A program made the position numbers and the translations under genes. Source: Leadbettera azotonutricia ZAS-9 (GTDB lineage Bacteria > Spirochaetota > Spirochaetia > Treponematales > Breznakiellaceae). From it: a stretch of DNA of 64,000 nt. The notes under the pieces are model-generated. The model was not told where the DNA came from, searched no databases, and worked only from the letters and a program-made list of their open reading frames with translations. Shown in pieces: positions 1 through 64,000 of this stretch. Location: contig NC_015577.1 of assembly GCF_000214355.1 (NCBI RefSeq), positions 3,649,389-3,713,388 of the forward strand, in the 5' to 3' direction. The number at the start of each line of letters is the position of its first letter. Position 1 is the first letter of the stretch.

Positions 1-1
1 T

Positions 2-655
2 ACCAGCGATAAAGATCTTGTAATCATCCATTATAAAGATGACGCCACCGCTTTTAACGGTGAAAAAAAAGGCCAGATTGAAGACAAGGGCGTCATGAAC
101 AATAAAATCGCCTCGGGCCTTTTTGAGCTGCTCAAAAAATCAAAAATCCCCACCCACTTTGTTTCGCACTTAAACGACAGGGATATGCTCTGCAAGAAAG
201 TAAAGATCATTCCCCTGGAAGTAATCGTGCGCAATGTTGCCGCCGGTTCCATGGCAAAACGTCTGGGACTCAAAGAAGGAACCAAACTCAAGACCACAGT
301 TTTTGAACTTTCCTATAAGGACGATAGTTTGGGCGATCCTCTTATCAACGATTCTCATGCCGTTGCCATCGGGGCCTCAACCTTTGACGAAATCGAAAAA
401 ATAAAAAAAATCACCTTTAAGATAAACGATATCCTGTCCGCCTTCTTCCTCAAAAGAGGTATCAAGCTCATCGACTTTAAACTTGAATTTGGCAAAACCC
501 CCGATGGCAAAATAGTGTTGGCGGACGAAATCTCCCCCGACACCTGCCGCTTCTGGGACGCCAAAACCAACGAAAAACTCGACAAGGACAGGTTCCGCCG
601 GGATTTGGGTAACGTAAAGGAAGCTTACATTGAAATCCTCAACCGTATTGGATGA
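2..655 (+). CDS. purC: Phosphoribosylaminoimidazole-succinocarboxamide synthase (PurC), 5'-truncated by window edge
   Basis: SAICAR synthetase joins CAIR and aspartate with ATP in de novo purine synthesis. The frame is open from base 2, before the first ATG at 95, so the true start lies upstream of the window. Visible hallmarks are the early segment [13 protein letters not shown], the nucleotide/CAIR-binding stretch [17 protein letters not shown] and the C-terminal [12 protein letters not shown]. About 217 residues are seen, against about 235-240 for the bacterial family, so only the extreme N-terminus is missing. The 3' end overlaps the purF start by 26 bases, which implies translational coupling. 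Identification is from family motifs; I have little doubt. Confidence 0.95.
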
Positions 656-2051
656 TATTATTACTGACGACAAGCTTCATGAAGAATGCGGGGTCTTCGG
701 CGTCTATCTCAACGACCCCAGCCGGGATGCAGCGTCCCTGGTCTACTACGGTCTCCTCTCCCTCCAACACCGGGGACAGGAGAGCGCCGGCATAGCCGCA
801 ACCAAAGACAAGGCCATAGAATACCGCAAGGGCATGGGCCTTGTAAGCGATGTCTTTACGCCTGAAATTCTCGAACAGATAAAGGGGTCGTCTGCGGTAG
901 GTCATGTACGTTACTCCACCATGGGTTCCAGCACTATTGATAACGCCCAGCCTTTTGTGAGCCGCTTCAAGCTCGGTTCCATTGCAGTAGCCCACAACGG
1001 TACTCTCACCAATGCCAACGTGGTGCGGGAACTTCTTGAGGACGCAGGCATAGGTTTTACTTCCTCAAGCGACAGCGAAGTAATCGTCAACCTCATTGCC
1101 AAAAATTATAAAAAAGGCCTTGAGCGGGCTTTAACCGACACCATACAGTTCATCAAAGGTTCTTACGCCCTGGCTGTGCTCACCGACGAAGTCCTTGTAG
1201 GTGCGAGAGACCCCAACGGCATACGGCCCCTCTGCCTGGGCCAGCTCGACGGCGGATGGATACTCGCAAGCGAGTCCTGCGCAATTGACGCTATAGGCGG
1301 CAAATTTGTCCGCGACATCGAACCCGGCGAAGTGGTGATCATAGGCAAAGATCAGGTACTCACCTTCTCGTTCAGCGAAAAAACCCGCCGGGCGGTCTGC
1401 TCCTTTGAATATGTTTACTTTGCCCGCCCCGACAGCATCATCGACAAGGTTGATGTTTACGGCGCACGCATAAGAGCCGGAGAAATCCTCGGCAGGGAAT
1501 CTGCGGTCGCGGCGGATTTAGTCATAGGCGTCCCCGATTCCGGCATACCCGCCGCCATAGGCTACGGCAGGGCCACCAAAACACCCTACGGCCTGGGCAT
1601 TGTTAAAAGCAAATATGTGGGCCGTACCTTCATCTCCCCCAATCAAATCCAGCGGGAAAAAGCAGTGTCCGTAAAACACAATGTCATTGCCAGTGAAGTC
1701 AAAGACAAGCGTGTGGTGATCATAGACGATTCCATAGTGCGGGGCACCACAAGCCGCCGTCTGGTAGCAATATTGAAAGGCGCAGGCGCAAAAGAAGTGC
1801 ATATCCGCGTATGTTCCCCGCCGGTGCGCTGTCCCTGTTATTTTGGCATCGACACCCCCCACCGCAAGGACCTCATCAGCAACGGCAACAGCGTCAGTGA
1901 ACTCTGCCGTTCCCTGGGCGCCGACAGCCTTGCCTTTATTTCCGTCGAGGGCCTCCTCGAAGCCCTGGACGGCCAGGGCGGCTATTGCCTCGGCTGCTTC
2001 ACCGGCGAATACCCCATTCCGGTTCCAGGCGAAGCGGGAGACGGGTGCTGA
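630..2051 (+). CDS. purF: Amidophosphoribosyltransferase (PurF), Fe-S type
   Basis: First committed step of purine synthesis: PRPP plus glutamine gives phosphoribosylamine. The glutaminase domain comes first; its nucleophile is the Cys of [10 protein letters not shown], preceded by a short propeptide as in Bacillus-type enzymes. The phosphoribosyltransferase domain carries the PRPP loop [16 protein letters not shown]. Cysteines in RCPCYFGID and [11 protein letters not shown] fit the [4Fe-4S]-containing class. Length of 473 residues is normal. The start at 630 is a TTG inside purC; a second TTG at 648 would also keep the catalytic Cys, so the exact start is uncertain. The mature N-terminus would be the Cys in any case. 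Confidence 0.95.
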
Positions 2052-2056
2052 TAGAT

Positions 2057-4219
2057 ATGTTCAAGAAAGCCAGAAATGCAATTATCCGGATGGTATTCTC
2101 CAATGAGATACCGATAAACGCACGAATGTTCAACGTAGCCATGCTTCTTGGCATCGTGAGCAGCGTTGTAGGTTTTATATCAACAGTTTTGCAGGCCTCC
2201 TCGCTCATCTCCATGGTGGCCACCTTTTCCCTGGTAGTCGGCACATGTCTGATGCTGTTCCTTGTAAACAAAACGCAAAAGTACAAATTTGCAGGACTGG
2301 TGGTGGTGTTTCTTATTTGCGATGTCTTCTTCCCCCTTAATTTTTTCTCCGGCGGGGGGATCCGCAGCGGCATGCTGGCATATTTTCTTTTGGGCACGGC
2401 TGTTATTGCCTGCGTGCTGAACGGTAAAGAATTCTATTTTATGATTTCCCTTTATATTGTTGTCTGCACTGCCTGTTTTTTAATCCAGTATACCGGCTTG
2501 CTGCCTGTAGCGCCGATTATGTCGGAAACTATGTTATATACTGACATTGTGGTGTCCTTTGTTGCTTCCAGCCTTGCCTTCTGCTTGCTTATCAAATACC
2601 AGACCCAAATATACATAAAAGCCCAGCAAGATGCAGAAATCGCATCCAAGTCCAAGTCGGAATTTCTTGCGAACATGAGCCACGAAATACGCACACCGAT
2701 GAACGCCATTATCGGTATGACTTCCATCGGCAAGTCCGCTACCGACATTGACAGAAAAGATTACGCTTTTGGCAAAATCGAAAATGCATCCACCCATCTG
2801 CTCGGTATTATCAATGACATATTGGATATGTCAAAAATCGAGGCCAACAAGCTAGAGCTATCCTACGCTGAATTTGATTTTGAAAAAATGCTGCAAAAAG
2901 TGGTCAATGTCATCAACTTTCGGGTGGAGGAGAAACATCAAAATTTCACCATCCGCATCGACAAGAATATCCCGCAGAACCTGATCGGCGACGATCAACG
3001 GATAGCACAGGTTATCACAAACCTGCTCTCCAACTCGGTCAAATTCACACCCGAAGAAGGCAGCATCCATCTCGACGCACACCTTGTGAAGGAAGAAGGC
3101 AGTCCCCCGGATCTGCCCGGCGTCTGTACCATACAGGTCGAGGTGACAGACACAGGCATCGGTATAAACAAGGAACAGCAGTCGCGGCTGTTCAGTTCCT
3201 TCCAGCAGGCCGAGAGCAGTACCTCCCGCAAATTCGGCGGAACAGGGCTTGGCCTTGCCATCTCGAAGCGCATAGTTGAGATGATGGGCGGATCAATCTG
3301 GATTGAATCAGAGCCGGGTAAAGGTTCCACTTTTGCCTTCACCGTACAGACCAAGCGGGGCGATTCAAAACCTGCGAGCCTCCTGCGGCCGGGCGTTAAC
3401 TGGAAGAATATCCGCATCCTCGCGGTGGACGATGCGCCTGAAATCCGGGAATACTTCGGCGATATTGCGAGCCGGCTCGGCATCACATGGGACATTGCTG
3501 CCAGCGGCGAAGATGCCTGTGCATTGGTAAAGCAGAACGGCCCCTATGACATTTATTTTGTAGACTGGAAAATGCCCGGAATGGACGGAATAGAATTTTC
3601 TCGCCGTATACAAGAACAGAAGGAAGAGAATCATTCCGTCATTATCATGATTTCCGCAGCAGAATGGGTATCGATTGAAGGCGAGGCAAAGGCCGCCGGG
3701 GTGGACAAATTCCTGCCCAAGCCTCTGTTCCTCTCCTCTATCACAGATTACATCAACGAATGTCTCGGCGCCGGTAATACCCTTTCGGAGCAGGATTCAG
3801 GTGATGCAGAGCACTTTAAAGCTTATCACGTGCTGTTGGCTGAAGATGTGGAAATTAACAGGGAAATTGTCCTTGCCCTGCTGGAACCCACGGAACTGCA
3901 AATCGACTCCGCGGAAAACGGCGCCGAAGCGCTGCGAATGTTCACCGAAACACCAGACCGCTACGACATGATTTTCATGGACGTGCAAATGCCGGAGATG
4001 GACGGTTATGAAGCCACGCGCCGCATCCGCGCCCTGGATATTCCCCGTGCAAAAAAAATCCCCATAATCGCTATGACGGCGAATGTTTTCCGTGAGGATA
4101 TTGAAAACTGCCTTGCCGCAGGCATGAACGACCACGTGGGCAAGCCACTGGATTTTAAAGAGGTGCTGGAAAAACTGCGCCAATACCTGGCGAAAGAGCC
4201 TGAATACAGTCTGAAGTAA
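2057..4219 (+). CDS. Membrane hybrid sensor histidine kinase with two receiver domains
   Basis: The N-terminal about 180 residues form a multi-pass membrane sensor (about six hydrophobic segments) without a recognised ligand domain. A HisKA domain follows ([19 protein letters not shown], phospho-His about residue 209), then a HATPase with N-box [13 protein letters not shown]1 DTGIGI and G2 [10 protein letters not shown]. Two receivers follow, with phospho-acceptors about Asp503 ([10 protein letters not shown]) and Asp642 ([10 protein letters not shown]). There is no HPt domain, so a separate phosphotransfer protein or output is expected elsewhere. The frame is open further upstream inside purF, but the ATG at 2057 just after the purF stop is the natural start (720 aa); GTG at 2045 is an alternative. 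The stimulus cannot be told from the sequence. Confidence 0.9.
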
Positions 4220-4277
4220 AGAACGATTTCAATTTGCAGTCATTTCTTTATTATTTTTTTGTAACCATTCAACCCTC

Positions 4278-4439
4278 TAAGGCAACAATTCCGACGAACT
4301 CCGGTAGCTTATCATCAAACAGTAAGTTCAATGCATCTGCGGCAGAAAACAGTATGCTTGGCACAGGTAGATAAATAACTTCAGATACGACAAAATATTT
4401 TTGCTCCTTCCTATGAACGAAAACATCCGGAGATCTTCT
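4278..4439 (-). pseudogene. Unrecognised coding remnant downstream of the IS66 fragment
   Basis: On the minus strand an open stretch of about 53 codons reads like real protein (RRSPDVFVHRKEQKYF, then VPSILFSAADALNLLFDDKL, ending GIVALEG and a stop). It has no start codon of its own and is preceded, after four codons, by a TAA in the same frame that ends the IS66-like fragment. I do not recognise the family. It looks like the 3' end of a gene broken by a rearrangement with the IS fragment. Confidence 0.3.
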
Positions 4440-4451
4440 GCTGTACTTTTA

Positions 4452-4745
4452 CCATGCGCAAATCCCTGCCACCAGAAAATCTATCATCGGCTCTGCCCAC
4501 TTTTGTCCTTCCTCCTAGGCCAAAGTCAGTTCCCGTATATGATGGCCATTGCATAAACCGTGTACTCTGTTTTTATAACTGTAATAGGCTTTCCAATGGT
4601 CATGTATCATGATTGCTTCTTTTCCCCGTTTCTCAGGCGGATAGTACCGGGTATATAAATTGCTTGACGCACTATGCAGCCATACCCATTTCGAGGCGAT
4701 GTTTATTTCGGTCTCATCATGTAAACTACGGTCGAAATGACCCAA
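4452..4745 (-). pseudogene. IS66-family transposase (TnpC) remnant
   Basis: The minus-strand frame contains the IS66 catalytic-core signatures in order: an ADET-like HDETEINIASKWVWLHSAS, then PEKRGKEA, HDHWKAYYSY, and LCNGHHIRELTLA. About a dozen residues normally lying between KRGKEA and HDHW are missing. An in-frame amber codon follows RELTLA, after which the same frame continues with IS66-like EEGQKWAEPMIDFL before a TAA. N-terminal and C-terminal parts are absent. This is a dead fragment of a roughly 500-residue transposase, lying directly beside the IS21-type remnant. Confidence 0.75.
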
Positions 4746-4758
4746 CAGTCCGGTCCAT

Positions 4759-5299
4759 GTGATCCACGAGCACGGAAAAAGATGATCCAGGTCTCCGGGA
4801 TGAGATCCACCCCGGAGACCATTTTAAATCGCGAATTATTAAATGACACTCTTGCGTTTACGCATAGATTTTTCTCCCCGGATATTGACGGTATAAGAAT
4901 TATGAACTGTCCGGTCGAGAATAGCGTCAGCAATGGGAACAGAGCCAATCTTTCCATGCCAGCCGCCTGGTTCTACCTGGCTTGTGAATATGGTGGAATT
5001 ATTGGAACAGCGGGACTCAACTACTTCAAGAAGGTCCCGGCTTTCAGTTTCAGAAAGGGGGGTCAACAGCCATTTGTCCAGAATGAGCAGGTCGTTTTTT
5101 TTATAAACCTGTATTATTTTGGGAAACACCCCTTCGCCCCGCGCAACGGCAAGGTCATCCAGCAATTCAGGCAAGCGGATGTGCTTCACGGAATAGAAAC
5201 TACGTCCTATGGACGCAGGTCATATTTTAGGATGGTCGTTTTTGCTTGCGGATCACTCTCCGTATAGGTGGATCATTTTTGGCCGGACTGCTGGATCAC
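4759..5299 (-). mobile_element. IS21-family deletion derivative bounded by imperfect inverted repeats
   Basis: Bases 4759-4789, read on the minus strand, and bases 5269-5299, read on the plus strand, are imperfect inverted copies. Both begin TGGATCAT, share an internal CCG and end TGGATCAC; 24 of 31 positions match by eye. Between them lies only a broken istB. No istA is present. Extra GGATCAC-like copies inside each end resemble the multiple terminal repeats known for IS21 elements. I infer an internally deleted, non-autonomous copy of about 541 bp. Confidence 0.6.
4839..5219 (-). pseudogene. istB: IstB-like ATP-binding protein (IS21 helper) remnant
   Basis: The minus-strand frame matches the middle and C-terminal part of IstB: HIRLPELLDDLAVARGEG, the Walker B-like NDLLILDKWLLTPLSETE, SRCSNNSTIFTSQ, GWHGKIGS, ADAILDRTVHNSY and a terminal GEKSMRKRK. 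The Walker A region and everything before SIGRSFYSVKH are missing; an in-frame TGA sits at 5220-5222. In the usual LDEWG-type motif the acidic Glu is replaced by Lys (LDKW), another sign of decay. Family length is about 250 residues; about 126 remain. Confidence 0.75.
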
Positions 5300-5512
5300 T
5301 TACACCGGACCGGCAGGTCAGCCATCGCTCAAATCCTTCAAGCAACCTAGATGCTTCCTCTTTGAAATTACATCGAACCTATGATTTACTACTTCTGGTG
5401 CTGACCGGCTGATGCAGCTGACTTTCAAAATGCTCACTTACCCGCTCGCAGGGGATAAGCTGGTGTACAGACATATAGACCCCATGGGCCTTTACGCTAT
5501 TCCCATATTGAG

Positions 5513-5653
5513 CTACCTAGGCAATTCCCTCAGGAAACGGAGCTGTCCATTCCCCCATGGCCGTCTTGGATCTTCTATCTCCCCTACCTTCTCTTTCAAT
5601 AACCCTATATCCATGTTCCTCTCCAATGGATATATCGGCCCTTCTATCAGTGC
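5513..5653 (-). pseudogene. Possible transposase N-terminal remnant (ISAs1-like)
   Basis: A minus-strand stretch reads LERNMDIGLLKEKVGEIEDP followed by RRPWGNGQLRFLRELPR and a TAG. The LLxxxxxIxDPR pattern near a putative start resembles N-termini of ISAs1/H-repeat transposases, but the match is short and stops abruptly. Together with the IS66 and IS21 debris next door it suggests a third broken element. Bases 5300-5512 show nothing else I can name. Confidence 0.22.
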
Positions 5654-5678
5654 TTAAAAGTAAAGACAGGAGCCCTGG

Positions 5679-6701
5679 CTAGGTGCCTCCATTCCGTTCT
5701 GCCGTTGATCCCCGTATAATAAGCTGAGGTCGAAGTAATATTTTTTCGTTTATATCATCAGGCTGGTTTATCTTATGGAGGATTACTTCACAGGCCTTCT
5801 GGCACATTTGACGTACAGGCTGCTGAACAGTGGTCAGAGTAGTTTCCAGCAGGGAAGCATAGAGCAAATCGTCATATCCTGCTACGGATATACTGTCCGG
5901 AACCTGTAGGTTATTTTCCTTTAAATGTTTAAGTACCCCCATAGCCATGATATCGTTCATGGCCAGAATAGCGTCGGGGCAGCCTTTTGCCAGTATTTTA
6001 TTAGTTGAATCATACCCGCCGTCATAGGTAGGTTCACTTATCACAATCCAATCCTGGGAAAAATGGATACCTGCTTCCCGGTATGCATTCAGATAACCCT
6101 CAACACGGAGATTGGAAACAGGCATAGATCTGTTAGCTACAATATATACGATCTTTTTATGTCCTGTCCTAAGAAGATATTTAGTAAGCTGATAAGAACC
6201 TTCACTCAGATCGGTCATAACACAGGGAGCAGGTACATTGACATAATAGGTAGTTATAAAACAAAAAGGGATATTTCTGTTTTTTAGATTCTGCAGATGA
6301 ACAGTACTGGAAATATGCTTATGGGAAGGCACTATAATAACCCCATCCACCTGCATTTCTATAAACTTATTGATAACCTGCTGTTCTTTGGTTGTGCTAC
6401 CCTTGGTTATACCCAGCATAATATCGTAATTATCTTTTGCGAGTTCTTCCTGAATAAAGTCAATAATAACACCAAAAAAGGGATTGGTGATATCGGTAAT
6501 ACTAAGTCCGATAACGTAGGTTTGTTTGCTGTTCAGCAGGCGGGCGTACTTATTAGGAAGATAGCCCAATTCCTTGGCAGCAGCCAGTACCTTTTCTTTA
6601 GTCTGCTTATTAACGATTGTCTTGCCGTTAAGGGCCATGGAGGCAGTACCAATGGAAACCTGGGCTGTTTTTGCCACATCTTTAATTGTAATTACCGGCA
6701 T
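5679..6701 (-). CDS. LacI-family transcriptional regulator of the adjacent sugar locus
   Basis: A 340-residue repressor-type protein. The N-terminal LacI HTH is clear: ITIKDVAKTAQVSIGTASMA with hinge-helix region NKYARLLNSKQ. The periplasmic-binding-like effector domain follows (VIGLSITDITNPFFGVII, the central DGVIIVPSHKH, and C-terminal PDSISVAGYDDLLYASLLE with TTVQQPVRQMCQKA). It is divergent from the epimerase/importer operon starting at 6986, so it very probably controls that operon and itself. Three TGAA-N4-TTCA sites lie in the intergenic region, one only 21 bases upstream of its ATG. The effector is presumably the imported disaccharide or its product, which cannot be named from sequence. 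Confidence 0.92.
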   Translation of the reverse strand: MPVITIKDVAKTAQVSIGTASMALNGKTIVNKQTKEKVLAAAKELGYLPNKYARLLNSKQTYVIGLSITDITNPFFGVIIDFIQEELAKDNYDIMLGITKGSTTKEQQVINKFIEMQVDGVIIVPSHKHISSTVHLQNLKNRNIPFCFITTYYVNVPAPCVMTDLSEGSYQLTKYLLRTGHKKIVYIVANRSMPVSNLRVEGYLNAYREAGIHFSQDWIVISEPTYDGGYDSTNKILAKGCPDAILAMNDIMAMGVLKHLKENNLQVPDSISVAGYDDLLYASLLETTLTTVQQPVRQMCQKACEVILHKINQPDDINEKILLRPQLIIRGSTAERNGGT

Positions 6702-6721
6702 AAATATTCCTGACTAAAATT

Positions 6722-6733
6722 TGAACCGATTCA
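6722..6733. promoter_or_regulatory. Candidate LacI-family operator 1 (autoregulatory position)
   Basis: TGAACCGATTCA, matching TGAA-N4-TTCA. It lies 21 bases upstream of the lacI-type start codon, so binding here would block that gene's own transcription or early elongation. Confidence 0.5.
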
Positions 6734-6828
6734 GCGACATATCTTTTCATTTTAACACTAATATATCACAGCCCGCTATAAAAAGTATCATAATTTGTCA
6801 TTTTTTTTCGAATTTTAAAAAATTCTTG

Positions 6829-6857
6829 TTGACAATATGAAACGTTTCAATTATAAT
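6829..6857 (+). promoter_or_regulatory. Sigma70-type promoter of the sugar operon
   Basis: Perfect consensus hexamers: TTGACA at 6829-6834 and TATAAT at 6852-6857 with a 17-base spacer. The spacer holds the palindromic operator at 6838-6849, so a bound repressor would occlude RNA polymerase. Confidence 0.85.
6838..6849. promoter_or_regulatory. Candidate LacI-family operator 2 (core, in promoter spacer)
   Basis: TGAAACGTTTCA, a perfect 12-bp palindrome with the central CpG typical of LacI/GalR operators. It sits between the -35 and -10 boxes of the operon promoter. Confidence 0.8.
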
Positions 6858-6877
6858 GGAATTAACAATAGGGTGTC

Positions 6878-6915
6878 AAGGAGGTTTTTTGGTAAAAACA
6901 GTCAAAAATGAATAA
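6878..6915 (+). other. Strong Shine-Dalgarno with a possible 8-codon leader peptide
   Basis: AAGGAGG at 6878-6884 is followed four bases later by TTG, which opens an 8-codon frame (MVKTVKNE) ending in TAA at 6913-6915. It is far too distant to serve the epimerase start at 6986. It may be a leader peptide, an upstream start lost by mutation, or chance. Confidence 0.25.
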
Positions 6916-6956
6916 TAAATGGCAAAAATAACCATATTATAGTAAATTTTATAATT

Positions 6957-6968
6957 TGAAACAATTCA
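6957..6968. promoter_or_regulatory. Candidate LacI-family operator 3 (5' untranslated region)
   Basis: TGAAACAATTCA, matching TGAA-N4-TTCA with an asymmetric centre. It lies 119 bases downstream of operator 2 and 18 bases before the epimerase start, a spacing compatible with loop formation or roadblock repression. Confidence 0.5.
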
Positions 6969-6985
6969 ATTGATGGGCGGAATAT

Positions 6986-8281
6986 ATGATGAACGGGAAA
7001 ATGACAGAGCCTTTGAGGCAGTTACGGAACGAAATGGCTCAAGTACTGCGGGATAAGATGATTCCCTTTTGGCTCAATCGCAGCATAGATACAGAATGGG
7101 GAGGGTACCTAACCTCAATTGACGAAAAAGGTATCGTTTCTCCCGATGAACCTAAATTTATAGTCACCCAAGCCCGTATGCTTTGGGGTTTTTCTGCATT
7201 GAGGAAATATGTGGACCCCAAAGACGCCGCCCGTATCGAAAACGCTGCGAGGCAGGGTTATCAATTTTTAATCAAAAATTTTTGGGACAAGGAATTCGGC
7301 GGATTCTTCTGGAGTACTACCAAGGCCGGAGTTTGTACCGACCCGGGAAAGCTAAGTTATGCTCAAAGTTTCGCTATATATGCCTTAAGTGAATATGCGC
7401 TACAGTTTGGAGACCCAGAAGCCAGGGAATATGCGGAAAAAACCTTTAATGCGATGCAAATTTACGCAGCTGATACCCTTTATGGCGGATATTATGAGAA
7501 TATGCAGATGGATTGGTCTTTGGCCGGAAACGGCATGTATGCAGGAGATCGAAAATCACTGGATATCCATATGCACCTTATGGAGTCCTTTACAACCCTG
7601 TATAAGGCAACTCAAAAGGAAATTCACCGCCGCAAACTGATTGAAGTAATCAATCTCATTCTGTTGCGCATGGCCGACAGGGAAAAGGGCTATGGATTTA
7701 ACCAGTTTGATATATCTTTTAAAAAAATCCCTGCAATAAATATTTACCGTACCTGGAATGCAGAACGTGAAACAAACGAACGTATTGACGAGCCCAAAGA
7801 CACAACTTCCTATGGGCATAATGTGGAGTTGAGCTGGCTCCTTGCCGTTGCTTATGATGCTCTTGGAACGAATCCCGGTAAAGATTCAGAAATTATGAGC
7901 CGGTTTCTGGATCATTCAATTAAATACGGCTATGACAACGAATATGGCGGCATATACCGGGATGGTATTGCTGACAGTCCTGCATTGGTCACAGATAAGG
8001 AATGGTGGCAAAATTTTGAGGCAATGACAGGTTACCTAAACGGATATTTCCGCTTTGGCAAGGAAGATTACCTTAAGCACTGTGAGAATACCTGGGAATT
8101 TATCAAAAAGCATTTCTTAATTGAACCCTTTGGAGAATCCAGGCAGCTCTTGGCAAGGAAGGGTGAATCGATCATCCCCACCATAGGAAATCCCTGGAAA
8201 GGAATTTATCATACAGGACGGGCATTGGCTGAATGTATCAGTATTGCTGAAAAAATTGAGAATGGAGGAAAAACATGGTAA
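6986..8281 (+). CDS. AGE-family epimerase (N-acylglucosamine / cello- or mannobiose 2-epimerase type)
   Basis: A 431-residue (alpha/alpha)6-barrel enzyme. Family signatures are WGGYLTSIDEKG near the N-terminus, QARMLWGFSALRKY, the catalytic-region TTSYGHNVELSWLL (His about residue 277) and the C-terminal NPWKGIYHTGRAL with a second conserved His near residue 409. AGE enzymes epimerise C2 of N-acetylglucosamine or of the reducing-end sugar of a beta-1,4 disaccharide. In a sugar-import operon a disaccharide epimerase is the more natural reading, but length and motifs do not decide. It is the first gene of the LacI-controlled operon and overlaps the next gene by 7 bases. Start ATG 6986 is the first of two adjacent ATGs. 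Confidence 0.85.
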   Translation: MMNGKMTEPLRQLRNEMAQVLRDKMIPFWLNRSIDTEWGGYLTSIDEKGIVSPDEPKFIVTQARMLWGFSALRKYVDPKDAARIENAARQGYQFLIKNFWDKEFGGFFWSTTKAGVCTDPGKLSYAQSFAIYALSEYALQFGDPEAREYAEKTFNAMQIYAADTLYGGYYENMQMDWSLAGNGMYAGDRKSLDIHMHLMESFTTLYKATQKEIHRRKLIEVINLILLRMADREKGYGFNQFDISFKKIPAINIYRTWNAERETNERIDEPKDTTSYGHNVELSWLLAVAYDALGTNPGKDSEIMSRFLDHSIKYGYDNEYGGIYRDGIADSPALVTDKEWWQNFEAMTGYLNGYFRFGKEDYLKHCENTWEFIKKHFLIEPFGESRQLLARKGESIIPTIGNPWKGIYHTGRALAECISIAEKIENGGKTW

Positions 8282-10305
8282 GAGGTATGCATTACATGTG
8301 CTGGTTTAGGGAGGATTGGAACTACCATCCCAGTATGATGAGCAAGCGTTTGCAGCAGGTCGATGATATAGTAAGCATGCACGGAAATTTGCTGCTTTGG
8401 TCCTGCCTTGGCAGCGGCGCTATCGGAGTTCCCTATTTATATAAGGAAGCTTTTGAAAAAATCCAGCCCCGTTTTAAATTCTACGGTTATTTGAACGACA
8501 GTGAATTTTGCCGGGAATGTGAAAAACGGGACATAGCCGCCTATGCGGTACTTTGGAAAGCTCAGCTCTGGGAATTCCCCATTGAACTGAACAAAGAAGA
8601 AGATACTATTCTCGGTCTCAATAAACTGGTTGGGCAGGGAACCAAAACCTATCTCGGCATGTCGGAACTTTCGACCAACCGTTACCCAAAACTGTTTGAT
8701 CCCATCGAAAAATTCTTCCCGGATGGAATTACCAATTCCAACGGCGAAAAGGTAAAGGACTTCCTTGAGGAATTTAGCGCCAGAACCCTCGATAATAAGC
8801 AAATTTTATCAAGCTGGCTGATGGTACCAGGACATGATCACCGCTGTTATTCTCCCTGCGCAAACAACCCTTCATATATGACCTATATGAAAAAGCTGCT
8901 TGAGATCATGATTGATGCAGGAGCAGGCGGTATATTGCTGGACGAATATGATGTTCAGCTGCATGTGATGAACAATTCAGGCTGTTTCTGTAAGGACTGT
9001 ATCAAAGGTTTCAGGCAGTATTTAAAAGATCACCCCTGTGAAGAAGCGGCAGGGCTTAATCTGGATACTTTTGATTATAGGGCTTATCTCAAAGAAAAAG
9101 GCTACACCGATGATGATCTAAAAGCCCAGCAGCTTGATGCACGGATAGAAATCCCCCTGTATAAACAATTTATTAAATTTAACCTTTTCCGGATGGAAGA
9201 TGACATGCGTCAGATATATGACCATGTTAAGGTCTATTCGAAAAAAACACGGGGAAAGGAACTTCCTGTTTCAGCAAATCTCTATAACTGCCTGCCTCAT
9301 GCTCACGGACTGCGCAAATATTGCGATACCATCAATGGTGAAAAGGGCGGTATCAAGACAAGGCAGGATGCATTTTATAAATTCGGATATTCCTTTATGG
9401 ATGACAAGAAGGGGAGCTTTATAGAAGATCCCAATGAGATTATTTTCCAGCTGATAGATGACATCGATCACAATAAGAACGATGCCTATTGCCTTTTTAT
9501 GCTGGAACCGCTGGTTCACGGATTTAATATCTCCATATCCTACGGCGGCTGGCTGATGAATTTCAAAAAAGATTCCTTCTACCCCAATCTTGAGACCGAA
9601 CGCAAGATGGGCGCCTGGCTCGACAGCCATGATAGCTTATTTAAAATGGATCCTGCAGCGGATCTGGCGGTAGTATACGATCAGCGGAGCGCTCTGGATG
9701 TTGAATTTTTTACAGGAAATTATGGCGATCCTAACAAGGAGGGAGGTTTCCGTACCTTTTTTGATGTAACAGGCGGGCTCTGCGAAAAAAATGTACTTTA
9801 CAATGTACTTTACATTAATGATGAGCAGCCGCTAACTGCCGAGCAATTAAAGAAGTACAAAAAACTTCTTTTGCCGGATGTATACCTCCTTTCAAAAGAA
9901 GAAAAGAAAGTAGTTGATGCCTTTGCTAAAACCCATGAGGTTCGTGCACTGGGGCGTATTGACAGGGATTTTTTCCCTTACCGTTTCCAATATACCAAAT
10001 TTGCCGAAGTAACAGACTGGGCCTTAAAAGGAACTTCCTTCTTTACGGCTGAATCCGACATACGAGTTGGAACAGCACTGCATCATGCTGGAAACGGTTA
10101 TAACCTTCATCTTATTAATTACAACCTTAATAGCATTAGCCGTGAAATTGAACCGGTAAAAAACTATAAAGTTAAATTTGATAAGCCCATAAAGAATGTT
10201 ACGGTTAACAGTTTTCCCCATGGCGGTGTTACTGCTAAAGCCGAGGGTTGTGATCTGGAAGTCCATAATCTTGATATAGAAACGGTAATTACAATTGGGT
10301 TCTAA
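8275..10305 (+). CDS. Uncharacterised glycoside-hydrolase-like protein (putative TIM barrel plus GH42-like C-terminal domain)
   Basis: A 676-residue cytoplasmic-looking protein with no signal peptide. It starts RGMHYMCWFREDWNYHPSMM and has a barrel-like N-terminal half. Around residue 223 a strand ends in GGILLDEYDVQ, followed by CFCKDCIKGFRQYL; an Asp/Glu-rich strand end followed by CxCxxC is seen in GH42-like and other GHL-type barrels. The C-terminal part (VVYDQRSALDVEF, then KKLLLPDVYLLSKEE) resembles the class-I-amidotransferase-like trimerisation domain of GH42 enzymes. I cannot assign a CAZy family. Being between an AGE epimerase and an importer, it probably cleaves or rearranges the imported oligosaccharide. 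Translation is coupled to the epimerase (ATGGTAA overlap). Confidence 0.6.
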   Translation: MVRGMHYMCWFREDWNYHPSMMSKRLQQVDDIVSMHGNLLLWSCLGSGAIGVPYLYKEAFEKIQPRFKFYGYLNDSEFCRECEKRDIAAYAVLWKAQLWEFPIELNKEEDTILGLNKLVGQGTKTYLGMSELSTNRYPKLFDPIEKFFPDGITNSNGEKVKDFLEEFSARTLDNKQILSSWLMVPGHDHRCYSPCANNPSYMTYMKKLLEIMIDAGAGGILLDEYDVQLHVMNNSGCFCKDCIKGFRQYLKDHPCEEAAGLNLDTFDYRAYLKEKGYTDDDLKAQQLDARIEIPLYKQFIKFNLFRMEDDMRQIYDHVKVYSKKTRGKELPVSANLYNCLPHAHGLRKYCDTINGEKGGIKTRQDAFYKFGYSFMDDKKGSFIEDPNEIIFQLIDDIDHNKNDAYCLFMLEPLVHGFNISISYGGWLMNFKKDSFYPNLETERKMGAWLDSHDSLFKMDPAADLAVVYDQRSALDVEFFTGNYGDPNKEGGFRTFFDVTGGLCEKNVLYNVLYINDEQPLTAEQLKKYKKLLLPDVYLLSKEEKKVVDAFAKTHEVRALGRIDRDFFPYRFQYTKFAEVTDWALKGTSFFTAESDIRVGTALHHAGNGYNLHLINYNLNSISREIEPVKNYKVKFDKPIKNVTVNSFPHGGVTAKAEGCDLEVHNLDIETVITIGF

Positions 10306-10328
10306 ATATTTGTTGTACAACAAATATT
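10305..10328. promoter_or_regulatory. Perfect 24-bp palindrome between the GH-like gene and the binding-protein gene
   Basis: The first half is AATATTTGTTGT and the second half is its exact reverse complement. It begins on the last base of the upstream TAA stop and ends 22 bases before the next ATG. It could be a protein-binding site or, in RNA, a hairpin that sets differential expression of the binding protein. Confidence 0.6.
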
Positions 10329-10350
10329 AATTATAGTCAGGAGGATAAGA

Positions 10351-11697
10351 ATGAAAGCACGAAAGACAGAATGGGCGCTTGCTGTATTGTTTATGCTGTT
10401 GGTTACAGCATTTTTTGCAAGCGGATGTAAAGGCAAAGATTCTGCTGCCGCCTCAAGTTCCGCGGCAGGGAGTGGCGGAACAACAATAACCTACCTCATG
10501 TGGGGTGAACCAACCCGCACAGGATCCATGCAGAGATTGGCCGATGCATTTCACCAGAAATATCCGAACGTAACAGTCGATATTGACAATGCCGGCGATA
10601 ACTTTGGCGTTAAGTTCAATACCCTGGTGGCAGCAGGTACTCCCCCTGATGCAGCGCTGGTTAATGAGCTTTTTGGCGCAGGACTTTATTCAAACGGCTT
10701 CTATGAAAACATCTACAGTAATATTCAGAATGATAAAGACTTCCTGAACAATACCTACAACAAGATTGCAGATCCGGTAAAATCACCCTTTACTATGTCT
10801 GCAAATGAGGTATTCGCTCTGCCTACCATGAACTATGTAACCCTGCTTTTCTACAACAAAGATATGTTTGATGCGGCAGGCCTCTCATATCCTGATGAAA
10901 GCTGGGATTGGAATACCTTCAGGGAAAATGCCAAAAAGCTGACCATCAGGCAGGGAAACAACACCACCCAGTATGGTACTTTCTTCACAAGGCTTATTGT
11001 TTATGAACAATCCTGGTTCTTCTCCAATGGCGTCGAAATTATTTCCCAGGATCGTTCCCATACGGATATCGGAACTCCTGCGGGGATTGAAAGCTTCAAA
11101 ACCATGCAGGCTATTATTCATACCGATAAATCGGCGCCCATCCCCGATACAACCGGCGGCGCCCAGGTAAGCAATATCAGCTTTGATACCGGTAAAGTAG
11201 CCATGCAGCTTTTCGGCGCATGGATGATTCCTCCCTATGCGACACTTCCCTTTAACTGGGGCGTTTCTTCTGTACCCAAGGGCCCCAAAGGCATTGTACC
11301 TGCTGCATTCCCGAATGGTATGGGTGTAGGCAAGGGAAGCAAAAATAACAGCGCTGCCTTTGACTGGGTTAAATTCTGCACTACTGAAGAAGGTCAGCTG
11401 ATCATTGCCGAAGAAGGCCTTGCCCAGCCGACTCTGGAATCCGTAATGAATAGCCCTGCCTTTGCAAATGCCTCCAAACAGGCAGATATGAACATTGTAA
11501 AGCGTGAACTGCTCCGTTCTCAGGGGCCGAATGCTGTTGCGCGCTGGGCTGCCATAGGCGGAGACAACGACTCTTATATCAATTCAGCATTGGACAGGAT
11601 TATGATCTATAATGAAAATGTTGATTCTGTTATAAAAGAAATAGTGCCCGGTATTGATAAGATTTTGTCTGAAGTTTCTCAGGGAAAAGTTAACTAA
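10351..11697 (+). CDS. Sugar ABC transporter substrate-binding lipoprotein
   Basis: A 448-residue family-1 extracellular solute-binding protein. The N-terminus is a lipoprotein signal (ALAVLFMLLVTAFFASGC) with the lipidated Cys at residue 26, then an Ala/Ser/Gly linker. The mature part shows TTITYLMWGEPTRTG, MQRLADAFHQKYPNVTVDI and LVAAGTPPDAALVNELF, typical of MalE/UgpB-type proteins. AGGAGG at 10341-10346 supports ATG 10351. It precedes the two permease genes, and a hairpin follows its stop. It captures an oligosaccharide outside the cytoplasmic membrane; specificity is unknown. Confidence 0.92.
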   Translation: MKARKTEWALAVLFMLLVTAFFASGCKGKDSAAASSSAAGSGGTTITYLMWGEPTRTGSMQRLADAFHQKYPNVTVDIDNAGDNFGVKFNTLVAAGTPPDAALVNELFGAGLYSNGFYENIYSNIQNDKDFLNNTYNKIADPVKSPFTMSANEVFALPTMNYVTLLFYNKDMFDAAGLSYPDESWDWNTFRENAKKLTIRQGNNTTQYGTFFTRLIVYEQSWFFSNGVEIISQDRSHTDIGTPAGIESFKTMQAIIHTDKSAPIPDTTGGAQVSNISFDTGKVAMQLFGAWMIPPYATLPFNWGVSSVPKGPKGIVPAAFPNGMGVGKGSKNNSAAFDWVKFCTTEEGQLIIAEEGLAQPTLESVMNSPAFANASKQADMNIVKRELLRSQGPNAVARWAAIGGDNDSYINSALDRIMIYNENVDSVIKEIVPGIDKILSEVSQGKVN

Positions 11698-11711
11698 CAG
11701 TATCTGAAAAT

Positions 11712-11749
11712 AAGCGGTAAGTTCATCAAAAGATGCAAATTTACCGCTT
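11712..11749 (+). terminator. Hairpin between the binding-protein gene and the permease genes (partial terminator or mRNA stabiliser)
   Basis: AAGCGGTAA at 11712-11720 pairs with TTACCGCTT at 11741-11749; three more inner pairs (one G-T) extend the stem. The T-rich tract after it is interrupted, so read-through into the permeases is likely. Such hairpins often protect binding-protein mRNA. Confidence 0.6.
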
Positions 11750-11777
11750 GTATATTTTAGTTTTATGGGGCTTTTAA

Positions 11778-12668
11778 ATGGTATTGACGAAAAGCACGCG
11801 GGAATCATTAGCCGGATATCTTTTTATAGCACCTAATTTTTTGGGGTTCATGTTATTTGCGGTACTTCCGGTTCTTGCATCATTTGGACTTGGCTTAACA
11901 AGCTGGAATATAGCCGGTCAATATAAATTTATCGGCCTGAGCAATTATATTGAAATGTTTACCCAGGATCCAAAATTTTATAAAGTTCTTGGGAATACCA
12001 TTTATTTTTCACTTTTGTATATACCCCTGGTTTTAGTATGCTCCATAGGCCTGGCTATGCTTGTTAACCGGCCCTTAAAAGGAGTTATATCATTCCGGTT
12101 TATGTATTTTTTGCCGGTGGTTACTTCTGCGGTTGCAGCGTCCATGGTGTTCCAATGGATGTATAACACTGAATTCGGCCTGTTGAATTATTTTCTTGGC
12201 CTGTTTGGACTTGGAAAAGTTGCATGGCTGACAGACAGGCGGATCGTCATGCTCTGCGTAGTAATTGTCAATTTGTGGAAAAATGCCGGAAGATTGATGG
12301 TCATTTACCTCGCCGGTCTGCAAGGGATATCCCGTGTTTTATATGAGGCGGCAGAAATTGACGGTGCCGGGCCTGTGCTTCGGTTTTTTAAAATTACCCT
12401 GCCCATGCTTTCTCCGACAACCTTTTTTATTTTAATCACCTCTGTCATAGATTCTTTCCAGATATTTGAAATAGTATTTACCTTGACCGGAGGCGGTCCG
12501 TTGAATTCAACAAATACTATTGTTACCTACATTTATGAGGAAAGTTTCAATCATTTCAGAATGGGCTATGCTTGTTCGCTTTCAATGATTTTATTTACAA
12601 TGATATTCATTTTTACAGTAATACAATTCAGGCTGCAGAAAAATTGGGTGCAGTCTGATGTACAATGA
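11778..12668 (+). CDS. Sugar ABC transporter permease, MalF/UgpA type
   Basis: A 296-residue inner-membrane protein with about six transmembrane helices. It starts with the usual family opening (AGYLFIAPNFLGFMLFAVLP) and carries the cytoplasmic EAA loop YEAAEIDGAGPVLRFFKITL that docks on the ATPase. It pairs with the next gene, whose ATG overlaps its TGA. No ATP-binding subunit is encoded in the locus, so a shared MsmK/UgpC-type ATPase from elsewhere is expected. Confidence 0.92.
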   Translation: MVLTKSTRESLAGYLFIAPNFLGFMLFAVLPVLASFGLGLTSWNIAGQYKFIGLSNYIEMFTQDPKFYKVLGNTIYFSLLYIPLVLVCSIGLAMLVNRPLKGVISFRFMYFLPVVTSAVAASMVFQWMYNTEFGLLNYFLGLFGLGKVAWLTDRRIVMLCVVIVNLWKNAGRLMVIYLAGLQGISRVLYEAAEIDGAGPVLRFFKITLPMLSPTTFFILITSVIDSFQIFEIVFTLTGGGPLNSTNTIVTYIYEESFNHFRMGYACSLSMILFTMIFIFTVIQFRLQKNWVQSDVQ

Positions 12669-13525
12669 GGAAATACGCTATGACACATAAAGGGCAGCAG
12701 TTACTAAAAAGAATCTCTATTGATGCGTTCTTTTATGTATTTATGACATTGATTGCAGTATTGATGATTGTACCCTTCCTCTGGATGTTATCCACTTCAT
12801 TTAAAGAGATGGGGCAGGTACTCGTGTTTCCTCCTCAATGGATACCAAAACCTTTTTTGTTGGAAAACTATACTGAAGCCTGGAAATTGGCAAAATTGGA
12901 TCTATATTTCCGTAATTCTGTAATTATCACTATTTTTACAACTGTAGGTCAAATTATAACCTGCTCACTTGCAGGCTTCGCTTTTGCCCGCCTAGAGTTC
13001 CGCGGTCGTAATGCCCTTTTTCTCCTTTATCTTGCTACCATGATGATACCTATCCAGGTTACACTTATTCCTCTTTACTTGCTGATGAAATCTTTCGGCT
13101 GGATAAATACTTTTGCAGGAATAATTATGCCGGGTATCTTCAGTGCGTGGGGAACCTTTCTGCTCAGGCAGTTCTTTATGGGTATCCCAAAATCGCTGGA
13201 TGAATCTGCCGTTATTGACGGATGCGGTTATTTCAGGATTTATACTACGATAATCATGCCCCTTTCAAAGCCGGCTTTAGCAACCCTGTCAGTATTTTGT
13301 TTTATGTGGCAGTGGAATAACTTGCTTTGGCCTCTGGTTATTGCCAATTCAGATGCCATACGACCCTTAACAGTCGGTCTACAACTCTTCAAAGGCCAGT
13401 TCCACATTGAATGGAATTTATTAATGGCAGGCTCAATGATATCGGTTGTTCCTATACTGGTATTGTATGTATTCCTGCAGAAATATTTTGTCGAAGGAAT
13501 TGCATTAACGGGTATAAAGGGTTAA
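12665..13525 (+). CDS. Sugar ABC transporter permease, MalG/UgpE type
   Basis: A 286-residue inner-membrane permease, partner of the preceding gene (ATGA overlap). Typical features are MIVPFLWMLSTSFKEM near the N-terminus, the LENYTEAWK segment and the EAA loop DESAVIDGCGYFRIYTTIIM. The C-terminus VEGIALTGIKG is characteristic of the family. An alternative ATG six codons in (MTHKGQQ) is possible. Its stop overlaps by four bases the stop of the convergent HAD gene. Confidence 0.92.
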   Translation: MRKYAMTHKGQQLLKRISIDAFFYVFMTLIAVLMIVPFLWMLSTSFKEMGQVLVFPPQWIPKPFLLENYTEAWKLAKLDLYFRNSVIITIFTTVGQIITCSLAGFAFARLEFRGRNALFLLYLATMMIPIQVTLIPLYLLMKSFGWINTFAGIIMPGIFSAWGTFLLRQFFMGIPKSLDESAVIDGCGYFRIYTTIIMPLSKPALATLSVFCFMWQWNNLLWPLVIANSDAIRPLTVGLQLFKGQFHIEWNLLMAGSMISVVPILVLYVFLQKYFVEGIALTGIKG

Positions 13526-14370
13526 ATTACATGTGCTTCCAGCCACCTTGCCACCCCGTCATCATCACAGCTTCCGCAAATATCATTGGCGGCTAACTTA
13601 ACTGCATCGACACCGTTTGCCATGGCAATACCTTTGCCGCATTTTTGAATCATTTTTAAATCGTTGTAATCATCACCAAAAGCTGCGATTTCGGACAGAT
13701 GGATTTTAACTGCTCCGGACAAAATTTCAAGGGCAGCTGATTTTTCTGTTTCTTTATGGGTAAAGCAGTACCACCCTTCACCGGTAAAGGCTGTCATCCT
13801 GCACTCGAAGAATTTATTTTCGATACTAAGCGCACTATTAGTGTCAAATATTTCAGCGGTTATTTTATAGGCCGCTTTTGAGAGTCCTTTGGAAAAATCG
13901 TAATATACGCCGTGGTCATAATCAGGATGCCATGCAGGTTCATCGTAACTCACATAATAGGTATCCTCGGTTTCAACGGTTATTTTCCCGGCTTTTTCAC
14001 TTTGCCGTAATTCGGTAATTATACCATTAACAGTTTCGGAAGACAGTTTCTTTTTGTAAATTATTTCAGTCCCTGCCAGGACCAAAGAGCCGCCGTTCAG
14101 AATCGCATAATCGGGATTCACGAGGTCAAGGCATCTTTCGGCGGATTTTTCCGAACGGGCAGTGGCCAGGGCGATTTTAATGCCCTTTTTTCTGCATTTT
14201 TCAAGAATCGAGAGGGTATAGGGGGTAATTTTTTTATCTTTGTTCAGCAGGGTGCCATCCAGATCCATAGCAATCATTTTTACAGAGGGATCTTCTTTTG
14301 ATGGTTCTTCATCAAACCAATGTTCAAAAGTGTAGCTGCCGAAATGTTTGCCGCCTAAAACCCATGCCAT
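13522..14370 (-). CDS. HAD-superfamily (Cof-type) phosphatase
   Basis: Haloacid dehalogenase-type hydrolase of the Cof/YidA subfamily that dephosphorylates small sugar phosphates or cofactors. Motif I is MIAMDLDGTLLNKD, motif II ALATARS, with C-terminal FGDDYNDLKMIQKCGKGIAM as motif IV. The annotated 282 residues include about 31 residues before motif I that the family usually lacks; an internal ATG just before MIAMDLDGT (14277) would give about 251 residues and fits the family better. It converges on the permease gene with a 4-base stop overlap, so the two mRNAs share their ends. A role in the sugar pathway is possible but not shown. Confidence 0.88.
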   Translation of the reverse strand: MAWVLGGKHFGSYTFEHWFDEEPSKEDPSVKMIAMDLDGTLLNKDKKITPYTLSILEKCRKKGIKIALATARSEKSAERCLDLVNPDYAILNGGSLVLAGTEIIYKKKLSSETVNGIITELRQSEKAGKITVETEDTYYVSYDEPAWHPDYDHGVYYDFSKGLSKAAYKITAEIFDTNSALSIENKFFECRMTAFTGEGWYCFTHKETEKSAALEILSGAVKIHLSEIAAFGDDYNDLKMIQKCGKGIAMANGVDAVKLAANDICGSCDDDGVARWLEAHVI

Positions 14371-14416
14371 CTCTGGTCCTGTAGAAATTAATATGAAATA
14401 TATATTATAATTAAGT

Positions 14417-15535
14417 ATGGATTATAAACAAGCGGGCGTTGATATTGAAGAAGGTTACCGTGCTGTCGCCCAGTACCGGGAACTTGCGGCCGCCACGGCC
14501 TCAAGCGCAGTGCTGAACAGCATAGGCAGTTTTGCCGGTATGTTTTCGTTAAAAGAATTTTTGCGGGCAGGCGAAGGCATGGAGGACCCGGTGCTTGTTT
14601 CAGGCACTGACGGGGTCGGAACAAAACTCGACATAGCTTTTAAAATGAAAAAATATGATACCGTAGGCATTGACTGCGTAGCCATGTGTGTCAACGATGT
14701 ACTCTGCCACGGCGCAAAGCCCCTCTTCTTTTTGGACTACCTGGCCTGTGGAAAACTCGATGCGGACATAGCCGCCGATATGGTCAAGGGTGTAGCCACA
14801 GGCTGCCGCGAAACAGGCTCAGTTCTCCTGGGAGGCGAAACCGCCGAAATGCCCGGCTTCTACGACGAAGGCAAATACGACATCGCGGGCTTTGCCGTGG
14901 GTATCGCAGATCGTAAAAAAATCATAGACGGCAAAAAAATAAATGAAAACGATGTGCTCCTTGGCCTCGCATCTTCAGGCCCCCACTCCAACGGTTTCAG
15001 CCTTATCCGCAAAGCTGTCCCCGACTTGAACGAAGATTTCGGCGGCATGCCCATCGGCCTTGCCCTCCTTGAACCGACAAGGCTTTATGTCAAACCCATT
15101 CTTGCCCTTATGAACGAAGTTGAAATACGCGGCATGGCCAATATCACCGGCGGCGGCTTCTACGAAAATGTCCCCCGCATGTTCCCCCAGGCGCCCTCAG
15201 GCGGATTCGCCTTCGATGCGGTGATCCGCGATCCCCTGGCGCCCTCTTACAGGGGCGGCTGGAAAGTCCCCCCCATTTTCGCAAGAATAGCCGCAGGAGC
15301 CGCAGGCCGAAAAGAGATAGGCGCTTCCGCCCAAAAGGCCGGGGAAGATCTTCTCCGTAACGATGCCGCAATAAAAAAATTGATGTTCAACACTTATAAC
15401 ATGGGCATAGGCTTTGTCATTGCCCTTGCCCCGGAGCAAGTTTCCAAAGCCGCTTCTTTCCTCGAAAGTAAGGGCTTCCCCTGCTGGGAAATCGGCAAGG
15501 CCGCCGTAGGAAAAGGGGAAGTCAGGTTTGAATAA
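14417..15535 (+). CDS. purM: Phosphoribosylformylglycinamidine cyclo-ligase (PurM)
   Basis: AIR synthetase: ATP-dependent ring closure of FGAM. Signatures are LVSGTDGVGTKL, the strongly conserved CVNDVLCHGAKPLFFLDY, SVLLGGETAEMPGFY and MANITGGGFYENVPRMFP. The usual WKVPPIF is followed by about 27 residues (AGAAGRKEIGASAQ onward) in place of the shorter common linker before FNTYNMGIGF. Length of 372 is slightly above the usual about 345 for that reason. It begins the second half of the purine cluster, with purN, purH and purD downstream. Confidence 0.95.
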   Translation: MDYKQAGVDIEEGYRAVAQYRELAAATASSAVLNSIGSFAGMFSLKEFLRAGEGMEDPVLVSGTDGVGTKLDIAFKMKKYDTVGIDCVAMCVNDVLCHGAKPLFFLDYLACGKLDADIAADMVKGVATGCRETGSVLLGGETAEMPGFYDEGKYDIAGFAVGIADRKKIIDGKKINENDVLLGLASSGPHSNGFSLIRKAVPDLNEDFGGMPIGLALLEPTRLYVKPILALMNEVEIRGMANITGGGFYENVPRMFPQAPSGGFAFDAVIRDPLAPSYRGGWKVPPIFARIAAGAAGRKEIGASAQKAGEDLLRNDAAIKKLMFNTYNMGIGFVIALAPEQVSKAASFLESKGFPCWEIGKAAVGKGEVRFE

Positions 15536-15577
15536 CAAACCCGGCAATTCCGGCAAAGTTTCACCGGGCGGGCAAAA

Positions 15578-16198
15578 GTGAATATCCTGGTTCTGGTATC
15601 GGGGAACGGCAGTAATCTCCAGGCCCTGATCGATGCTGCCAAAGCCGGAAAGCTTGGCCCTGGCAGCATTGTCGCGGTTTTATCCGACCGCGCCGGCGTC
15701 TATGCCCTCGAACGGGCAAAGCTTGCGGGTATCCCTGTTTTCACGGAAGTTCCAAACCATAACCTGGCTAAAGATGAACGCCGCCTTGAACTTTCAAACC
15801 GTATACTTAAAATCTGTAAAGCCTGTGCCATCGATCTTGTCATATACGCAGGCTTTCTTTCGATTCTCAAGGGGGATATTATAGAAGCCTATGCGGGGAG
15901 GATGATAAATCTCCACCCTGCGCTGCTGCCCAAATTCGGCGGACTCGGCATGTACGGGGAAAGAGTACATCAGGCGGTGATTGCAGCGGGGGAAAAAGAA
16001 TCGGGTTGTACAGTGCACCTCGTAGATGCAGGAACAGACACCGGGCCCATATTGCTTCAGCGGAAAGTTCCGGTACTTCCCGGCGACACAGCCGATAGCC
16101 TCGCAGAACGCATTCATCACGAAGAACATATAGCCATCGTCGAGGCTGCGGCCCTGATGGTAAAACGTTTTGAAAATAAATCATGGGGGATTATATGA
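15578..16198 (+). CDS. purN: Phosphoribosylglycinamide formyltransferase (PurN)
   Basis: Transfers a formyl group from 10-formyl-THF to GAR. The N-terminal VLVSGNGSNLQALIDA, the catalytic segment MINLHPALLPKFGG and HLVDAGTDTGPILLQ are diagnostic; in the LHPALLPKFGG region the common Ser after Pro is replaced by Ala. The start is GTG at 15578, with no better ATG. Length of 206 is normal. Its TGA overlaps the purH ATG (ATGA), so the two are translationally coupled. Confidence 0.94.
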   Translation: MNILVLVSGNGSNLQALIDAAKAGKLGPGSIVAVLSDRAGVYALERAKLAGIPVFTEVPNHNLAKDERRLELSNRILKICKACAIDLVIYAGFLSILKGDIIEAYAGRMINLHPALLPKFGGLGMYGERVHQAVIAAGEKESGCTVHLVDAGTDTGPILLQRKVPVLPGDTADSLAERIHHEEHIAIVEAAALMVKRFENKSWGII

Positions 16199-17841
16199 AA
16201 AGGCGGGCGCTCATCAGTGTATTCAACAAGGACGGTATTCTTGAACTGGCTTCGTTCCTGGCGGAATCTGGCTGGGAAATCCTTTCGACCGGAGGCACGT
16301 CGAAGCATCTCCAGGAAAACAAAATCCCCGTAACCGATGTTTCGTCAGTTACAGGCTTCCCCGAATGTCTCGACGGCAGGGTCAAAACCCTGCACCCCGC
16401 CATACACGCGGGTCTCCTTGCACGGCGCAGTATTACTGCTCACATGGATACGCTTAAAACCCTGGGGCTTTCCACTATCGATCTGGTCTGTGTCAACCTC
16501 TATCCTTTTTTCGAAAAAGTCCAGGCCGGCCTTTCCCTTGAAGAAACCGTAGAGTTCATCGACATAGGCGGCCCCACCATGCTCCGCTCTGCGGCCAAGA
16601 ATTATCAGGATGTCATTGTCCTTACCGATCCCGCAGACTATGCCGAGACCATTAATGGCCTCAAGTCAGGGGAAGGCCCCGCAGGCCTCTCCCTGTTATT
16701 CAAAAAACGGCTCGCAGGAAAAGTATTCGACCTTACCTCGGCCTATGACGGCGCCATTGCCAGGTATCTCCTTCAGGGAGAAAATGCCGCCCCCGAAGAT
16801 GAATACCCTGCGTTTTGGCCCCTTTCCCTCAAAAAAGCCCAGAGTCTGCGTTATGGCGAAAATGGACATCAGTCGGCGGCTCTCTACCTCAATACCGATA
16901 GCATCGGCGCCCTGGGCGGCATGGAGCAGCTCAACGGCAAAGAGCTGGGTTACAACAATATCCGCGATCTTGACCTCGCGTGGAAAGCCGCCTGCGCCTT
17001 CGGTCTTCCCTCAGCCGGAGCCGCTCCTTCGGGAACAGAGGATCTGAAACGCCTCAATCTCCCCGCTGCCGCAGGGAACGCCTGTTGTGCGGCAGTTAAA
17101 CATAATACTCCCTGCGGTATTGCACTCGGCGCAAGTCTTTTTGAAGCCTATGAAAAAACCTTTGCCTGCGATCCTGTTTCCATCTTCGGAGGTATCGTGG
17201 CAAGTACGGTTCCGGTAGACGCGGCGACAGCGGAAAAACTGGGTGAACTCTTCCTTGAAATCGTGGTTGCTCCTGACTTCAATCCGGATGCCCTTGAGAT
17301 ACTCAAAAAGAAAAAGAACCTCAGGATCATGAAGGCCCGCCTGGCGCCCAAAGATCCCAAAGAGTGCATAGCAATTGACGGCGGTCTTCTGGTTCAAAGT
17401 GCCGACAGGCGGCTTCTTGAAAAATGGGAAGTAGTTACCAAGACCGTCCCCGCTGCTGAGGATATCCCTGATCTCATTTTCGGCATCAGGGCCGTAACAT
17501 TCGTAAAATCCAACGCCATAGTAGTAGTAAAAGATTTAGCCGCAACCGGAATAGGCGGGGGCCAGACCAACCGTATCTGGCCTCTGGGACAGGCACTGTC
17601 CCGGAGCGAAGGCGTCATCAAGGCTGCAAAGGAAGCGGGCAAAGGCGACGGCAGGAGCGCAAGGGTCCTGGCCTCGGACGCCTTCTTCCCCTTCCCCGAC
17701 TGCGTGGAAGCTGCTGCTGCTGCGGGTATCAAGGCCATTATACAGCCGGGAGGTTCCATCAACGACAAGCTGTCAATCGAAGCCTGCGATAAGCTGGGGC
17801 TTGCCATGGTTTTCACCGGAACCAGGCATTTCAAACACTAA
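16195..17841 (+). CDS. purH: Bifunctional AICAR formyltransferase / IMP cyclohydrolase (PurH)
   Basis: Catalyses the last two steps to IMP. The N-terminal MGS-like IMP cyclohydrolase part shows SVFNKDGILELASFL, LSTGGTSKHLQ, and GRVKTLHPAIHAGLL. The formyltransferase part shows LRYGENGHQ (commonly LRYGENPHQ), AVKHNTPCGIALG with the catalytic Lys-His pair, FPFPDCVEAAAAAG and the terminal TGTRHFKH. An ATG 12 bases earlier exists, but GGGGGA just before ATG 16195 and the ATGA overlap with purN favour this start (548 aa). Confidence 0.95.
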   Translation: MKRRALISVFNKDGILELASFLAESGWEILSTGGTSKHLQENKIPVTDVSSVTGFPECLDGRVKTLHPAIHAGLLARRSITAHMDTLKTLGLSTIDLVCVNLYPFFEKVQAGLSLEETVEFIDIGGPTMLRSAAKNYQDVIVLTDPADYAETINGLKSGEGPAGLSLLFKKRLAGKVFDLTSAYDGAIARYLLQGENAAPEDEYPAFWPLSLKKAQSLRYGENGHQSAALYLNTDSIGALGGMEQLNGKELGYNNIRDLDLAWKAACAFGLPSAGAAPSGTEDLKRLNLPAAAGNACCAAVKHNTPCGIALGASLFEAYEKTFACDPVSIFGGIVASTVPVDAATAEKLGELFLEIVVAPDFNPDALEILKKKKNLRIMKARLAPKDPKECIAIDGGLLVQSADRRLLEKWEVVTKTVPAAEDIPDLIFGIRAVTFVKSNAIVVVKDLAATGIGGGQTNRIWPLGQALSRSEGVIKAAKEAGKGDGRSARVLASDAFFPFPDCVEAAAAAGIKAIIQPGGSINDKLSIEACDKLGLAMVFTGTRHFKH

Positions 17842-17883
17842 AAGTGTTAGCAGTAAAAATGTTAACAAATAGGGGTTTATAAT

Positions 17884-19209
17884 ATGAAAATATTGGTAAT
17901 TGGTTCAGGCGGACGGGAACACGCTATGGTGTGGAAGCTTGCCCAGTCTGAAAAGGTTAAACACATCTGGGTCGCCCCGGGAAACGGCGGTACTGCTGAT
18001 GAGGAAAAGACTGAAAACCTTCCCCTTACCGCGGATCCTTCAACAGAAGAAGGCCAGCAAGCTCTCCTGGAATTTGTACAGGCCGAAAAAATCGACCTCA
18101 CCGTGGTCGGCCCCGAAGCGCCCCTTGCTGCAGGAATCGTCGATAAGTTCCGGGAGGCAAAGCTCGCTATAATCGGACCTGATAAAAAAGCCGCCAGGCT
18201 TGAAGCAAGCAAAGTTTATTCAAAATCTTTCATGGAAAAATACGGCGTCAGAGCGGCCAAAAGTAAAAGTTTTACCGATCCCGTTAAGGCACTGGCCTAT
18301 GCAGAAGATAATTTTAAGAAAAAACCCAAACTGGTCATCAAAGCCGATGGCCTTGCGGCAGGCAAAGGCGTAGTCATCGCGGAAAATTTTGCAGAAGCAA
18401 AAGACTGCCTCTCCTCTTTTATGAAAAGCGGCTCTCTGGGTGATGCGGGGAAAAGCGTAGTATTGGAAGAATTCCTTCAGGGAAAAGAAGTTTCGATACT
18501 GGCGGCAGTAAGCGTAAAGCCGGGAAAAAAAGGCGTCATCAAGCCTTTCATTTCAGCCAGAGATCATAAACGCCGTTTCGAAGGCGCTCAGGGACCAAAT
18601 ACAGGCGGCATGGGCGCCATCGCTCCGGTACCCGACTTCAGTTCCGCATGCGAAAAGGATTTCATCGACTCCATACTGGCTCCTACCCTCAAAGGCATGG
18701 AAAAGGAAAAAATGGATTACCGGGGTTTCATTTTCTTCGGCCTCATGGTTCACGAGGGAAAATGTTCGCTCCTTGAGTACAACGTACGTCTTGGCGACCC
18801 AGAAACCCAGGCTGTCCTTCCCCTTATGGATTCGGATTTGGTCCTTCTTTGCAGAGTAATACTCGACAATACCCTCGCGGATTTCCTACTCAAATGGAAA
18901 AAAGAATTCTGTTGCGCCCCGGTATTGGTTGCCAAGGGTTATCCCGGCGCTTATCCGAAGGGAAACCCCATAGCCATAAACCCCACAGGTATTGGCAGAA
19001 GCGGGGCCAGGCTCTTTATTGCGGGCGCGCAGCGGGGCCAGGGCGGCCCCCTGGGTTCAGGGCTGCGCACCGCAGGAGGCAGGGTTCTGGCGATTTCCGC
19101 AAACGGAGCCAGTGCAGATGAGGCCTGGGAAAAGGCTTACGAGGCCCTGCGATTTGTGGATTTTGAGGGCATGGCTTACCGTAAAGATATAGGTAGAGAA
19201 GATGGATAA
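17884..19209 (+). CDS. purD: Phosphoribosylamine-glycine ligase (PurD)
   Basis: GAR synthetase, an ATP-grasp enzyme joining phosphoribosylamine and glycine. Hallmarks are MKILVIGSGGREHAMVWKL at the N-terminus, VGPEAPLAAGIVD, KADGLAAGKGVVIA, RFEGAQGPNTGGMGA and EYNVRLGDPETQAVL. Length of 441 is normal. It closes the visible purine run; its last 8 bases overlap the start of the CNNM-type gene, which suggests that the two downstream genes ride on the purine transcript. Confidence 0.95.
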   Translation: MKILVIGSGGREHAMVWKLAQSEKVKHIWVAPGNGGTADEEKTENLPLTADPSTEEGQQALLEFVQAEKIDLTVVGPEAPLAAGIVDKFREAKLAIIGPDKKAARLEASKVYSKSFMEKYGVRAAKSKSFTDPVKALAYAEDNFKKKPKLVIKADGLAAGKGVVIAENFAEAKDCLSSFMKSGSLGDAGKSVVLEEFLQGKEVSILAAVSVKPGKKGVIKPFISARDHKRRFEGAQGPNTGGMGAIAPVPDFSSACEKDFIDSILAPTLKGMEKEKMDYRGFIFFGLMVHEGKCSLLEYNVRLGDPETQAVLPLMDSDLVLLCRVILDNTLADFLLKWKKEFCCAPVLVAKGYPGAYPKGNPIAINPTGIGRSGARLFIAGAQRGQGGPLGSGLRTAGGRVLAISANGASADEAWEKAYEALRFVDFEGMAYRKDIGREDG

Positions 19210-20527
19210 GGGAGAACCTTTCTTATGGCCTTTGCTGCTGCAGTTTCTCCTGATTCTTGTAAACGCAGTTTTTGCCTGTGCCGAAATTGCCCTCATTTCC
19301 CTTAACGAAAACAAACTCGAAAAACTCTCATCGTCGGGGAATAAAAAAGCCAAGCGCCTTCTCTCCCTCACAAGAGAGCCTGCGAAATTCCTTGCCACCA
19401 TTCAGGTCGGCATTACCCTGGCAGGCTTTCTTGGCAGTGCATTTGCAGCAGACAACTTTTCGGGCAGGCTCACCAAAGCCTTCATTGAATTAGGAGTAAC
19501 AATACCACCCAATACTTTAGCCCATATTTCACTTGTTGCCATCACACTGATACTTTCATTTTTAACCCTGGTGCTTGGAGAGCTTGCGCCCAAACGCATA
19601 GCTATGAAAAATGCTGATACCCTCGCCTTTGCCATGTCGGGCCTCATTATCTTCATTTCGAAAGCCTTTGCCCCGCTGGTATGGCTTCTCACCAAGTCTA
19701 CCAATGGCTTTTTGCGTCTTATCGGCATAGATCCAAAAACAGAGGATTCAGGGATTACAGAGGAAGAAATACGCCTCATGATAGATATGGGAAGCGCCAA
19801 AGGTATCATTCCCAAAGGTGAAAAAGAGCTAATCCACAATGTTTTTGAATTTGACAATAAAACTGCGGGAGAAGTGATGACTCACCGGAGGGATGCAGTA
19901 TTACTGCGCCTCGAAGACAGCGATGCTGAATGGGAAAACACTATTATTGCTAATCGCCACAGCTATTATCCTGTATGCGATAAAAACCCCGACAATATCA
20001 CAGGAATCCTGAACACCAGGGATTATCTCAGCCTTAAAGACAGAAGCCGCGAAACAGTGCTGGCAAAAGCCCTGCGGCAGGCCTGGTTCATCCCCCTTAC
20101 GGTAAAAACCGATATTCTCTTCCGCAGAATGAAAAAAAACCGCAATCATTTTACCGTGGTTGTGGATGAACACGGGAGCATGATGGGCATAGTTACCATG
20201 TCGGATCTTCTGGAAGAGATTGTTGGCGACCTCGAAGACGACAGTTCCGTGCCTCCCGACCAGCCCTTGATCACAATTGCCGCAGCCAACACCTGGTATA
20301 TAAACGGGGCTGCCCAATTGGATAAAGTTGCCAGGGATCTTGATATCATTCTGCCCCTGGAAAAATACGACACCTTTGCAGGTTTTGTGTTTAGCCTGCT
20401 TGGGCAAATTCCCGAAGACGGCAGCGAAGCGGAGCTTGACGCCTTCGGGCTTAAAATTAAAATCCTCGAAGTCCGGGAGCACCGCCTCGAAAAGGCCCTT
20501 GTCATAAAGGAAGACGCCAATGCTTAA
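19202..20527 (+). CDS. CNNM/CorC-type membrane protein (DUF21, CBS pair, CorC_HlyC domain)
   Basis: Often annotated as hemolysin C-like; the family includes Mg2+/Co2+ exporters. The N-terminal DUF21 membrane domain has about four helices (FLLILVNAVFACAEIALISL, VLGELAPKRIAMKNAD). A pair of CBS domains follows (EVMTHRRDAVLL, HFTVVVDEHGSMMGIVTMSD), then an acidic linker (VGDLEDDSS) and a CorC_HlyC domain (YDTFAGFVFSLLGQIPEDG). Length of 441 is typical. It overlaps both purD and the radical SAM gene by 8 bases. Confidence 0.92.
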   Translation: MDKGEPFLWPLLLQFLLILVNAVFACAEIALISLNENKLEKLSSSGNKKAKRLLSLTREPAKFLATIQVGITLAGFLGSAFAADNFSGRLTKAFIELGVTIPPNTLAHISLVAITLILSFLTLVLGELAPKRIAMKNADTLAFAMSGLIIFISKAFAPLVWLLTKSTNGFLRLIGIDPKTEDSGITEEEIRLMIDMGSAKGIIPKGEKELIHNVFEFDNKTAGEVMTHRRDAVLLRLEDSDAEWENTIIANRHSYYPVCDKNPDNITGILNTRDYLSLKDRSRETVLAKALRQAWFIPLTVKTDILFRRMKKNRNHFTVVVDEHGSMMGIVTMSDLLEEIVGDLEDDSSVPPDQPLITIAAANTWYINGAAQLDKVARDLDIILPLEKYDTFAGFVFSLLGQIPEDGSEAELDAFGLKIKILEVREHRLEKALVIKEDANA

Positions 20528-21506
20528 CGCAGGAACACTGCGCCACTGCGGCATCATGGTGAACTATAAATGCACCGCTGCCTGCCGCCATTGCCTCTAC
20601 AGCTGCTCTCCGGGCTGGGAGGACGGTTATATAAACGAAAAAACCGCCAGGGAAATCTGCCGCCTCCTCGTCAAGGGCGGCTGCCGTTCAGTCCACATAG
20701 GAGGCGGCGAGCCTTTCCTCGATTTTGAAGGCCTCCTCATGATGGTAAAAGAACTCGCCGCTTCAGGCATATCCCTCGAATATATAGAAACCAATGCCTT
20801 CTGGGCAAAGAATGAAAAAGCCGCCGAAATGATTAACCGTCTCCGTGACGCTGGTATAGATGCCCTCTGCATATCCGTAGATCCCTTTCATGCCGAATAT
20901 GTTCCCTACAGCCTCCCCCTGCGGCTTGCTGAACTTTGCGGAAAATCGGGCATGGGCTATTTCCTCTGGAAGCAGGAATTCCTGCCGGCACTTTCCCGCC
21001 TCGACGCTTCTAAACCTCACAGCCGGGAGGAGATAGAAAAAGTGCTGTCCGATAAATACATACCCAATACCGCAAAACTCTACGGTTTAAGCTACGGCGG
21101 AAGGGCTATCAATATCGAAGACGAATTCACCCCAAAAAAAGACGCAGAATTACTATCAAAAGACAAATCCCCCTGCAAAAACCTTCTCTCCACAGGCCAC
21201 TTCCATATAGACCTGGATGCAAATTTTATTCCCCCCGGCTGCACGGGAATAAAAATCCCCTTAACCGAAGTGGTCAACGGCATCCCTGATGGCAAATATC
21301 CCGCCTTCGAAGCCCTCTACAAGGGAGGCATAAACAGCCTTGCGAAATTAGCGTTGCAAGCAGGTATTAAGCCCCGGACCGAAGGCTATGCATCAAAATG
21401 CAATCTTTGCTTCCATGTCCGGCATTACCTCGCAGAATCCGGCTTATACCCTGAACTTGATTCGAAGCATTATCAGGAAGCGCTGGAGACAAAATACCGG
21501 AATTAG
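20520..21506 (+). CDS. Radical SAM protein of unassigned function, with extra C-terminal cysteines
   Basis: A 328-residue protein whose N-terminus holds the CxxxCxxC cluster motif in NYKCTAACRHCLYSC (Cys18, 22, 25). A Gly-rich SAM strand GGGEPFLDFEGL and IDALCISVDPFHAEYV follow. Additional Cys residues in SPCKNLL, PPGCTGIK and SKCNLCFHVR could hold an auxiliary cluster, but the spacing is not a standard SPASM pattern. It overlaps the CNNM-type gene by 8 bases (ATGCTTAA), and no substrate peptide is visible nearby. Function unknown. Confidence 0.8.
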   Translation: MLNAGTLRHCGIMVNYKCTAACRHCLYSCSPGWEDGYINEKTAREICRLLVKGGCRSVHIGGGEPFLDFEGLLMMVKELAASGISLEYIETNAFWAKNEKAAEMINRLRDAGIDALCISVDPFHAEYVPYSLPLRLAELCGKSGMGYFLWKQEFLPALSRLDASKPHSREEIEKVLSDKYIPNTAKLYGLSYGGRAINIEDEFTPKKDAELLSKDKSPCKNLLSTGHFHIDLDANFIPPGCTGIKIPLTEVVNGIPDGKYPAFEALYKGGINSLAKLALQAGIKPRTEGYASKCNLCFHVRHYLAESGLYPELDSKHYQEALETKYRN

Positions 21507-21559
21507 TTATTTTGTGGAAATGTTGAAACCAGCGATAGAGTGTATACAAAAGTAGACAA

Positions 21560-21587
21560 TTGCAGAATTTCATCTTTGTGATATACT
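21560..21587 (+). promoter_or_regulatory. Probable promoter of the transporter gene
   Basis: TTGCAG at 21560-21565 and TATACT at 21582-21587 with a 16-base spacer, 33 bases upstream of ATG 21621. AAGGAGAG before the ATG is a good ribosome-binding site. Confidence 0.5.
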
Positions 21588-21620
21588 TTCCATAAAATTT
21601 GCCCTAAAAAGGAGAGATTT

Positions 21621-22991
21621 ATGGGCCTCGTTCATTTTGTTTATCTTGGTATAGCGCTGCTTGTCTTGGTCGTTTTGCTTCTAAAAAAAGAAATCGTGCT
21701 TCCCTGTATCATTGGCATTTTTCTGGTAGGGCTGGCGTACAGCAAAAACGTGATTTCCGCCATCGGGATCATGTACAACAGCATCATTGTCTCGGCCACA
21801 GAACTTTTGGGGATCATCGTCGTCATTGCGCTTATTACGACCCTGTCGAAGGGGCTTGCGCAGCTTGGTTCCGACGAGCTGATGATTCGGCCCCTCAAAG
21901 CGTTGATTCGGGGCAAGAAAACCGCTTTCTTTATTGTAGGGGCCGCGATGCTGATTTTTTCGTGGTTCCTCTGGCCTTCTCCCGCAGTGGCCCTCATTGG
22001 CGCTCTGCTGCTGCCGGTGGCCCTCAAAGCGGGCCTGCCTTCTATCTGGGTCGCCGTGTCAATGAACATATTCGGCCACGGCATCGGGCTTTCGGGGGAC
22101 TTCTTCATTCAGGGCGCCCCGAATATCACTGCCCAGGCAGCAGGCGTTCCCATCAGGGAATTTCTTTCCGCTACTATCCCGGTTTGGCTCACCATGAGCG
22201 TTGTGGTCATTATCGTATCCTATATTATGTTCCAGAGGGATATGCGTAAAGAAAAGACCGGAAGCGATGCCGTGCAGAGCGATGCAAACACGAATGTACC
22301 GGCGCTGAAAAAGGCGACGCCCTTTTCCATCTTTATCGCGGTACTGACGCCGCTTTCTTTTGTGACCGACATCATCCTCATGCTGATCTTTGACCTCCGC
22401 GGCGGCGACGCAACAGCATTGGTAGGCGGTACGTCCCTGCTTGTTTTGAGCATCATCATGATCTTTAAAGGCGATTTTCTTAATAACCTTGAGGAAATTG
22501 CCGATTATATTGTCCAGGGTTTTCAATTCGCCCTCAAAATTTTCGCTCCGGTGGTTATTATTGCGGCGTTCTTCTTTTTGGGCAACGGTGAAATCGCCGC
22601 GAAGGTTTTGGGCGAAGGGGCGCCGAATATCCTGGGCGACGTGGGCAATGCGCTTTCCAATACCGACACAGTATTCAAGCTGCCCCTGGTGCTGATAGAA
22701 GCCCTGGTGGCAATTATCACCGGCCTTGACGGGTCGGGCTTCTCGGGCCTCCCCATTGTTGGCGCTGTGGCAAAGACATTCAGCATGAACACCGGATTAA
22801 GCACCGCATACCTTGCGGCCTTGGGCCAGGTCGTTACTATCTGGGTCGGCGGCGGTACAATTATTCCCTGGGGCGTTATTCCTGTGGCTTCAATTTGCAA
22901 TGTCAAAGCTGCGGATCTTGCCCGCAGGAATCTTATTCCCGTAGCCTTCGGAATCCTCGCGGCGATAATCGTTACGGTGATTATTCTTTAG
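21621..22991 (+). CDS. Multi-pass membrane transporter (GntP / ion-transporter-superfamily-like)
   Basis: A 456-residue very hydrophobic protein with about ten to twelve predicted helices. It opens with two helices (VYLGIALLVLVVLLLKKEI) and has the re-entrant-like segments MNIFGHGIGLSGDFFIQGAP and ITGLDGSGFSGLPIVGAV in two similar halves, the arrangement of ion-transporter/GntP-like carriers. A short charged loop (RDMRKEKTG) separates the halves. The substrate may be an organic acid but cannot be read from sequence. It converges with the FAD enzyme gene with only three bases between stops; the 11-mer ATTATTCTTTA occurs at both gene ends. Confidence 0.7.
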   Translation: MGLVHFVYLGIALLVLVVLLLKKEIVLPCIIGIFLVGLAYSKNVISAIGIMYNSIIVSATELLGIIVVIALITTLSKGLAQLGSDELMIRPLKALIRGKKTAFFIVGAAMLIFSWFLWPSPAVALIGALLLPVALKAGLPSIWVAVSMNIFGHGIGLSGDFFIQGAPNITAQAAGVPIREFLSATIPVWLTMSVVVIIVSYIMFQRDMRKEKTGSDAVQSDANTNVPALKKATPFSIFIAVLTPLSFVTDIILMLIFDLRGGDATALVGGTSLLVLSIIMIFKGDFLNNLEEIADYIVQGFQFALKIFAPVVIIAAFFFLGNGEIAAKVLGEGAPNILGDVGNALSNTDTVFKLPLVLIEALVAIITGLDGSGFSGLPIVGAVAKTFSMNTGLSTAYLAALGQVVTIWVGGGTIIPWGVIPVASICNVKAADLARRNLIPVAFGILAAIIVTVIIL

Positions 22992-22994
22992 GAA

Positions 22995-24272
22995 TTATTC
23001 TTTAAGGAAAAAATCTGTAAGTCCAAGGGAAGCTATATTCGATGCGATTTTTTTTGTATCCGTCGTATAGCTTCCCTTTTCTTTCATCCGCTCAAAAAGG
23101 ATTGATCCCGAGAAGGTATATTTTTTTCCAAGGCCGCCCGGGCTCGCCATCTTTTCGCGCACAAAGGTGATGGCATCCCCTATGACTGTTGAAGAAGGAA
23201 GGGCGACAGGTTTTCTGCCTTTGATCATCCGTGCGGCATTGTAGCCTGCCAGGGTTCCGGTGACGATGGCTTCGGTATGGCCCACGAGGAGGCCTGCCTT
23301 CTCGCCGGCGCAGAAAAGATTGTCGATGCCCGTCACTTGCAGGGCATCATCCCTGGGGGCAATATCGAAGTAGCGCATGGAATTTCCTTTTCCGCCGGCG
23401 TAGGGATCTTCATAGCGGGCGTTTTCAAATCCCTTGATTTTTCGTAAAGTCGAGAGCTTGAAAAAAGGCGTCATTAGTTTGGCGTGGCCTGTATCAAGGA
23501 GTACGATGTTATCTTTGTATTCGGGGAGGTTGTATTGCTGGCAGGCTTTGACATCCAGATGATCTTCTATTAATTCCTTTGGGATGGGGATCACCGCAAC
23601 GCCGTCTTTTTCCAGACGCTTCACAATTTCCGGCGACAGCGACTCTTTATAGAGTTTACAGGAACCGCTCATGGCGCCAAAACCGCCGTCTTTGCCTTCG
23701 CCTTTAATTTCGCTCACACCCGCAAGACCGGCTATACTCACCCTGCCGCCGAAGGCCGGACAGCGCAGTATGCACATGGAACAGCCGTTGCCATATTTGA
23801 CGCAGTTGTTCATGGGCCCCGCAGTGCCCGTGGTATCGATAAAAACATCGGCGCCGTAATCAATGCCAGCATCGTCGGTTATGCTTTCGATGTGGGTTCC
23901 GGTGCTGTTCATCACGTCGTTGATGCGTGCCCGGTAAATGATCTCGACACCGGCGTCAACGAGCAATTTTTCGATGGCTGTAGGGGTTTTCGCAATGTCG
24001 TAAAGGATCGCATGGCTGTGGCCCGGAAACTCAACATTTTTATGCCTGGCGCAGGCGTCTATGGCCTTAAAAATATCGCCGCCCCCCAGGGCTATGCATT
24101 CCTCGGCGGCCGTGTAGCGTCCGTTGTTCCTCATAATGCCGCCGACAAGACCCGTACCCAGGAGCATGTCCGTCCGCTCCATCAGCATAACTTGCACGCC
24201 GGTTTTCGACGCCGCAAGGGCAGCCGAACACCCCGCCCATCCGCCGCCAATTACCGCAATATATCCAGCCAT
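22995..24272 (-). CDS. FAD-dependent oxidoreductase
   Basis: A 425-residue flavoprotein. The dinucleotide-binding motif is IAVIGGGWAGCSAALAAS at the N-terminus; the C-terminal FAD-contact segment is LFCAGEKAGLLVGHTEAIVT, and GADVFIDTTGTAGP is the second strand. The central CSMCILRCPAFGGRVS contains three closely spaced Cys (CxxCxxxC) that may be redox active or bind metal. The overall organisation recalls TrmFO/GidA-like or FAD_oxidored proteins, but I cannot name the substrate. The Gfo/Idh/MocA and DUF362 genes lie upstream on the same strand and probably share its transcript. Confidence 0.8.
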   Translation of the reverse strand: MAGYIAVIGGGWAGCSAALAASKTGVQVMLMERTDMLLGTGLVGGIMRNNGRYTAAEECIALGGGDIFKAIDACARHKNVEFPGHSHAILYDIAKTPTAIEKLLVDAGVEIIYRARINDVMNSTGTHIESITDDAGIDYGADVFIDTTGTAGPMNNCVKYGNGCSMCILRCPAFGGRVSIAGLAGVSEIKGEGKDGGFGAMSGSCKLYKESLSPEIVKRLEKDGVAVIPIPKELIEDHLDVKACQQYNLPEYKDNIVLLDTGHAKLMTPFFKLSTLRKIKGFENARYEDPYAGGKGNSMRYFDIAPRDDALQVTGIDNLFCAGEKAGLLVGHTEAIVTGTLAGYNAARMIKGRKPVALPSSTVIGDAITFVREKMASPGGLGKKYTFSGSILFERMKEKGSYTTDTKKIASNIASLGLTDFFLKE

Positions 24273-24301
24273 GTCATCTTCTCCTGTACCGCGTTATTTC
24301 T

Positions 24302-25336
24302 TTACTCCAACACAACCTTGTCACCCTTGGCCGACGATTCAAAGCAGGCAAAAATTATGCGTAACGCCGCGAGCCCCTCTTCGCCTGAAATTTCCGGAGA
24401 CGTACCGGCTTCGATGCTGGCGACAAACTGATCGATAATACCCGATTTGGTCTGGCTCGCATTGGTCTGTATGCCGCCAATTTTATAGTAAATTTTTTCG
24501 CCGTCTTTTTTGACTATCTCCAGAGGGAAGTCGGGGTTGTCGTATATCTTCATTGTCCCTTCGGTACAATACAGCACTGTACTGTTGTTTTCGTTTCCGT
24601 AATTTGTCCAGCTTGAAGTCAGAGTGCCGATAATGCCGGTTCTGGATTGAAGGAGGCAAATGGCATTATCATCAATTTCGATAAGCTTGCCATCAGGGCC
24701 TTTTTTATCCAGGGTGGTGACATAGGCCTTCACTTCTTTAATCTCATCCCCTATAAGCCAGCGTATAAGGTCAGCCTTGTGTATGCCAAGATCCCCCATT
24801 GCGCCCATAAAGGCGTCTTTCTTGTTGAAAAACCAGGTTTTGGCGCTCTTGTCAGCGCTCCAGAGTTCAGGCCCGGCATGAGAAAAATTAGTACTAAAAG
24901 TAATAACCTTGCCGAGCTCGCCGCTTGCAAGGATCTTCTTTGCTTTTTTATGGGCCTCTACCAGGCGCTGGTTGTGGCCTATCATCAGGTACTTGCCGGC
25001 CTCTTTTGCGGCGGCTATCATAGCCTCGGCATCTTCGACAGAGGTTGCCATAGGTTTTTCGCAGAGCACATGCTTGCCCGCTTTAAGCGCCTGAATGGAG
25101 AGGGGGGCATGGTAACTATTGGCAGTGCAAACGCTTACCGCTTCAATGATGGGATCTGCCAGCATTTCCTCGACAGTATTATAAATTTTTCCGCCATAGC
25201 GGGAAGTCATCTCCCTGGCCCTATCGCTTATAGGATCATAAAATCCCTGGATTTTGGCATTCTTGTTGCCATCGTATTCAGGGGCATGCCTCCATTTTGT
25301 GATTGACCCGCAGCCGATAATCCCAATGCCTACCAT
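24302..25336 (-). CDS. Gfo/Idh/MocA-family NAD(P)-dependent oxidoreductase
   Basis: A 344-residue sugar/inositol dehydrogenase-type protein. The Rossmann start is VGIGIIGCGSITKW; the catalytic-region signature is GKHVLCEKPMATS (the Lys of EKP); GDLGIHKADLIRWLIGDEI is typical of the second domain. It sits one base downstream of the DUF362 gene and 29 bases upstream of the FAD gene. Members oxidise hydroxyls of sugars, inositols or amino-sugars; the substrate here is open. Confidence 0.9.
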   Translation of the reverse strand: MVGIGIIGCGSITKWRHAPEYDGNKNAKIQGFYDPISDRAREMTSRYGGKIYNTVEEMLADPIIEAVSVCTANSYHAPLSIQALKAGKHVLCEKPMATSVEDAEAMIAAAKEAGKYLMIGHNQRLVEAHKKAKKILASGELGKVITFSTNFSHAGPELWSADKSAKTWFFNKKDAFMGAMGDLGIHKADLIRWLIGDEIKEVKAYVTTLDKKGPDGKLIEIDDNAICLLQSRTGIIGTLTSSWTNYGNENNSTVLYCTEGTMKIYDNPDFPLEIVKKDGEKIYYKIGGIQTNASQTKSGIIDQFVASIEAGTSPEISGEEGLAALRIIFACFESSAKGDKVVLE

Positions 25337-25337
25337 A

Positions 25338-26489
25338 TTATGCTCTCCTTAATGCTTCGCGTAATTTCACTTTCTTTATTTCTATTGCCTTAACCGGGCA
25401 AATCTCATGGCAGCAATAACAGCGAATGCATCTTTTATAATCTATGACAACTTTCTTCTCAAGTCCCTGGCCTTCAAGGCTCATGGCTTTTGAGCCGCAT
25501 ATCCTGGTGCAGTCTCCGCAGCGCACGCAAACGCTATTCTGCACCTCCGGCCTGGGTGTAAGGGATTCCCGAAAATGCCGTAATTTTTTGGGCAGAATAA
25601 AATCCAGAACCTGGTTGTTGCTTTTCTTGAGGGGAACTTTGATAAAATCGGGTATGCGCAAATCCGCAGGGTCAAGGCCGGGATATTCAATCTCATTAAA
25701 GTCCTTGAGCCAGATGCCCCGCGAAAGAGCCTCGCGGCTTACAGGGATTGTCTCGGGAGGATAACCGATGATAAAGCTCGCCGCAGCGTCCATGGCAAGC
25801 AGATTGGAAGATGCCAGCACCAGGCCAATATCCCGGGGCGTTCCCGCTGAAGGGCCGGGGCCTTCCATGCCGGTGATAGCGTCCATAAAGGCGTAGGCGG
25901 GCTTCACCGCCAGATTGAGATCCACAACCATGGAAGCAAAAGCTTCCCGTGTAGGAAAACGCACATGAAAAGAACTTTTAACCACCGAAGGAACAAGGCC
26001 GAAAAGGTTCTTCATGGCCCCCGTATAAATCATAAGCTGGTGGGTCTTGAGCTTAGGGAGGCTTATGATGCAGTCCGCTTCCTTTACCGCGTCGGTAAGT
26101 GAAAAGGATTTTATCACCTTGCCGCCAGGGCAGGGAATATCGATCCTGTCCTTGGTGAAATCAGCCCATTGCGCCCCACATTGCAGGGCTTTTTCGCCAA
26201 GGCCCGAAGACCGGGCTGTAAAATTGGGGCCCTGAAGCCCCGGACTATCCCCTACGGTTATGGAGGCAGCGCCCATCTCCTTAACCAGCCGGATAGCCGC
26301 TTCAAGGAACACCGGGTGGGTTACTATAGCCTTTGCAGGGGGGGAATCGAACACGATATTGGGCTTAAGAAGCACCTTTTTGCCCGCCACATCGAGGCCC
26401 CCGGCAAGATTCACAGCCTTTTTCAACGCCTCGTAGACTTCGCCCGCCTCGTATGCGGCGCAGCGCTCTATCCCAACTTTATTGTTCAA
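25338..26489 (-). CDS. DUF362 protein with C-terminal 2x[4Fe-4S] ferredoxin domain
   Basis: A 383-residue protein. The DUF362 part includes VLLKPNIVFDSPPAKAIVTH, SITVGDSPGLQG, SLPKLKTHQLMIYTGAMKN and LLAMDAAASFIIGY. The C-terminus has two Fe-S motifs: CVRCGDCTRICGSKAM and CIRCYCCHEICPVKAIEI. Such proteins are electron carriers of unknown role, frequent in anaerobes. It probably starts the three-gene minus-strand unit, with only 37 bases separating it from divergent thrC. Confidence 0.9.
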   Translation of the reverse strand: MNNKVGIERCAAYEAGEVYEALKKAVNLAGGLDVAGKKVLLKPNIVFDSPPAKAIVTHPVFLEAAIRLVKEMGAASITVGDSPGLQGPNFTARSSGLGEKALQCGAQWADFTKDRIDIPCPGGKVIKSFSLTDAVKEADCIISLPKLKTHQLMIYTGAMKNLFGLVPSVVKSSFHVRFPTREAFASMVVDLNLAVKPAYAFMDAITGMEGPGPSAGTPRDIGLVLASSNLLAMDAAASFIIGYPPETIPVSREALSRGIWLKDFNEIEYPGLDPADLRIPDFIKVPLKKSNNQVLDFILPKKLRHFRESLTPRPEVQNSVCVRCGDCTRICGSKAMSLEGQGLEKKVVIDYKRCIRCYCCHEICPVKAIEIKKVKLREALRRA

Positions 26490-26526
26490 TTGCTATTCCC
26501 CTAGTATTGCACTATAATAGTAAGAA

Positions 26527-27831
26527 ATGCAGTTTCGATCTACCAAGGCTTTAGGGCCGCAGGTTTCATTCAAAGACGCCGTTCTCCGCTGTCTCCCGGT
26601 CGACGGAGGGCTCTATGTGCCTTCCACAGTGCCCGATATGAGGCAGTTTTTCCTTTATATGGACGAAAAAACCACGTACCCCGAGCTGATAGCCGCCGTA
26701 GCGCCAAGCCTTCTCCAGGGCGAACTCAATCCCTTCTCCGCTTCCCGGGTGGCTGAAAGCGCTTTCGACTTCGAGCCCGACCTTAAACAGCTGGACGACA
26801 ACTTTTCCATCCTAAGCCTCTACAACGGCCCCACCGGGGTTTTCAAAGACTTCGGCGTGGCCTTCCTCGCGGCAGTGCTGGAAGAACTCACCAAAAACAG
26901 CGGCAATGTCATGGTCATTTCTGCAGCCAGGGGCATCACGGGGATCAGCATAGCCAAAGCCTTCCAGGGCCGCCAGGGGCTTACCGCAGTGCTCCTCTAC
27001 CCCGCCGGAACCATCAGGGGACTTGACCCCGCCACCTTTGTGCCCAATGGCGGCAATATCATCCCCATCCAGGTCAGGGGGACCTACGACGATTGCCAGG
27101 CCCTCATTGCTGAATTGATAAACGACAGGCCCTTTGCGGAACGCTACCAGGTAACCAGCGCCAACACCATCAATCCCGGGCGCCTCCTGCCCCAGGCATT
27201 TTATTATCTCTATGCTTTTATCAAGGCAAAAAAATACCTTTCCGGCGACCTGGTTTTCTCGGTGCCTTCGGGAAATTTCGGCAACCTCATTTCGGGGCTT
27301 TATGCCTGGAAATTCGGCATGCCTGTAAACGGTTTTATCGCTGCCATGAACGCAAATAATATTTTTGGAGATTTTATGCGGGGCGGCAAGTATACACCCC
27401 ATCCATTGGTGACAACCAATTCCCCTGCCCTTGATATTTCCCAGCCTTCAAACTACGAAAGGCTGGCATCCTTCTATGAAGAATCCCCTGCGGTAATGCG
27501 GAACATGGTATTCCCCGCAGCCATTGATGATGAAACCACCATTAAGACAATAAAAGAAGCATGGACCCAATACGGCATACTCCTGAACCCCCACAGCGCC
27601 GTAGCCTTTGCCGCCGCCAAAGGCTTTGCCAAAGACCGGGATTACGGTACCCATGCCATCGTACTCGCCACAGGCCACCCTGCACGGGAAGCGGAACTCG
27701 TGGAAAAAGCCACAGGCCAGACTGCGGGACTCCCGGAAAAACTCCACATACTGAACAAGCGTTCGGAACCCATAGCCCTCATCGATCCCGAACTTGACTC
27801 CCTTGAAAGCGCTATTGCCAGCTGCCTCTAA
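26527..27831 (+). CDS. thrC: Threonine synthase (ThrC)
   Basis: PLP enzyme converting O-phosphohomoserine to threonine. The PLP-lysine lies in NGPTGVFKDFGVAFL (about Lys107). The N-terminal FRSTKALGPQVSFKDAVLR, the Gly-rich FSVPSGNFGNLISGLYAWK phosphate loop and the C-terminal HSAVAFAAAKGF match the longer (about 430 aa) bacterial/fungal-type class. Start ATG 26527 follows a short AT-rich divergent promoter region. No other threonine genes are adjacent. Confidence 0.93.
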   Translation: MQFRSTKALGPQVSFKDAVLRCLPVDGGLYVPSTVPDMRQFFLYMDEKTTYPELIAAVAPSLLQGELNPFSASRVAESAFDFEPDLKQLDDNFSILSLYNGPTGVFKDFGVAFLAAVLEELTKNSGNVMVISAARGITGISIAKAFQGRQGLTAVLLYPAGTIRGLDPATFVPNGGNIIPIQVRGTYDDCQALIAELINDRPFAERYQVTSANTINPGRLLPQAFYYLYAFIKAKKYLSGDLVFSVPSGNFGNLISGLYAWKFGMPVNGFIAAMNANNIFGDFMRGGKYTPHPLVTTNSPALDISQPSNYERLASFYEESPAVMRNMVFPAAIDDETTIKTIKEAWTQYGILLNPHSAVAFAAAKGFAKDRDYGTHAIVLATGHPAREAELVEKATGQTAGLPEKLHILNKRSEPIALIDPELDSLESAIASCL

Positions 27832-27854
27832 ATATGCTAAACATACCATAATAT

Positions 27855-29054
27855 ATGGAAAACAGTGCGCTTATGGGCTTTGCCGAAAAATTCGGCATAG
27901 CTGCCGGCATTGTCGCCGGACAAATAATTTTAATAATAGTCATTTGGCTGATCTTTAAAAGAATTGCCCGGAAGATCAAAGCCGGCGATGGCACGAAGAT
28001 AAAACCCCTGACCATCAAAAACATCCGCCTGCTTTCAACAAAGCAGATCACTTCCACAATTATACTCTTGCTCAGGCTGCTTAAATATGTAATCACCGCC
28101 TTCCAGCTTTTCATCACTGTGCCCATAGTGTTCAGCCTCTTCCCGTCTACCGAGGAATTGGCTTCCACCATTTTCGGCTACATACTCACCCCGCTTAAAA
28201 ACATAGGTATTGGCATAGTAAAGTACATCCCCAACCTTATTACCATTATCATAATACTCTTTATCAATAAATATATTTTAAAAGCCTTGAAATTTTTCTC
28301 AGGCCAGATCGCACGGGAAAGGCTCAAGATACCCGGATTCTATCCTGACTGGGCCCAGCCTACCTTCAATATATTGCGGGTGCTCATCTACGCTTTTACC
28401 GTAGCCGTTATCTACCCCTATCTCCCGGGATCTGAATCCAGGGTTTTCCAGGGAGTGTCGGTTTTCGTGGGCATCATTTTCTCGCTTGGTTCAAGTTCCG
28501 CCATCGGCAACCTTGTAGCGGGCCTGGTCATCACCTATATGCGGCCTTTCAAAATCGGCGACCGCATCAGCATTCAGGGCAACACAGGTTTTGTAGTAGA
28601 AAAATCCATCATGGTGCTTCGCATTAAAACTTCCAAGAATGAATACATTACCTACCCGAACCTTCAGATTCTTTCAGCCAGCATCATTAACTACAACACT
28701 TCCTCTGACGAGGACGAGGAAGGCCTCATACTCCATGCGGAGATAACCTTTGGCTACTCCACACCCTGGCGCGTTATCCACGAGATACTCATAGAAGCAG
28801 CCCTTAAAACCGAGCATGTGCTTAAAAAGCCCAAACCCTTTGTCCTTCAGACTGCCCTGGACGATTTCTACGCCCGGTACCAAATAAACTGTTACACCAA
28901 ACAAATCGAAAATATGCCTGCGATTTATTCGGAACTCTATCAAAATCTGCAGGACGGCTTCGCCGCCAAAGGCCTCGACATGACCGCCCCGGCTTACCAG
29001 ATACGGCTGCCCGCAGAAATTCCAACGAAGCGTACCAAACCCAAAGAAGATTAA
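27855..29054 (+). CDS. MscS-family mechanosensitive ion channel
   Basis: A 399-residue membrane protein with several N-terminal helices, then the MscS pore-to-beta region: SLGSSSAIGNLVAGLVITY, MRPFKIGDRISIQG, VLRIKTSKNEYITYPN. The C-terminal alpha/beta part ends in a basic tail (PTKRTKPKED). It probably relieves hypo-osmotic stress. Its stop overlaps by four bases the stop of the convergent permease gene. It starts 23 bases after thrC and may be cotranscribed with it. Confidence 0.9.
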   Translation: MENSALMGFAEKFGIAAGIVAGQIILIIVIWLIFKRIARKIKAGDGTKIKPLTIKNIRLLSTKQITSTIILLLRLLKYVITAFQLFITVPIVFSLFPSTEELASTIFGYILTPLKNIGIGIVKYIPNLITIIIILFINKYILKALKFFSGQIARERLKIPGFYPDWAQPTFNILRVLIYAFTVAVIYPYLPGSESRVFQGVSVFVGIIFSLGSSSAIGNLVAGLVITYMRPFKIGDRISIQGNTGFVVEKSIMVLRIKTSKNEYITYPNLQILSASIINYNTSSDEDEEGLILHAEITFGYSTPWRVIHEILIEAALKTEHVLKKPKPFVLQTALDDFYARYQINCYTKQIENMPAIYSELYQNLQDGFAAKGLDMTAPAYQIRLPAEIPTKRTKPKED

Positions 29055-29878
29055 CCCTTTACCGCCCCCGCAGTAATGCCCGAAACAATCTTCCTGTTAA
29101 AGAAGATAAAGAGGATCAGGGGCGGGATCGTGATAAGCACCACATCGGCAAAAAGCATATTCCAGGAATTGGCGTAACGGCCCATAAAATTGTTAAGCGT
29201 GAGCTGCACCGTAGGGTTTTTGGCTCCCGGCAGGAAGTAGAGGGGATTCAAAAAATCGTTAAAAACATTGACTGCCGAAAGCACAACCACGCTGGCGGTT
29301 ACAGGCAAAAGCAGGGGAAAGATAATCTGCACGAACATGCGTACTGAACCGCAGCCATCCACGTATGCAGCTTCTTCAATCTCCCGGGGTATGGAAGCCG
29401 TATAACCCCGGTACAGCATCACCGTAAATGGTATATTTAACGCCACTTCCACCATAACCAGGCCGAAAAGAGACCGGTATATGCCGATAATGTCCATAAC
29501 CCAGATAGTCGGAAGAATGGCCGGCGGGAGCATGAGCCCTGTGAGTATGAGGAAGTTCACCCCCATCATAAACTTATTGGCAACCCGCTGGAGCACATAT
29601 CCTCCCAAGGCACAGACAGCCACAAGCAAAAGAATACTGCCCGTAGTAGTAATAACACTGTTATAGAACGCCCTAACCATCATGTAGTTATGGGTAGCAA
29701 GGACCTCGGGGTAATTTTCCCAGTGCAGTGATGCAGGCAATGCCAAATTCATCATTCCCGCTTCCTGCCTGCTTTTAAGGGAATTAAGGAGGATAAAATA
29801 AAAGGGAACAACAAAAATGATAACAGCCAGGGCCAGGGAAACAATATCGATTATCAAGTATTTGATTTTTTTATTCAT
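29051..29878 (-). CDS. Sugar ABC transporter permease, MalG type (second importer)
   Basis: A 275-residue membrane permease. It has the typical IFVVPFYFILLNSLKSRQEA opening and the EAA loop EEAAYVDGCGSVRMFVQIIF, and ends VSGITAGAVKG. It is the last gene of the minus-strand importer unit (SBP, MalF, MalG); its ATG overlaps the MalF-type stop by one base. No ATPase is encoded here. Confidence 0.92.
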   Translation of the reverse strand: MNKKIKYLIIDIVSLALAVIIFVVPFYFILLNSLKSRQEAGMMNLALPASLHWENYPEVLATHNYMMVRAFYNSVITTTGSILLLVAVCALGGYVLQRVANKFMMGVNFLILTGLMLPPAILPTIWVMDIIGIYRSLFGLVMVEVALNIPFTVMLYRGYTASIPREIEEAAYVDGCGSVRMFVQIIFPLLLPVTASVVVLSAVNVFNDFLNPLYFLPGAKNPTVQLTLNNFMGRYANSWNMLFADVVLITIPPLILFIFFNRKIVSGITAGAVKG

Positions 29879-30762
29879 TATATATCAACCTCCCGGCTTA
29901 TAAGGAATCGGTACAAGGGGAAGGCTATAATCGCAATAAGGAAGAACATGACCACATTGCCTGCGGTAGAGAGCCCGTAAAACCCATTGGCGTACTGTTT
30001 GTAAATAATCGACGCCAGAGTGTCTGTCGCAAAACCAGGGCCGCCTCTTGTCATGGACCAAATCAAGTCGAAGGTACGAAGCCCTCCGATTAAGGCAAGA
30101 ATAATAACCGTATTTATGGAAGACCGCACCAGCGGCAACGTAATATGCCTAAAACGCTGAAAGCCTCCGGCGCCGTCTATGGAAGCCGCTTCATAGTAGG
30201 TTTCGGGTATGGCCTGAAGCCCCGCTATATAAATTACCGTAGCGACACTCACGCCCTTCCACACATCGGTAAAAATAACCGAATAGAGAGCCAAATTAAT
30301 ATCGCCAAGCCAGTCAGGCCCCATAATGCCAAAGTGCGCAAGGAGCGTATTGAACAAACCCCTGGTAGGGTGCATAAACGAACTAAAGGTAAGACCAATA
30401 GCAATAGTACTGACAATATTCGGAAAAAACACAAGAGAACGGATAATATGCTTTGTCTTCATGGGGGAAGTAAGCAGCATCGCTATGCCAAGGGCAAGAA
30501 CTGCTTTAAAACCGCAGGTCAATACCGCATAGAGGATGGTATTTTTAATGCCTATACGCATTGAGTATTCGGAAAAAAAGGTCCTGAAATTATAAAGCCC
30601 TACAAAACGGAAATCCGTTAAAGTCCACACAGTAAGGGAAGAAAAAAAACGAAATAATAGTGGGAAGTATAAAAATAACCACATATATAAGTAAAAGAGG
30701 CGATAAAACCAGGAATTATAAATTTTGCTTTTCAAAAGTTTCTCCCGTTTCCAAACTAACAA
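29878..30762 (-). CDS. Sugar ABC transporter permease, MalF type (second importer)
   Basis: A 294-residue membrane permease. About six helices; family segment FVGLYNFRTFFSEYS near the N-terminus, EAA loop YEAASIDGAGGFQRFRHITL and WSMTRGGPGFATDTL. It lies 65 bases downstream of the binding-protein gene with a strong hairpin between them. Confidence 0.92.
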   Translation of the reverse strand: MLVWKREKLLKSKIYNSWFYRLFYLYMWLFLYFPLLFRFFSSLTVWTLTDFRFVGLYNFRTFFSEYSMRIGIKNTILYAVLTCGFKAVLALGIAMLLTSPMKTKHIIRSLVFFPNIVSTIAIGLTFSSFMHPTRGLFNTLLAHFGIMGPDWLGDINLALYSVIFTDVWKGVSVATVIYIAGLQAIPETYYEAASIDGAGGFQRFRHITLPLVRSSINTVIILALIGGLRTFDLIWSMTRGGPGFATDTLASIIYKQYANGFYGLSTAGNVVMFFLIAIIAFPLYRFLISREVDI

Positions 30763-30765
30763 AGT

Positions 30766-30794
30766 AACGGCACTTCCAAAAAGGAAGCGCCGTT
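30766..30794 (-). terminator. Hairpin after the second binding-protein gene
   Basis: AACGGCACTTCC at 30766-30777 faces GGAAGCGCCGTT at 30783-30794, a 12-bp stem with one wobble and an A5/T5 loop. It has no clean T-run and lies inside an evident operon, so partial termination or mRNA protection is more likely than full termination. Confidence 0.65.
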
Positions 30795-30827
30795 AGACTA
30801 TAGCCTAAATATCTTTCAGTTTCAATT

Positions 30828-32126
30828 CTACCAACCGGGCAGATTGAGCTGAATGGCTTGCTTCGTCACGTCCTGATCATAGGCTGTTGCTGCAGCCTGA
30901 GGAGTGGTAATGCCCGAGAATACTTCGATGCAGAACTGCTCAAGGTTAGGCCCTTTGACAGGGGATTCAAATTCAAGGGCTACATCGGTTTTGTTTGCAT
31001 TGAAGTAAGCGACCATTTCCTGGACACCAGCGTACACGGTGCTGGGGAGGTTGACTCCCTTAAGAGCGAAGGGTCCATCCGGTTTCTGGACGCTTGAATA
31101 CACGCCAATACCTTCATCAGAAACAGTATAAGCCGCCCACTGCTTTGCAAGGTCAAGGTTGGGGGTATTCTTGTAGATATAAAGACCGCTGGGGATCCAT
31201 ACAGTCAGGCCGTGGTTATTGGGATCATCCCCGGGGATGCCAAATACGCCGATATCGTTGATCTTGCTGGGATAATCCGTATTGATGGAGGTAAGAGCCT
31301 GGGTCAGGATGGCCCAATGGGCAGCCTGTCCGTTAGCTATCATTTCTTCCGCCAATTCATAGGTGGTAGCAAGGTGATCCCTGTTGAGGTATTTGCCTGC
31401 GGCGGCGATCTTCTCAAACCCCTTGCGGGCTACCGCGTTGGTGGCATACTTCGCCCTGTTGGCAGTGTATTCCGCAGGGAAATTGGGCTGGGAAGCCTTC
31501 ACATTGTATTCATCCCCAAGGAAGAAAAGCTGGCTGGTCCAGGTGGTTTTGTTGGAGGCCACAATGGCGACCTTGCCCGAAGCCTGGATTTTTTCACAGT
31601 TGACGATAAAGTCATTCCAGGTATGGGGAACAGAAAGACCGAGATCCTGGTAGATCTTCTTGTTATAGAGGATGGCGCCGGCCTGGGTGGAAGCCATGGG
31701 AAGCCCATAGAGTTTGCCATTTGCCGAGGCCGATTTCTTGAAGCTGTCGGTTACGTTGGCCGCGAAAGGTTCATTGGAAATATCCTGGATATTCTGCGCA
31801 GGGTTAAGGTCATTGAGCTTGGAACCTGTGTTATACCAAAACATATCAGCCATGTCCCCTGTGGCAAGCCGGGTCTTCATGATATTCTCGCCCTCGAGCC
31901 CGCCTACCCGAATCTCAACCTCAACCTTAATGCCTGTTTTCTTTTGGAAGGCATCGATCATTGCCTGGGTACCGACAAAGGGGCTGTCCGCATCAACCAG
32001 CAAGGTGACAGTCTTCTGTCCGCCGCTGGACGAACCGCTGCTCTGGCTCCCGCCGCCGGCAAACACACTGCCTGCTGCCACCAGCATGACAAGCGCCGCA
32101 ATCGCCAGCATTTTAAATAGTTTCAT
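30828..32126 (-). CDS. Sugar ABC transporter substrate-binding protein (second importer)
   Basis: A 432-residue family-1 solute-binding protein. It has a cleavable signal (MLAIAALVMLVAAGSVFA) followed by GGGSQSSGSSSGG; unlike the binding protein at 10351 there is no lipobox Cys. The mature part shows KTVTLLVDADSPFVGTQAMI, FQKKTGIKVEVEI and RLATGDMADMFWYNTGSKL. The frame is open further upstream, but AGGAGG ten bases before ATG 32126 fixes the start. It is divergent from a YesM/YesN-type pair that probably regulates it. Confidence 0.92.
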   Translation of the reverse strand: MKLFKMLAIAALVMLVAAGSVFAGGGSQSSGSSSGGQKTVTLLVDADSPFVGTQAMIDAFQKKTGIKVEVEIRVGGLEGENIMKTRLATGDMADMFWYNTGSKLNDLNPAQNIQDISNEPFAANVTDSFKKSASANGKLYGLPMASTQAGAILYNKKIYQDLGLSVPHTWNDFIVNCEKIQASGKVAIVASNKTTWTSQLFFLGDEYNVKASQPNFPAEYTANRAKYATNAVARKGFEKIAAAGKYLNRDHLATTYELAEEMIANGQAAHWAILTQALTSINTDYPSKINDIGVFGIPGDDPNNHGLTVWIPSGLYIYKNTPNLDLAKQWAAYTVSDEGIGVYSSVQKPDGPFALKGVNLPSTVYAGVQEMVAYFNANKTDVALEFESPVKGPNLEQFCIEVFSGITTPQAAATAYDQDVTKQAIQLNLPGW

Positions 32127-32245
32127 GGATTTCCTCCTGAAAAATGTTTTCCCCACAAGGGGTATCCTTTTATTATAAGGTTGACTTTTCCGTGTCGTAT
32201 ATGGACAAAACAGCAAAAATAACCTTAAATTCCAGTACAAGCCAT

Positions 32246-34036
32246 ATGAAATTCAGAACCAGGCTGATATTAACCTATTCCCTCCTTTTTACTATTGTGC
32301 TCACCCTTATTGCCATCATTTTTGAGACCTACAACCTCCAGCACCTGGAGCAAACCACCCGGCTCGACCTGGACGTGCTCAGCAAGAATATGTCCCAGCA
32401 ATTGGATGAAATTGTCAGGCCCATGCGTTTTATCACCGAATTCCTCCTTTCGGACAGCAAAACCCTCTCGGCCATAACCATCCTTACCCGGGCGGACAGA
32501 TCCGAGCCAGGGGCCCAGGTTTTTATCACCAAGGCAAAGGCCGATGTGACCACCGCCCTGGCAACATACTGCAATACGGCCAATTTCTACAGGGTCACTT
32601 TTTTCAGCGAATACGGGGATATACTGACCAGCAATGTGATGAGCAATACCATCCCCGACGGATATGCCCAAACGGACAGCCTTTCCTCGCGGGAACGGGT
32701 AGATGCCGCCATGGGAAAAGCCCTGGTGCTCTCCCCTTACGATGATCCCTGGGATCCCCGAAGCCCCCGAAAAGTTTTCAGCATCACCCGCCTGGTAATG
32801 GGGAACAACGTATCAAGCTACCTTGAAGTACAAAAACCTTACGCCGACCTTGAAGCCATCTACCGCCTGGACAGCACCAGGACCATCAATGCCGCAGCCC
32901 TTAACAGCAGGGGAGAAGTGCTTTTTTCCCAGTTCGATGAAGACACCACTGAGCTGCTGGGAAGGATGATTACAGAGAACCCATCCCTCAAGGCAAAGCC
33001 GCTGGATCGCATAAGGGGGAACATGGCTGCCTACTATTATTCGCCCTATACGGATGTTTGCACTATTGTCATACAGGGAAGCGCGGGCATGAATGCGGCT
33101 ATACGGGACATCACCCGGATCACCATACTCATGGCCCTGCTGCTCTGCGGAATTTCCATCTTCCTCGTTTTTGTGCTTTCCACCCGGGTTACCGCGCCCA
33201 TACGCCGCCTCATCTTCAGGATGGATCAAACAAATCTGGATAATACCGAAGAACTTACTTACGAACAGCGGGGGCTTCCGGCGAAGTTCCCGGCGGACGA
33301 TGAATTCGTCCAGCTCTACCAGAGCTATAACCATCTTATAAAGCGCCTCAACCTTGCCAAGCACAAGGAAGGGCAGATGAGCCTCCTTCACCTCCAGTCC
33401 GAGTTTGATGCCCTCCAGGCCCAGGTGAATCCCCACTTCCTGTATAATGTGCTCAACGTCATTTCCCATCAGGGCCTAAAAAGCGGCAACGAGACAATCT
33501 GCGAAATCTGCGAAGAGCTCGCCTCCATGCTCCGGTATTCCGCAGGCACAAGCAGACGGCTTGTAACAGTCCGCGAAGAACTGGACTATGTGAGGCATTA
33601 TCTTTATCTCCTTAAAACCCGCTACCTCAATAAACTGAGCTACGAAGTCGACGCCCAGGGCAGGGTGATGGAGCAGGAAATGCCCAAAATAGTGGTGCAG
33701 CAGCTTGTGGAAAACGCAGTGACCCACGGGTATAAGGACACAGGCAAAAACATGCTGATAGGGATACGGGGCTGGATCGAGGATGGCTTTTGGTTTATCG
33801 AAGTCAAAAATAACGGCGATGGTTTTGACCCGGCGAAAAAAGCCCAGCTCGAACAGCAGATGGCGGAACTGCGAAACCGCATTCAGGAAGGGAACCTCAA
33901 CATAGACATAGGCGGCATGGGCCTCCTCACCATTTATGCCCGCCTCCTCATCCTCTTCGGCACAAAGGCGGTTTTGGAAATTGCCGAATGCCCCGAAGGC
34001 ACAATGGTGAAAATAGGCGCAGCATGTACAAAGTAG
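32246..34036 (+). CDS. YesM-type sensor histidine kinase
   Basis: Membrane sensor of the LytS/YesM (His_kinase) class. A helix near the N-terminus (LILTYSLLFTIVLTLIAIIF) and a second near residue 300 (ILMALLLCGISIFLVFVLS) flank an extracytoplasmic sensing domain. A HAMP-like stretch follows, then VNPHFLYNVLNVISHQG with the phospho-His about residue 397, and a HATPase with VVQQLVENAVTHGY and IGGMGLLTIYARL. ATG 32246 gives the usual short N-terminus; ATG 32201 or 32144 in the same frame are alternatives and none has a good ribosome-binding site. It is followed by an overlapping AraC-type response regulator. Confidence 0.9.
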   Translation: MKFRTRLILTYSLLFTIVLTLIAIIFETYNLQHLEQTTRLDLDVLSKNMSQQLDEIVRPMRFITEFLLSDSKTLSAITILTRADRSEPGAQVFITKAKADVTTALATYCNTANFYRVTFFSEYGDILTSNVMSNTIPDGYAQTDSLSSRERVDAAMGKALVLSPYDDPWDPRSPRKVFSITRLVMGNNVSSYLEVQKPYADLEAIYRLDSTRTINAAALNSRGEVLFSQFDEDTTELLGRMITENPSLKAKPLDRIRGNMAAYYYSPYTDVCTIVIQGSAGMNAAIRDITRITILMALLLCGISIFLVFVLSTRVTAPIRRLIFRMDQTNLDNTEELTYEQRGLPAKFPADDEFVQLYQSYNHLIKRLNLAKHKEGQMSLLHLQSEFDALQAQVNPHFLYNVLNVISHQGLKSGNETICEICEELASMLRYSAGTSRRLVTVREELDYVRHYLYLLKTRYLNKLSYEVDAQGRVMEQEMPKIVVQQLVENAVTHGYKDTGKNMLIGIRGWIEDGFWFIEVKNNGDGFDPAKKAQLEQQMAELRNRIQEGNLNIDIGGMGLLTIYARLLILFGTKAVLEIAECPEGTMVKIGAACTK

Positions 34037-35541
34037 TACTCGCCGAGGACGAGCCTGCGGCAGCCGAACATATACAGGACATCATCAAGCTTTATTGTCC
34101 CCAGTTTGAACTGGTGATCGGCGACAACGGAAAAGCCGGCCTTGACCTCGCAAGGCAGCACCGCCCCGATCTTCTCCTGACAGATATCAGGATGCCCCAG
34201 ATGGACGGCCTTGAATTGATCCGCGCCCTCCACGAAGAACTTCCGGACATCAAAACCATGATCCTGAGCGGCTACCAGGATTTTGAATATGCCCGCACCG
34301 CCCTGCAGTGCGGCGCCATCGAATACCTTTTAAAGCCTATTTCGCCATCTACCCTGCAGACAGCCCTGGAACGGGCAATCCCGCTCATCAAAAAAACCAT
34401 CGAAGAAAAAAGATTCGCCCTCCTTAAAATGCTTCTTAACCAGGAGGCTCCGGACCCCGCGCAGCTCAGGCGATACTTTCCTGCCTCCGCATATTCAGCC
34501 GGGATATGCCGCAAAAACGGGCTTCCCAGCCGCTTTTTCAAAAACCTTAACCAGCCCCTGCTTTTCCAAAACCAAAGGGTCCAATCCGATGAAGACGAAA
34601 AAACAGGCGAAACCCTGCTGGCGCTTAAAGGCAGGGACGAAATGGAAAGCATCTACCTCGCCCCAGGCAATGCCCTGCTGAATGGCAGCAGAACTGTGGA
34701 ATTCATGGATACTGAAAACAGCCTCCCCGGGTATACCACAGCCGTCCTGTGGTCTCAAGTCTTTCAGATTGAGGAATTCCCCAGAATAATCGCAGCCCTC
34801 TATACTACCTTGGACACCCGCCTTGTGATTGGAAAATCCCAAAGCATCTCCGCAGGGGGCAACAACCAGGTTACCAGGCCCAAAAACCCGTCCCCCAACA
34901 CTGAAATGGATCAGGCCCTGAAGCATTACCTGAAAGAGCACAAAACCGGCCTCATTCAAAAATTGCTTAATGACTGGCTTGATGAATGGGAAAAAGAAGG
35001 GCAAGGACAGCTTTTTGTGGAAGAATCCGTGCGCCTGTTTATTGAACGAGTAAACCATGCGGAAAACAGCCCCGGTGAAAACCTCGAACTCCTCATCGCC
35101 AACGCCTTTTCCCAGGCCGCCTGTTACGGGGATCTCAAAGAAAGCCTCGCCCTGATTCTCGAAAAGCTCCTCCCCTCCCAGGAAGAGAGGATTGACAAAA
35201 TCGACACCCCCGAATTCTTTAATTTGATAAAGCAGTATGTCGATGCCCATTCAGCAGAAGACCTCAGCCTCGAATCAACTTGCAGGCATTTCGGCATTTC
35301 CCAAACCTATCTAAGCCGCCTCTTCCGCAAATACACGGACCTCTCATTCCTGAATTACCTCACCATAGCCCGTGTCGAAAAGGCAAAAACCTATCTGCTG
35401 AACGAGGGCACCCTCATACGGGACGCCGCAGTGATGGCAGGCTTCAACGACCCCTTGTATTTCAGCAGGGTCTTCCGCTCCATCACCGGGTTTACCCCAT
35501 CGGAGTATGCGCAAGGACCTCATAAAAATTCTCCCTGTTGA
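34024..35541 (+). CDS. YesN-type response regulator (receiver plus AraC HTH)
   Basis: A 505-residue regulator. Receiver domain at the N-terminus: VVLAEDEPAAAEHIQDI, phospho-acceptor Asp54 in LLTDIRMPQMDG, and YLLKPISPSTLQ. A long middle region without a recognised domain follows, then a C-terminal AraC double HTH (DLSLESTCRHFGISQTYLSR, ending GFNDPLYFSRVFRSITGFTP). ATG 34024 lies inside the kinase gene (13-base overlap), so the pair is cotranslated. By analogy with YesMN systems it should activate the divergent sugar importer. Its last 50 bases overlap the end of the convergent ATPase gene. Confidence 0.92.
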   Translation: MYKVVLAEDEPAAAEHIQDIIKLYCPQFELVIGDNGKAGLDLARQHRPDLLLTDIRMPQMDGLELIRALHEELPDIKTMILSGYQDFEYARTALQCGAIEYLLKPISPSTLQTALERAIPLIKKTIEEKRFALLKMLLNQEAPDPAQLRRYFPASAYSAGICRKNGLPSRFFKNLNQPLLFQNQRVQSDEDEKTGETLLALKGRDEMESIYLAPGNALLNGSRTVEFMDTENSLPGYTTAVLWSQVFQIEEFPRIIAALYTTLDTRLVIGKSQSISAGGNNQVTRPKNPSPNTEMDQALKHYLKEHKTGLIQKLLNDWLDEWEKEGQGQLFVEESVRLFIERVNHAENSPGENLELLIANAFSQAACYGDLKESLALILEKLLPSQEERIDKIDTPEFFNLIKQYVDAHSAEDLSLESTCRHFGISQTYLSRLFRKYTDLSFLNYLTIARVEKAKTYLLNEGTLIRDAAVMAGFNDPLYFSRVFRSITGFTPSEYAQGPHKNSPC

Positions 35542-36631
35542 TGAACTTCACAGAAGGATTGTATTTTTCGATAAATGTCTTGGGTATATGAACTTTGGTA
35601 TTCGGATTCCATTTGATTTCGTATGCAGTAATATTTCTCCCGGACTCAGTAACAAAATCAACTTCCTGCTGCTGGGTTGTACGCCAAAAGTAACCAAATG
35701 AGCCAACTGATTGGGGCATAAGTTTTTTTGCCAGTTCTGCGATAATAAAATTCTCGAATAGATGCCCAATATCCTGCCTGATTGCTACCGTATCAAATGC
35801 GCCAATTACTGCGTTGCGGATACCGACATCGTAGAAATAATATTTTGCGGAAGATTTTAATTCACTACGCAGATTTGTGCTAAAACTGCCAAGCCTGAAT
35901 ATTACAAATGATTGTTCCAGCAAACGAATATACCGTTCAATGGTTTTGTTATCGGCATTGCATAGATTAGATAACTCATTGATGCTGACTTGTGAGCCAA
36001 TCTGCAATGCCAATGCCCTTACCAATTTCTCAAAAACAAGAGGTTTCTTTATATTTTCCCATTTAAATATGTCTTTGTACAGATTGTCATTTGCAAGTTC
36101 TTTCAATATAGCCCGCTCGTCTCCCGGATTGTTTACCACATCCGGGTAGTACCCATAGAGCAGCCTGTTTTCCAAATTCATTTGTTCTTCTATGAGATTC
36201 GTATGAAAGACCATTTCTGCAAACGACAGCGGAAACATTTTGTATGTCCATTTTCTGCCGGTCATTGGTTCATTAATCTCATTTGCCAAATCAAACGAAC
36301 TGGATCCAGTGGCAATGATCTGAAATTTGGTTTTGAATTTATCATGAATAATCTTGAGTTTTAGCCCTATATTTTGGATTCTTTGGGCTTCATCGATCAC
36401 CAAAATCAAATTTTGCCCAACTACGGAATTGAATTTTTGCGCAGTAACATCTTCAAACAGTGCGATAGTAGCTGCGTCATCTCCGCTTAGCCACATCACA
36501 TCATTTCGTTTATCAAATAAATCGTGAAGTAATGTAGTCTTACCTACCTGGCGCGCTCCAAATATCACAATAGCCTTTCCGGAAAGTAGCTTTTCCTCGA
36601 TATCTGCTTTTATACTACGTTCTATAATCAT
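35492..36631 (-). CDS. AAA ATPase with DUF4143 domain
   Basis: A 379-residue protein. Walker A is IFGARQVGKTTLLHDL near residues 23-38; Walker B is LILVIDEAQRIQNIG; sensor region IIATGSSSFDLANEIN. The C-terminal DUF4143 part includes YFYDVGIRNAVIGAFD, LFENFIIAELAKK and the nuclease-like YFWRTTQQQEVDFVTE. These proteins are common as mobile accessory genes in gut anaerobes; their biochemical role is unsettled. It is AT-richer than its neighbours. Its 3' end overlaps the response regulator gene by 50 bases tail-to-tail, which suggests late insertion next to it. Confidence 0.88.
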   Translation of the reverse strand: MIIERSIKADIEEKLLSGKAIVIFGARQVGKTTLLHDLFDKRNDVMWLSGDDAATIALFEDVTAQKFNSVVGQNLILVIDEAQRIQNIGLKLKIIHDKFKTKFQIIATGSSSFDLANEINEPMTGRKWTYKMFPLSFAEMVFHTNLIEEQMNLENRLLYGYYPDVVNNPGDERAILKELANDNLYKDIFKWENIKKPLVFEKLVRALALQIGSQVSINELSNLCNADNKTIERYIRLLEQSFVIFRLGSFSTNLRSELKSSAKYYFYDVGIRNAVIGAFDTVAIRQDIGHLFENFIIAELAKKLMPQSVGSFGYFWRTTQQQEVDFVTESGRNITAYEIKWNPNTKVHIPKTFIEKYNPSVKFINRENFYEVLAHTPMG

Positions 36632-36666
36632 ATAGACATTATAGCAGATAGCAATATTTTATGCAA

Positions 36667-36700
36667 CAACTCCAAATATATTATAATATTTTTGGAGTTG
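36667..36700. terminator. AT-rich hairpin between the HD-domain gene and the ATPase gene
   Basis: CAACTCCAAA at 36667-36676 is the exact complement of TTTGGAGTTG at 36691-36700; with a small bulge the stem extends into the A/T loop. It lies just after the stop of the minus-strand HD gene and upstream of the ATPase start, so it may end the former transcript. Confidence 0.5.
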
Positions 36701-36725
36701 CATCCTTATTTATGCATAATTAAGC

Positions 36726-37883
36726 TTACCTTCTCTGCCTCTTCCCCAATATCTTCCCGTCTGCAGAACGGTACGGATTCCTGCGGTATCTGAGATACGC
36801 TTGGTATGCAGCGCTGTTTTCGTAGTAGCCGTCCAGCCCCTTAAAAGACGATGACTCGTCGCAGCGGTAAAGCTCCATCAAAGCAGGGAAGAGAGGCGAT
36901 TCCATGATTTCCTGGGTGCGGGTAAGGGGCAGGCGCTTAAGGGCGGCGGGCAGCATATGGTTCTTCACCAGGTAATAGATGTCATCCCTAAAATCCTGGT
37001 CAAAGCCCAGGCGCTCCAAAAATCGGCTTGCGGCCCTGGCGCCCAGCTCCGCATGGCCGTCAAAGCGCCTGGCGCCGGACGCTTCTGCCAGGGGCTTCCC
37101 GATATCGTGGAGCAGGAGCCCCAGGGAAAGCCGCAAATCATAGCCGCCCCCGGCCAGGGGCTTGCGGTGCTGGAAAGTTTCCAGCGTGTGGCTCCACACA
37201 TTCCCCTCGGGGTGGAATTCCTTCGAATGATCCACATCGTCCAGCTGGGCAAGCTCGGGCCAGAATTCACCCACAAAGCCCGAATCCTTCAAAAATTGCA
37301 GCCCCCGTTCAGGCTTCTGCGAAAGGAGCAGCCCTGTAAGCAAAACCCTCTGCTCCTCAGGCCCCAGGGGCAGCCCGCCCGGCCATTCAACCGGTGCAAG
37401 CTCTGCGTGGGGATCGTAGCGGGCAAGTATCAGGGCAATGCCTGTGGGCATCCCCACATCCAAAGCTTTCTTCCATATATCAGCCTCGGCCCCGGTAAAA
37501 GGCCTTCCCCGAAACTCCCTCAGCAGGGGGTACACTCCGCAAGGGTCAAGGAAGCGCCCGGTCCTCCAATCCAGCCCAAAGCTCAAAAGGGCAAAGCTGC
37601 CCCGCTTTTCCCGCGTCCCCAGCCTGTCTTCCTCGTCCAGACAGCGGAAATAGTAGTCGAAACCGCCATCCGTTACAGAGGCATCGGCCAGTTCAACTCC
37701 GGGAAAGCGCAGCTCCCCAAAAATCCGCGCCAGATCCTGAAGACCCGCATTGGTTTCTATGAATATGAAGGGAAGAGGGGGCTTTTCCAAATAGCGGTCA
37801 ATAGCGCTAAAACCCCTAAGTATGACGGAAAACCCGGCCCCGGAGAGCGCGCCAGGCGGAGAGGGATCAACGGTCTGTGCCAT
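36726..37883 (-). CDS. HD-domain protein related to tRNA nucleotidyltransferase / poly(A) polymerase
   Basis: A 385-residue protein. The C-terminal half has the HD-type signature of CCA-adding enzymes: FHPEGNVWSHTLETFQHR, LGLLLHDIGKPLAEA, RFDGHAELGARAASRFLERL and YYLVKNHMLPA. The N-terminal half lines up loosely with the head and neck region, but the catalytic GGxVRD and DxD motifs of nucleotidyltransferases are not visible. It may therefore be a phosphohydrolase only. No partner gene is evident. The GC-rich Arg/Lys end (GKRQRR) is unremarkable. Confidence 0.7.
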   Translation of the reverse strand: MAQTVDPSPPGALSGAGFSVILRGFSAIDRYLEKPPLPFIFIETNAGLQDLARIFGELRFPGVELADASVTDGGFDYYFRCLDEEDRLGTREKRGSFALLSFGLDWRTGRFLDPCGVYPLLREFRGRPFTGAEADIWKKALDVGMPTGIALILARYDPHAELAPVEWPGGLPLGPEEQRVLLTGLLLSQKPERGLQFLKDSGFVGEFWPELAQLDDVDHSKEFHPEGNVWSHTLETFQHRKPLAGGGYDLRLSLGLLLHDIGKPLAEASGARRFDGHAELGARAASRFLERLGFDQDFRDDIYYLVKNHMLPAALKRLPLTRTQEIMESPLFPALMELYRCDESSSFKGLDGYYENSAAYQAYLRYRRNPYRSADGKILGKRQRR

Positions 37884-37984
37884 GTTTTTTACCCCTTAAA
37901 GAAAGCATAGCGGATCCGGGCAATTTTTAAAAGGCCGCATGACTTTATATACCCTTAAGTGTATGCTTATCAAAAGGAAGATAC

Positions 37985-38686
37985 ATGGCGTCTATTATTG
38001 TTTTATTATTGTCGGCTGTTTTGCCCATCGTCGCCTTTCTTTTGTTTATCTATTTAAGGGATACCCAAAAAGAGCCTTTGAAACCTTTGATGCTATGCTT
38101 GCTTTTCGGTTTTTTATCGAGCATCCCGGCTGTAATTATTGAGCTATTAATCGGTTTGGGGAACACATTCGCATCCCCGCTTTCCTCTGCCATCTATGAT
38201 GCGTTCCCTGGTGCGGCAATCCCGGAGGAACTGTTGAAATTTCTGGTACTCTATTTATTTGTTTTCAAGAAACCATATTTTGACCAAAATTATGATGGCA
38301 TAGTTTATGCCGTATTCGTGTCTTTGGGATTCGCAATGGCCGAAAATATTTCATATGTGTTGCAAAATGGCATTGGGACTGCGCTATTAAGAGCGATATT
38401 TTCTGTTCCCGGACACGGCCTGTTTGCAATATCCATGGGTTATTTTTTCTCTCTGGGAAGGTTTTCAAGCATAGACAAAAAAAAATGGTATTTGTTCCTT
38501 AGCTTGTTCATCCCGATAATTTTTCATGGAACATATGACTTCCTTCTTTTTTATATATCCGGGGGAATTGACAATACAGCCATCATTTTATTAATGTTTT
38601 TTGCGTTAATTGCATTGATGATATTTATGTGGAAATTCGCACTTAAAAGAATGGAGAAATATATTATTATGGATAAAAACCCATGA
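37985..38686 (+). CDS. PrsW-family intramembrane metalloprotease
   Basis: A 233-residue membrane protein with about seven helices. PrsW signatures are present: IPEELLKFLVL (Glu81-Glu82), SLGFAMAENISYVL (Glu120-Asn121) and VPGHGLFAISMGYFF (His144), plus IIFHGTYDFLLFY with a further His. In Bacillus, PrsW cleaves an anti-sigma factor; no such partner is visible here. Its TGA overlaps the start of the acetyltransferase gene (ATGA). Confidence 0.88.
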   Translation: MASIIVLLLSAVLPIVAFLLFIYLRDTQKEPLKPLMLCLLFGFLSSIPAVIIELLIGLGNTFASPLSSAIYDAFPGAAIPEELLKFLVLYLFVFKKPYFDQNYDGIVYAVFVSLGFAMAENISYVLQNGIGTALLRAIFSVPGHGLFAISMGYFFSLGRFSSIDKKKWYLFLSLFIPIIFHGTYDFLLFYISGGIDNTAIILLMFFALIALMIFMWKFALKRMEKYIIMDKNP

Positions 38687-39198
38687 ATATAACCATCGAT
38701 CTGGTTCGCAAAGATGAAAAGGAAATTTTGAGAAACCTCCTCGAAAAGTACCTCTATGAGTTCTCCCAATATGAAAAAACCGATGTGAACAGCCTGGGTT
38801 TATATGGCTATAATTACCTGGATCATTACTGGACCGAAGATAGGCGTTATCCCTGCTTCATCAAGGCTGAAAACAAATTAGCCGGTTTTGCAATGGTCAA
38901 TGATTACCCGGAGGTGAAAATCAAAGCAGATTATACCATGTCCGAGTTTTTCATCCTGTTCAAATACCGGAATTCCGGAATCGGCAAATATGCCGCCGAT
39001 TATCTTTTTGACAAATATAAAGGCAAATGGCAGCTCAAATACCATCCCAAAAATACGGTTTCGGAGAAATTCTGGCTCCATGTAGTTGATGACTACACCA
39101 GGGGGAAGTATGAATTACTCAAAGACAATCCCCAGGCAGCCTATGCGGATGGAACTCTTGGGAATATATTGATATTTGACACTCCCTATATTTCATGA
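38683..39198 (+). CDS. GNAT-family N-acetyltransferase
   Basis: A 171-residue acetyltransferase-like protein. The acetyl-CoA region is MSEFFILFKYRNSGIGKYAADYLF, where the usual R/Q-x-x-G-x-G/A appears as YRNSGIGK. The rest is typical of small-molecule GNATs (LVRKDEKEILRNLLEKYL at the start). Substrate unknown. It is cotranslated with the PrsW gene. Confidence 0.85.
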   Translation: MNITIDLVRKDEKEILRNLLEKYLYEFSQYEKTDVNSLGLYGYNYLDHYWTEDRRYPCFIKAENKLAGFAMVNDYPEVKIKADYTMSEFFILFKYRNSGIGKYAADYLFDKYKGKWQLKYHPKNTVSEKFWLHVVDDYTRGKYELLKDNPQAAYADGTLGNILIFDTPYIS

Positions 39199-39301
39199 AT
39201 ATGATTAATTCTATTATTTTTATGCCGTCTTTGGTATCTACTATGGCCTTGCCATTGTCCAAAAAGATGTCTGCCTGTGCACCGCTCGAAATTAATTCCA
39301 C
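39119..39301 (-). pseudogene. Possible N-terminal remnant of an aminoglycoside-phosphotransferase-like kinase
   Basis: A short minus-strand frame starting with GTG reads ELISSGAQADIFLDNGKAI, which resembles the Gly-rich opening of APH-type kinases, then diverges. It overlaps the ends of both sppA and the GNAT gene, so it may be residual or coincidental. Confidence 0.2.
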
Positions 39302-40926
39302 GGCAGTATCGGCATGGCTTCCCCATTTCGGGAAAGCCTGAACCGCAGATCCTCCAAAACCCCAATGTCAATCCCTGGAACCACCCCGGCGAAAAACCTT
39401 TGCATCAAAGCCTCGCGGAGCTTGGGCCTGGGGTATTCGCGGATTGCGGTTTTTTTCTTTTCGGGAATGCCCGCGAGTTTCCGAGCTGTTTCTATTGCTT
39501 CGATAAAACCGCCGATGCTGTCCACAAGGCCGAGCTTCTGCGCCGCAAGGCCCGAATAAACCCGGCCGCGGGCAAGAGGTTCCAAGACCTCGGGCGTTAT
39601 GTTCCGGCCTAATGCGGCTTTTTTCACAAAATCACCGTAAAGTTCGAGGATATAGCGGCGGTAATTGGCTTCTTCTGCATCGGTTAAATCCCGGCGGGGA
39701 ATCAGGACCCCTGTAAAAAGATCCGCATGGGCGCCCCGGCTAAGGGTATCAAGATCAAGGCCAAGCTTGTCGTTAAGGCCCTTGTCGTAAAACCACCCCG
39801 CGATTACCCCGATTGATCCTGTGAGGGTGCAGGCGGAGGCCATAATATGGCTTGCGTACATGGCCGCCCAATACCCGCCCGAGGCGGCTACCTGGCCCAT
39901 GGACACCACCACGGGCTTTTGCTTCTTCGCTTCCTTGATAGCCTGGGCTACATAATCGGCAGCCACAGCGCTTCCGCCGGGGCTGTCAATGCGCACCACC
40001 AATGCTTTTACTGCGGATTTTTCCGCAGCTTCGAATATAGTCCTGGAAAGGCTCCGGGCTGCCATGCCCTGATCCAAATCAGTGTTGCCTTTGGCATAAA
40101 TCACCGCGATTTCGGCAGGCTTGCCGAACCTTCCCGGTTTAGGAGGAGCATAATGGGATGCATGGCGATCATGGGTCATAAGGCTCGCAGAACCTGAGAC
40201 CGCATAATCGATTTCCAAATCATCGGGAGGGTCCTTGGCATCTGCTTCAAGTTCCCTGATGATACCTTCAATCGCCTCTTCACGCCCCACAGTGTCTGCC
40301 AGGCCTTTTTCTTTTGCGGCCTGGGGCGACAGGAGAAAATCGCCGTTCACAAGGGCATTAAAATTCTCCTCCGAAAGGGAGCGGGCCTGCATGATCGCTG
40401 TCCTGGTTAAATTGAAGACCTCGTCAAGATAAGCACCGTACTGTTTCTTGTCGGCTTCCGAAAGGCTTGTGCGAGAAAACATTTCGTTGGCGGATTTAAA
40501 ATCCAGATAACGCAATTCCCTAAAGCCGATGCCCAGCTTTGCCAGGGCTTCCTTCGCATAAAGACGGCCCCAGGCATGGCCGGCAAAAGCCAGTATGCCG
40601 CCCTCGTCCATGACCACCCTGTCTGCAACAGAGAGCATGCAATACAGATCAAAATCGGCATTGTCGAAATAGGCGACTATCTTCTTCCCCCTTGCCTTAA
40701 AGGTTTCGAGGCTGGAACGCAATTCCCAGAGGCAGACCTTGTTTGCGGAAAAACCTGAGCTATTGAGAAGCAAGCCGTTTATGTTCTTGTCGTCCCCCGC
40801 TTTCTTGATAATCCTCAAGGTTTCAAGCTCATGGCCGATTTTTGGGCTGCCAAGCTTTGCCGGATAAGTTTTGGCATTATGGAGGTTGAGTTCAAGATAT
40901 CGCCGTTTTCCGGTTTTTTTTCTCAT
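39292..40926 (-). CDS. sppA: Signal peptide peptidase SppA, long (67K) type
   Basis: A two-repeat Ser/Lys-dyad protease that degrades signal peptides. The N-terminal repeat carries the catalytic Lys (about Lys144) in RYLDFKSANEMFSRTSLSE. The C-terminal repeat carries the Ser (about Ser349) in MGQVAASGGYWAAMYASH, with RIDSPGGSAVAADYVAQAI before it and TLTGSIGVIAGWF after it. GGGGGATCAA before ATG 40926 sets the start (544 aa). Unlike E. coli SppA I see no N-terminal membrane helix, only a basic segment (MRKKTGKRRY), so it may be cytoplasmic or peripheral. Confidence 0.92.
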   Translation of the reverse strand: MRKKTGKRRYLELNLHNAKTYPAKLGSPKIGHELETLRIIKKAGDDKNINGLLLNSSGFSANKVCLWELRSSLETFKARGKKIVAYFDNADFDLYCMLSVADRVVMDEGGILAFAGHAWGRLYAKEALAKLGIGFRELRYLDFKSANEMFSRTSLSEADKKQYGAYLDEVFNLTRTAIMQARSLSEENFNALVNGDFLLSPQAAKEKGLADTVGREEAIEGIIRELEADAKDPPDDLEIDYAVSGSASLMTHDRHASHYAPPKPGRFGKPAEIAVIYAKGNTDLDQGMAARSLSRTIFEAAEKSAVKALVVRIDSPGGSAVAADYVAQAIKEAKKQKPVVVSMGQVAASGGYWAAMYASHIMASACTLTGSIGVIAGWFYDKGLNDKLGLDLDTLSRGAHADLFTGVLIPRRDLTDAEEANYRRYILELYGDFVKKAALGRNITPEVLEPLARGRVYSGLAAQKLGLVDSIGGFIEAIETARKLAGIPEKKKTAIREYPRPKLREALMQRFFAGVVPGIDIGVLEDLRFRLSRNGEAMPILPWN

Positions 40927-40970
40927 TTGATCCCCCTTTTTTGCGCCAGAAACCGTCAAAAACACCGGAA

Positions 40971-43900
40971 TTAGCGTTTTTTCGGTTTGGTCTTTTTCGG
41001 TTCAGCCTTTTTTGCGCCTTTGCCGGCTGTTTTCGCCGGCTTGGGCGCAGCCTTCCCCTGCTTGGTCCCTGCCCCGGACAGCACTCCGGGAAGTTCCTCG
41101 AGCCTGTAGCCCGAGGCTTTTTCAGCCTTGAGGAGACTCCTGGCTGCCGCGCTGATAACGCCGGCACGCTTCTTCCATTTTTCCGAAGTGTCCTCCCCGC
41201 TATCGCCAAAAGCAATGGCGGCCTCGGGGATAAGGAAAAGGCTGGACCGCGAAATGGTTTCTTCAAAGGCTTCCTTGTTGAACCATGTGATATCTTCAAA
41301 GCGGTTCACTGCCAAGGCCTGGCGGAAATCGTCGGCATCGTAATTCTCAAGCACCAGGGCGGCTGCCAGTTCATCAGCCTTGAGAGCACCGGCGTAGAGC
41401 GAAGGATCGGCGGGGCTGGTCCTCGCAAGCACCATGCGTGCAAGGGCGGCAATGCGCCTGGCTTCATCGGCGCTGACGCCCAGCTTCTCCCAGCACTCGC
41501 GCAGCTTGCGGACCAGCTGCCAATGGTCGGCAAGGCGCGCGGCTTCCTCGCCGTTTGAGCCTTTGCCAAGAATGGAACGGAGCAGGGTCAGCACACCATA
41601 ACCCAACACCAATACTGCGACCTGCGGACGGGCCGCAATGTCCTTGCCCTCCTCCGTCTCAGCCATGAGGATAAGGCGTTCAAGGTAAGCGGAGAATCCC
41701 GCCCAGGACTGTTCCGGAGGGGCATATTCATTTTCGGTCTTGAAGGCTTCGTAGCCTCCCTTGATGCCTGCAAGGTATTTGGCCGCGGTATCGGCAAAGG
41801 CCAGCACCGGCTGTTTAAAGTAGTCCACGAATTCAGCCTTCTTGGCCTGGGCATTGCGGGCCTCCTCCTCGGTCTCTGCCGCGGAACTCCCGGGAGTAAA
41901 GAAGCGGGAAAGCTGCTCCATCCTTTCAGGCTTAAAGAAAAGATTGAAGGGGGCATAGAGTTCGCCAAGGTAGATATCAAGGAGGGCTGCTTCAAGATCC
42001 TTGACTCCCCGGCCGTTGAGTTCAAAGTTGAGCCTTGCCCAACGGCCGTTCCAGCTGCCTGCTTCCGCGCCAGGCACATCTTCAGCCTCGTGGATGTCGA
42101 GGAAAGCCTGGGCCTCGTAGCCGTTGAGGCCCACAAAAAGGCCCCGCTCGGCAATCTCTTTCGACGACCGCACATACCAAAGGCCGGCCCTCTGCTCCCT
42201 GAAGATCGTAAAGAAACGATCCTCGCCATGAAGCGAAAGGGCTTCGCAAAGGCTGTCCTGCCTGGAAGTGCCGTCCTTTTGGGGGATCGAAACCGCCCCC
42301 CGCCTGATCCAGCCCGAAGCGCGGCCATAGGCGTTGTTATAGAACACCAGGGCCATATCGCCCCCCGCACGGTTTGAATAGGCGAAAACGTTCTCGTTGA
42401 TGCTCCCCTCGGGGTTCACCAGGTCGTAGAGGCAGAAGTCGGCGCTGCCCGAGAAAACATGGCGCTTCTTCATAAGGGGGAAGATCTCCCGCTCGTGGCG
42501 ATCAATGAGGTACTGGTCGGGCTTTTCGTCCCGGTAGGAACGGCGGTATTCCATGCCGTACTTTTCCTCGAAGCCTTCGATTTGCCCGTGCCCGAACATG
42601 GGGAGGCCAGGCATGGTCACGAGGAGGGTGGCGATGCCGAAATACTTGTCCCCCTTGCCGAACTGCGCCACTGCGGTATCCTCGTCAGGGTTGTTCATGA
42701 AATTCACAAAACGCTTGAGCACCTCGGGGTCGAATTCCAGGGTGTTCTTTATGGTGGCCCGGTACTTGGCGTTCTCTTCGTTTTTAAGCATGTTCATGAA
42801 GGCCGAGTTGTACACCCGGTGCATACCTAATGTACGCACAAAGTAGCCTTCCATCATCCAGAACGCTTCAGCCAGGAGCAGGGTATGGGGCGCCTCGGTA
42901 GCGCAGCGATCCACCACTTCCCGCCAGAATTCGTTGGGGATACGGCGGTTGAATTCCGCGGAAGCAAGGGCATGTTCCGAGCGGCTTGCGATATCTCCTC
43001 CGTGGCCCGGTTCGGGGTACCACAGGCGCTGAATGTGCCGCTTCGCCAAAGTCATGGCAGCGTCGAAACGCACGATGGAGAACTGCTGGCAGACCCCGAT
43101 AATGGTGCGTATCACCGCTTCCCGTGCCTCGGGGTTGAGGAAATCAATCTGGGCAGTGTCGTTCCAGGGCATGGAAGTCCCGTCGTTGCCGTGGTAGATG
43201 TAGCGGGTATCCCCGGAATGAAAATCCACCCGCTTGAACACCACCGCTGCATCGGTGCGGTTGTAATAATGATCTTCGAGATAGATGCCAACGCCCTCGC
43301 GGTTCGAGAGATTCCCGCCGTTAAAGGTATAGGTGGGGTAGGGAGGAAACTTGAGCTGGAGGAAGCGGTCGGGGTTTTCCATGACCCAGCGGCTGTCCAG
43401 GCCCGTATGGTTCGGCACCATATCCGAACCAAGCCTGACGCCCCGGCGGTAGCAGCGTTCCCGCAGGTTCTGCAGGGCGCCCCATCCGCCAAGCTCTTCC
43501 GCAATATCATAATCGTGGAGGCTATAGGCGCTGGCGGCAGCCTCGGGGTTCCCCGTCCACTGCTTCACGGTTTTGCTGGCATTGCTCCGCTCCCACAGCC
43601 CGATGAGCCAAAGGCCCGTAAAGCCCCGCCGCGAAAGCTCGTCCAGCTCCTCGTCGGGAATCTGATCCAGCCGGGCAATCTCCCGGTGGTATTTCCTGGT
43701 CAGCTGGTACAACCACACCAGGGTACTCTTTGCCATCAGCACTGTCCGGGGCATCCACTCCTGGTCCGGGCTGAAATGCTCGTACTCGTTCTCCATCCAG
43801 CCGAATTCCATCACCTGGGTGGGACCAGGCCCGCCGAAGAAAGGCTTGTCTTCCTCTTTTATCACATCAAGGCTCGTAAGAAGCCGCCCCATGTACTTGC

Positions 43901-44675
43901 TGATAAGGAGGCCCCAGCGCTTCCTCATGAATTCAAGCTGGGCTGTCAAGGAATCCGGATGGGCCAAGGCCGGCGCCCGCAGAAGATCCCACAAATTCAT
44001 GCCCTCGGGCCCAAAAACCGGAAGCTCCGCAAAATGAGCCTTGAGTTCCTCGATAGCGCCGGGGTAAACCGTCTTCAACCTGAGGTCAGTATCGCCAAAC
44101 AGGAAGAAAAACGGCTTAAACGCGGGGTTAAGGTTCGCCAGGGCCAGAAGCATAAGCTCCTCAAGGCTCAAAGAACGGCAGCTTTCGCCGTCCTCGCTCT
44201 CCTCAAGATACTGTTCCACTGAAGCTTTGCCAGTGTATACTTTTTTAGGCGGAAACAACATACCAAAGGTATGTAACATACCATCGGCATCTCGAGCACC
44301 CAAATTCTGGTTTATTCGTTCCAGAGCCGAATCAAAAACATCGGACTGGACCTGCTCCCGGTAAAGGGCCACCATATAGTGCAGAATCTCGTCTATAAGC
44401 CCCATAGCGTTGAGCTGCCCGGCCTTCACAATCAGCTCAGGATGCGCAGCCCCATCCACCCTCGAATTGAGCTTCACCGTCAGAGCCCGGACCTGCTTCA
44501 CGTCCGTCAGGACCACATTGCCTGTGAGGGAAAAAAGGCTGTCCTCGATGCCGCATTCCTTCCTGACCTCCTGCCTGATGTGGAATTCCATCACCGCCCG
44601 CCTTTTGGCAGCCTTCCGCCCCCTGGGGGCCGCAGGATTCTCGAATTTGGACAAGGATATGCGTACAGCCTTCAT
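40971..44675 (-). CDS. Very large GH13 alpha-amylase-family protein
   Basis: A 1234-residue protein. About 330 N-terminal residues match no domain I know. The GH13 barrel follows: region I RLGSDMVPNHTGL, region II SIVRFDAAMTLAKR (nucleophile about Asp538), region III LLLAEAFWMM (acid/base about Glu603), region IV FMNNPDEDTA (about residue 665), where the usual His of NHD is Pro. After the barrel come a beta domain and about 400 extra residues, ending in a Lys/Pro/Ala tail (KTAGKGAKKAEPKKTKPKKR). No signal peptide is seen, so it likely acts on intracellular glycogen or maltodextrin. Replacement of the region IV His makes the specificity uncertain. Confidence 0.8.
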   Translation of the reverse strand: MKAVRISLSKFENPAAPRGRKAAKRRAVMEFHIRQEVRKECGIEDSLFSLTGNVVLTDVKQVRALTVKLNSRVDGAAHPELIVKAGQLNAMGLIDEILHYMVALYREQVQSDVFDSALERINQNLGARDADGMLHTFGMLFPPKKVYTGKASVEQYLEESEDGESCRSLSLEELMLLALANLNPAFKPFFFLFGDTDLRLKTVYPGAIEELKAHFAELPVFGPEGMNLWDLLRAPALAHPDSLTAQLEFMRKRWGLLISKYMGRLLTSLDVIKEEDKPFFGGPGPTQVMEFGWMENEYEHFSPDQEWMPRTVLMAKSTLVWLYQLTRKYHREIARLDQIPDEELDELSRRGFTGLWLIGLWERSNASKTVKQWTGNPEAAASAYSLHDYDIAEELGGWGALQNLRERCYRRGVRLGSDMVPNHTGLDSRWVMENPDRFLQLKFPPYPTYTFNGGNLSNREGVGIYLEDHYYNRTDAAVVFKRVDFHSGDTRYIYHGNDGTSMPWNDTAQIDFLNPEAREAVIRTIIGVCQQFSIVRFDAAMTLAKRHIQRLWYPEPGHGGDIASRSEHALASAEFNRRIPNEFWREVVDRCATEAPHTLLLAEAFWMMEGYFVRTLGMHRVYNSAFMNMLKNEENAKYRATIKNTLEFDPEVLKRFVNFMNNPDEDTAVAQFGKGDKYFGIATLLVTMPGLPMFGHGQIEGFEEKYGMEYRRSYRDEKPDQYLIDRHEREIFPLMKKRHVFSGSADFCLYDLVNPEGSINENVFAYSNRAGGDMALVFYNNAYGRASGWIRRGAVSIPQKDGTSRQDSLCEALSLHGEDRFFTIFREQRAGLWYVRSSKEIAERGLFVGLNGYEAQAFLDIHEAEDVPGAEAGSWNGRWARLNFELNGRGVKDLEAALLDIYLGELYAPFNLFFKPERMEQLSRFFTPGSSAAETEEEARNAQAKKAEFVDYFKQPVLAFADTAAKYLAGIKGGYEAFKTENEYAPPEQSWAGFSAYLERLILMAETEEGKDIAARPQVAVLVLGYGVLTLLRSILGKGSNGEEAARLADHWQLVRKLRECWEKLGVSADEARRIAALARMVLARTSPADPSLYAGALKADELAAALVLENYDADDFRQALAVNRFEDITWFNKEAFEETISRSSLFLIPEAAIAFGDSGEDTSEKWKKRAGVISAAARSLLKAEKASGYRLEELPGVLSGAGTKQGKAAPKPAKTAGKGAKKAEPKKTKPKKR

Positions 44676-44760
44676 TTTTTCACCTCTTTATTCCCATTTT
44701 ATAATACACCAATATATTATAGGAAAAGTATAATACGAGAAAGGGAAAATTGACAGAGTT

Positions 44761-47187
44761 TTAGGAAATCCTTGTTAAAGAAACGCAAAGGTTATTTATC
44801 GTTGCGATAACTTCTGATGATGATACTTCTGTTTTATAACGTATATCCCCATTATTTATGTCCTCCCTGAAATTGCATTGCATTAAGCCGTCAACAATAG
44901 GCTGCAAATAAGTTTTCTTTATAGATGTCTTATCAGTAAATAATAACAAGTACTGATTATCAACAAAACAAATATCAAGTTGATATGCAATAGTATTGCA
45001 TACCCATTCCAAATAGGCCCGTGGAGGATCACTCACATCATCACTTGCAACTTCATAATATTTCAAATTACTAAACGGTTTAAAACTGTTTTCTCCGTAT
45101 TTCAAAAATAACGAATATGTATAAAGCTCTACATGATTACCGCTCATTCGCTCGCCTTTTAAAAGTACGAAACCCTGTTTTGAGTTCTTGCGGACATACC
45201 TATCAGCACTTTCCAAATAATTAAATAAGTCACTTTGATTTATAAACTGTGAACGCCAATCGGTAATAGCCGATTCCTTTTTTTCCAATTCTACTATTTC
45301 TATAAGTGATTGCTCAATATTTTCAGCTTTTATTTTTTCAAATATGGATTTGATAATCCCTGAACTCATATTGGAACGATCTCTTTTTAAGAATCGTTTC
45401 CAGCTTATATCGCGCTGAATGTTCCTAAGAAAGCTTTGATTAGAACTTCTTTCAAGAAGATAATCACCATGAACTAATAACGCACACTCCCACACATGAT
45501 TAGCAAATTCTCTTACCCCATTGTCATCAAACACAGCCTTTGCCTTTTTACTGTATATGCTAAACTTTTCACGATATTCTTTGTCATCTTCTGCCGACCA
45601 TTTACAATTATTGTTTTTATTGTAATAACTTTCAATATCACTCAGAAAAAACAAGAATCCAATTTGTCCATCAAAATATTTTTGCTCCTCTACATCCTGA
45701 ATCTGTTTTTTCCAATCATTATTTTCCCGAAGCAGCAAACATGCTTTTATTTGCTCTTCAAGAAATTGAACATTATCAAAACCTAAGAAATCTTTGCCTG
45801 AAATATTGCTAATATGGATAAGTATACTCGTACCCTTTGCCGGTAATAACTGTTTAACTGCGTTGATAGAACGAAGATAATCTTCTTCTCTGTTATAATT
45901 TGTATATTTTGCCAAATTTCTTATTATACGCATCCAATGCTTTAATTCATTGGGATCAATATTTCCTTTTCTAGAAATCAAATACTGGCAATATGCAAAA
46001 AACACTATTCTATTTTCATAACCAGCACCGTCAAATTTATTGTTAATTATTCTATCAAAATATTCTAATTCGTCATAAAAATAAAATGCCTGAGGAATAT
46101 ATGTTTTTACTGTTTTATTCCCATTTTTTAGCATATCCAAAATAGCAATAAGGTCAAGAATAAATTGTCCATCAAGACAACTATATTTTTCACATTGGCT
46201 AAAAGACATACCGGATTCCTGAAACAAAGATTTTGGAAAATTGTCTTTTTCCGCGCGATGATTCACAATAAGAATTTTAAGAAAATTCATAAGCAAGTGA
46301 TCAATATCAGAATTTTCTGATGGCCTGTGTGCCCAAAACAAATTAGTCCAATCAGTATCAATCATTTTATCAAAATATTTATGTACCAGGACATCTTCAT
46401 TTACAATTGTATACCTATCAGACAAATTTAATTTTTCAATATATTGTTCCAATTTTGCCTTAAAATTTTCAAACTCGGTCAACGGTTTACCGCGTGCATT
46501 CATTTTTATATATAAATCATCAGTTAATCCATAATCATTAAGTTCAAGAAATTGAAAAGTTATTATTTCTTTATTTGGATCTGCCAATCGTTTATAATAA
46601 TTCACGGCGTCATTAAATTTAAGATGAATACTATCAAGCATATTAAGCATTGATTGTATTGTCGGATCAGTATCCCATGTTGAAAAATACCAAGAACTTT
46701 TCGTAATAATGTTAGATATTGTTTTTGATTTAAGATTATTCATTTTTGATATATCTATATCTTTAGACAGCAAAGTATCACAAAATTCCCGCGAGCTTGT
46801 CCGTGTCTCATAGGAAAACTTTGATTTTGGTTTATCGCTTTCGGTATATACAAAATCTTCTCTTAATTCCTTAATTTTGCAATCTTTAATTGCTAGATAC
46901 CAATGCAACAAAAACAGTGTCGTTAATCTTTGCTGTCCATCAAGGGGGATAAAAACCGGGCGTTTGTTCACCGTTGTAAGATTTCCATATACAAAATCAA
47001 GGTCATGGTTTGCCGTATCGGCATCTAAATATTCACGTAATTTATCAAGAAAAGCATCACGTTTTTCAACTTCGCTTACACGGCCTTGTGCGTAATCTCT
47101 CTGTATAATAGGAATAACAATGTCATATTTCCTGATTACTTTCAAAAAAGTTAATCGGCTTTCGGATAATTTTCCTGTTTCACACAT
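44761..47187 (-). CDS. DUF262-domain protein, GmrSD-like (second gene of pair)
   Basis: An 808-residue AT-rich gene. The N-terminal DUF262 (ParB/Srx-like) part shows IPIIQRDYAQGRVSEVEKRD, then VFIPLDGQQRLTTLFLLHW, with the DGQQRLTT nucleotide-handling motif. ELNDYGLTDDLYIKMNARGK and FENFKAKLEQ are typical of the family. The long C-terminal part has no clear HNH/DUF1524 motif that I can see. It is coupled to the upstream DUF262 gene by a TAATG overlap. Paired DUF262 proteins occur in GmrSD-like modification-dependent restriction and other anti-phage loci; the defence role is inferred. Confidence 0.75.
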   Translation of the reverse strand: MCETGKLSESRLTFLKVIRKYDIVIPIIQRDYAQGRVSEVEKRDAFLDKLREYLDADTANHDLDFVYGNLTTVNKRPVFIPLDGQQRLTTLFLLHWYLAIKDCKIKELREDFVYTESDKPKSKFSYETRTSSREFCDTLLSKDIDISKMNNLKSKTISNIITKSSWYFSTWDTDPTIQSMLNMLDSIHLKFNDAVNYYKRLADPNKEIITFQFLELNDYGLTDDLYIKMNARGKPLTEFENFKAKLEQYIEKLNLSDRYTIVNEDVLVHKYFDKMIDTDWTNLFWAHRPSENSDIDHLLMNFLKILIVNHRAEKDNFPKSLFQESGMSFSQCEKYSCLDGQFILDLIAILDMLKNGNKTVKTYIPQAFYFYDELEYFDRIINNKFDGAGYENRIVFFAYCQYLISRKGNIDPNELKHWMRIIRNLAKYTNYNREEDYLRSINAVKQLLPAKGTSILIHISNISGKDFLGFDNVQFLEEQIKACLLLRENNDWKKQIQDVEEQKYFDGQIGFLFFLSDIESYYNKNNNCKWSAEDDKEYREKFSIYSKKAKAVFDDNGVREFANHVWECALLVHGDYLLERSSNQSFLRNIQRDISWKRFLKRDRSNMSSGIIKSIFEKIKAENIEQSLIEIVELEKKESAITDWRSQFINQSDLFNYLESADRYVRKNSKQGFVLLKGERMSGNHVELYTYSLFLKYGENSFKPFSNLKYYEVASDDVSDPPRAYLEWVCNTIAYQLDICFVDNQYLLLFTDKTSIKKTYLQPIVDGLMQCNFREDINNGDIRYKTEVSSSEVIATINNLCVSLTRIS

Positions 47188-48188
47188 TATCTATTCTCCT
47201 CTAAATCGTCAATTAGTGTATCAAGTTTTAATAAAGTTGTTTTTATTGCATTAAAATATGCATCCGCATCACTAGGATTCCAGTACATCATTTCGGTAAA
47301 ACGCTTGCTATATGCTTTCATAAAGACATTCTTTGTACATAAAGGTATAAACTGTCCGGATTTTTCATTTTTTAATATAATAGAACGTTTTACCGGAAAA
47401 ATCCAGTTTTTATAAGCTCTGTTTGTACTGGCATCTAACAGTGCTAAATTGGAAATATAATGCGTACCTATTGGCCTGTCTTCTTTAAAAATTTTTTGAA
47501 TCCGGTAAAAAACATCTTGAATTTTTGAATTCTTGTCATCTTTACTAATTTTGAATAATTCGGTAAAGATATAATCAAGCGATTCTTTTTCAATCTGTAG
47601 GTCAGCAAAATCATCTTTATTTTTTGGGTTATTTCCCGAATTGACTTCATTATAATATAATTGCTGCTGTTCCAGTTCTTCACAGCCCGTAAAATATTCC
47701 AAAATAGCATTTGCCCATTTAATGGATTCCTGCCCTTTTTTGACTATTTTATCTGTCTGTGAATAAATATGTTCAACGTCAAAGTCTTGAGTTTTATATG
47801 AATTAAACGGAAACCGCATATCTTGTTTTTGAGATGTAATGATTGTTAAAATATTAAATAATAATAATGTTGGTTTTAGATCAGGATCATTATAGTTTAG
47901 CGTTTCAATATTTTTATAACTGGGGTATCTTTCTTTTATACGCTCAACAAGATAAAATTTAAAATCATATTTCGTTTCATGTTTGTCACTTTCACTGATA
48001 ATTACACGTAATTCATTCTCTCCATTTTCTGCGGTCATAATTAAAAAACCTATTAGATGGTAAAAAAGAGAATCGTTATACCATTCTTCTAATCTTTGAA
48101 AATATTTCTTTATAATGAGCCAAAATTTATCCGTATCTGGAACACCTGTATTTTTTTCTGCTTTCTTCGAATTCTTCATAGTATTCAT
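47187..48188 (-). CDS. C-terminal half of a frameshifted DUF262/DUF1524 protein (HNH-like nuclease part)
   Basis: The 333-residue frame begins with an apparent Met only by accident; its useful coding part starts near 48155. It contains DFDVEHIYSQTDKIVKKG, the DUF1524 His-rich motif, and IGTHYISNLALLDASTNRAY, the second conserved segment of the HNH-like domain. Read after the frame at 48127-49023 it completes a normal DUF262-DUF1524 protein of about 610 residues. The join is at a run of seven T (48151-48157), where one base fewer would restore the frame. Either the gene is broken, the run is a sequencing error, or slippage rescues it. Confidence 0.75.
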   Translation of the reverse strand: MNTMKNSKKAEKNTGVPDTDKFWLIIKKYFQRLEEWYNDSLFYHLIGFLIMTAENGENELRVIISESDKHETKYDFKFYLVERIKERYPSYKNIETLNYNDPDLKPTLLLFNILTIITSQKQDMRFPFNSYKTQDFDVEHIYSQTDKIVKKGQESIKWANAILEYFTGCEELEQQQLYYNEVNSGNNPKNKDDFADLQIEKESLDYIFTELFKISKDDKNSKIQDVFYRIQKIFKEDRPIGTHYISNLALLDASTNRAYKNWIFPVKRSIILKNEKSGQFIPLCTKNVFMKAYSKRFTEMMYWNPSDADAYFNAIKTTLLKLDTLIDDLEENR

Positions 48189-49023
48189 TGAAAGTGTAAT
48201 ATGTCTCTTGATCAGATGGTTTTTCTTTTATTAAATCAAAAATATATTCAATGTGCGTCGCATATTTTGGCTTGCCTTTTTCAGCTTCTGACGAGTTATA
48301 GATAAAATACCAAAAGGAATCTTCTTGTAATTTCTTTTCAATTTGATCCCACTCAGATGCTATCTGCAATTGTTTTAAATAGAATGCATCAGTGGCAATA
48401 TTTTCCTCTTTCCATTTTCTTAAAAATAACGCTCTAATCAATTCTGCATTGGTGAGAGATATTTTTCCAATATTTAATCTTGTAAATATCTCATAAGCAT
48501 CTTCCTTATTATCAACTTCATAAAATATAACTCTTGTCTTATCTATAAGTTTTAGCATTAGCTTTGTTTCAAAAGTTTTATCTTTATTAAATTTTTCAAA
48601 CCATTCTTTAATAGTCTTGTCAGCATTATAGATATGTTTAAAATCTATATATTTATTAGAATCTGCTTCATTAATATTTCTTAAAAATGTTTCACTGTCT
48701 TCTCGCGTGGCGTAAGCTAAATCTTTTATGTTTTGCCCTTTTAGCGGTGCCTCAAGATTTTTTAGTATAAGAAATATAGTAGTTAATCTTTGTTGCCCGT
48801 CTATTACTTCATACCAATCTTTTTTTGGCTCTTCATTGCGTTTCTTTACTACAATCGGCTGCAAGCAATAAAATGATTCTTCCTTTTGGGGATTGAATTC
48901 CCATATATCCTTAAGCAATGAAAGAACTTGTGTTTCAGTCCATCTATAACCACGTTGATAGTGTGGAATGAAAAATTGATACTCCATCAAATCATTGATA
49001 GGCATTGGTTCCAAATGTGTCAT
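48127..49023 (-). CDS. N-terminal half of a frameshifted DUF262/DUF1524 protein
   Basis: The 298-residue frame carries the DUF262 domain: EYQFFIPHYQRGYRWTETQV, then WYEVIDGQQRLTTIFLIL with the DGQQRLTT motif, and EIFTRLNIGKISLTNAELIR. It stops shortly after YYEEFEESRKK because of an extra base in the A7 (minus strand) run at 48151-48157; the natural continuation NTGVPDTDKFWLIIKKY is in the next frame. GAGGAG lies 9 bases before ATG 49023. It is the first gene of the two-gene DUF262 unit and is divergent from the homocysteine methyltransferase gene. Composition is clearly AT-richer than either neighbour, suggesting transfer. Confidence 0.75.
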   Translation of the reverse strand: MTHLEPMPINDLMEYQFFIPHYQRGYRWTETQVLSLLKDIWEFNPQKEESFYCLQPIVVKKRNEEPKKDWYEVIDGQQRLTTIFLILKNLEAPLKGQNIKDLAYATREDSETFLRNINEADSNKYIDFKHIYNADKTIKEWFEKFNKDKTFETKLMLKLIDKTRVIFYEVDNKEDAYEIFTRLNIGKISLTNAELIRALFLRKWKEENIATDAFYLKQLQIASEWDQIEKKLQEDSFWYFIYNSSEAEKGKPKYATHIEYIFDLIKEKPSDQETYYTFNEYYEEFEESRKKYRCSRYG

Positions 49024-49187
49024 TACTAGAGCTCCTCTTTAAGTTTCGACAATAGTATAATCTAGCAATGGTCAAAATACCAGAGGGCACTAATAAAGAG
49101 CCGAAATTGCCTTTATTCTTAATTTTCTCAAAGCATTCAAATCAACAATCCCTTCAAATTCCAGGCCGCTCGTGCTATAGTCCACCC

Positions 49188-50480
49188 ATGGATACGCGTT
49201 CTCTCCTCAATCAAATCGCCTCTGAAAGGATCATCATCCTGGATGGGGCCATGGGCTCCATGCTCCAGGCTCTCCACCCTGGCCCGGTTGATGGATGCAA
49301 TGACATGCTCAATATCACCAAGCCAGGGCTTATCACGGGCATCCACGAGGCCTACCTTGAGGCTGGGGCGGATATTATCGAAACATGCAGTTTTAACGCC
49401 ACATCAATATCCCTTAAGGATTATGATCTTGAAAACAGGGCCTACGAGATAAGCAGGGCTGCCGGCGCCATAGCCAAGAAAGCGGCGGATAAATTTTCCA
49501 CAGCCCAAAAGCCCCGCTTCGCGGCGGGCAGCTTAGGCCCTACTGCCAAAAGCGCCTCCATCACCTCCGACATTGACAACCCTTTAAACAGGGCGGTCGC
49601 CTGGGACGGGCTTGAGGCTGCCTATTATGACAATGCCAGGGGGCTCATTGACGGCGGTGTGGATCTGCTCTTCATAGAAACAGTTTTCGACAGCCTCAAC
49701 GCCAAAGCCGCCCTCTTTGCAATCAGGCGCATCGAACAGGAGCGGGGCGTCAGCATCCCGGTGATGGTCTCCGCTACGCTTTCTGAAGGTGGCCGTCTTC
49801 TCACAGGCCAAACCCTGGAAGGTTTTTGCAGAGCCATGCTGCCGGCCAACCCCTGGGCTTTAAGCCTTAACTGCTCTTTCGGGGCAGACAGCCTCAAGCC
49901 CCACCTTGCCCGCCTCTCTGCCGCGAGTCCCTGCCTGGTCGGCGCATACCCCAATGCGGGCCTCCCTGACAGGCAAGGCAATTACAGCCAAACCCCCGCC
50001 ATCATGGCTTCTCACATCGAATCCTATTTAAAGGAAGGGCTCGTGAACATTATTGGGGGCTGCTGCGGTTCCACCCCTGCGCATATAGCCGCCATTGCCT
50101 CTCTCGCCAAAAATTATAAACCCCGGGTGCCCGCATCCGTCAATGCGTTTCAGGCGGCCATTGACTCGGGGGATTACGAGGAGGCTGTCGAACTTGCCCG
50201 GGAAAAAGCTGAAAGGGGCGCCAAGACCTTGATTCTCAACACCGATAAATCGCGGGACCCTGGGGGTACTGCAAAAAATTTCATCTTCCTTTCAAATTGC
50301 TTTCCCGTTCTTGCAGAGCTCCAGCTCATCATAGAAAGCGAAAATTGGGAAACCATTGAGGCAGCCCTTAAATGCGTCCAGGGCTGTGCTTTGGTCAGGT
50401 ATAAAAACGCCAAAGAAGACAGTGCGGAATATAGGGAAAAGGTCCGTCTTATACGCGATTATGGGGGAAGGATAATTTAA
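49188..50480 (+). CDS. Homocysteine S-methyltransferase with a truncated MetH pterin-binding domain
   Basis: A 430-residue protein. The N-terminal 310 residues are the Hcy-binding domain of MetH: IILDGAMGSMLQ, ETCSFNATSISLKDY, SLNCSFGADSLKPH and NIIGGCCGSTPAHIAAIA, with the three zinc-ligand Cys. The last about 110 residues align with the first half of the MetH pterin-binding domain (AVELAREKAERGAKTLILN, ESENWETIEAALKCVQG, EYREKVRLIRDYGGRII), with key positions changed and the second half absent. No cobalamin or activation domain follows. It may work with separate methyl-transfer proteins or another methyl donor. ATG 49188 fits the family start; the frame is open further upstream. Confidence 0.85.
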   Translation: MDTRSLLNQIASERIIILDGAMGSMLQALHPGPVDGCNDMLNITKPGLITGIHEAYLEAGADIIETCSFNATSISLKDYDLENRAYEISRAAGAIAKKAADKFSTAQKPRFAAGSLGPTAKSASITSDIDNPLNRAVAWDGLEAAYYDNARGLIDGGVDLLFIETVFDSLNAKAALFAIRRIEQERGVSIPVMVSATLSEGGRLLTGQTLEGFCRAMLPANPWALSLNCSFGADSLKPHLARLSAASPCLVGAYPNAGLPDRQGNYSQTPAIMASHIESYLKEGLVNIIGGCCGSTPAHIAAIASLAKNYKPRVPASVNAFQAAIDSGDYEEAVELAREKAERGAKTLILNTDKSRDPGGTAKNFIFLSNCFPVLAELQLIIESENWETIEAALKCVQGCALVRYKNAKEDSAEYREKVRLIRDYGGRII

Positions 50481-50504
50481 TGGGCGGAAAAAATTCCGCC
50501 CATT
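50479..50504. terminator. Bidirectional hairpin between convergent genes
   Basis: AATGGGCGGAA pairs perfectly with TTCCGCCCATT around an A4 loop (11-bp stem). It spans the stop codons of both the methyltransferase gene and the convergent binding-protein gene. No strong T-run follows on either side. Confidence 0.7.
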
Positions 50505-51336
50505 ACCGTACCGAACTGACCATGTCCCTGTTAAAATAATCCCAGGACATTTTTGCCAAAATGCCTTCGGCATATAATTCATCCAATGCTTTGTCCAAAG
50601 CTTCTGTCAGTGCATCATTGCCTTTTTTTAAACAAATTGCAAAAATTTCGTCTGACGGGCCCAGCCAGATAATTTCAAAATCGCTATTATCAGGGGAGAG
50701 ATAAAAAGACGCTACAAGGGTATCGCAAAGTATGGTGTCCACCCTGCCAAGCCTTAATTCTTCAAAACAATTGAGGATTTTGTCATACGCCAAAGGGACA
50801 AAATCCACGCCCTGGGCGGCAAGCTTTTCCATGTACCGCTGCGAAACCGTCTCGCCCTGAAACGCAACGCTGAGCCCTGCGGTTTCTTCCGGTGAACGAG
50901 CGTCGACATGCGCTCCCTTAAGGGCAATCATAACCTGGGCAGTGCCGATATAGGGCTTTGTGAAATTGTGGATTTTGAGACGCTCGTCAGTATACGTAAT
51001 GGAAGAAATAATGCAATCGTACCTGCCGATTTCGACACCGTCAAAAATGCCGTCCCATGCGGTATCAACAAAAACAGTTTTAAGGCCGAGCTTTTCCGCG
51101 AGCCTGTGGGCAAGCTCCACATCAAAACCAACAGGCGTTTTTCCATCGGTGTCGAGGTACTCCATGGGTGGATAGCCGATTTCGACGCCGACCGTCAGTT
51201 CCCCTTCTTTAATAGTCAGGCCGTGAGGCTTCTGCCGGGGCTGCCTGGTCATAAATGCAATGCCAACTACAATCAGAAATGCCAGAATCAGACAAATAAT
51301 CGTTTTCAATTTCACTTTCCATAGATATATTGCCAA
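50503..51336 (-). CDS. Family-3 extracellular solute-binding protein (amino-acid ABC type), membrane-anchored
   Basis: A 277-residue protein with one N-terminal hydrophobic segment (TIICLILAFLIVVGIAF) that lacks a lipobox, so it may remain anchored. The SBP_bac_3 domain shows GELTVGVEIGYPPMEYLD, TPVGFDVELAHRLAEKLGL, DGIFDGVEIGRYDCIISSIT and NFTKPYIGTAQVMIAL. No permease or ATPase genes are adjacent, so it is an orphan receptor here; partners must lie elsewhere. Length is typical. Confidence 0.88.
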   Translation of the reverse strand: MAIYLWKVKLKTIICLILAFLIVVGIAFMTRQPRQKPHGLTIKEGELTVGVEIGYPPMEYLDTDGKTPVGFDVELAHRLAEKLGLKTVFVDTAWDGIFDGVEIGRYDCIISSITYTDERLKIHNFTKPYIGTAQVMIALKGAHVDARSPEETAGLSVAFQGETVSQRYMEKLAAQGVDFVPLAYDKILNCFEELRLGRVDTILCDTLVASFYLSPDNSDFEIIWLGPSDEIFAICLKKGNDALTEALDKALDELYAEGILAKMSWDYFNRDMVSSVR

Positions 51337-51365
51337 AACACCGGATTGTCAAGTAAAATAAGGCA

Positions 51366-53063
51366 ATGAAATATATGCCTGCTGCCATTGTTATGTTCTG
51401 TATTCATTTTTTAATTTTGGTTTCCTGCGCAGGCGGTTCTGCTGTTAACCAGAAGGCAGGAAAGCAGGAAAATTTGGAGTCTGCCATAAGCGATTTTTCA
51501 AAAGGTACAAATCTTGCAAGCTGGTTTCAGCAGGTGGATTCGGCGCATAGTATTCCCTTCGGCAGGTTCAGCGAAGCTGATTTTAAAAATTTTAAAGCCC
51601 TTGGAATCAATATCATAAGGCTGCCCATACAATTCAGCAGCATGGCAGGGCCGGATTATATTGTCGATCCCCTGCTTTTCGATCTCCTCGATCAAGCTGT
51701 AGACTGGGCCGAGCGATACAAAATCTACATCATCCTGGACAACCATTCCTCGGACGGATCAAACGGTCCCACCGCCGATGCCATCGATGCTTTTCTCGTT
51801 CCGCTTTGGGCGCAAATCGCAGATCATTATAAAAACCGCAGCCAATTCATCCTTTATGAAATCCTCAATGAACCTTACGGCATTTCTGCCGAGGCATGGG
51901 GCCTAGCCCAGGGCAAAGCTATCGAAGCAATACGACAGAAGGATAAGACCCACACGATCATTGTCGGCGGGAACGAATGGAATTCCATTTGGGCTTTGGA
52001 AAACCTTCCTATTTATAATGACAAAAATCTTTTATATACCTTCCATTTTTACGATCCCCACATTTTCACCCACCAGGGAGCTGACTGGGGCGACCCGCCC
52101 TTGCTGACCAATCTAGAGGGGCTTCCTTTTCCCGCCTCGGCCCACAGCATCCCGGCCCTGCCCCCCGATTTAAAAGGAACTGCGGTCGAAGAGGATTACA
52201 AAAAATATGCCCGCCTTGCGGACCCCGCATCCCTTGCCGAGACCCTGGATCGGGCTGTGCAATTTTCAGCTTCCCGAGGGGGAGTTCCCCTTTTCTGCGG
52301 TGAATTCGGCGTGAAGATAGGTTCATGTCTGCCGGAAGACAGGCTGCGCTGGTACAAAACAGTGGCAAAACTTTTAGCGGAACGCAGTATTGCCTGGGCT
52401 AATTGGGATTACAATACCAATTTTGGTTTATTCAACACTGAAAAAGGCGGCAATATCAATTCTGACCTTGATATTGAAATTGCGTCGGCCCTCGGCTTTA
52501 CGGCGCCTGCCCAGCACCCTATAGAAAAAATCAAGAATAATTTTATTGTCTACGAAGATTATACCGGCCAGGATGTCGGAATAAACCATTGGGATCAAAG
52601 CGTCCTTGATCTGTATAACAAAGAAGCGGCCGAAGGAAAATATGCGGTTTCCTGGAGCAAAATCAGCACATACAGCGAATTTTCTTTCAATTTGAGCCCT
52701 GAAATCGATTGGGAGTACTTGACAAGCCAGGGCTATGCCCTGGAATTCAAAGCCCGTACGAATAAAACTGCGGCCTTCGATGTTCAATTAATCCGCTACG
52801 AAAACGCCGTCAGCGTTCCCTGGCGTATGCGTTTTTCCATCAACAAAACAAACCTTCCCCCCGACAATCAATGGCACACCATTTATATTCCCTTAAAGGA
52901 AATGAAAGAACAAGGCGCATGGATCAACAAAACATCAGAATGGCGCGACCCCAAGGGTCTTTTTGCCTGGGACAATATTGAACGCCTTGCATTCCAGGCA
53001 GAGAGCGAGCTTCCGGGCTGCATCATTTATTTTGACAGCATTAAGATAATCGGGGATCATTAA
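51366..53063 (+). CDS. GH5 endoglucanase-type lipoprotein with C-terminal carbohydrate-binding-like domain
   Basis: A 565-residue secreted enzyme. Lipoprotein signal CIHFLILVSCAGG. GH5 barrel: FKNFKALGINIIRLPIQF, YIILDNHSS, the acid/base Glu about 169 in YEILNEPYG and the nucleophile Glu about 313 in PLFCGEFGVK. After residue about 385 a beta-rich domain (VYEDYTGQDVGINHWDQS, to PGCIIYFDSIKIIGDH) resembles CBM11/CBM-like jelly rolls. It probably hydrolyses beta-glucans or mannans at the cell surface, in line with a lignocellulose-feeding host gut. Its end overlaps the vsr gene tail-to-tail by 23 bases. Confidence 0.9.
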   Translation: MKYMPAAIVMFCIHFLILVSCAGGSAVNQKAGKQENLESAISDFSKGTNLASWFQQVDSAHSIPFGRFSEADFKNFKALGINIIRLPIQFSSMAGPDYIVDPLLFDLLDQAVDWAERYKIYIILDNHSSDGSNGPTADAIDAFLVPLWAQIADHYKNRSQFILYEILNEPYGISAEAWGLAQGKAIEAIRQKDKTHTIIVGGNEWNSIWALENLPIYNDKNLLYTFHFYDPHIFTHQGADWGDPPLLTNLEGLPFPASAHSIPALPPDLKGTAVEEDYKKYARLADPASLAETLDRAVQFSASRGGVPLFCGEFGVKIGSCLPEDRLRWYKTVAKLLAERSIAWANWDYNTNFGLFNTEKGGNINSDLDIEIASALGFTAPAQHPIEKIKNNFIVYEDYTGQDVGINHWDQSVLDLYNKEAAEGKYAVSWSKISTYSEFSFNLSPEIDWEYLTSQGYALEFKARTNKTAAFDVQLIRYENAVSVPWRMRFSINKTNLPPDNQWHTIYIPLKEMKEQGAWINKTSEWRDPKGLFAWDNIERLAFQAESELPGCIIYFDSIKIIGDH

Positions 53064-53490
53064 ATCCGCTCGATTCGCTTTGGCATTTTATAATGTGTTC
53101 TTTGACTTCCCACACGCAGGCTGCCGTGTCCTTTTTTATCTCTTCACCCCAAAAATGCAATACTATCCATCCAAGGCGGAACAATTCTTGTTCTTTTTTA
53201 TTGTCCCTGGCCATATTATTTTCTATTTTTGGAATCCAGTATTCCTTGTTATTTTTAATCTTGCTTTTCTGTTTTTGCCAATTTTTGCCATGCCAAAATT
53301 CCCCATCACAGAATATTGCTATCTTGTAACGGGTAATCGCGATATCCGGCTTCCCGGGAAGGGCAGGATAATTTTTCCTGTACCTGATTCCTTCATGCCA
53401 TAATGCCTTTCTAAACAGCAATTCAATATCCGTGTCTTTGTTTTTTATGCGGCTCATCGTCCTATGGCGTGTTTCGCTGACATTATTCAT
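53041..53490 (-). CDS. vsr: Very short patch repair endonuclease (Vsr)
   Basis: Nicks T:G mismatches that arise by deamination of 5-methylcytosine. Signatures are RHRTMSRIKNKDTDIELLFR, LPGKPDIAI (catalytic Asp region), IAIFCDGEFWHGKNW and LGWIVLHFWGEEI. Starting at ATG 53490 gives 149 residues, matching the family; the frame can be extended to TTG 53544. The usual partner, a cytosine methyltransferase, is not in the window. The gene is AT-rich and may be acquired. Confidence 0.88.
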   Translation of the reverse strand: MNNVSETRHRTMSRIKNKDTDIELLFRKALWHEGIRYRKNYPALPGKPDIAITRYKIAIFCDGEFWHGKNWQKQKSKIKNNKEYWIPKIENNMARDNKKEQELFRLGWIVLHFWGEEIKKDTAACVWEVKEHIIKCQSESSGFNDPRLS

Positions 53491-53571
53491 GTTTTGATAA
53501 AGGATAATCCCAGGGCGGATCTTAGTCAACAGTTCCCTTGACAAATGGAAACGGATAAATTATAAAGAGCA

Positions 53572-54420
53572 ATGGATTTTAAATTAATTGAGACCGGGCC
53601 AAAGCTGTCAAAATTTTACAATTATTTGGCCAATGAGGGCATTAGCATAATCGCAATGGACTTTGAGTGTGAATTTAATCTCCATGCTTATGGCGAAAAG
53701 CTGTGCCTGATACAAATTTTTGACGGCAAAACATATTTTATCATCGATCCCCTAAATATAGAAAACGATGAAATCAAAAAATTCCTGCTGGATAAAAACA
53801 CCGTTAAAATAATGTATGGGGCAGAATCTGACGCCAGCCTTGTCTATTCCCAGTATGGGACACAGATACAAAACCTGTTTGACCTACAAATAGCAGTCGA
53901 TGTTTTAGACGCAGAACGCAATGGGTTGGATTTCGCCCTGGATCATTTCCTTGATATCGAAATAAAAAACAAAAAGAAATACCAGTCCCACAATTGGACA
54001 ACACGCCCGATTCGCATTGATGCTATGGAATACGCTCTGAATGATGTGGCCCATTTATTCAAATTGAAAGATATATTAATGGAACAAGTTAAATCCAAAA
54101 ATAAATATGAAGAATTGCTGTACGAGATATTACGGAAAAATTTCATCCCTGCAAAAGAAAAGATCCCCGGCCTGCTCAAAAGATTCGAGTACAAAAAATT
54201 GTCGGCCCCGAAAAAGGAATTATTCAAAAAATTGTTCGACATACGGGAATCCTTTGCGAAAGAATACGACCTGCCCCCCTTTCACATCCTGAATAACGAT
54301 ATTTTATTTGACTTGGTTAACCGCATAAAGAATTTAAATGATATAAAGCTAAGCGGCAGATTATCGGGCGAGAGCCAGGATAAAATGCGGCATATGATGG
54401 AAGAAGCATTAAGGGCATAA
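53572..54420 (+). CDS. RNase D-like 3'-5' exonuclease
   Basis: A 282-residue DEDD-family exonuclease. Exo I is IAMDFECEFNLHAYGEKLCL (the D-x-E pair), Exo II KIMYGAESDASLVYSQYG, then LFDLQIAVDVLDAERNGLDF and Exo III region MEYALNDVAHLFKLKDIL. A C-terminal helical HRDC-like region follows (RESFAKEYDLPPFHILNNDI). Exo II has GAESDASL where RNase D usually has HNxxxD-type residues (H replaced by G), a modest deviation. Probably acts in tRNA or structured RNA 3' processing. Confidence 0.85.
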   Translation: MDFKLIETGPKLSKFYNYLANEGISIIAMDFECEFNLHAYGEKLCLIQIFDGKTYFIIDPLNIENDEIKKFLLDKNTVKIMYGAESDASLVYSQYGTQIQNLFDLQIAVDVLDAERNGLDFALDHFLDIEIKNKKKYQSHNWTTRPIRIDAMEYALNDVAHLFKLKDILMEQVKSKNKYEELLYEILRKNFIPAKEKIPGLLKRFEYKKLSAPKKELFKKLFDIRESFAKEYDLPPFHILNNDILFDLVNRIKNLNDIKLSGRLSGESQDKMRHMMEEALRA

Positions 54421-54425
54421 AGACC

Positions 54426-54761
54426 ATGATACAAATCTTCGGAACCAAAAAATGCAGGAGTACCCAAAAAGCCCTCCGTTTTTTTAAGGACAGGGGCATA
54501 GAAACACAGTTCAGGGATATGGGCATAAAGCCCCCCAGCCCCGGAGAACTCGACGACATGGCAGCTGCCCTGGGGGGCTGCGATACGCTTCTGGACCTGG
54601 AAAGCCCTGCGGCCAAAGAAAAAGGCCTCGCCTATATGGATTACAACAGCCGCGAAGAATTGCTCCTTAACGCTGGACTCTACAAGACACCCCTGGTACG
54701 GGCAGGCAAGGGCAAGGCAGCAGCCGGGCTCGACGAAAATGCCTGGAAAACTTTTAATTGA
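54426..54761 (+). CDS. ArsC/Spx-family thioredoxin-fold protein (arsenate-reductase-like)
   Basis: A 111-residue protein. The N-terminal IQIFGTKKCRSTQKALRFF has a single active-site Cys in the CxxT arrangement of ArsC/YffB proteins. The conserved YKTPLVRAGKGKA matches the Arg-containing C-terminal loop. It starts six bases after the RNase D-like gene. No arsenic-resistance genes are near, so a general reductase or YffB/Spx-like role is as likely as arsenate reduction. Confidence 0.85.
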   Translation: MIQIFGTKKCRSTQKALRFFKDRGIETQFRDMGIKPPSPGELDDMAAALGGCDTLLDLESPAAKEKGLAYMDYNSREELLLNAGLYKTPLVRAGKGKAAAGLDENAWKTFN

Positions 54762-54883
54762 TTTCCCTCAATAAATTCAGACACTGGCAGGGCGCAGACA
54801 GCAATCGCCAACTCTATAGATGGCTGGATTTCAAAGCAAACGATTGAATTCATTCGCTGTTTCCTCCATAATGGAAATACAGT

Positions 54884-55759
54884 ATGAAGCGAAAAACGGC
54901 CCCGTATATTCTCATCCTCTGCGTTATCTTTTTGATCTGCGCCTGCAGCATGAGCGGCGGCCAACAAGCGGCGGCCTCTTATGGCAGGGCGGCCTATGGG
55001 GAAGCCATGGAATCTCCCCAGGCTGATGCTGAATACGCTGCCGGGGATGCCGGCGCTGCGGAAATCCCAACCCAGCAGAGCAGAAAACTCGTCTATCAGG
55101 CGGAACTCCGCATAAGGGTAGAAAATCCTGAAGCTGCTGAAAAACCCCTTGCAGACCTTATGGCAAAATACGAGGCTTGGTCATCTTCAACCAGAATCTA
55201 CGAAAACTCCCGCGACTACACGGTCCGGGTTCCTTCCAAATATTACGATGCCTTTCTCAAGGAAGCCGCAAACCTTGGAAGGGTGCTGCGGCGTACTGAA
55301 AGCGCCGAAGATGTGACCCTCAGATACTACGATCTTGAAGGCCGGCTTTCCACAAAACAGGAGCTGCTTAAAACCTATCAGGGATATCTTTCCAAAGCAA
55401 AAGATATTGACGAAATCATGACAGTTGAAAAGCGCATTGCCGAGCTCCAGCAGGAAATAGACTGGACAGGGACACAGCTCCGCAATCTTTCAAACCTGGT
55501 GGATTATGCCACGGTCGATCTTGAGCTCCAGGGCCCGGTAGCGGTTTCTTCCTATTCGGCCCCAACAATGGGCGAACGCCTCTCCGAACTCTTTGGCTCG
55601 TTTGGCGAAATTGCCCAGGGAGCTGTGGTGGTCTTACTCGGCGTCATCATTTACGGTGTTCCGGCTATCCTTATCGTTGTCCTCCTTTTCTGGATACTCT
55701 TCGGGCGCATCGGGTTTATTAAAAAACTCTGGCGGCTTGCATCGGGGAAAAGGAGCTAG
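54884..55759 (+). CDS. DUF4349 lipoprotein
   Basis: A 291-residue protein. Lipobox in ILILCVIFLICACSMSGG; the DUF4349 core starts SRKLVYQAELRIRVENPEAA and includes RDYTVRVPSKYYDAFLKEA, ESAEDVTLRYYDLEGRLSTK and a coiled-coil stretch. A C-terminal helix (VVVLLGVIIYGVPAILIVVL) precedes a basic tail. Function unknown; members are membrane-associated at the cell surface. It is followed three bases later by the PHP gene. Confidence 0.85.
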   Translation: MKRKTAPYILILCVIFLICACSMSGGQQAAASYGRAAYGEAMESPQADAEYAAGDAGAAEIPTQQSRKLVYQAELRIRVENPEAAEKPLADLMAKYEAWSSSTRIYENSRDYTVRVPSKYYDAFLKEAANLGRVLRRTESAEDVTLRYYDLEGRLSTKQELLKTYQGYLSKAKDIDEIMTVEKRIAELQQEIDWTGTQLRNLSNLVDYATVDLELQGPVAVSSYSAPTMGERLSELFGSFGEIAQGAVVVLLGVIIYGVPAILIVVLLFWILFGRIGFIKKLWRLASGKRS

Positions 55760-55762
55760 CAA

Positions 55763-56557
55763 GTGCCCTATCTCTACGAAACCCACATGCACACTAGCCA
55801 GGCTTCAGCCTGCGGTGTGTCCAGGGGCCGGGAATACATCTCCAGGTACAAAGACCTCGGCTACACCGGCATCATCATCACGGATCACTTTTTCGGCGGG
55901 AACAGCGCAGTGGACCGCAGCCTCCCCTGGAAGCGGCGCATAGAGCTTTTTTGCAGGGGCTGGGAAGACGCCCGTGAAGAAGGCGCCCGCAAAGGCCTCG
56001 ACGTTTTCTTCGGCTGGGAACAAACCTACGACGGCGATGATTACCTCATCTATGGCCTCGACAAGGCATGGCTCATGGAACACCCCGAGTCTGCATCATG
56101 GTCGAGGAAACAGCAGTTCGAAGGAGTTGGCAGGGCCGGGGGCTGCGTGGTTCAGGCCCATCCATTCAGGCAGCATTTCTACATACGCAGGGTAACGCTT
56201 GCAAGCGCCCTGGTTCATGGTGTGGAGGCAGCCAATGGGGGAAATTCTGAGCAATCCTACGATGCCCTGGCCTGGGCATACGCCAAAAAGCTGGGCCTCC
56301 CTGTTACCGCCGGTTCCGATATACATGAAGCCTGCGATGTGCGCGAAGGAAACGTTCTTGGTGTATGGCTCGATAAAAAAATGGAAACCATCGCTGATTA
56401 TGTCGTAGCTGTCAAAGGGAACAATATCGCAAGGCTCAATATCTGCCCCGGCCGCTGCGATCTCAGAGGAAATGAAGACACAATAATACCGGTAGAGATC
56501 CTCGATGCCCAGGAAAAAGTAATCGCCAGGGATATCAGGAAGTTTTTGAATCTTTAG
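55763..56557 (+). CDS. PHP-domain metal-dependent phosphoesterase
   Basis: A 264-residue PHP protein related to histidinol phosphatase/PolC-type hydrolases. Metal-ligand motifs: YETHMHTSQASACG, GIIITDHFF, and the C-terminal PVTAGSDIHEACDVREGN. QAHPFRQHFYI and VEAANGGNSEQS give the middle ligands. It starts at GTG 55763, three bases after the preceding stop. Substrate unknown. Its TAG lies inside the palindrome that precedes the cupin-HTH gene. Confidence 0.87.
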   Translation: MPYLYETHMHTSQASACGVSRGREYISRYKDLGYTGIIITDHFFGGNSAVDRSLPWKRRIELFCRGWEDAREEGARKGLDVFFGWEQTYDGDDYLIYGLDKAWLMEHPESASWSRKQQFEGVGRAGGCVVQAHPFRQHFYIRRVTLASALVHGVEAANGGNSEQSYDALAWAYAKKLGLPVTAGSDIHEACDVREGNVLGVWLDKKMETIADYVVAVKGNNIARLNICPGRCDLRGNEDTIIPVEILDAQEKVIARDIRKFLNL

Positions 56558-56573
56558 TAGTATTACTACTAAA
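56553..56573. promoter_or_regulatory. Palindrome upstream of the cupin-HTH gene (candidate operator)
   Basis: TTTAGTAGT and ACTACTAAA form exact 9-base arms around a 3-base centre, ending 17 bases before ATG 56591. It is well placed as a binding site for the HTH protein it precedes. An RNA hairpin is also possible. Confidence 0.5.
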
Positions 56574-56590
56574 TAGTACAGGAGGTCCGC

Positions 56591-57148
56591 ATGAAAGACA
56601 ATCTGGCTCAAATCCCCGGGAGGATAAAAGAACTCCGGGAGATTATGGAGATAAGCGCCATGGATATGGCAAGGGACATAGCCATACCCCTTGAAACCTA
56701 TGCCAAATACGAATCAGGCGAATTGGACATACCCATAAGCGCCCTCTATAATATATCCGCAAAGCTTGGGGTTGACGCCACAGTATTGCTCACCGGGGAA
56801 GATCCCCGCATGGATACTGCGGCTGTCTGCCGGTCGGGCAAGGGCGTCAGGGTGGAACGCTATCCGGGTTATGAATTTACCAGCCTTGCCTACAACTTCA
56901 AAGGCAGAACCCTCGAACCTCTCCTGGTCTACCTTGATCCTGCAAAGGCAGCCGCCGCGCCTGTTACCCACTATGGTCAGGAATTCAACTACATAGTTGA
57001 AGGCACAGTAAAAGTAACTGTCGGCGTGCGCGAGTATGTACTTGACGCCGGGGATTCAGTCTATTTTAATGCCGGCATCCCCCATGCCCAGAGCGCCGTT
57101 AAAGGCCCCGCAAAATTCATCACCATTATACAGGAAGGTGCGCACTGA
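56591..57148 (+). CDS. XRE-type HTH transcriptional regulator with cupin domain
   Basis: A 185-residue regulator. N-terminal HTH (IKELREIMEISAMDMARDIA, then LETYAKYESGELDIP); C-terminal cupin_2 domain (HYGQEFNYIVEGTVKVTVGV, YVLDAGDSVYFNAGIPHAQS). Regulators of this layout usually control the adjacent metabolic gene in response to a small ligand. AGGAGG precedes ATG 56591. The next gene starts on the last base of its stop codon (TGATG), so it is tied to the acyl-CoA synthetase. Confidence 0.9.
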   Translation: MKDNLAQIPGRIKELREIMEISAMDMARDIAIPLETYAKYESGELDIPISALYNISAKLGVDATVLLTGEDPRMDTAAVCRSGKGVRVERYPGYEFTSLAYNFKGRTLEPLLVYLDPAKAAAAPVTHYGQEFNYIVEGTVKVTVGVREYVLDAGDSVYFNAGIPHAQSAVKGPAKFITIIQEGAH

Positions 57149-58842
57149 TGAACGAGATACAATCACGCTATTGTCCCCATGTTGATTTTGAAAGTTACGA
57201 TGATTTTTATGCCAATTACAGCTGCAAAGTCCCTGAAAATTTCAATTTTGCCTATGATGTAGTGGACGAATGGGCACGGCTTCAGCCAAAAAAACTCGCC
57301 CTGGTCTGGACAAACGATGAAGGGGATATGAAGTCCTTCACCTTCACCGACATAAAGCGCCAAAGCGATAAAGCCGCCAACGCCCTCCTCAATCTGGGAA
57401 TCAAAAAAGGGGACGTAGTAATGCTGATATTAAAACAGCGTCCCGAAGTATGGATACTTATGGCTGCCCTCGAAAAGATAGGCGCAGTCTGCATTCCCGG
57501 CACCTACCAGCTAACCCAAAAAGATATAATCTACCGCTGCAACATTGCGGAGGTAAAAATGCTCATCAGCGTGGACGATGCCGAACTCATTCAAAATATT
57601 GAAGCCTCCATGCCCGACTGCCCGAACCTCAAGCACAGGGCCATTGTAGGCAACACCATTCCGGCGGGTTTTATCGACATGGGCAAAATCATTGCCGAAA
57701 GCAGCGAAAATTTCATTCGTCCTGCCGGAGAAAAAGATACCAAACTCCATGAACCCATGCTGATCTATTTTTCTTCCGGCACCACCGGTATGCCCAAAAT
57801 GGTGTATCACAATCACTGCCTCCCCCTGGGCCACATTGTTACTGCGAAATACTGGCAGTGCGTGCAGGACAATAAAATCCACCTTACCCAAACCGATTCA
57901 GGCTGGGCCAAATTCGCCTGGGGCAAAATCTACGGCCAGTGGATCTGCGGGGCAGCCATAGGCGCCTACGACACGGAAAAATTCACCCCAAAAGGAATGC
58001 TCGACGCCCTGGCCCGGATAAGGCCCGCCACCTTCTGCGCCCCTGCCACCATCTTCCGCTATCTCATAAAGGAAGATCTTTCAGGCTACGACTTCTCCTA
58101 CATCGAACACACATCAGTTGCCGGCGAACCCTTGAGCCCCGAGGTCTATCATCAGATAAAAGAAAAGACGGGCCTCGAAATTCGTGAAGGCTTCGGCCAA
58201 TCCGAAACTTCCATCATGGCTGCCACCTTCCAATGGCTCGAAGTGAGGCCCGGCTCCATGGGCAAGCCCGCCCCCCTCTTTGGCCTCAACCTCCTGGACG
58301 AAAACGGCCAGGCCTGCGACGACGGCATAGTAGGCAACATCTCCATCACTGCGGCTGGCGAAAACATGTACTCCCCCAAGGGCGCCTCCATCATGCCCGG
58401 CCTCTTCACCGGCTACTGGAAGGATGAAGATGTCACCGCAAGATGCTGGCACGACGGCGTGTACCAAACCGGCGACATGGCCTGGCACGACGCCGATGGC
58501 TACTACTGGTTCGTGGGCCGCAACGACGATGTCATCAAATGCTCAGGTTACCGCATCGGCCCCTTCGAAGTCGAAAGCGCCCTCATGGAGCACCCGTCAG
58601 TCCTCGAATGCGCCGTCACCGCCGCCCCGGACCCCATGCGCGGCCAGGTCGTCAAAGCCACCATAGTCCTCGCCAAAGGCTTCGCCCCTTCGGATGCCCT
58701 CAAAAAAGAGCTCCAAAACCACGTCAAACGCGTCACCGCCCCCTACAAATACCCCCGCATCGTGGAATTCGTCAGCGAACTCCCCAAAACCATCAGCGGC
58801 AAGATCCAGCGCAACGTGATACGGAAGAAAGACGGGGGTTGA
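57148..58842 (+). CDS. AMP-forming acyl-CoA synthetase
   Basis: A 564-residue ANL-superfamily ligase. P-loop-like motif LIYFSSGTTGMPKMVYHNHC; EGFGQSETSIMA; the adenylation motif YQTGDMAWHDADGYYWFVGR with NDDVIKCSGYRIGPFEVES; catalytic Lys in LPKTISGKIQRNVIRKK. The overall match is to acetyl/medium-chain (ACSM-like) enzymes that activate short or aromatic acids. Linked to the cupin-HTH regulator upstream. The codon-rich 3' half is very GC-rich. Confidence 0.9.
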   Translation: MNEIQSRYCPHVDFESYDDFYANYSCKVPENFNFAYDVVDEWARLQPKKLALVWTNDEGDMKSFTFTDIKRQSDKAANALLNLGIKKGDVVMLILKQRPEVWILMAALEKIGAVCIPGTYQLTQKDIIYRCNIAEVKMLISVDDAELIQNIEASMPDCPNLKHRAIVGNTIPAGFIDMGKIIAESSENFIRPAGEKDTKLHEPMLIYFSSGTTGMPKMVYHNHCLPLGHIVTAKYWQCVQDNKIHLTQTDSGWAKFAWGKIYGQWICGAAIGAYDTEKFTPKGMLDALARIRPATFCAPATIFRYLIKEDLSGYDFSYIEHTSVAGEPLSPEVYHQIKEKTGLEIREGFGQSETSIMAATFQWLEVRPGSMGKPAPLFGLNLLDENGQACDDGIVGNISITAAGENMYSPKGASIMPGLFTGYWKDEDVTARCWHDGVYQTGDMAWHDADGYYWFVGRNDDVIKCSGYRIGPFEVESALMEHPSVLECAVTAAPDPMRGQVVKATIVLAKGFAPSDALKKELQNHVKRVTAPYKYPRIVEFVSELPKTISGKIQRNVIRKKDGG

Positions 58843-58857
58843 GCCGTAGAACAGTCC

Positions 58858-58886
58858 TTGACAGGCGGCATATCTTCCCCTATATT
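58858..58886 (+). promoter_or_regulatory. Promoter of tRNA-Gly
   Basis: TTGACA at 58858-58863, a 17-base spacer and TATATT at 58881-58886, 34 bases upstream of the tRNA 5' end. Confidence 0.75.
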
Positions 58887-58920
58887 GGAATTTCAAGGTG
58901 CTGTGCCTTAAGCGCCTAAT

Positions 58921-58991
58921 GCGGACGTCATATAACGGTATTATCCAAGCTTCCCAAGCTTGTGACGCGGGTTCGACTCCCGTCGTCCGCT
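58921..58991 (+). tRNA. tRNA-Gly (anticodon CCC)
   Basis: Acceptor arms GCGGACG (58921-58927) and CGTCCGC (58984-58990) pair fully. The anticodon stem CAAGC/GCTTG encloses loop TTCCCAA, giving anticodon CCC. The T-arm has GGTTCGACTCC. CCA is not encoded. The integrase gene lies 114 bases downstream on the same strand, so the 3' half is the probable attachment site. Confidence 0.92.
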
Positions 58992-59023
58992 TAGAAGTAA
59001 TTGCTTGTAATATAAAGAATTAA

Positions 59024-59044
59024 GCCTACCCGAAAACGGGCGGT
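59024..59044 (+). other. Spacer between tRNA-Gly and the integrase, with small hairpins
   Basis: The 114-base spacer contains CCCGAAAACGGG at 59030-59041, a short GC hairpin that could end the tRNA transcript, and a weaker AGTCAC/GTGATACT hairpin near 59066-59087. No gene is visible. Confidence 0.35.
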
Positions 59045-59105
59045 ATATCACGCTGAAAGCCAGAAGTCACACTAAAAAGTGATACTTTCGGCAAAGGAAG
59101 GATAT

Positions 59106-60332
59106 ATGCGTCCATTAAGGCCCCGCCGTTCTTTTTCCCTTTATAAAAAAGAAACAAAATCCGGCCTTGTTTGGTATGCCCGCTTCTGGGATGAATTCAG
59201 CAAGCGCTATGGAACCTCCCGGTCTACAGGAATACCCGTCGAGGGGAAGCGAGAACGGCGCTACGAGGCAGAACAGGCAGCCAAGGCTATATTGCCGAGT
59301 ATCCATTTTGCCCCTCGTATATCGGCCGTGGAGATGACAGTCGGAATGTGGCTGGGAAAATTCACCGCTTTTGAGGATAACCCGAGGGCGGCCAGGCTTA
59401 TCGGTGAAGGCGCCCCCTATTCACCTGCGACTATTGAAATATACCGAGGCCATTACAACCGTTATCTTAAAGACGATCCCTTTATGGCGCTTAAGATGGC
59501 AGATGTTGGGGAGGGCGATGTCCTTGTCTTTCAGGGACGGCTTGGATACAAAGAAAAGCTTGAGCATCGCGGAGGCGGAAAGTTGGCCGGCACCCGGACC
59601 TATGAGATCATATTGAGGTTTATCCGTATGGCCTTCCATGAATACTGGCTTGAACACCCTGGCTGGTCGGATCCATTTTCCCGGCTTAAGGCCCCAAGGT
59701 CAAAGAAAGCTCATCAGCGTGATGTTATTGCTGAGGTTGAATTCAACAAACTATTTGCCCCGGGTATCATCACGGACCCCCTGGATCGAGCGGTATGTGC
59801 GGCGATGTATTGGGCAGGGCTGCGCCGCTCGGAGATATGGGGCCTTAAGCCAGAAGACCTGGATTGGAATATCCCCAAAATAAATCTGATCCACGCATGG
59901 AAGAATTATGGCAGAAAGATCAAGGTGCTTGGGGATCCCAAATGGCATAAAACCCGCGAGGTTCCCTTCCCGGCACAATTGCAAAAGGCGATCAAGGATC
60001 TTTGGACGGCTTATGGCACGCACGAATTTGTTTTCACCCGCGCCGATGGTACGCAGCCTTCAGCAAATTATATATCCCGGCATCTCCCCAAATGGCTTGA
60101 GGCTGCGGGGATAAAACTGGAAGGCCGGAAAATTGTCCCTCACTCGGCCAGGCATAGTCTGGCTTCGGCGCTGGAAAACGATGGCGTACCTATCCGGTAT
60201 ATTCAGGATCTTCTTGGACATTCGGACTATGCCACAACAAAAGGTTACCTCCACACGGTGGACGGGGCGATTAAGAAGATATCTCAAACCCTTGGGGAAG
60301 AGGAAAAAGAAGATGGCCTGAAGCAGGGGTAG
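59106..60332 (+). CDS. Tyrosine recombinase / phage-type integrase
   Basis: A 408-residue integrase. An N-terminal SAM-like arm-binding region (FSLYKKETKSGLVWYARFWD and YNRYLKDDPFMALK) is followed by the catalytic domain with Arg in MYWAGLRRSEIWGLKPEDL, the H-x-x-R box VPHSARHSLASALE and the C-terminal LLGHSDYATTKGYLHT with the nucleophile Tyr. AAGGAAGG before ATG 59106 sets the start; an in-frame ATG at 59079 is weaker. It catalyses integration at the adjacent tRNA-Gly. Confidence 0.92.
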   Translation: MRPLRPRRSFSLYKKETKSGLVWYARFWDEFSKRYGTSRSTGIPVEGKRERRYEAEQAAKAILPSIHFAPRISAVEMTVGMWLGKFTAFEDNPRAARLIGEGAPYSPATIEIYRGHYNRYLKDDPFMALKMADVGEGDVLVFQGRLGYKEKLEHRGGGKLAGTRTYEIILRFIRMAFHEYWLEHPGWSDPFSRLKAPRSKKAHQRDVIAEVEFNKLFAPGIITDPLDRAVCAAMYWAGLRRSEIWGLKPEDLDWNIPKINLIHAWKNYGRKIKVLGDPKWHKTREVPFPAQLQKAIKDLWTAYGTHEFVFTRADGTQPSANYISRHLPKWLEAAGIKLEGRKIVPHSARHSLASALENDGVPIRYIQDLLGHSDYATTKGYLHTVDGAIKKISQTLGEEEKEDGLKQG

Positions 60333-60374
60333 GTGTGAAAATAGAAAAGTTTTTGAGATATTTTCATTTATTTT

Positions 60375-60420
60375 AGACAAAAAGGTACGCTATAGACAAT
60401 AAAGACAATAAAGACATAAA
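60375..60420. repeat. Tandem 9-bp repeats downstream of the integrase
   Basis: AGACAATAA at 60394-60402 is repeated exactly at 60403-60411, followed by the variant AGACATAAA at 60412-60420; a related AGACAAAAA lies at 60375-60383. Direct repeats beside int and xis genes are often recombinase or excisionase arm sites. Confidence 0.6.
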
Positions 60421-60426
60421 AATGTT

Positions 60427-60464
60427 TTGACAAGTATTGACAAATATTTTTTATTCTTGATAAA
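60427..60464 (+). promoter_or_regulatory. Probable promoter region with two -35-like TTGACA boxes
   Basis: TTGACA occurs at 60427-60432 and again at 60437-60442, followed by AT-rich sequence with GATAAA-like -10 candidates near 60459. It lies directly after the 9-bp repeats and before the small-gene operon starting at 60569. Confidence 0.5.
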
Positions 60465-60568
60465 TGGTAATGGGTTGTGTGGCAATCATCTCTTTAAGGG
60501 ATGATCTGCTGCATTTCGATGGATACTCCCTCGATATGCAGAAAATATTTTGCAATGGAGGTTTATCC

Positions 60569-60754
60569 ATGTCACAGTTTATTACTATCGACGAAGCTAT
60601 AAAATTGCTTCACATCAGCCGGCCGACAATCAGTCGGAGAATAAAAACCGGCGAAATTCCCGCAACAAAAATAGGCACTAGAGTGTTAATTCCTTCGGCA
60701 TTCATTCAGCAGCTTGAGAATAAGGCTATGAAGCCTCAGATCGAGGCACAGTAA
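60569..60754 (+). CDS. Excisionase-family helix-turn-helix protein
   Basis: A 61-residue DNA-binding protein: FITIDEAIKLLHISRPTISR, then KTGEIPATKIGTRVLIP, the winged-HTH pattern of excisionase/MerR-like family (TIGR01764 type). GGAGG before ATG 60569 decides the start, although the frame stays open to 60464. It probably directs excision or regulates the element. Confidence 0.85.
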   Translation: MSQFITIDEAIKLLHISRPTISRRIKTGEIPATKIGTRVLIPSAFIQQLENKAMKPQIEAQ

Positions 60755-60960
60755 TGGACATCCGGGACCAATTGAATGAGGACCGGGCTGAGACATTACT
60801 GGAACAAATAAAGCCCGAATTATTATCACTACTTAGAAATTCACCGGAATATGGGTCAGTTGGAATTGATCTATTTTTTCATCAAATGCAAATAATACGT
60901 ATATCTACAAAAGCGGAGATCGCCCTGAAGGTTATGCCTCGGACTGGTGGCGCGAGATGA
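60754..60960 (+). CDS. Small hypothetical protein
   Basis: A 68-residue protein (MDIRDQLNEDRAETLL and KPELLSLLRNSPEYGSV near the start), unrecognised. Its ATG overlaps the preceding stop (TAATG) and its TGA overlaps the next ATG, so it belongs to a tight operon. Confidence 0.65.
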   Translation: MDIRDQLNEDRAETLLEQIKPELLSLLRNSPEYGSVGIDLFFHQMQIIRISTKAEIALKVMPRTGGAR

Positions 60961-61187
60961 AACTACCGAGAAAAAAATCAGCAATGAAAACGGTATATCA
61001 AATTTTGGATGATATGCCCTCTGGGTATCAATTCCCGGGAATCTACCTACAGCAGAGGGTTTTTGATATTACGGGTGAAATGCACTATCCTGATACTCTT
61101 CTGCGATATGCACGTATGTATCGACGTAAATTTGGGCGTCAGGTAATTAATATTAACCGGGCCAAAAGCCTTTACAAGATTATGTAG
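60957..61187 (+). CDS. Small hypothetical protein
   Basis: A 76-residue basic protein (KLPRKKSAMKTVYQILDDM, YPDTLLRYARMYRRKFGRQ). The length, basic charge and DTLLRYAR segment suggest a small nucleic-acid-binding protein, but I know no family. ATGA overlap with the gene upstream. Confidence 0.6.
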   Translation: MKLPRKKSAMKTVYQILDDMPSGYQFPGIYLQQRVFDITGEMHYPDTLLRYARMYRRKFGRQVININRAKSLYKIM

Positions 61188-61201
61188 AAGGCCCATAGCC
61201 A

Positions 61202-61507
61202 TTGATAATCAAAGACAAACATACAAAAGAATTTTTCCAGATGAACAATGAATCAATTCAAGACCCTGGCTTGTCATGGGGGGCTAAAGGGCTGCTGGCC
61301 TATTTCCTATCGTTACCAGAAACGTGGGAAGTACATTTACGGGATCTGTTCGTCAGAAGTTCAAGCGGAAGAAAACCAACAGAAGCGGCCATGAGAGAAC
61401 TCATTAAAGCCGGTTATGTAGAAAAAATTCAAGGAGAGAATAAACGCCGTGATACAAAATATGTTGTTTATGAGAACCCGGCATTGTGTCCGAAACGGAC
61501 TCAGTAG
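61202..61507 (+). CDS. Replication-type winged-helix protein (phage DnaD/RepA N-terminal-like), truncated or frameshifted
   Basis: A 101-residue protein: SWGAKGLLAYFLSLPETW and KPTEAAMRELIKAGYVEKI are the winged-helix replication-protein opening common in phage and plasmid initiators. It ends at ALCPKRTQ where GTGTCC repeats begin. Homologues usually continue through a repeat-rich linker to a second domain. In another frame the repeats read LCVQNGH twice and run on to HKSKKTENFYKDIFKEG (to 61742), so a frameshift may have split a longer gene. Start is TTG 61202; ATG 61241 is too late for the domain. Confidence 0.65.
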   Translation: MIIKDKHTKEFFQMNNESIQDPGLSWGAKGLLAYFLSLPETWEVHLRDLFVRSSSGRKPTEAAMRELIKAGYVEKIQGENKRRDTKYVVYENPALCPKRTQ

Positions 61508-61590
61508 ATTAAATCTTTGTGTCCAAAACGGACACAATAGTTTATGGCATTGTGTCCGAAATGAACACAATCTTTGTGTCCAAAACGGAC
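61484..61590. repeat. Iteron-like GTGTCC-centred repeats (four copies)
   Basis: Copies begin at 61486, 61519, 61552 and 61576. Each is an imperfect inverted repeat of the type GTGTCC-N4-GGACAC; the two best are GTGTCCAAAACGGACAC. Spacing is 33, 33 and 24 bases, about three and two helical turns. They overlap the end of the replication-type gene, as iterons of phage and plasmid origins often do. Confidence 0.7.
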
Positions 61591-61694
61591 ACGTATTAAT
61601 ACACAAGAGTAAGAAGACAGAGAATTTTTATAAAGACATATTTAAAGAGGGAGAGGGAAAAATAATATGTGCTACGCACATAGTAAAACACAAT

Positions 61695-61726
61695 CCGCCT
61701 GTGCTTTTCAGCACGTGCGGGTTTTT
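61695..61726 (+). terminator. Rho-independent terminator
   Basis: CCGC-CT-GTGCT pairs with AGCAC-GT-GCGG around a TTTC loop and is followed by GTTTTT. It ends the xis/replication operon. Confidence 0.75.
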
Positions 61727-61829
61727 GGCACCTTTTTTATGAATTTTTTCTTTTTGGTACGGGTTTGTTTTAAGTAATGAGCAGACGTCTGTTAGACGTT
61801 CGAATATTTTTAGGATTCAGGAGAGAGCT

Positions 61830-62339
61830 ATGACAGAAGACAAAGCGCAAGAAGCCTTAGACAGGATTGAGCAGATTGCCTTTCACTATGAGGAATTGGC
61901 AAACAAGAAATCAGACGCCACACGATTAGAAGTGCAGGAAATCATAACTAAAGCGGTGCACGATCAGCTTGCCGTCTATTACGAGAAACTGAAAATGCAG
62001 GAAGAGGCTGCAGCTGAGGCGGAAAAAACACGGCCAAGAGAATTGAGCTTGAAAAACGTGTATAAAAATACCAGGGAAATAAAAAACACATGGTATTCCA
62101 AAGATGTGATAAAGGATGCACTTAAAGGTGCTATTGATTATCTTGATGGTTACACCCCTGAGGCGCCAAACCTCAACGAAACCTTAAGCCGGTTCTTAAA
62201 CAAGGTTGACCAGGAAATCCAACGTCCTACTACCTTTGAAAAAGCAACGGAACGGAGAAGCCAAAAAAATGCGGAGCTTGAGCTCAACGCAAACCCATGG
62301 GAAGCGCGAGGGGAAGCAAACCCCTTCGCGAATGTGTAA
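61830..62339 (+). CDS. Hypothetical element protein (helical)
   Basis: A 169-residue protein, mostly charged and helical (TEDKAQEALDRIEQIAFHYE, then EKLKMQEEAAAEAEKTR), ending in ANPWEARGEANPFANV. AGGAGAGAG lies before ATG 61830. No family recognised. It comes before a tape-measure-like gene, where phage tail assembly chaperones usually sit, but the sequence does not confirm that role. The frame that follows from 62206 overlaps its end only as a shadow. Confidence 0.6.
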   Translation: MTEDKAQEALDRIEQIAFHYEELANKKSDATRLEVQEIITKAVHDQLAVYYEKLKMQEEAAAEAEKTRPRELSLKNVYKNTREIKNTWYSKDVIKDALKGAIDYLDGYTPEAPNLNETLSRFLNKVDQEIQRPTTFEKATERRSQKNAELELNANPWEARGEANPFANV

Positions 62340-62349
62340 GGAGCAAATC

Positions 62350-62631
62350 ATGCAATACTATAACCGCATACGTGACAAAATTGATAATCTTGATAGTGCC
62401 GCCGCCGCCCTGCCTAAGCTGCCGGAAACCCTGGCTGCCGCGCATTCAGTCCAGAGGCTTTTGAAGAACGCGCTCGAAAAGATTGATTCAGGGGATCTAA
62501 GCCGCCAGATGGAAAATTTACTTTTCAATCTCGATATGGAGATTCGTAATCCATCCCCAACATTTAACGGCAAAGATGAACCTGCATTAATGTCGGAGTA
62601 CCGCAACCGCTCCGATGGAGAGGTGTGGTGA
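62350..62631 (+). CDS. Hypothetical element protein
   Basis: A 93-residue protein (YNRIRDKIDNLDSAAAALPK, then RLLKNALEKIDSGDLSRQ), helical, unrecognised. AAGGAG before ATG 62350 fixes the start although the frame is open from 62206. Its stop is one base from the next ATG. Confidence 0.6.
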   Translation: MQYYNRIRDKIDNLDSAAAALPKLPETLAAAHSVQRLLKNALEKIDSGDLSRQMENLLFNLDMEIRNPSPTFNGKDEPALMSEYRNRSDGEVW

Positions 62632-62632
62632 A

Positions 62633-64000
62633 ATGGCTGACGTAACTTTTGACGCCGACTTCAAGGTGAACCTTTCGGATCTTAAGGCAGGCGTGGTGGA
62701 TGCGGAAAAATCCTTTGGAGAGGTCGCACGTAAAGCCCAAGAGGCGGACAAAAAAATCAAGACGGCATTTTCAGGCGGAACCAACGAGCTGAAAAAGTTC
62801 AGCGTCGCTGGGATCTCTGTAGGCAAGATATTCAGCGCCGGAGGGGCTTTAGGGATAGGGATACAGCTTGTGAATGCGGCGGTGCAAAAGGGCATAAAAG
62901 CCTGGCAGGAATACCGCCAATCATTGAAAGATGCGGCGGACGCGTCAGAAAGCTTCGCAAGCATAAACGAGACGCTTGGATTGTCCTTTGAATCAAACGA
63001 AAAGACATTGCGGAATCTTACGGAGGCTGAAAAGCAGAGGATGCAGGCCTTGGGCGGCGCGGCTGAAGCGCAGAAAGACCTGGACCGGGAATTAAAAGAG
63101 GGCTTTATAACTCAAGAAGAATACGACAAATCCAGGTTGCAGAATCTTCAGAAAATAATAATGGAAACCGGAAAGCTTTTTGATGAAGAAGCAAAATTGA
63201 AACCTGATATTGAGTTATTTAATACCAAAGCGGTAGATAGATACAATAATAAGGTAGCGGGTATTGCGACGAGTTTATCTCAAGCACGGGAAGAATATAC
63301 GAAGTTATCCGAGACCATGGGTAAGGCTGACCCTTTAACTAATGTTTCTACAGATAAAGAACGCCTTGCCATCGAGAAGCAGATCACCGACGAGCGCCAG
63401 AAGCAATTGGCTGCCCACAGGGCCATGCTTGGCCAAGCGCAGCAGCTGCGGGACAGTTATAACGGTTTGCTGGTAGAAGAAGCAAAGTTAAACGAACGTT
63501 ATTTTGAAACCGAGGAAAACAAGCAAAAAGCGTTATTGGGCGCGTTGGAATTGGAGAGGGAGCTGTTCGACATAAACAGGGCAAGGAGGGAGGCCGAGCT
63601 AAAAGCGAGCCAGGCTTACAAAGACGCCGATTCCTATTTCAAAAACAGCATGCTTGGCGACTTGAACGCCGCCATGGATATCCAAGACCGCATAATGAAA
63701 ATGGAAATAGATGCGCAAAAACTGCAAGTCGAATTGGGCAAAGCCGATGACGCTTATGACAGGGGCATAGAACGCCTCAAATCCGCCAAGGGCATATATG
63801 AAATAAAAAAGGAGATAAACGAGCTTTACAATATAAACGGAGCCAAGGTAAAAGATATACTTGAAGACGAAAAATACATATACGAATTCTCCAAGAATCA
63901 ATTGACCCTGGAAAGGGAGAAGGAAAAAGAAAGATCCAAATTGCTCGATTTAATGGATGCCGAGCAGGAAGAGTATTATGACATGGAGACCCAGTTTTTG
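62633..64000 (+). CDS. Long coiled-coil protein, tape-measure-like (3'-truncated by window edge)
   Basis: The frame is open from ATG 62633 to the window end (456 codons, no stop). It starts ADVTFDADFKVNLSDLKAGV, then has a Gly/Ala hydrophobic stretch (VGKIFSAGGALGIGIQLVNA) and long charged heptad-rich helices (AALEL-type, ERLKSAKGIYEIKKEINELY). This is the layout of phage tail tape-measure proteins, whose length sets the tail length. No head or tail genes lie in the five kilobases before it, so an ICE-type or other scaffold protein is possible. Confidence 0.5.
   Translation, partial: MADVTFDADFKVNLSDLKAGVVDAEKSFGEVARKAQEADKKIKTAFSGGTNELKKFSVAGISVGKIFSAGGALGIGIQLVNAAVQKGIKAWQEYRQSLKDAADASESFASINETLGLSFESNEKTLRNLTEAEKQRMQALGGAAEAQKDLDRELKEGFITQEEYDKSRLQNLQKIIMETGKLFDEEAKLKPDIELFNTKAVDRYNNKVAGIATSLSQAREEYTKLSETMGKADPLTNVSTDKERLAIEKQITDERQKQLAAHRAMLGQAQQLRDSYNGLLVEEAKLNERYFETEENKQKALLGALELERELFDINRARREAELKASQAYKDADSYFKNSMLGDLNAAMDIQDRIMKMEIDAQKLQVELGKADDAYDRGIERLKSAKGIYEIKKEINELYNINGAKVKDILEDEKYIYEFSKNQLTLEREKEKERSKLLDLMDAEQEEYYDMETQFL

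Follow-up and report, generated by a model that had tools for sequence, protein, structure and literature searches.

Organization of the locus

The locus occupies positions 44761 to 49023 of the window, i.e. of the whole stretch of 64,000 nucleotides analyzed here, which is part of the complete genome (3,855,671 bases) of the spirochaete Leadbettera azotonutricia ZAS-9. It harbors two genes on the reverse strand, designated A and B, the first of which is distributed over two open reading frames (ORFs). The following features can be distinguished:

48127-49023, reverse strand: gene A N-terminal ORF, 298 aa; DUF262/GmrSD_N (Pfam PF03235, E = 3.2e-35), GrwA-like sensor/NTPase half
47187-48188, reverse strand: gene A C-terminal ORF, 333 aa; helical linker and DUF1524 His-Me/HNH nuclease (GmrSD_C, PF07510, E = 2e-05)
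48127-48193, reverse strand: zone of the reading-frame change in gene A, from the tblastn frame switch and the ORF coordinates
44761-47187, reverse strand: gene B, 808 aa; DUF262 (PF03235, E = 8.4e-23), SspE/DndI/BrxU-like helical middle and C-terminal alpha/beta domain; GrwB-like
44764-45270, reverse strand: C-terminal alpha/beta domain of gene B, residues 640-808 (domain model, pLDDT 90.5)

The stop codon of gene A and the start codon of gene B share base 47187 in a TAATG motif (1-base overlap), exactly the coupling that the first-pass annotation of this DNA had described. Its observation of an AT-rich segment unlike both neighbors likewise stands, with a GC content of 0.30-0.33 at 45-49 kb versus 0.58-0.59 to the left (41-44 kb) and 0.47-0.54 to the right (49-53 kb), that is, approximately 30% compared to approximately 47-59% around it. 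The pair is isolated between housekeeping genes, and no type I restriction-modification (R-M) gene adjoins it. Neither PADLOC 2.0.0 nor NCBIfam returned a model covering the whole A-B pair. At a distance of about 4 kb, the window carries a vsr mismatch endonuclease gene (53041-53544, reverse strand; TIGR00632, E = 2.4e-40). This is an orphan Vsr, as no C5-cytosine methylase (PF00145) was found in the genome.

Gene A: a GmrSD-like nuclease with a broken frame

The first ORF of gene A displays the DUF262 motifs QR (PHYQRGYRW), DGQQR (with R79) and FxRLN (FTRLN), and the second keeps the nuclease residues H140, N247 and N256 (numbering of the 333-aa ORF). The spacing from H to the first N is thus +107, that between the two N is +9, and that from H to the last N is +116. 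Within the family, an N-N spacing of 9 is found in 80 of 85 complete A proteins, and the H-N spacing ranges from 68 to 124 in all measurable proteins but one outlier (199).

When intact relatives are compared to gene A by tblastn, the match is continuous, with a single change of frame between 48193 and approximately 48173. The two ORFs overlap out of frame by 62 bases (48127-48188), and little or no coding sequence has apparently been lost. The break sits in the helical linker between DUF262 and DUF1524. The inner ATG at 48188 lacks a Shine-Dalgarno sequence, whereas the starts at 49023 (AGAGGAG upstream) and 47187 (GAGGAG) possess one. Judged from these sequence features, the two ORFs are one disrupted gene. 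The earlier description of one gene for DUF262 plus a DUF1524-like HNH domain hence holds for the domains, which are recognized by PF03235 and PF07510, but not for a single intact frame, given the two overlapping ORFs; its wording of a "repaired" locus shows that the break had already been noticed. As a consequence of the frame change, no full-length nuclease protein is expected barring a sequencing error or a bypass; if the frameshift is genuine and not a sequencing artefact, this copy is probably non-functional.

Other spirochaete copies are broken, too (L017, L020, L021, L023, L026 and L027), several by in-frame stops in A and sometimes in both genes, which fits a recurrent decay of a defence gene. 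Phase variation via a homopolymer was considered as well. It was not adopted, since the shift cannot be pinned to a particular base and in-frame stops account for several of the other broken spirochaete copies.

Gene B: a DUF262 protein without nuclease

The second gene had been described as a longer DUF262 protein lacking a nuclease motif, and this is borne out by its length and domain match (808 aa, E = 8.4e-23) as well as by the alignment of its family, in which there is no HNH and no invariant or near-invariant His outside DUF262. The NTPase motifs of DUF262, in contrast, are kept throughout the B family: QR and DGQQR occur in 115 of 115 proteins and [YFW]xxxN in 112 of 115. The arginine of DGQQR is R87 in the window. 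Outside DUF262, residues E478, K481, E500 and G507 of B (44764-47187, reverse strand) form an invariant or near-invariant charged cluster in the helical middle.

A sequence search of the PDB returned no structure for the C-terminal half of gene A or for B, only weak matches to DUF262 proteins. The AlphaFold model of B (mean pLDDT 89.8) was compared to known folds. Its residues 1-507 resemble SspE and DndI (9jfl) with Z scores of 13.8-13.9, and BrxU more weakly (Z 4.9). The shared fold of the first approximately 500 residues suggests that B is a GmrSD-type protein devoid of a nuclease. The C-terminal domain, folded alone, gives an alpha/beta unit (pLDDT 90.5). It is well covered in only 32 of 67 aligned relatives and hence appears to be a variable module. 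A Foldseek search of this domain against the PDB and viral models provided no match below E 0.001. With VIA-align, the best Z score was 6.7, to an unrelated reductase, followed by the C-terminal "double wing" of T4 MotA (6.3-6.5) and type III secretion chaperones (6.2). A MotA-like fold was not assigned in view of these low scores, which are tied with those of the chaperones and the unrelated reductase. The double wing of T4 MotA leaves enough space for glucosylated hydroxymethylcytosine in the major groove (PMC6755090). Conceivably, the C-terminal domain of B could be a MotA-like double-wing reader that contacts hypermodified DNA with A acting as the cutter, which would account for the need for a second protein; this proposal is rather unlikely.

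A and B as one co-inherited unit

Scoring the ORFs at every locus against A and B profiles gave 122 loci with a good B match, including the window copy. In 121 of them, stemming from many phyla, A immediately precedes B on the same strand; the remaining one begins at a contig end. The distance between the genes has a median of -4 and amounts to ≤30 nt in 115 loci. Another spirochaete genome contains a natural in-frame A-B fusion (L029, 637-4404, reverse strand; A part 41-467, B part 498-1210). The reverse search from A across the phylum led to the same loci, with A matches lacking B being weak or situated at contig ends (G067, G159). Moreover, the distances among A and among B proteins co-vary, with a Mantel r of 0.80 over 83 pairs, for which the two pieces of the window A were joined by X; the permutation maximum was 0.15, and none of 2000 permutations reached the observed value. 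Adjacency, fusion, reverse search and distance correlation together argue that A and B are one co-inherited unit. The search for the gene pair in other genomes, as suggested by the first-pass annotation, thus revealed the opposite of a rare co-occurrence.

The window A and B resemble their relatives to about the same degree. In relatives with a complete A, this protein is a single chain in nearly every locus. One spirochaete genome carries two tandem A-B pairs within approximately 9 kb (G347, contig C4, 34847-43888).

Distribution and origin

Relatives of B occur in 33 of 393 genomes of the phylum. Among GTDB genomes, of which the best 80 loci were kept, they were found in Bacteroidota, Bacillota, Pseudomonadota and others. 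A further 17 viral contigs and 17 plasmid records contain relatives; those on plasmids are all below 60% identity, and a nucleotide search of plasmids yielded short patches only. No B relative was found in phage records. The nearest relatives of the window B share approximately 40% identity with it.

Within the Breznakiellaceae, the family of the window's host, no other sampled genome contains A or B, yet the genes flanking the pair occur family-wide (in 30 of 40 and 35 of 40 genomes, respectively). In the B tree, sequences from Bacteroidota, Bacillota, Pseudomonadota and others are intermingled, and the window copy does not join other spirochaetes. Together with the deviating composition, these observations point to a horizontal gain of the pair. 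In an empty-site comparison, the nearest relatives had the two flanking genes apart or on different contigs. Of 110 proteins encoded beside the pair in its relatives, those with a named family most often belong to type I R-M systems (HsdS 10, HsdR 9, N6 methylase 6), which matches the location of TgvAB and RloF within type I R-M loci (PMC11411939).

Likeness to GrwAB and proposed mechanism

To our knowledge, experimental knowledge of pairs of this kind comes from V. cholerae only. GrwAB from the WASA lineage is a two-gene GmrSD-like system for modification-dependent restriction that was tested experimentally (PMC12137116, 2025). GrwA consists of DUF262, a linker and DUF1524, with R81, H431, N521 and N530 being needed, while GrwB comprises DUF262, in which R86 is needed, and, C-terminal to it, domains of unknown function. 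Defence depends on both genes, neither of which is active alone, and is abolished by the R86A exchange in GrwB. Its targets are phages of the Tevenvirinae and Queuovirinae, and mutations that allow escape affect the modification enzyme DpdA (PMC12137116).

The window locus has the gene order of GrwAB, with two neighboring genes of which the first encodes DUF262, a linker and DUF1524, and the second a long DUF262 protein with extra C-terminal domains. The functional residues occupy similar positions: the arginine is residue 81 in GrwA and 79 in the window A, residue 86 in GrwB and 87 in the window B, and the H-N-N triad is spaced at +90/+99 in GrwA versus +107/+116 in the window. In A of Mixta theicola (L067), the equivalent residues are R81, H431, N520 and N529, next to the published R81, H431, N521 and N530 of GrwA. 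The differences are that the window gene A is frameshifted and that the pair represents a different family branch in a spirochaete host, outside a VSP-II island. By architecture, motif positions and residue spacing rather than direct alignment, the window pair is assigned to the GrwAB type.

Taken together, the intact system very probably carries out modification-dependent restriction, with A and B acting as a complex and the nuclease A gated by NTP, which as a whole is the best explanation for the locus. A and B would probably form a complex, in which each DUF262 domain may bind and hydrolyze NTP and take part in the sensing of hypermodified phage DNA. NTP hydrolysis could then license the His-Me nuclease at the C-terminus of A to cut this DNA. 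B would correspond to a subunit of the SspE/BrxU type in which a different C-terminal domain has taken the place of the nuclease, and would make the pair a hetero-oligomeric counterpart of the SspE/BrxU homomer. Work by others on V. cholerae GrwAB demonstrated the need for both DUF262 domains and the HNH (PMC12137116), which may apply here as well. The complex, its substrate in the window's host and the role of the C-terminal domain of B are inferred. As no PF00145 methylase was found in the host, its own DNA lacks one modification at which an enzyme of this kind might cut, which agrees with the mechanism but is no test of it. The original suggestion of a candidate restriction or defence system is thus upheld by the protein family, the motifs, the obligate pairing and co-variation, the patchy distribution and the type I R-M neighbors of relatives.

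Alternative explanations

The break in gene A could be read in two other ways. It might mark a working split into GmrS and GmrD, i.e. two proteins as in the GmrS/GmrD first described, with B as a third subunit. Its position in the inter-domain linker would suit such an arrangement, as would the retention of all catalytic residues on both sides, but the out-of-frame overlap of the ORFs, the missing Shine-Dalgarno sequence of the second one alone among the three starts and the single-chain nature of complete A proteins in nearly every relative locus render it quite improbable. A far more serious contender, though one against which we lean slightly, is an assembly or sequencing error, in which case the living strain would possess an intact and active GrwAB-type system; this concerns the state of the copy and not its family. 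There is only a single frame change, all motifs are kept in both halves of A, B is undamaged and preceded by a good ribosome site, and neither protein has drifted further from its relatives than the other. On the other hand, other spirochaete copies are broken, several of them (among which L017, L020, L021 and L023) by in-frame stops, indicating that real decay is common in the phylum.

The role of B in the preferred restriction complex could likewise be doubted. If B were a regulator or inhibitor holding the nuclease A off in a toxin-antitoxin manner instead of a co-sensor, the tight translational coupling and strict pairing would be expected as well. This is distinctly unlikely given that B keeps all NTPase motifs of DUF262 and that the loss of defence in the V. 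cholerae GrwB R86A variant, along with the inactivity of either gene alone, shows that B is needed for activity (PMC12137116). Lastly, DUF262 and DUF1524 are also common to TgvAB and to plain single-chain GmrSD proteins, and the locus might be a TgvAB system or a single-chain GmrSD next to an unrelated DUF262 gene. Both are highly improbable: the former is opposed by the reversed gene order and the nuclease spacing detailed below, the latter by the strict pairing and co-variation of B with A.

Comparison with known systems

TgvAB, encoded on VPI-2 of V. cholerae and experimentally tested (PMC11411939, 2024), resembles the window pair in its two DUF262 proteins of unequal design, one of which carries DUF1524 and both of which are required in TgvAB. 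In TgvAB, however, the nuclease protein is encoded second rather than first, the spacing from H to the last N is +31 in the TgvB type (H571-N602) compared to +116 in the window, and the partner resembles GmrSD in its DUF262 domain only. The window's own genome also contains a TgvAB-like pair at 390.7-393.9 kb (L165, 4701-7887, forward strand), in which a 451 aa DUF262 protein is followed by a 613 aa one (EHLF...N...N). The latter shows H528-N550-N559, corresponding to 31 residues from H to the last N. Besides the two-gene GmrSD types, three single-chain DUF262 proteins are encoded in this genome, and the A profile matches neither these nor the TgvAB-like pair. The +31 spacing and the missing profile match hence separate the GrwAB and TgvAB types inside one genome. 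A DUF262/HNH protein is furthermore encoded there directly downstream of what appear from sequence to be type III R-M methylase and helicase genes (L167, 367-6985, forward strand).

SspE, DndI (9jfl), BrxU and single-chain GmrSD proteins share DUF262 with QR/DGQQR/FxxxN and a helical linker with the pair, as seen by sequence similarity for A and by fold for the first approximately 500 residues of B. In contrast to B, which lacks a nuclease and is always paired with A, they harbor the nuclease in the same chain. A stand-alone protein of the GmrSD, BrxU or SspE kind does not fit A, whose family invariably comes with B. RloF and other GmrSD proteins from type I R-M loci recall the A-B relatives, which are often flanked by hsdM/hsdS/hsdR, yet no such gene stands beside the window copy.

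The first-pass annotation regarded GmrSD-like systems with two unequal DUF262 partners as not well described, which is superseded by the experiments on TgvAB (PMC11411939, 2024) and GrwAB (PMC12137116, 2025). The two-gene kind found here is thus already known as GrwAB, and the window locus is a further, damaged copy of a widespread system, itself an ordinary and probably decayed family member. Beyond this, the GrwAB-type pair emerges as a strictly paired family across many phyla that includes a natural A-B fusion. The domain layout of B links it to SspE and BrxU, with the variable C-terminal domain as a candidate reader of modified DNA. Why such systems employ two DUF262 proteins has hence become a choice between concrete models.
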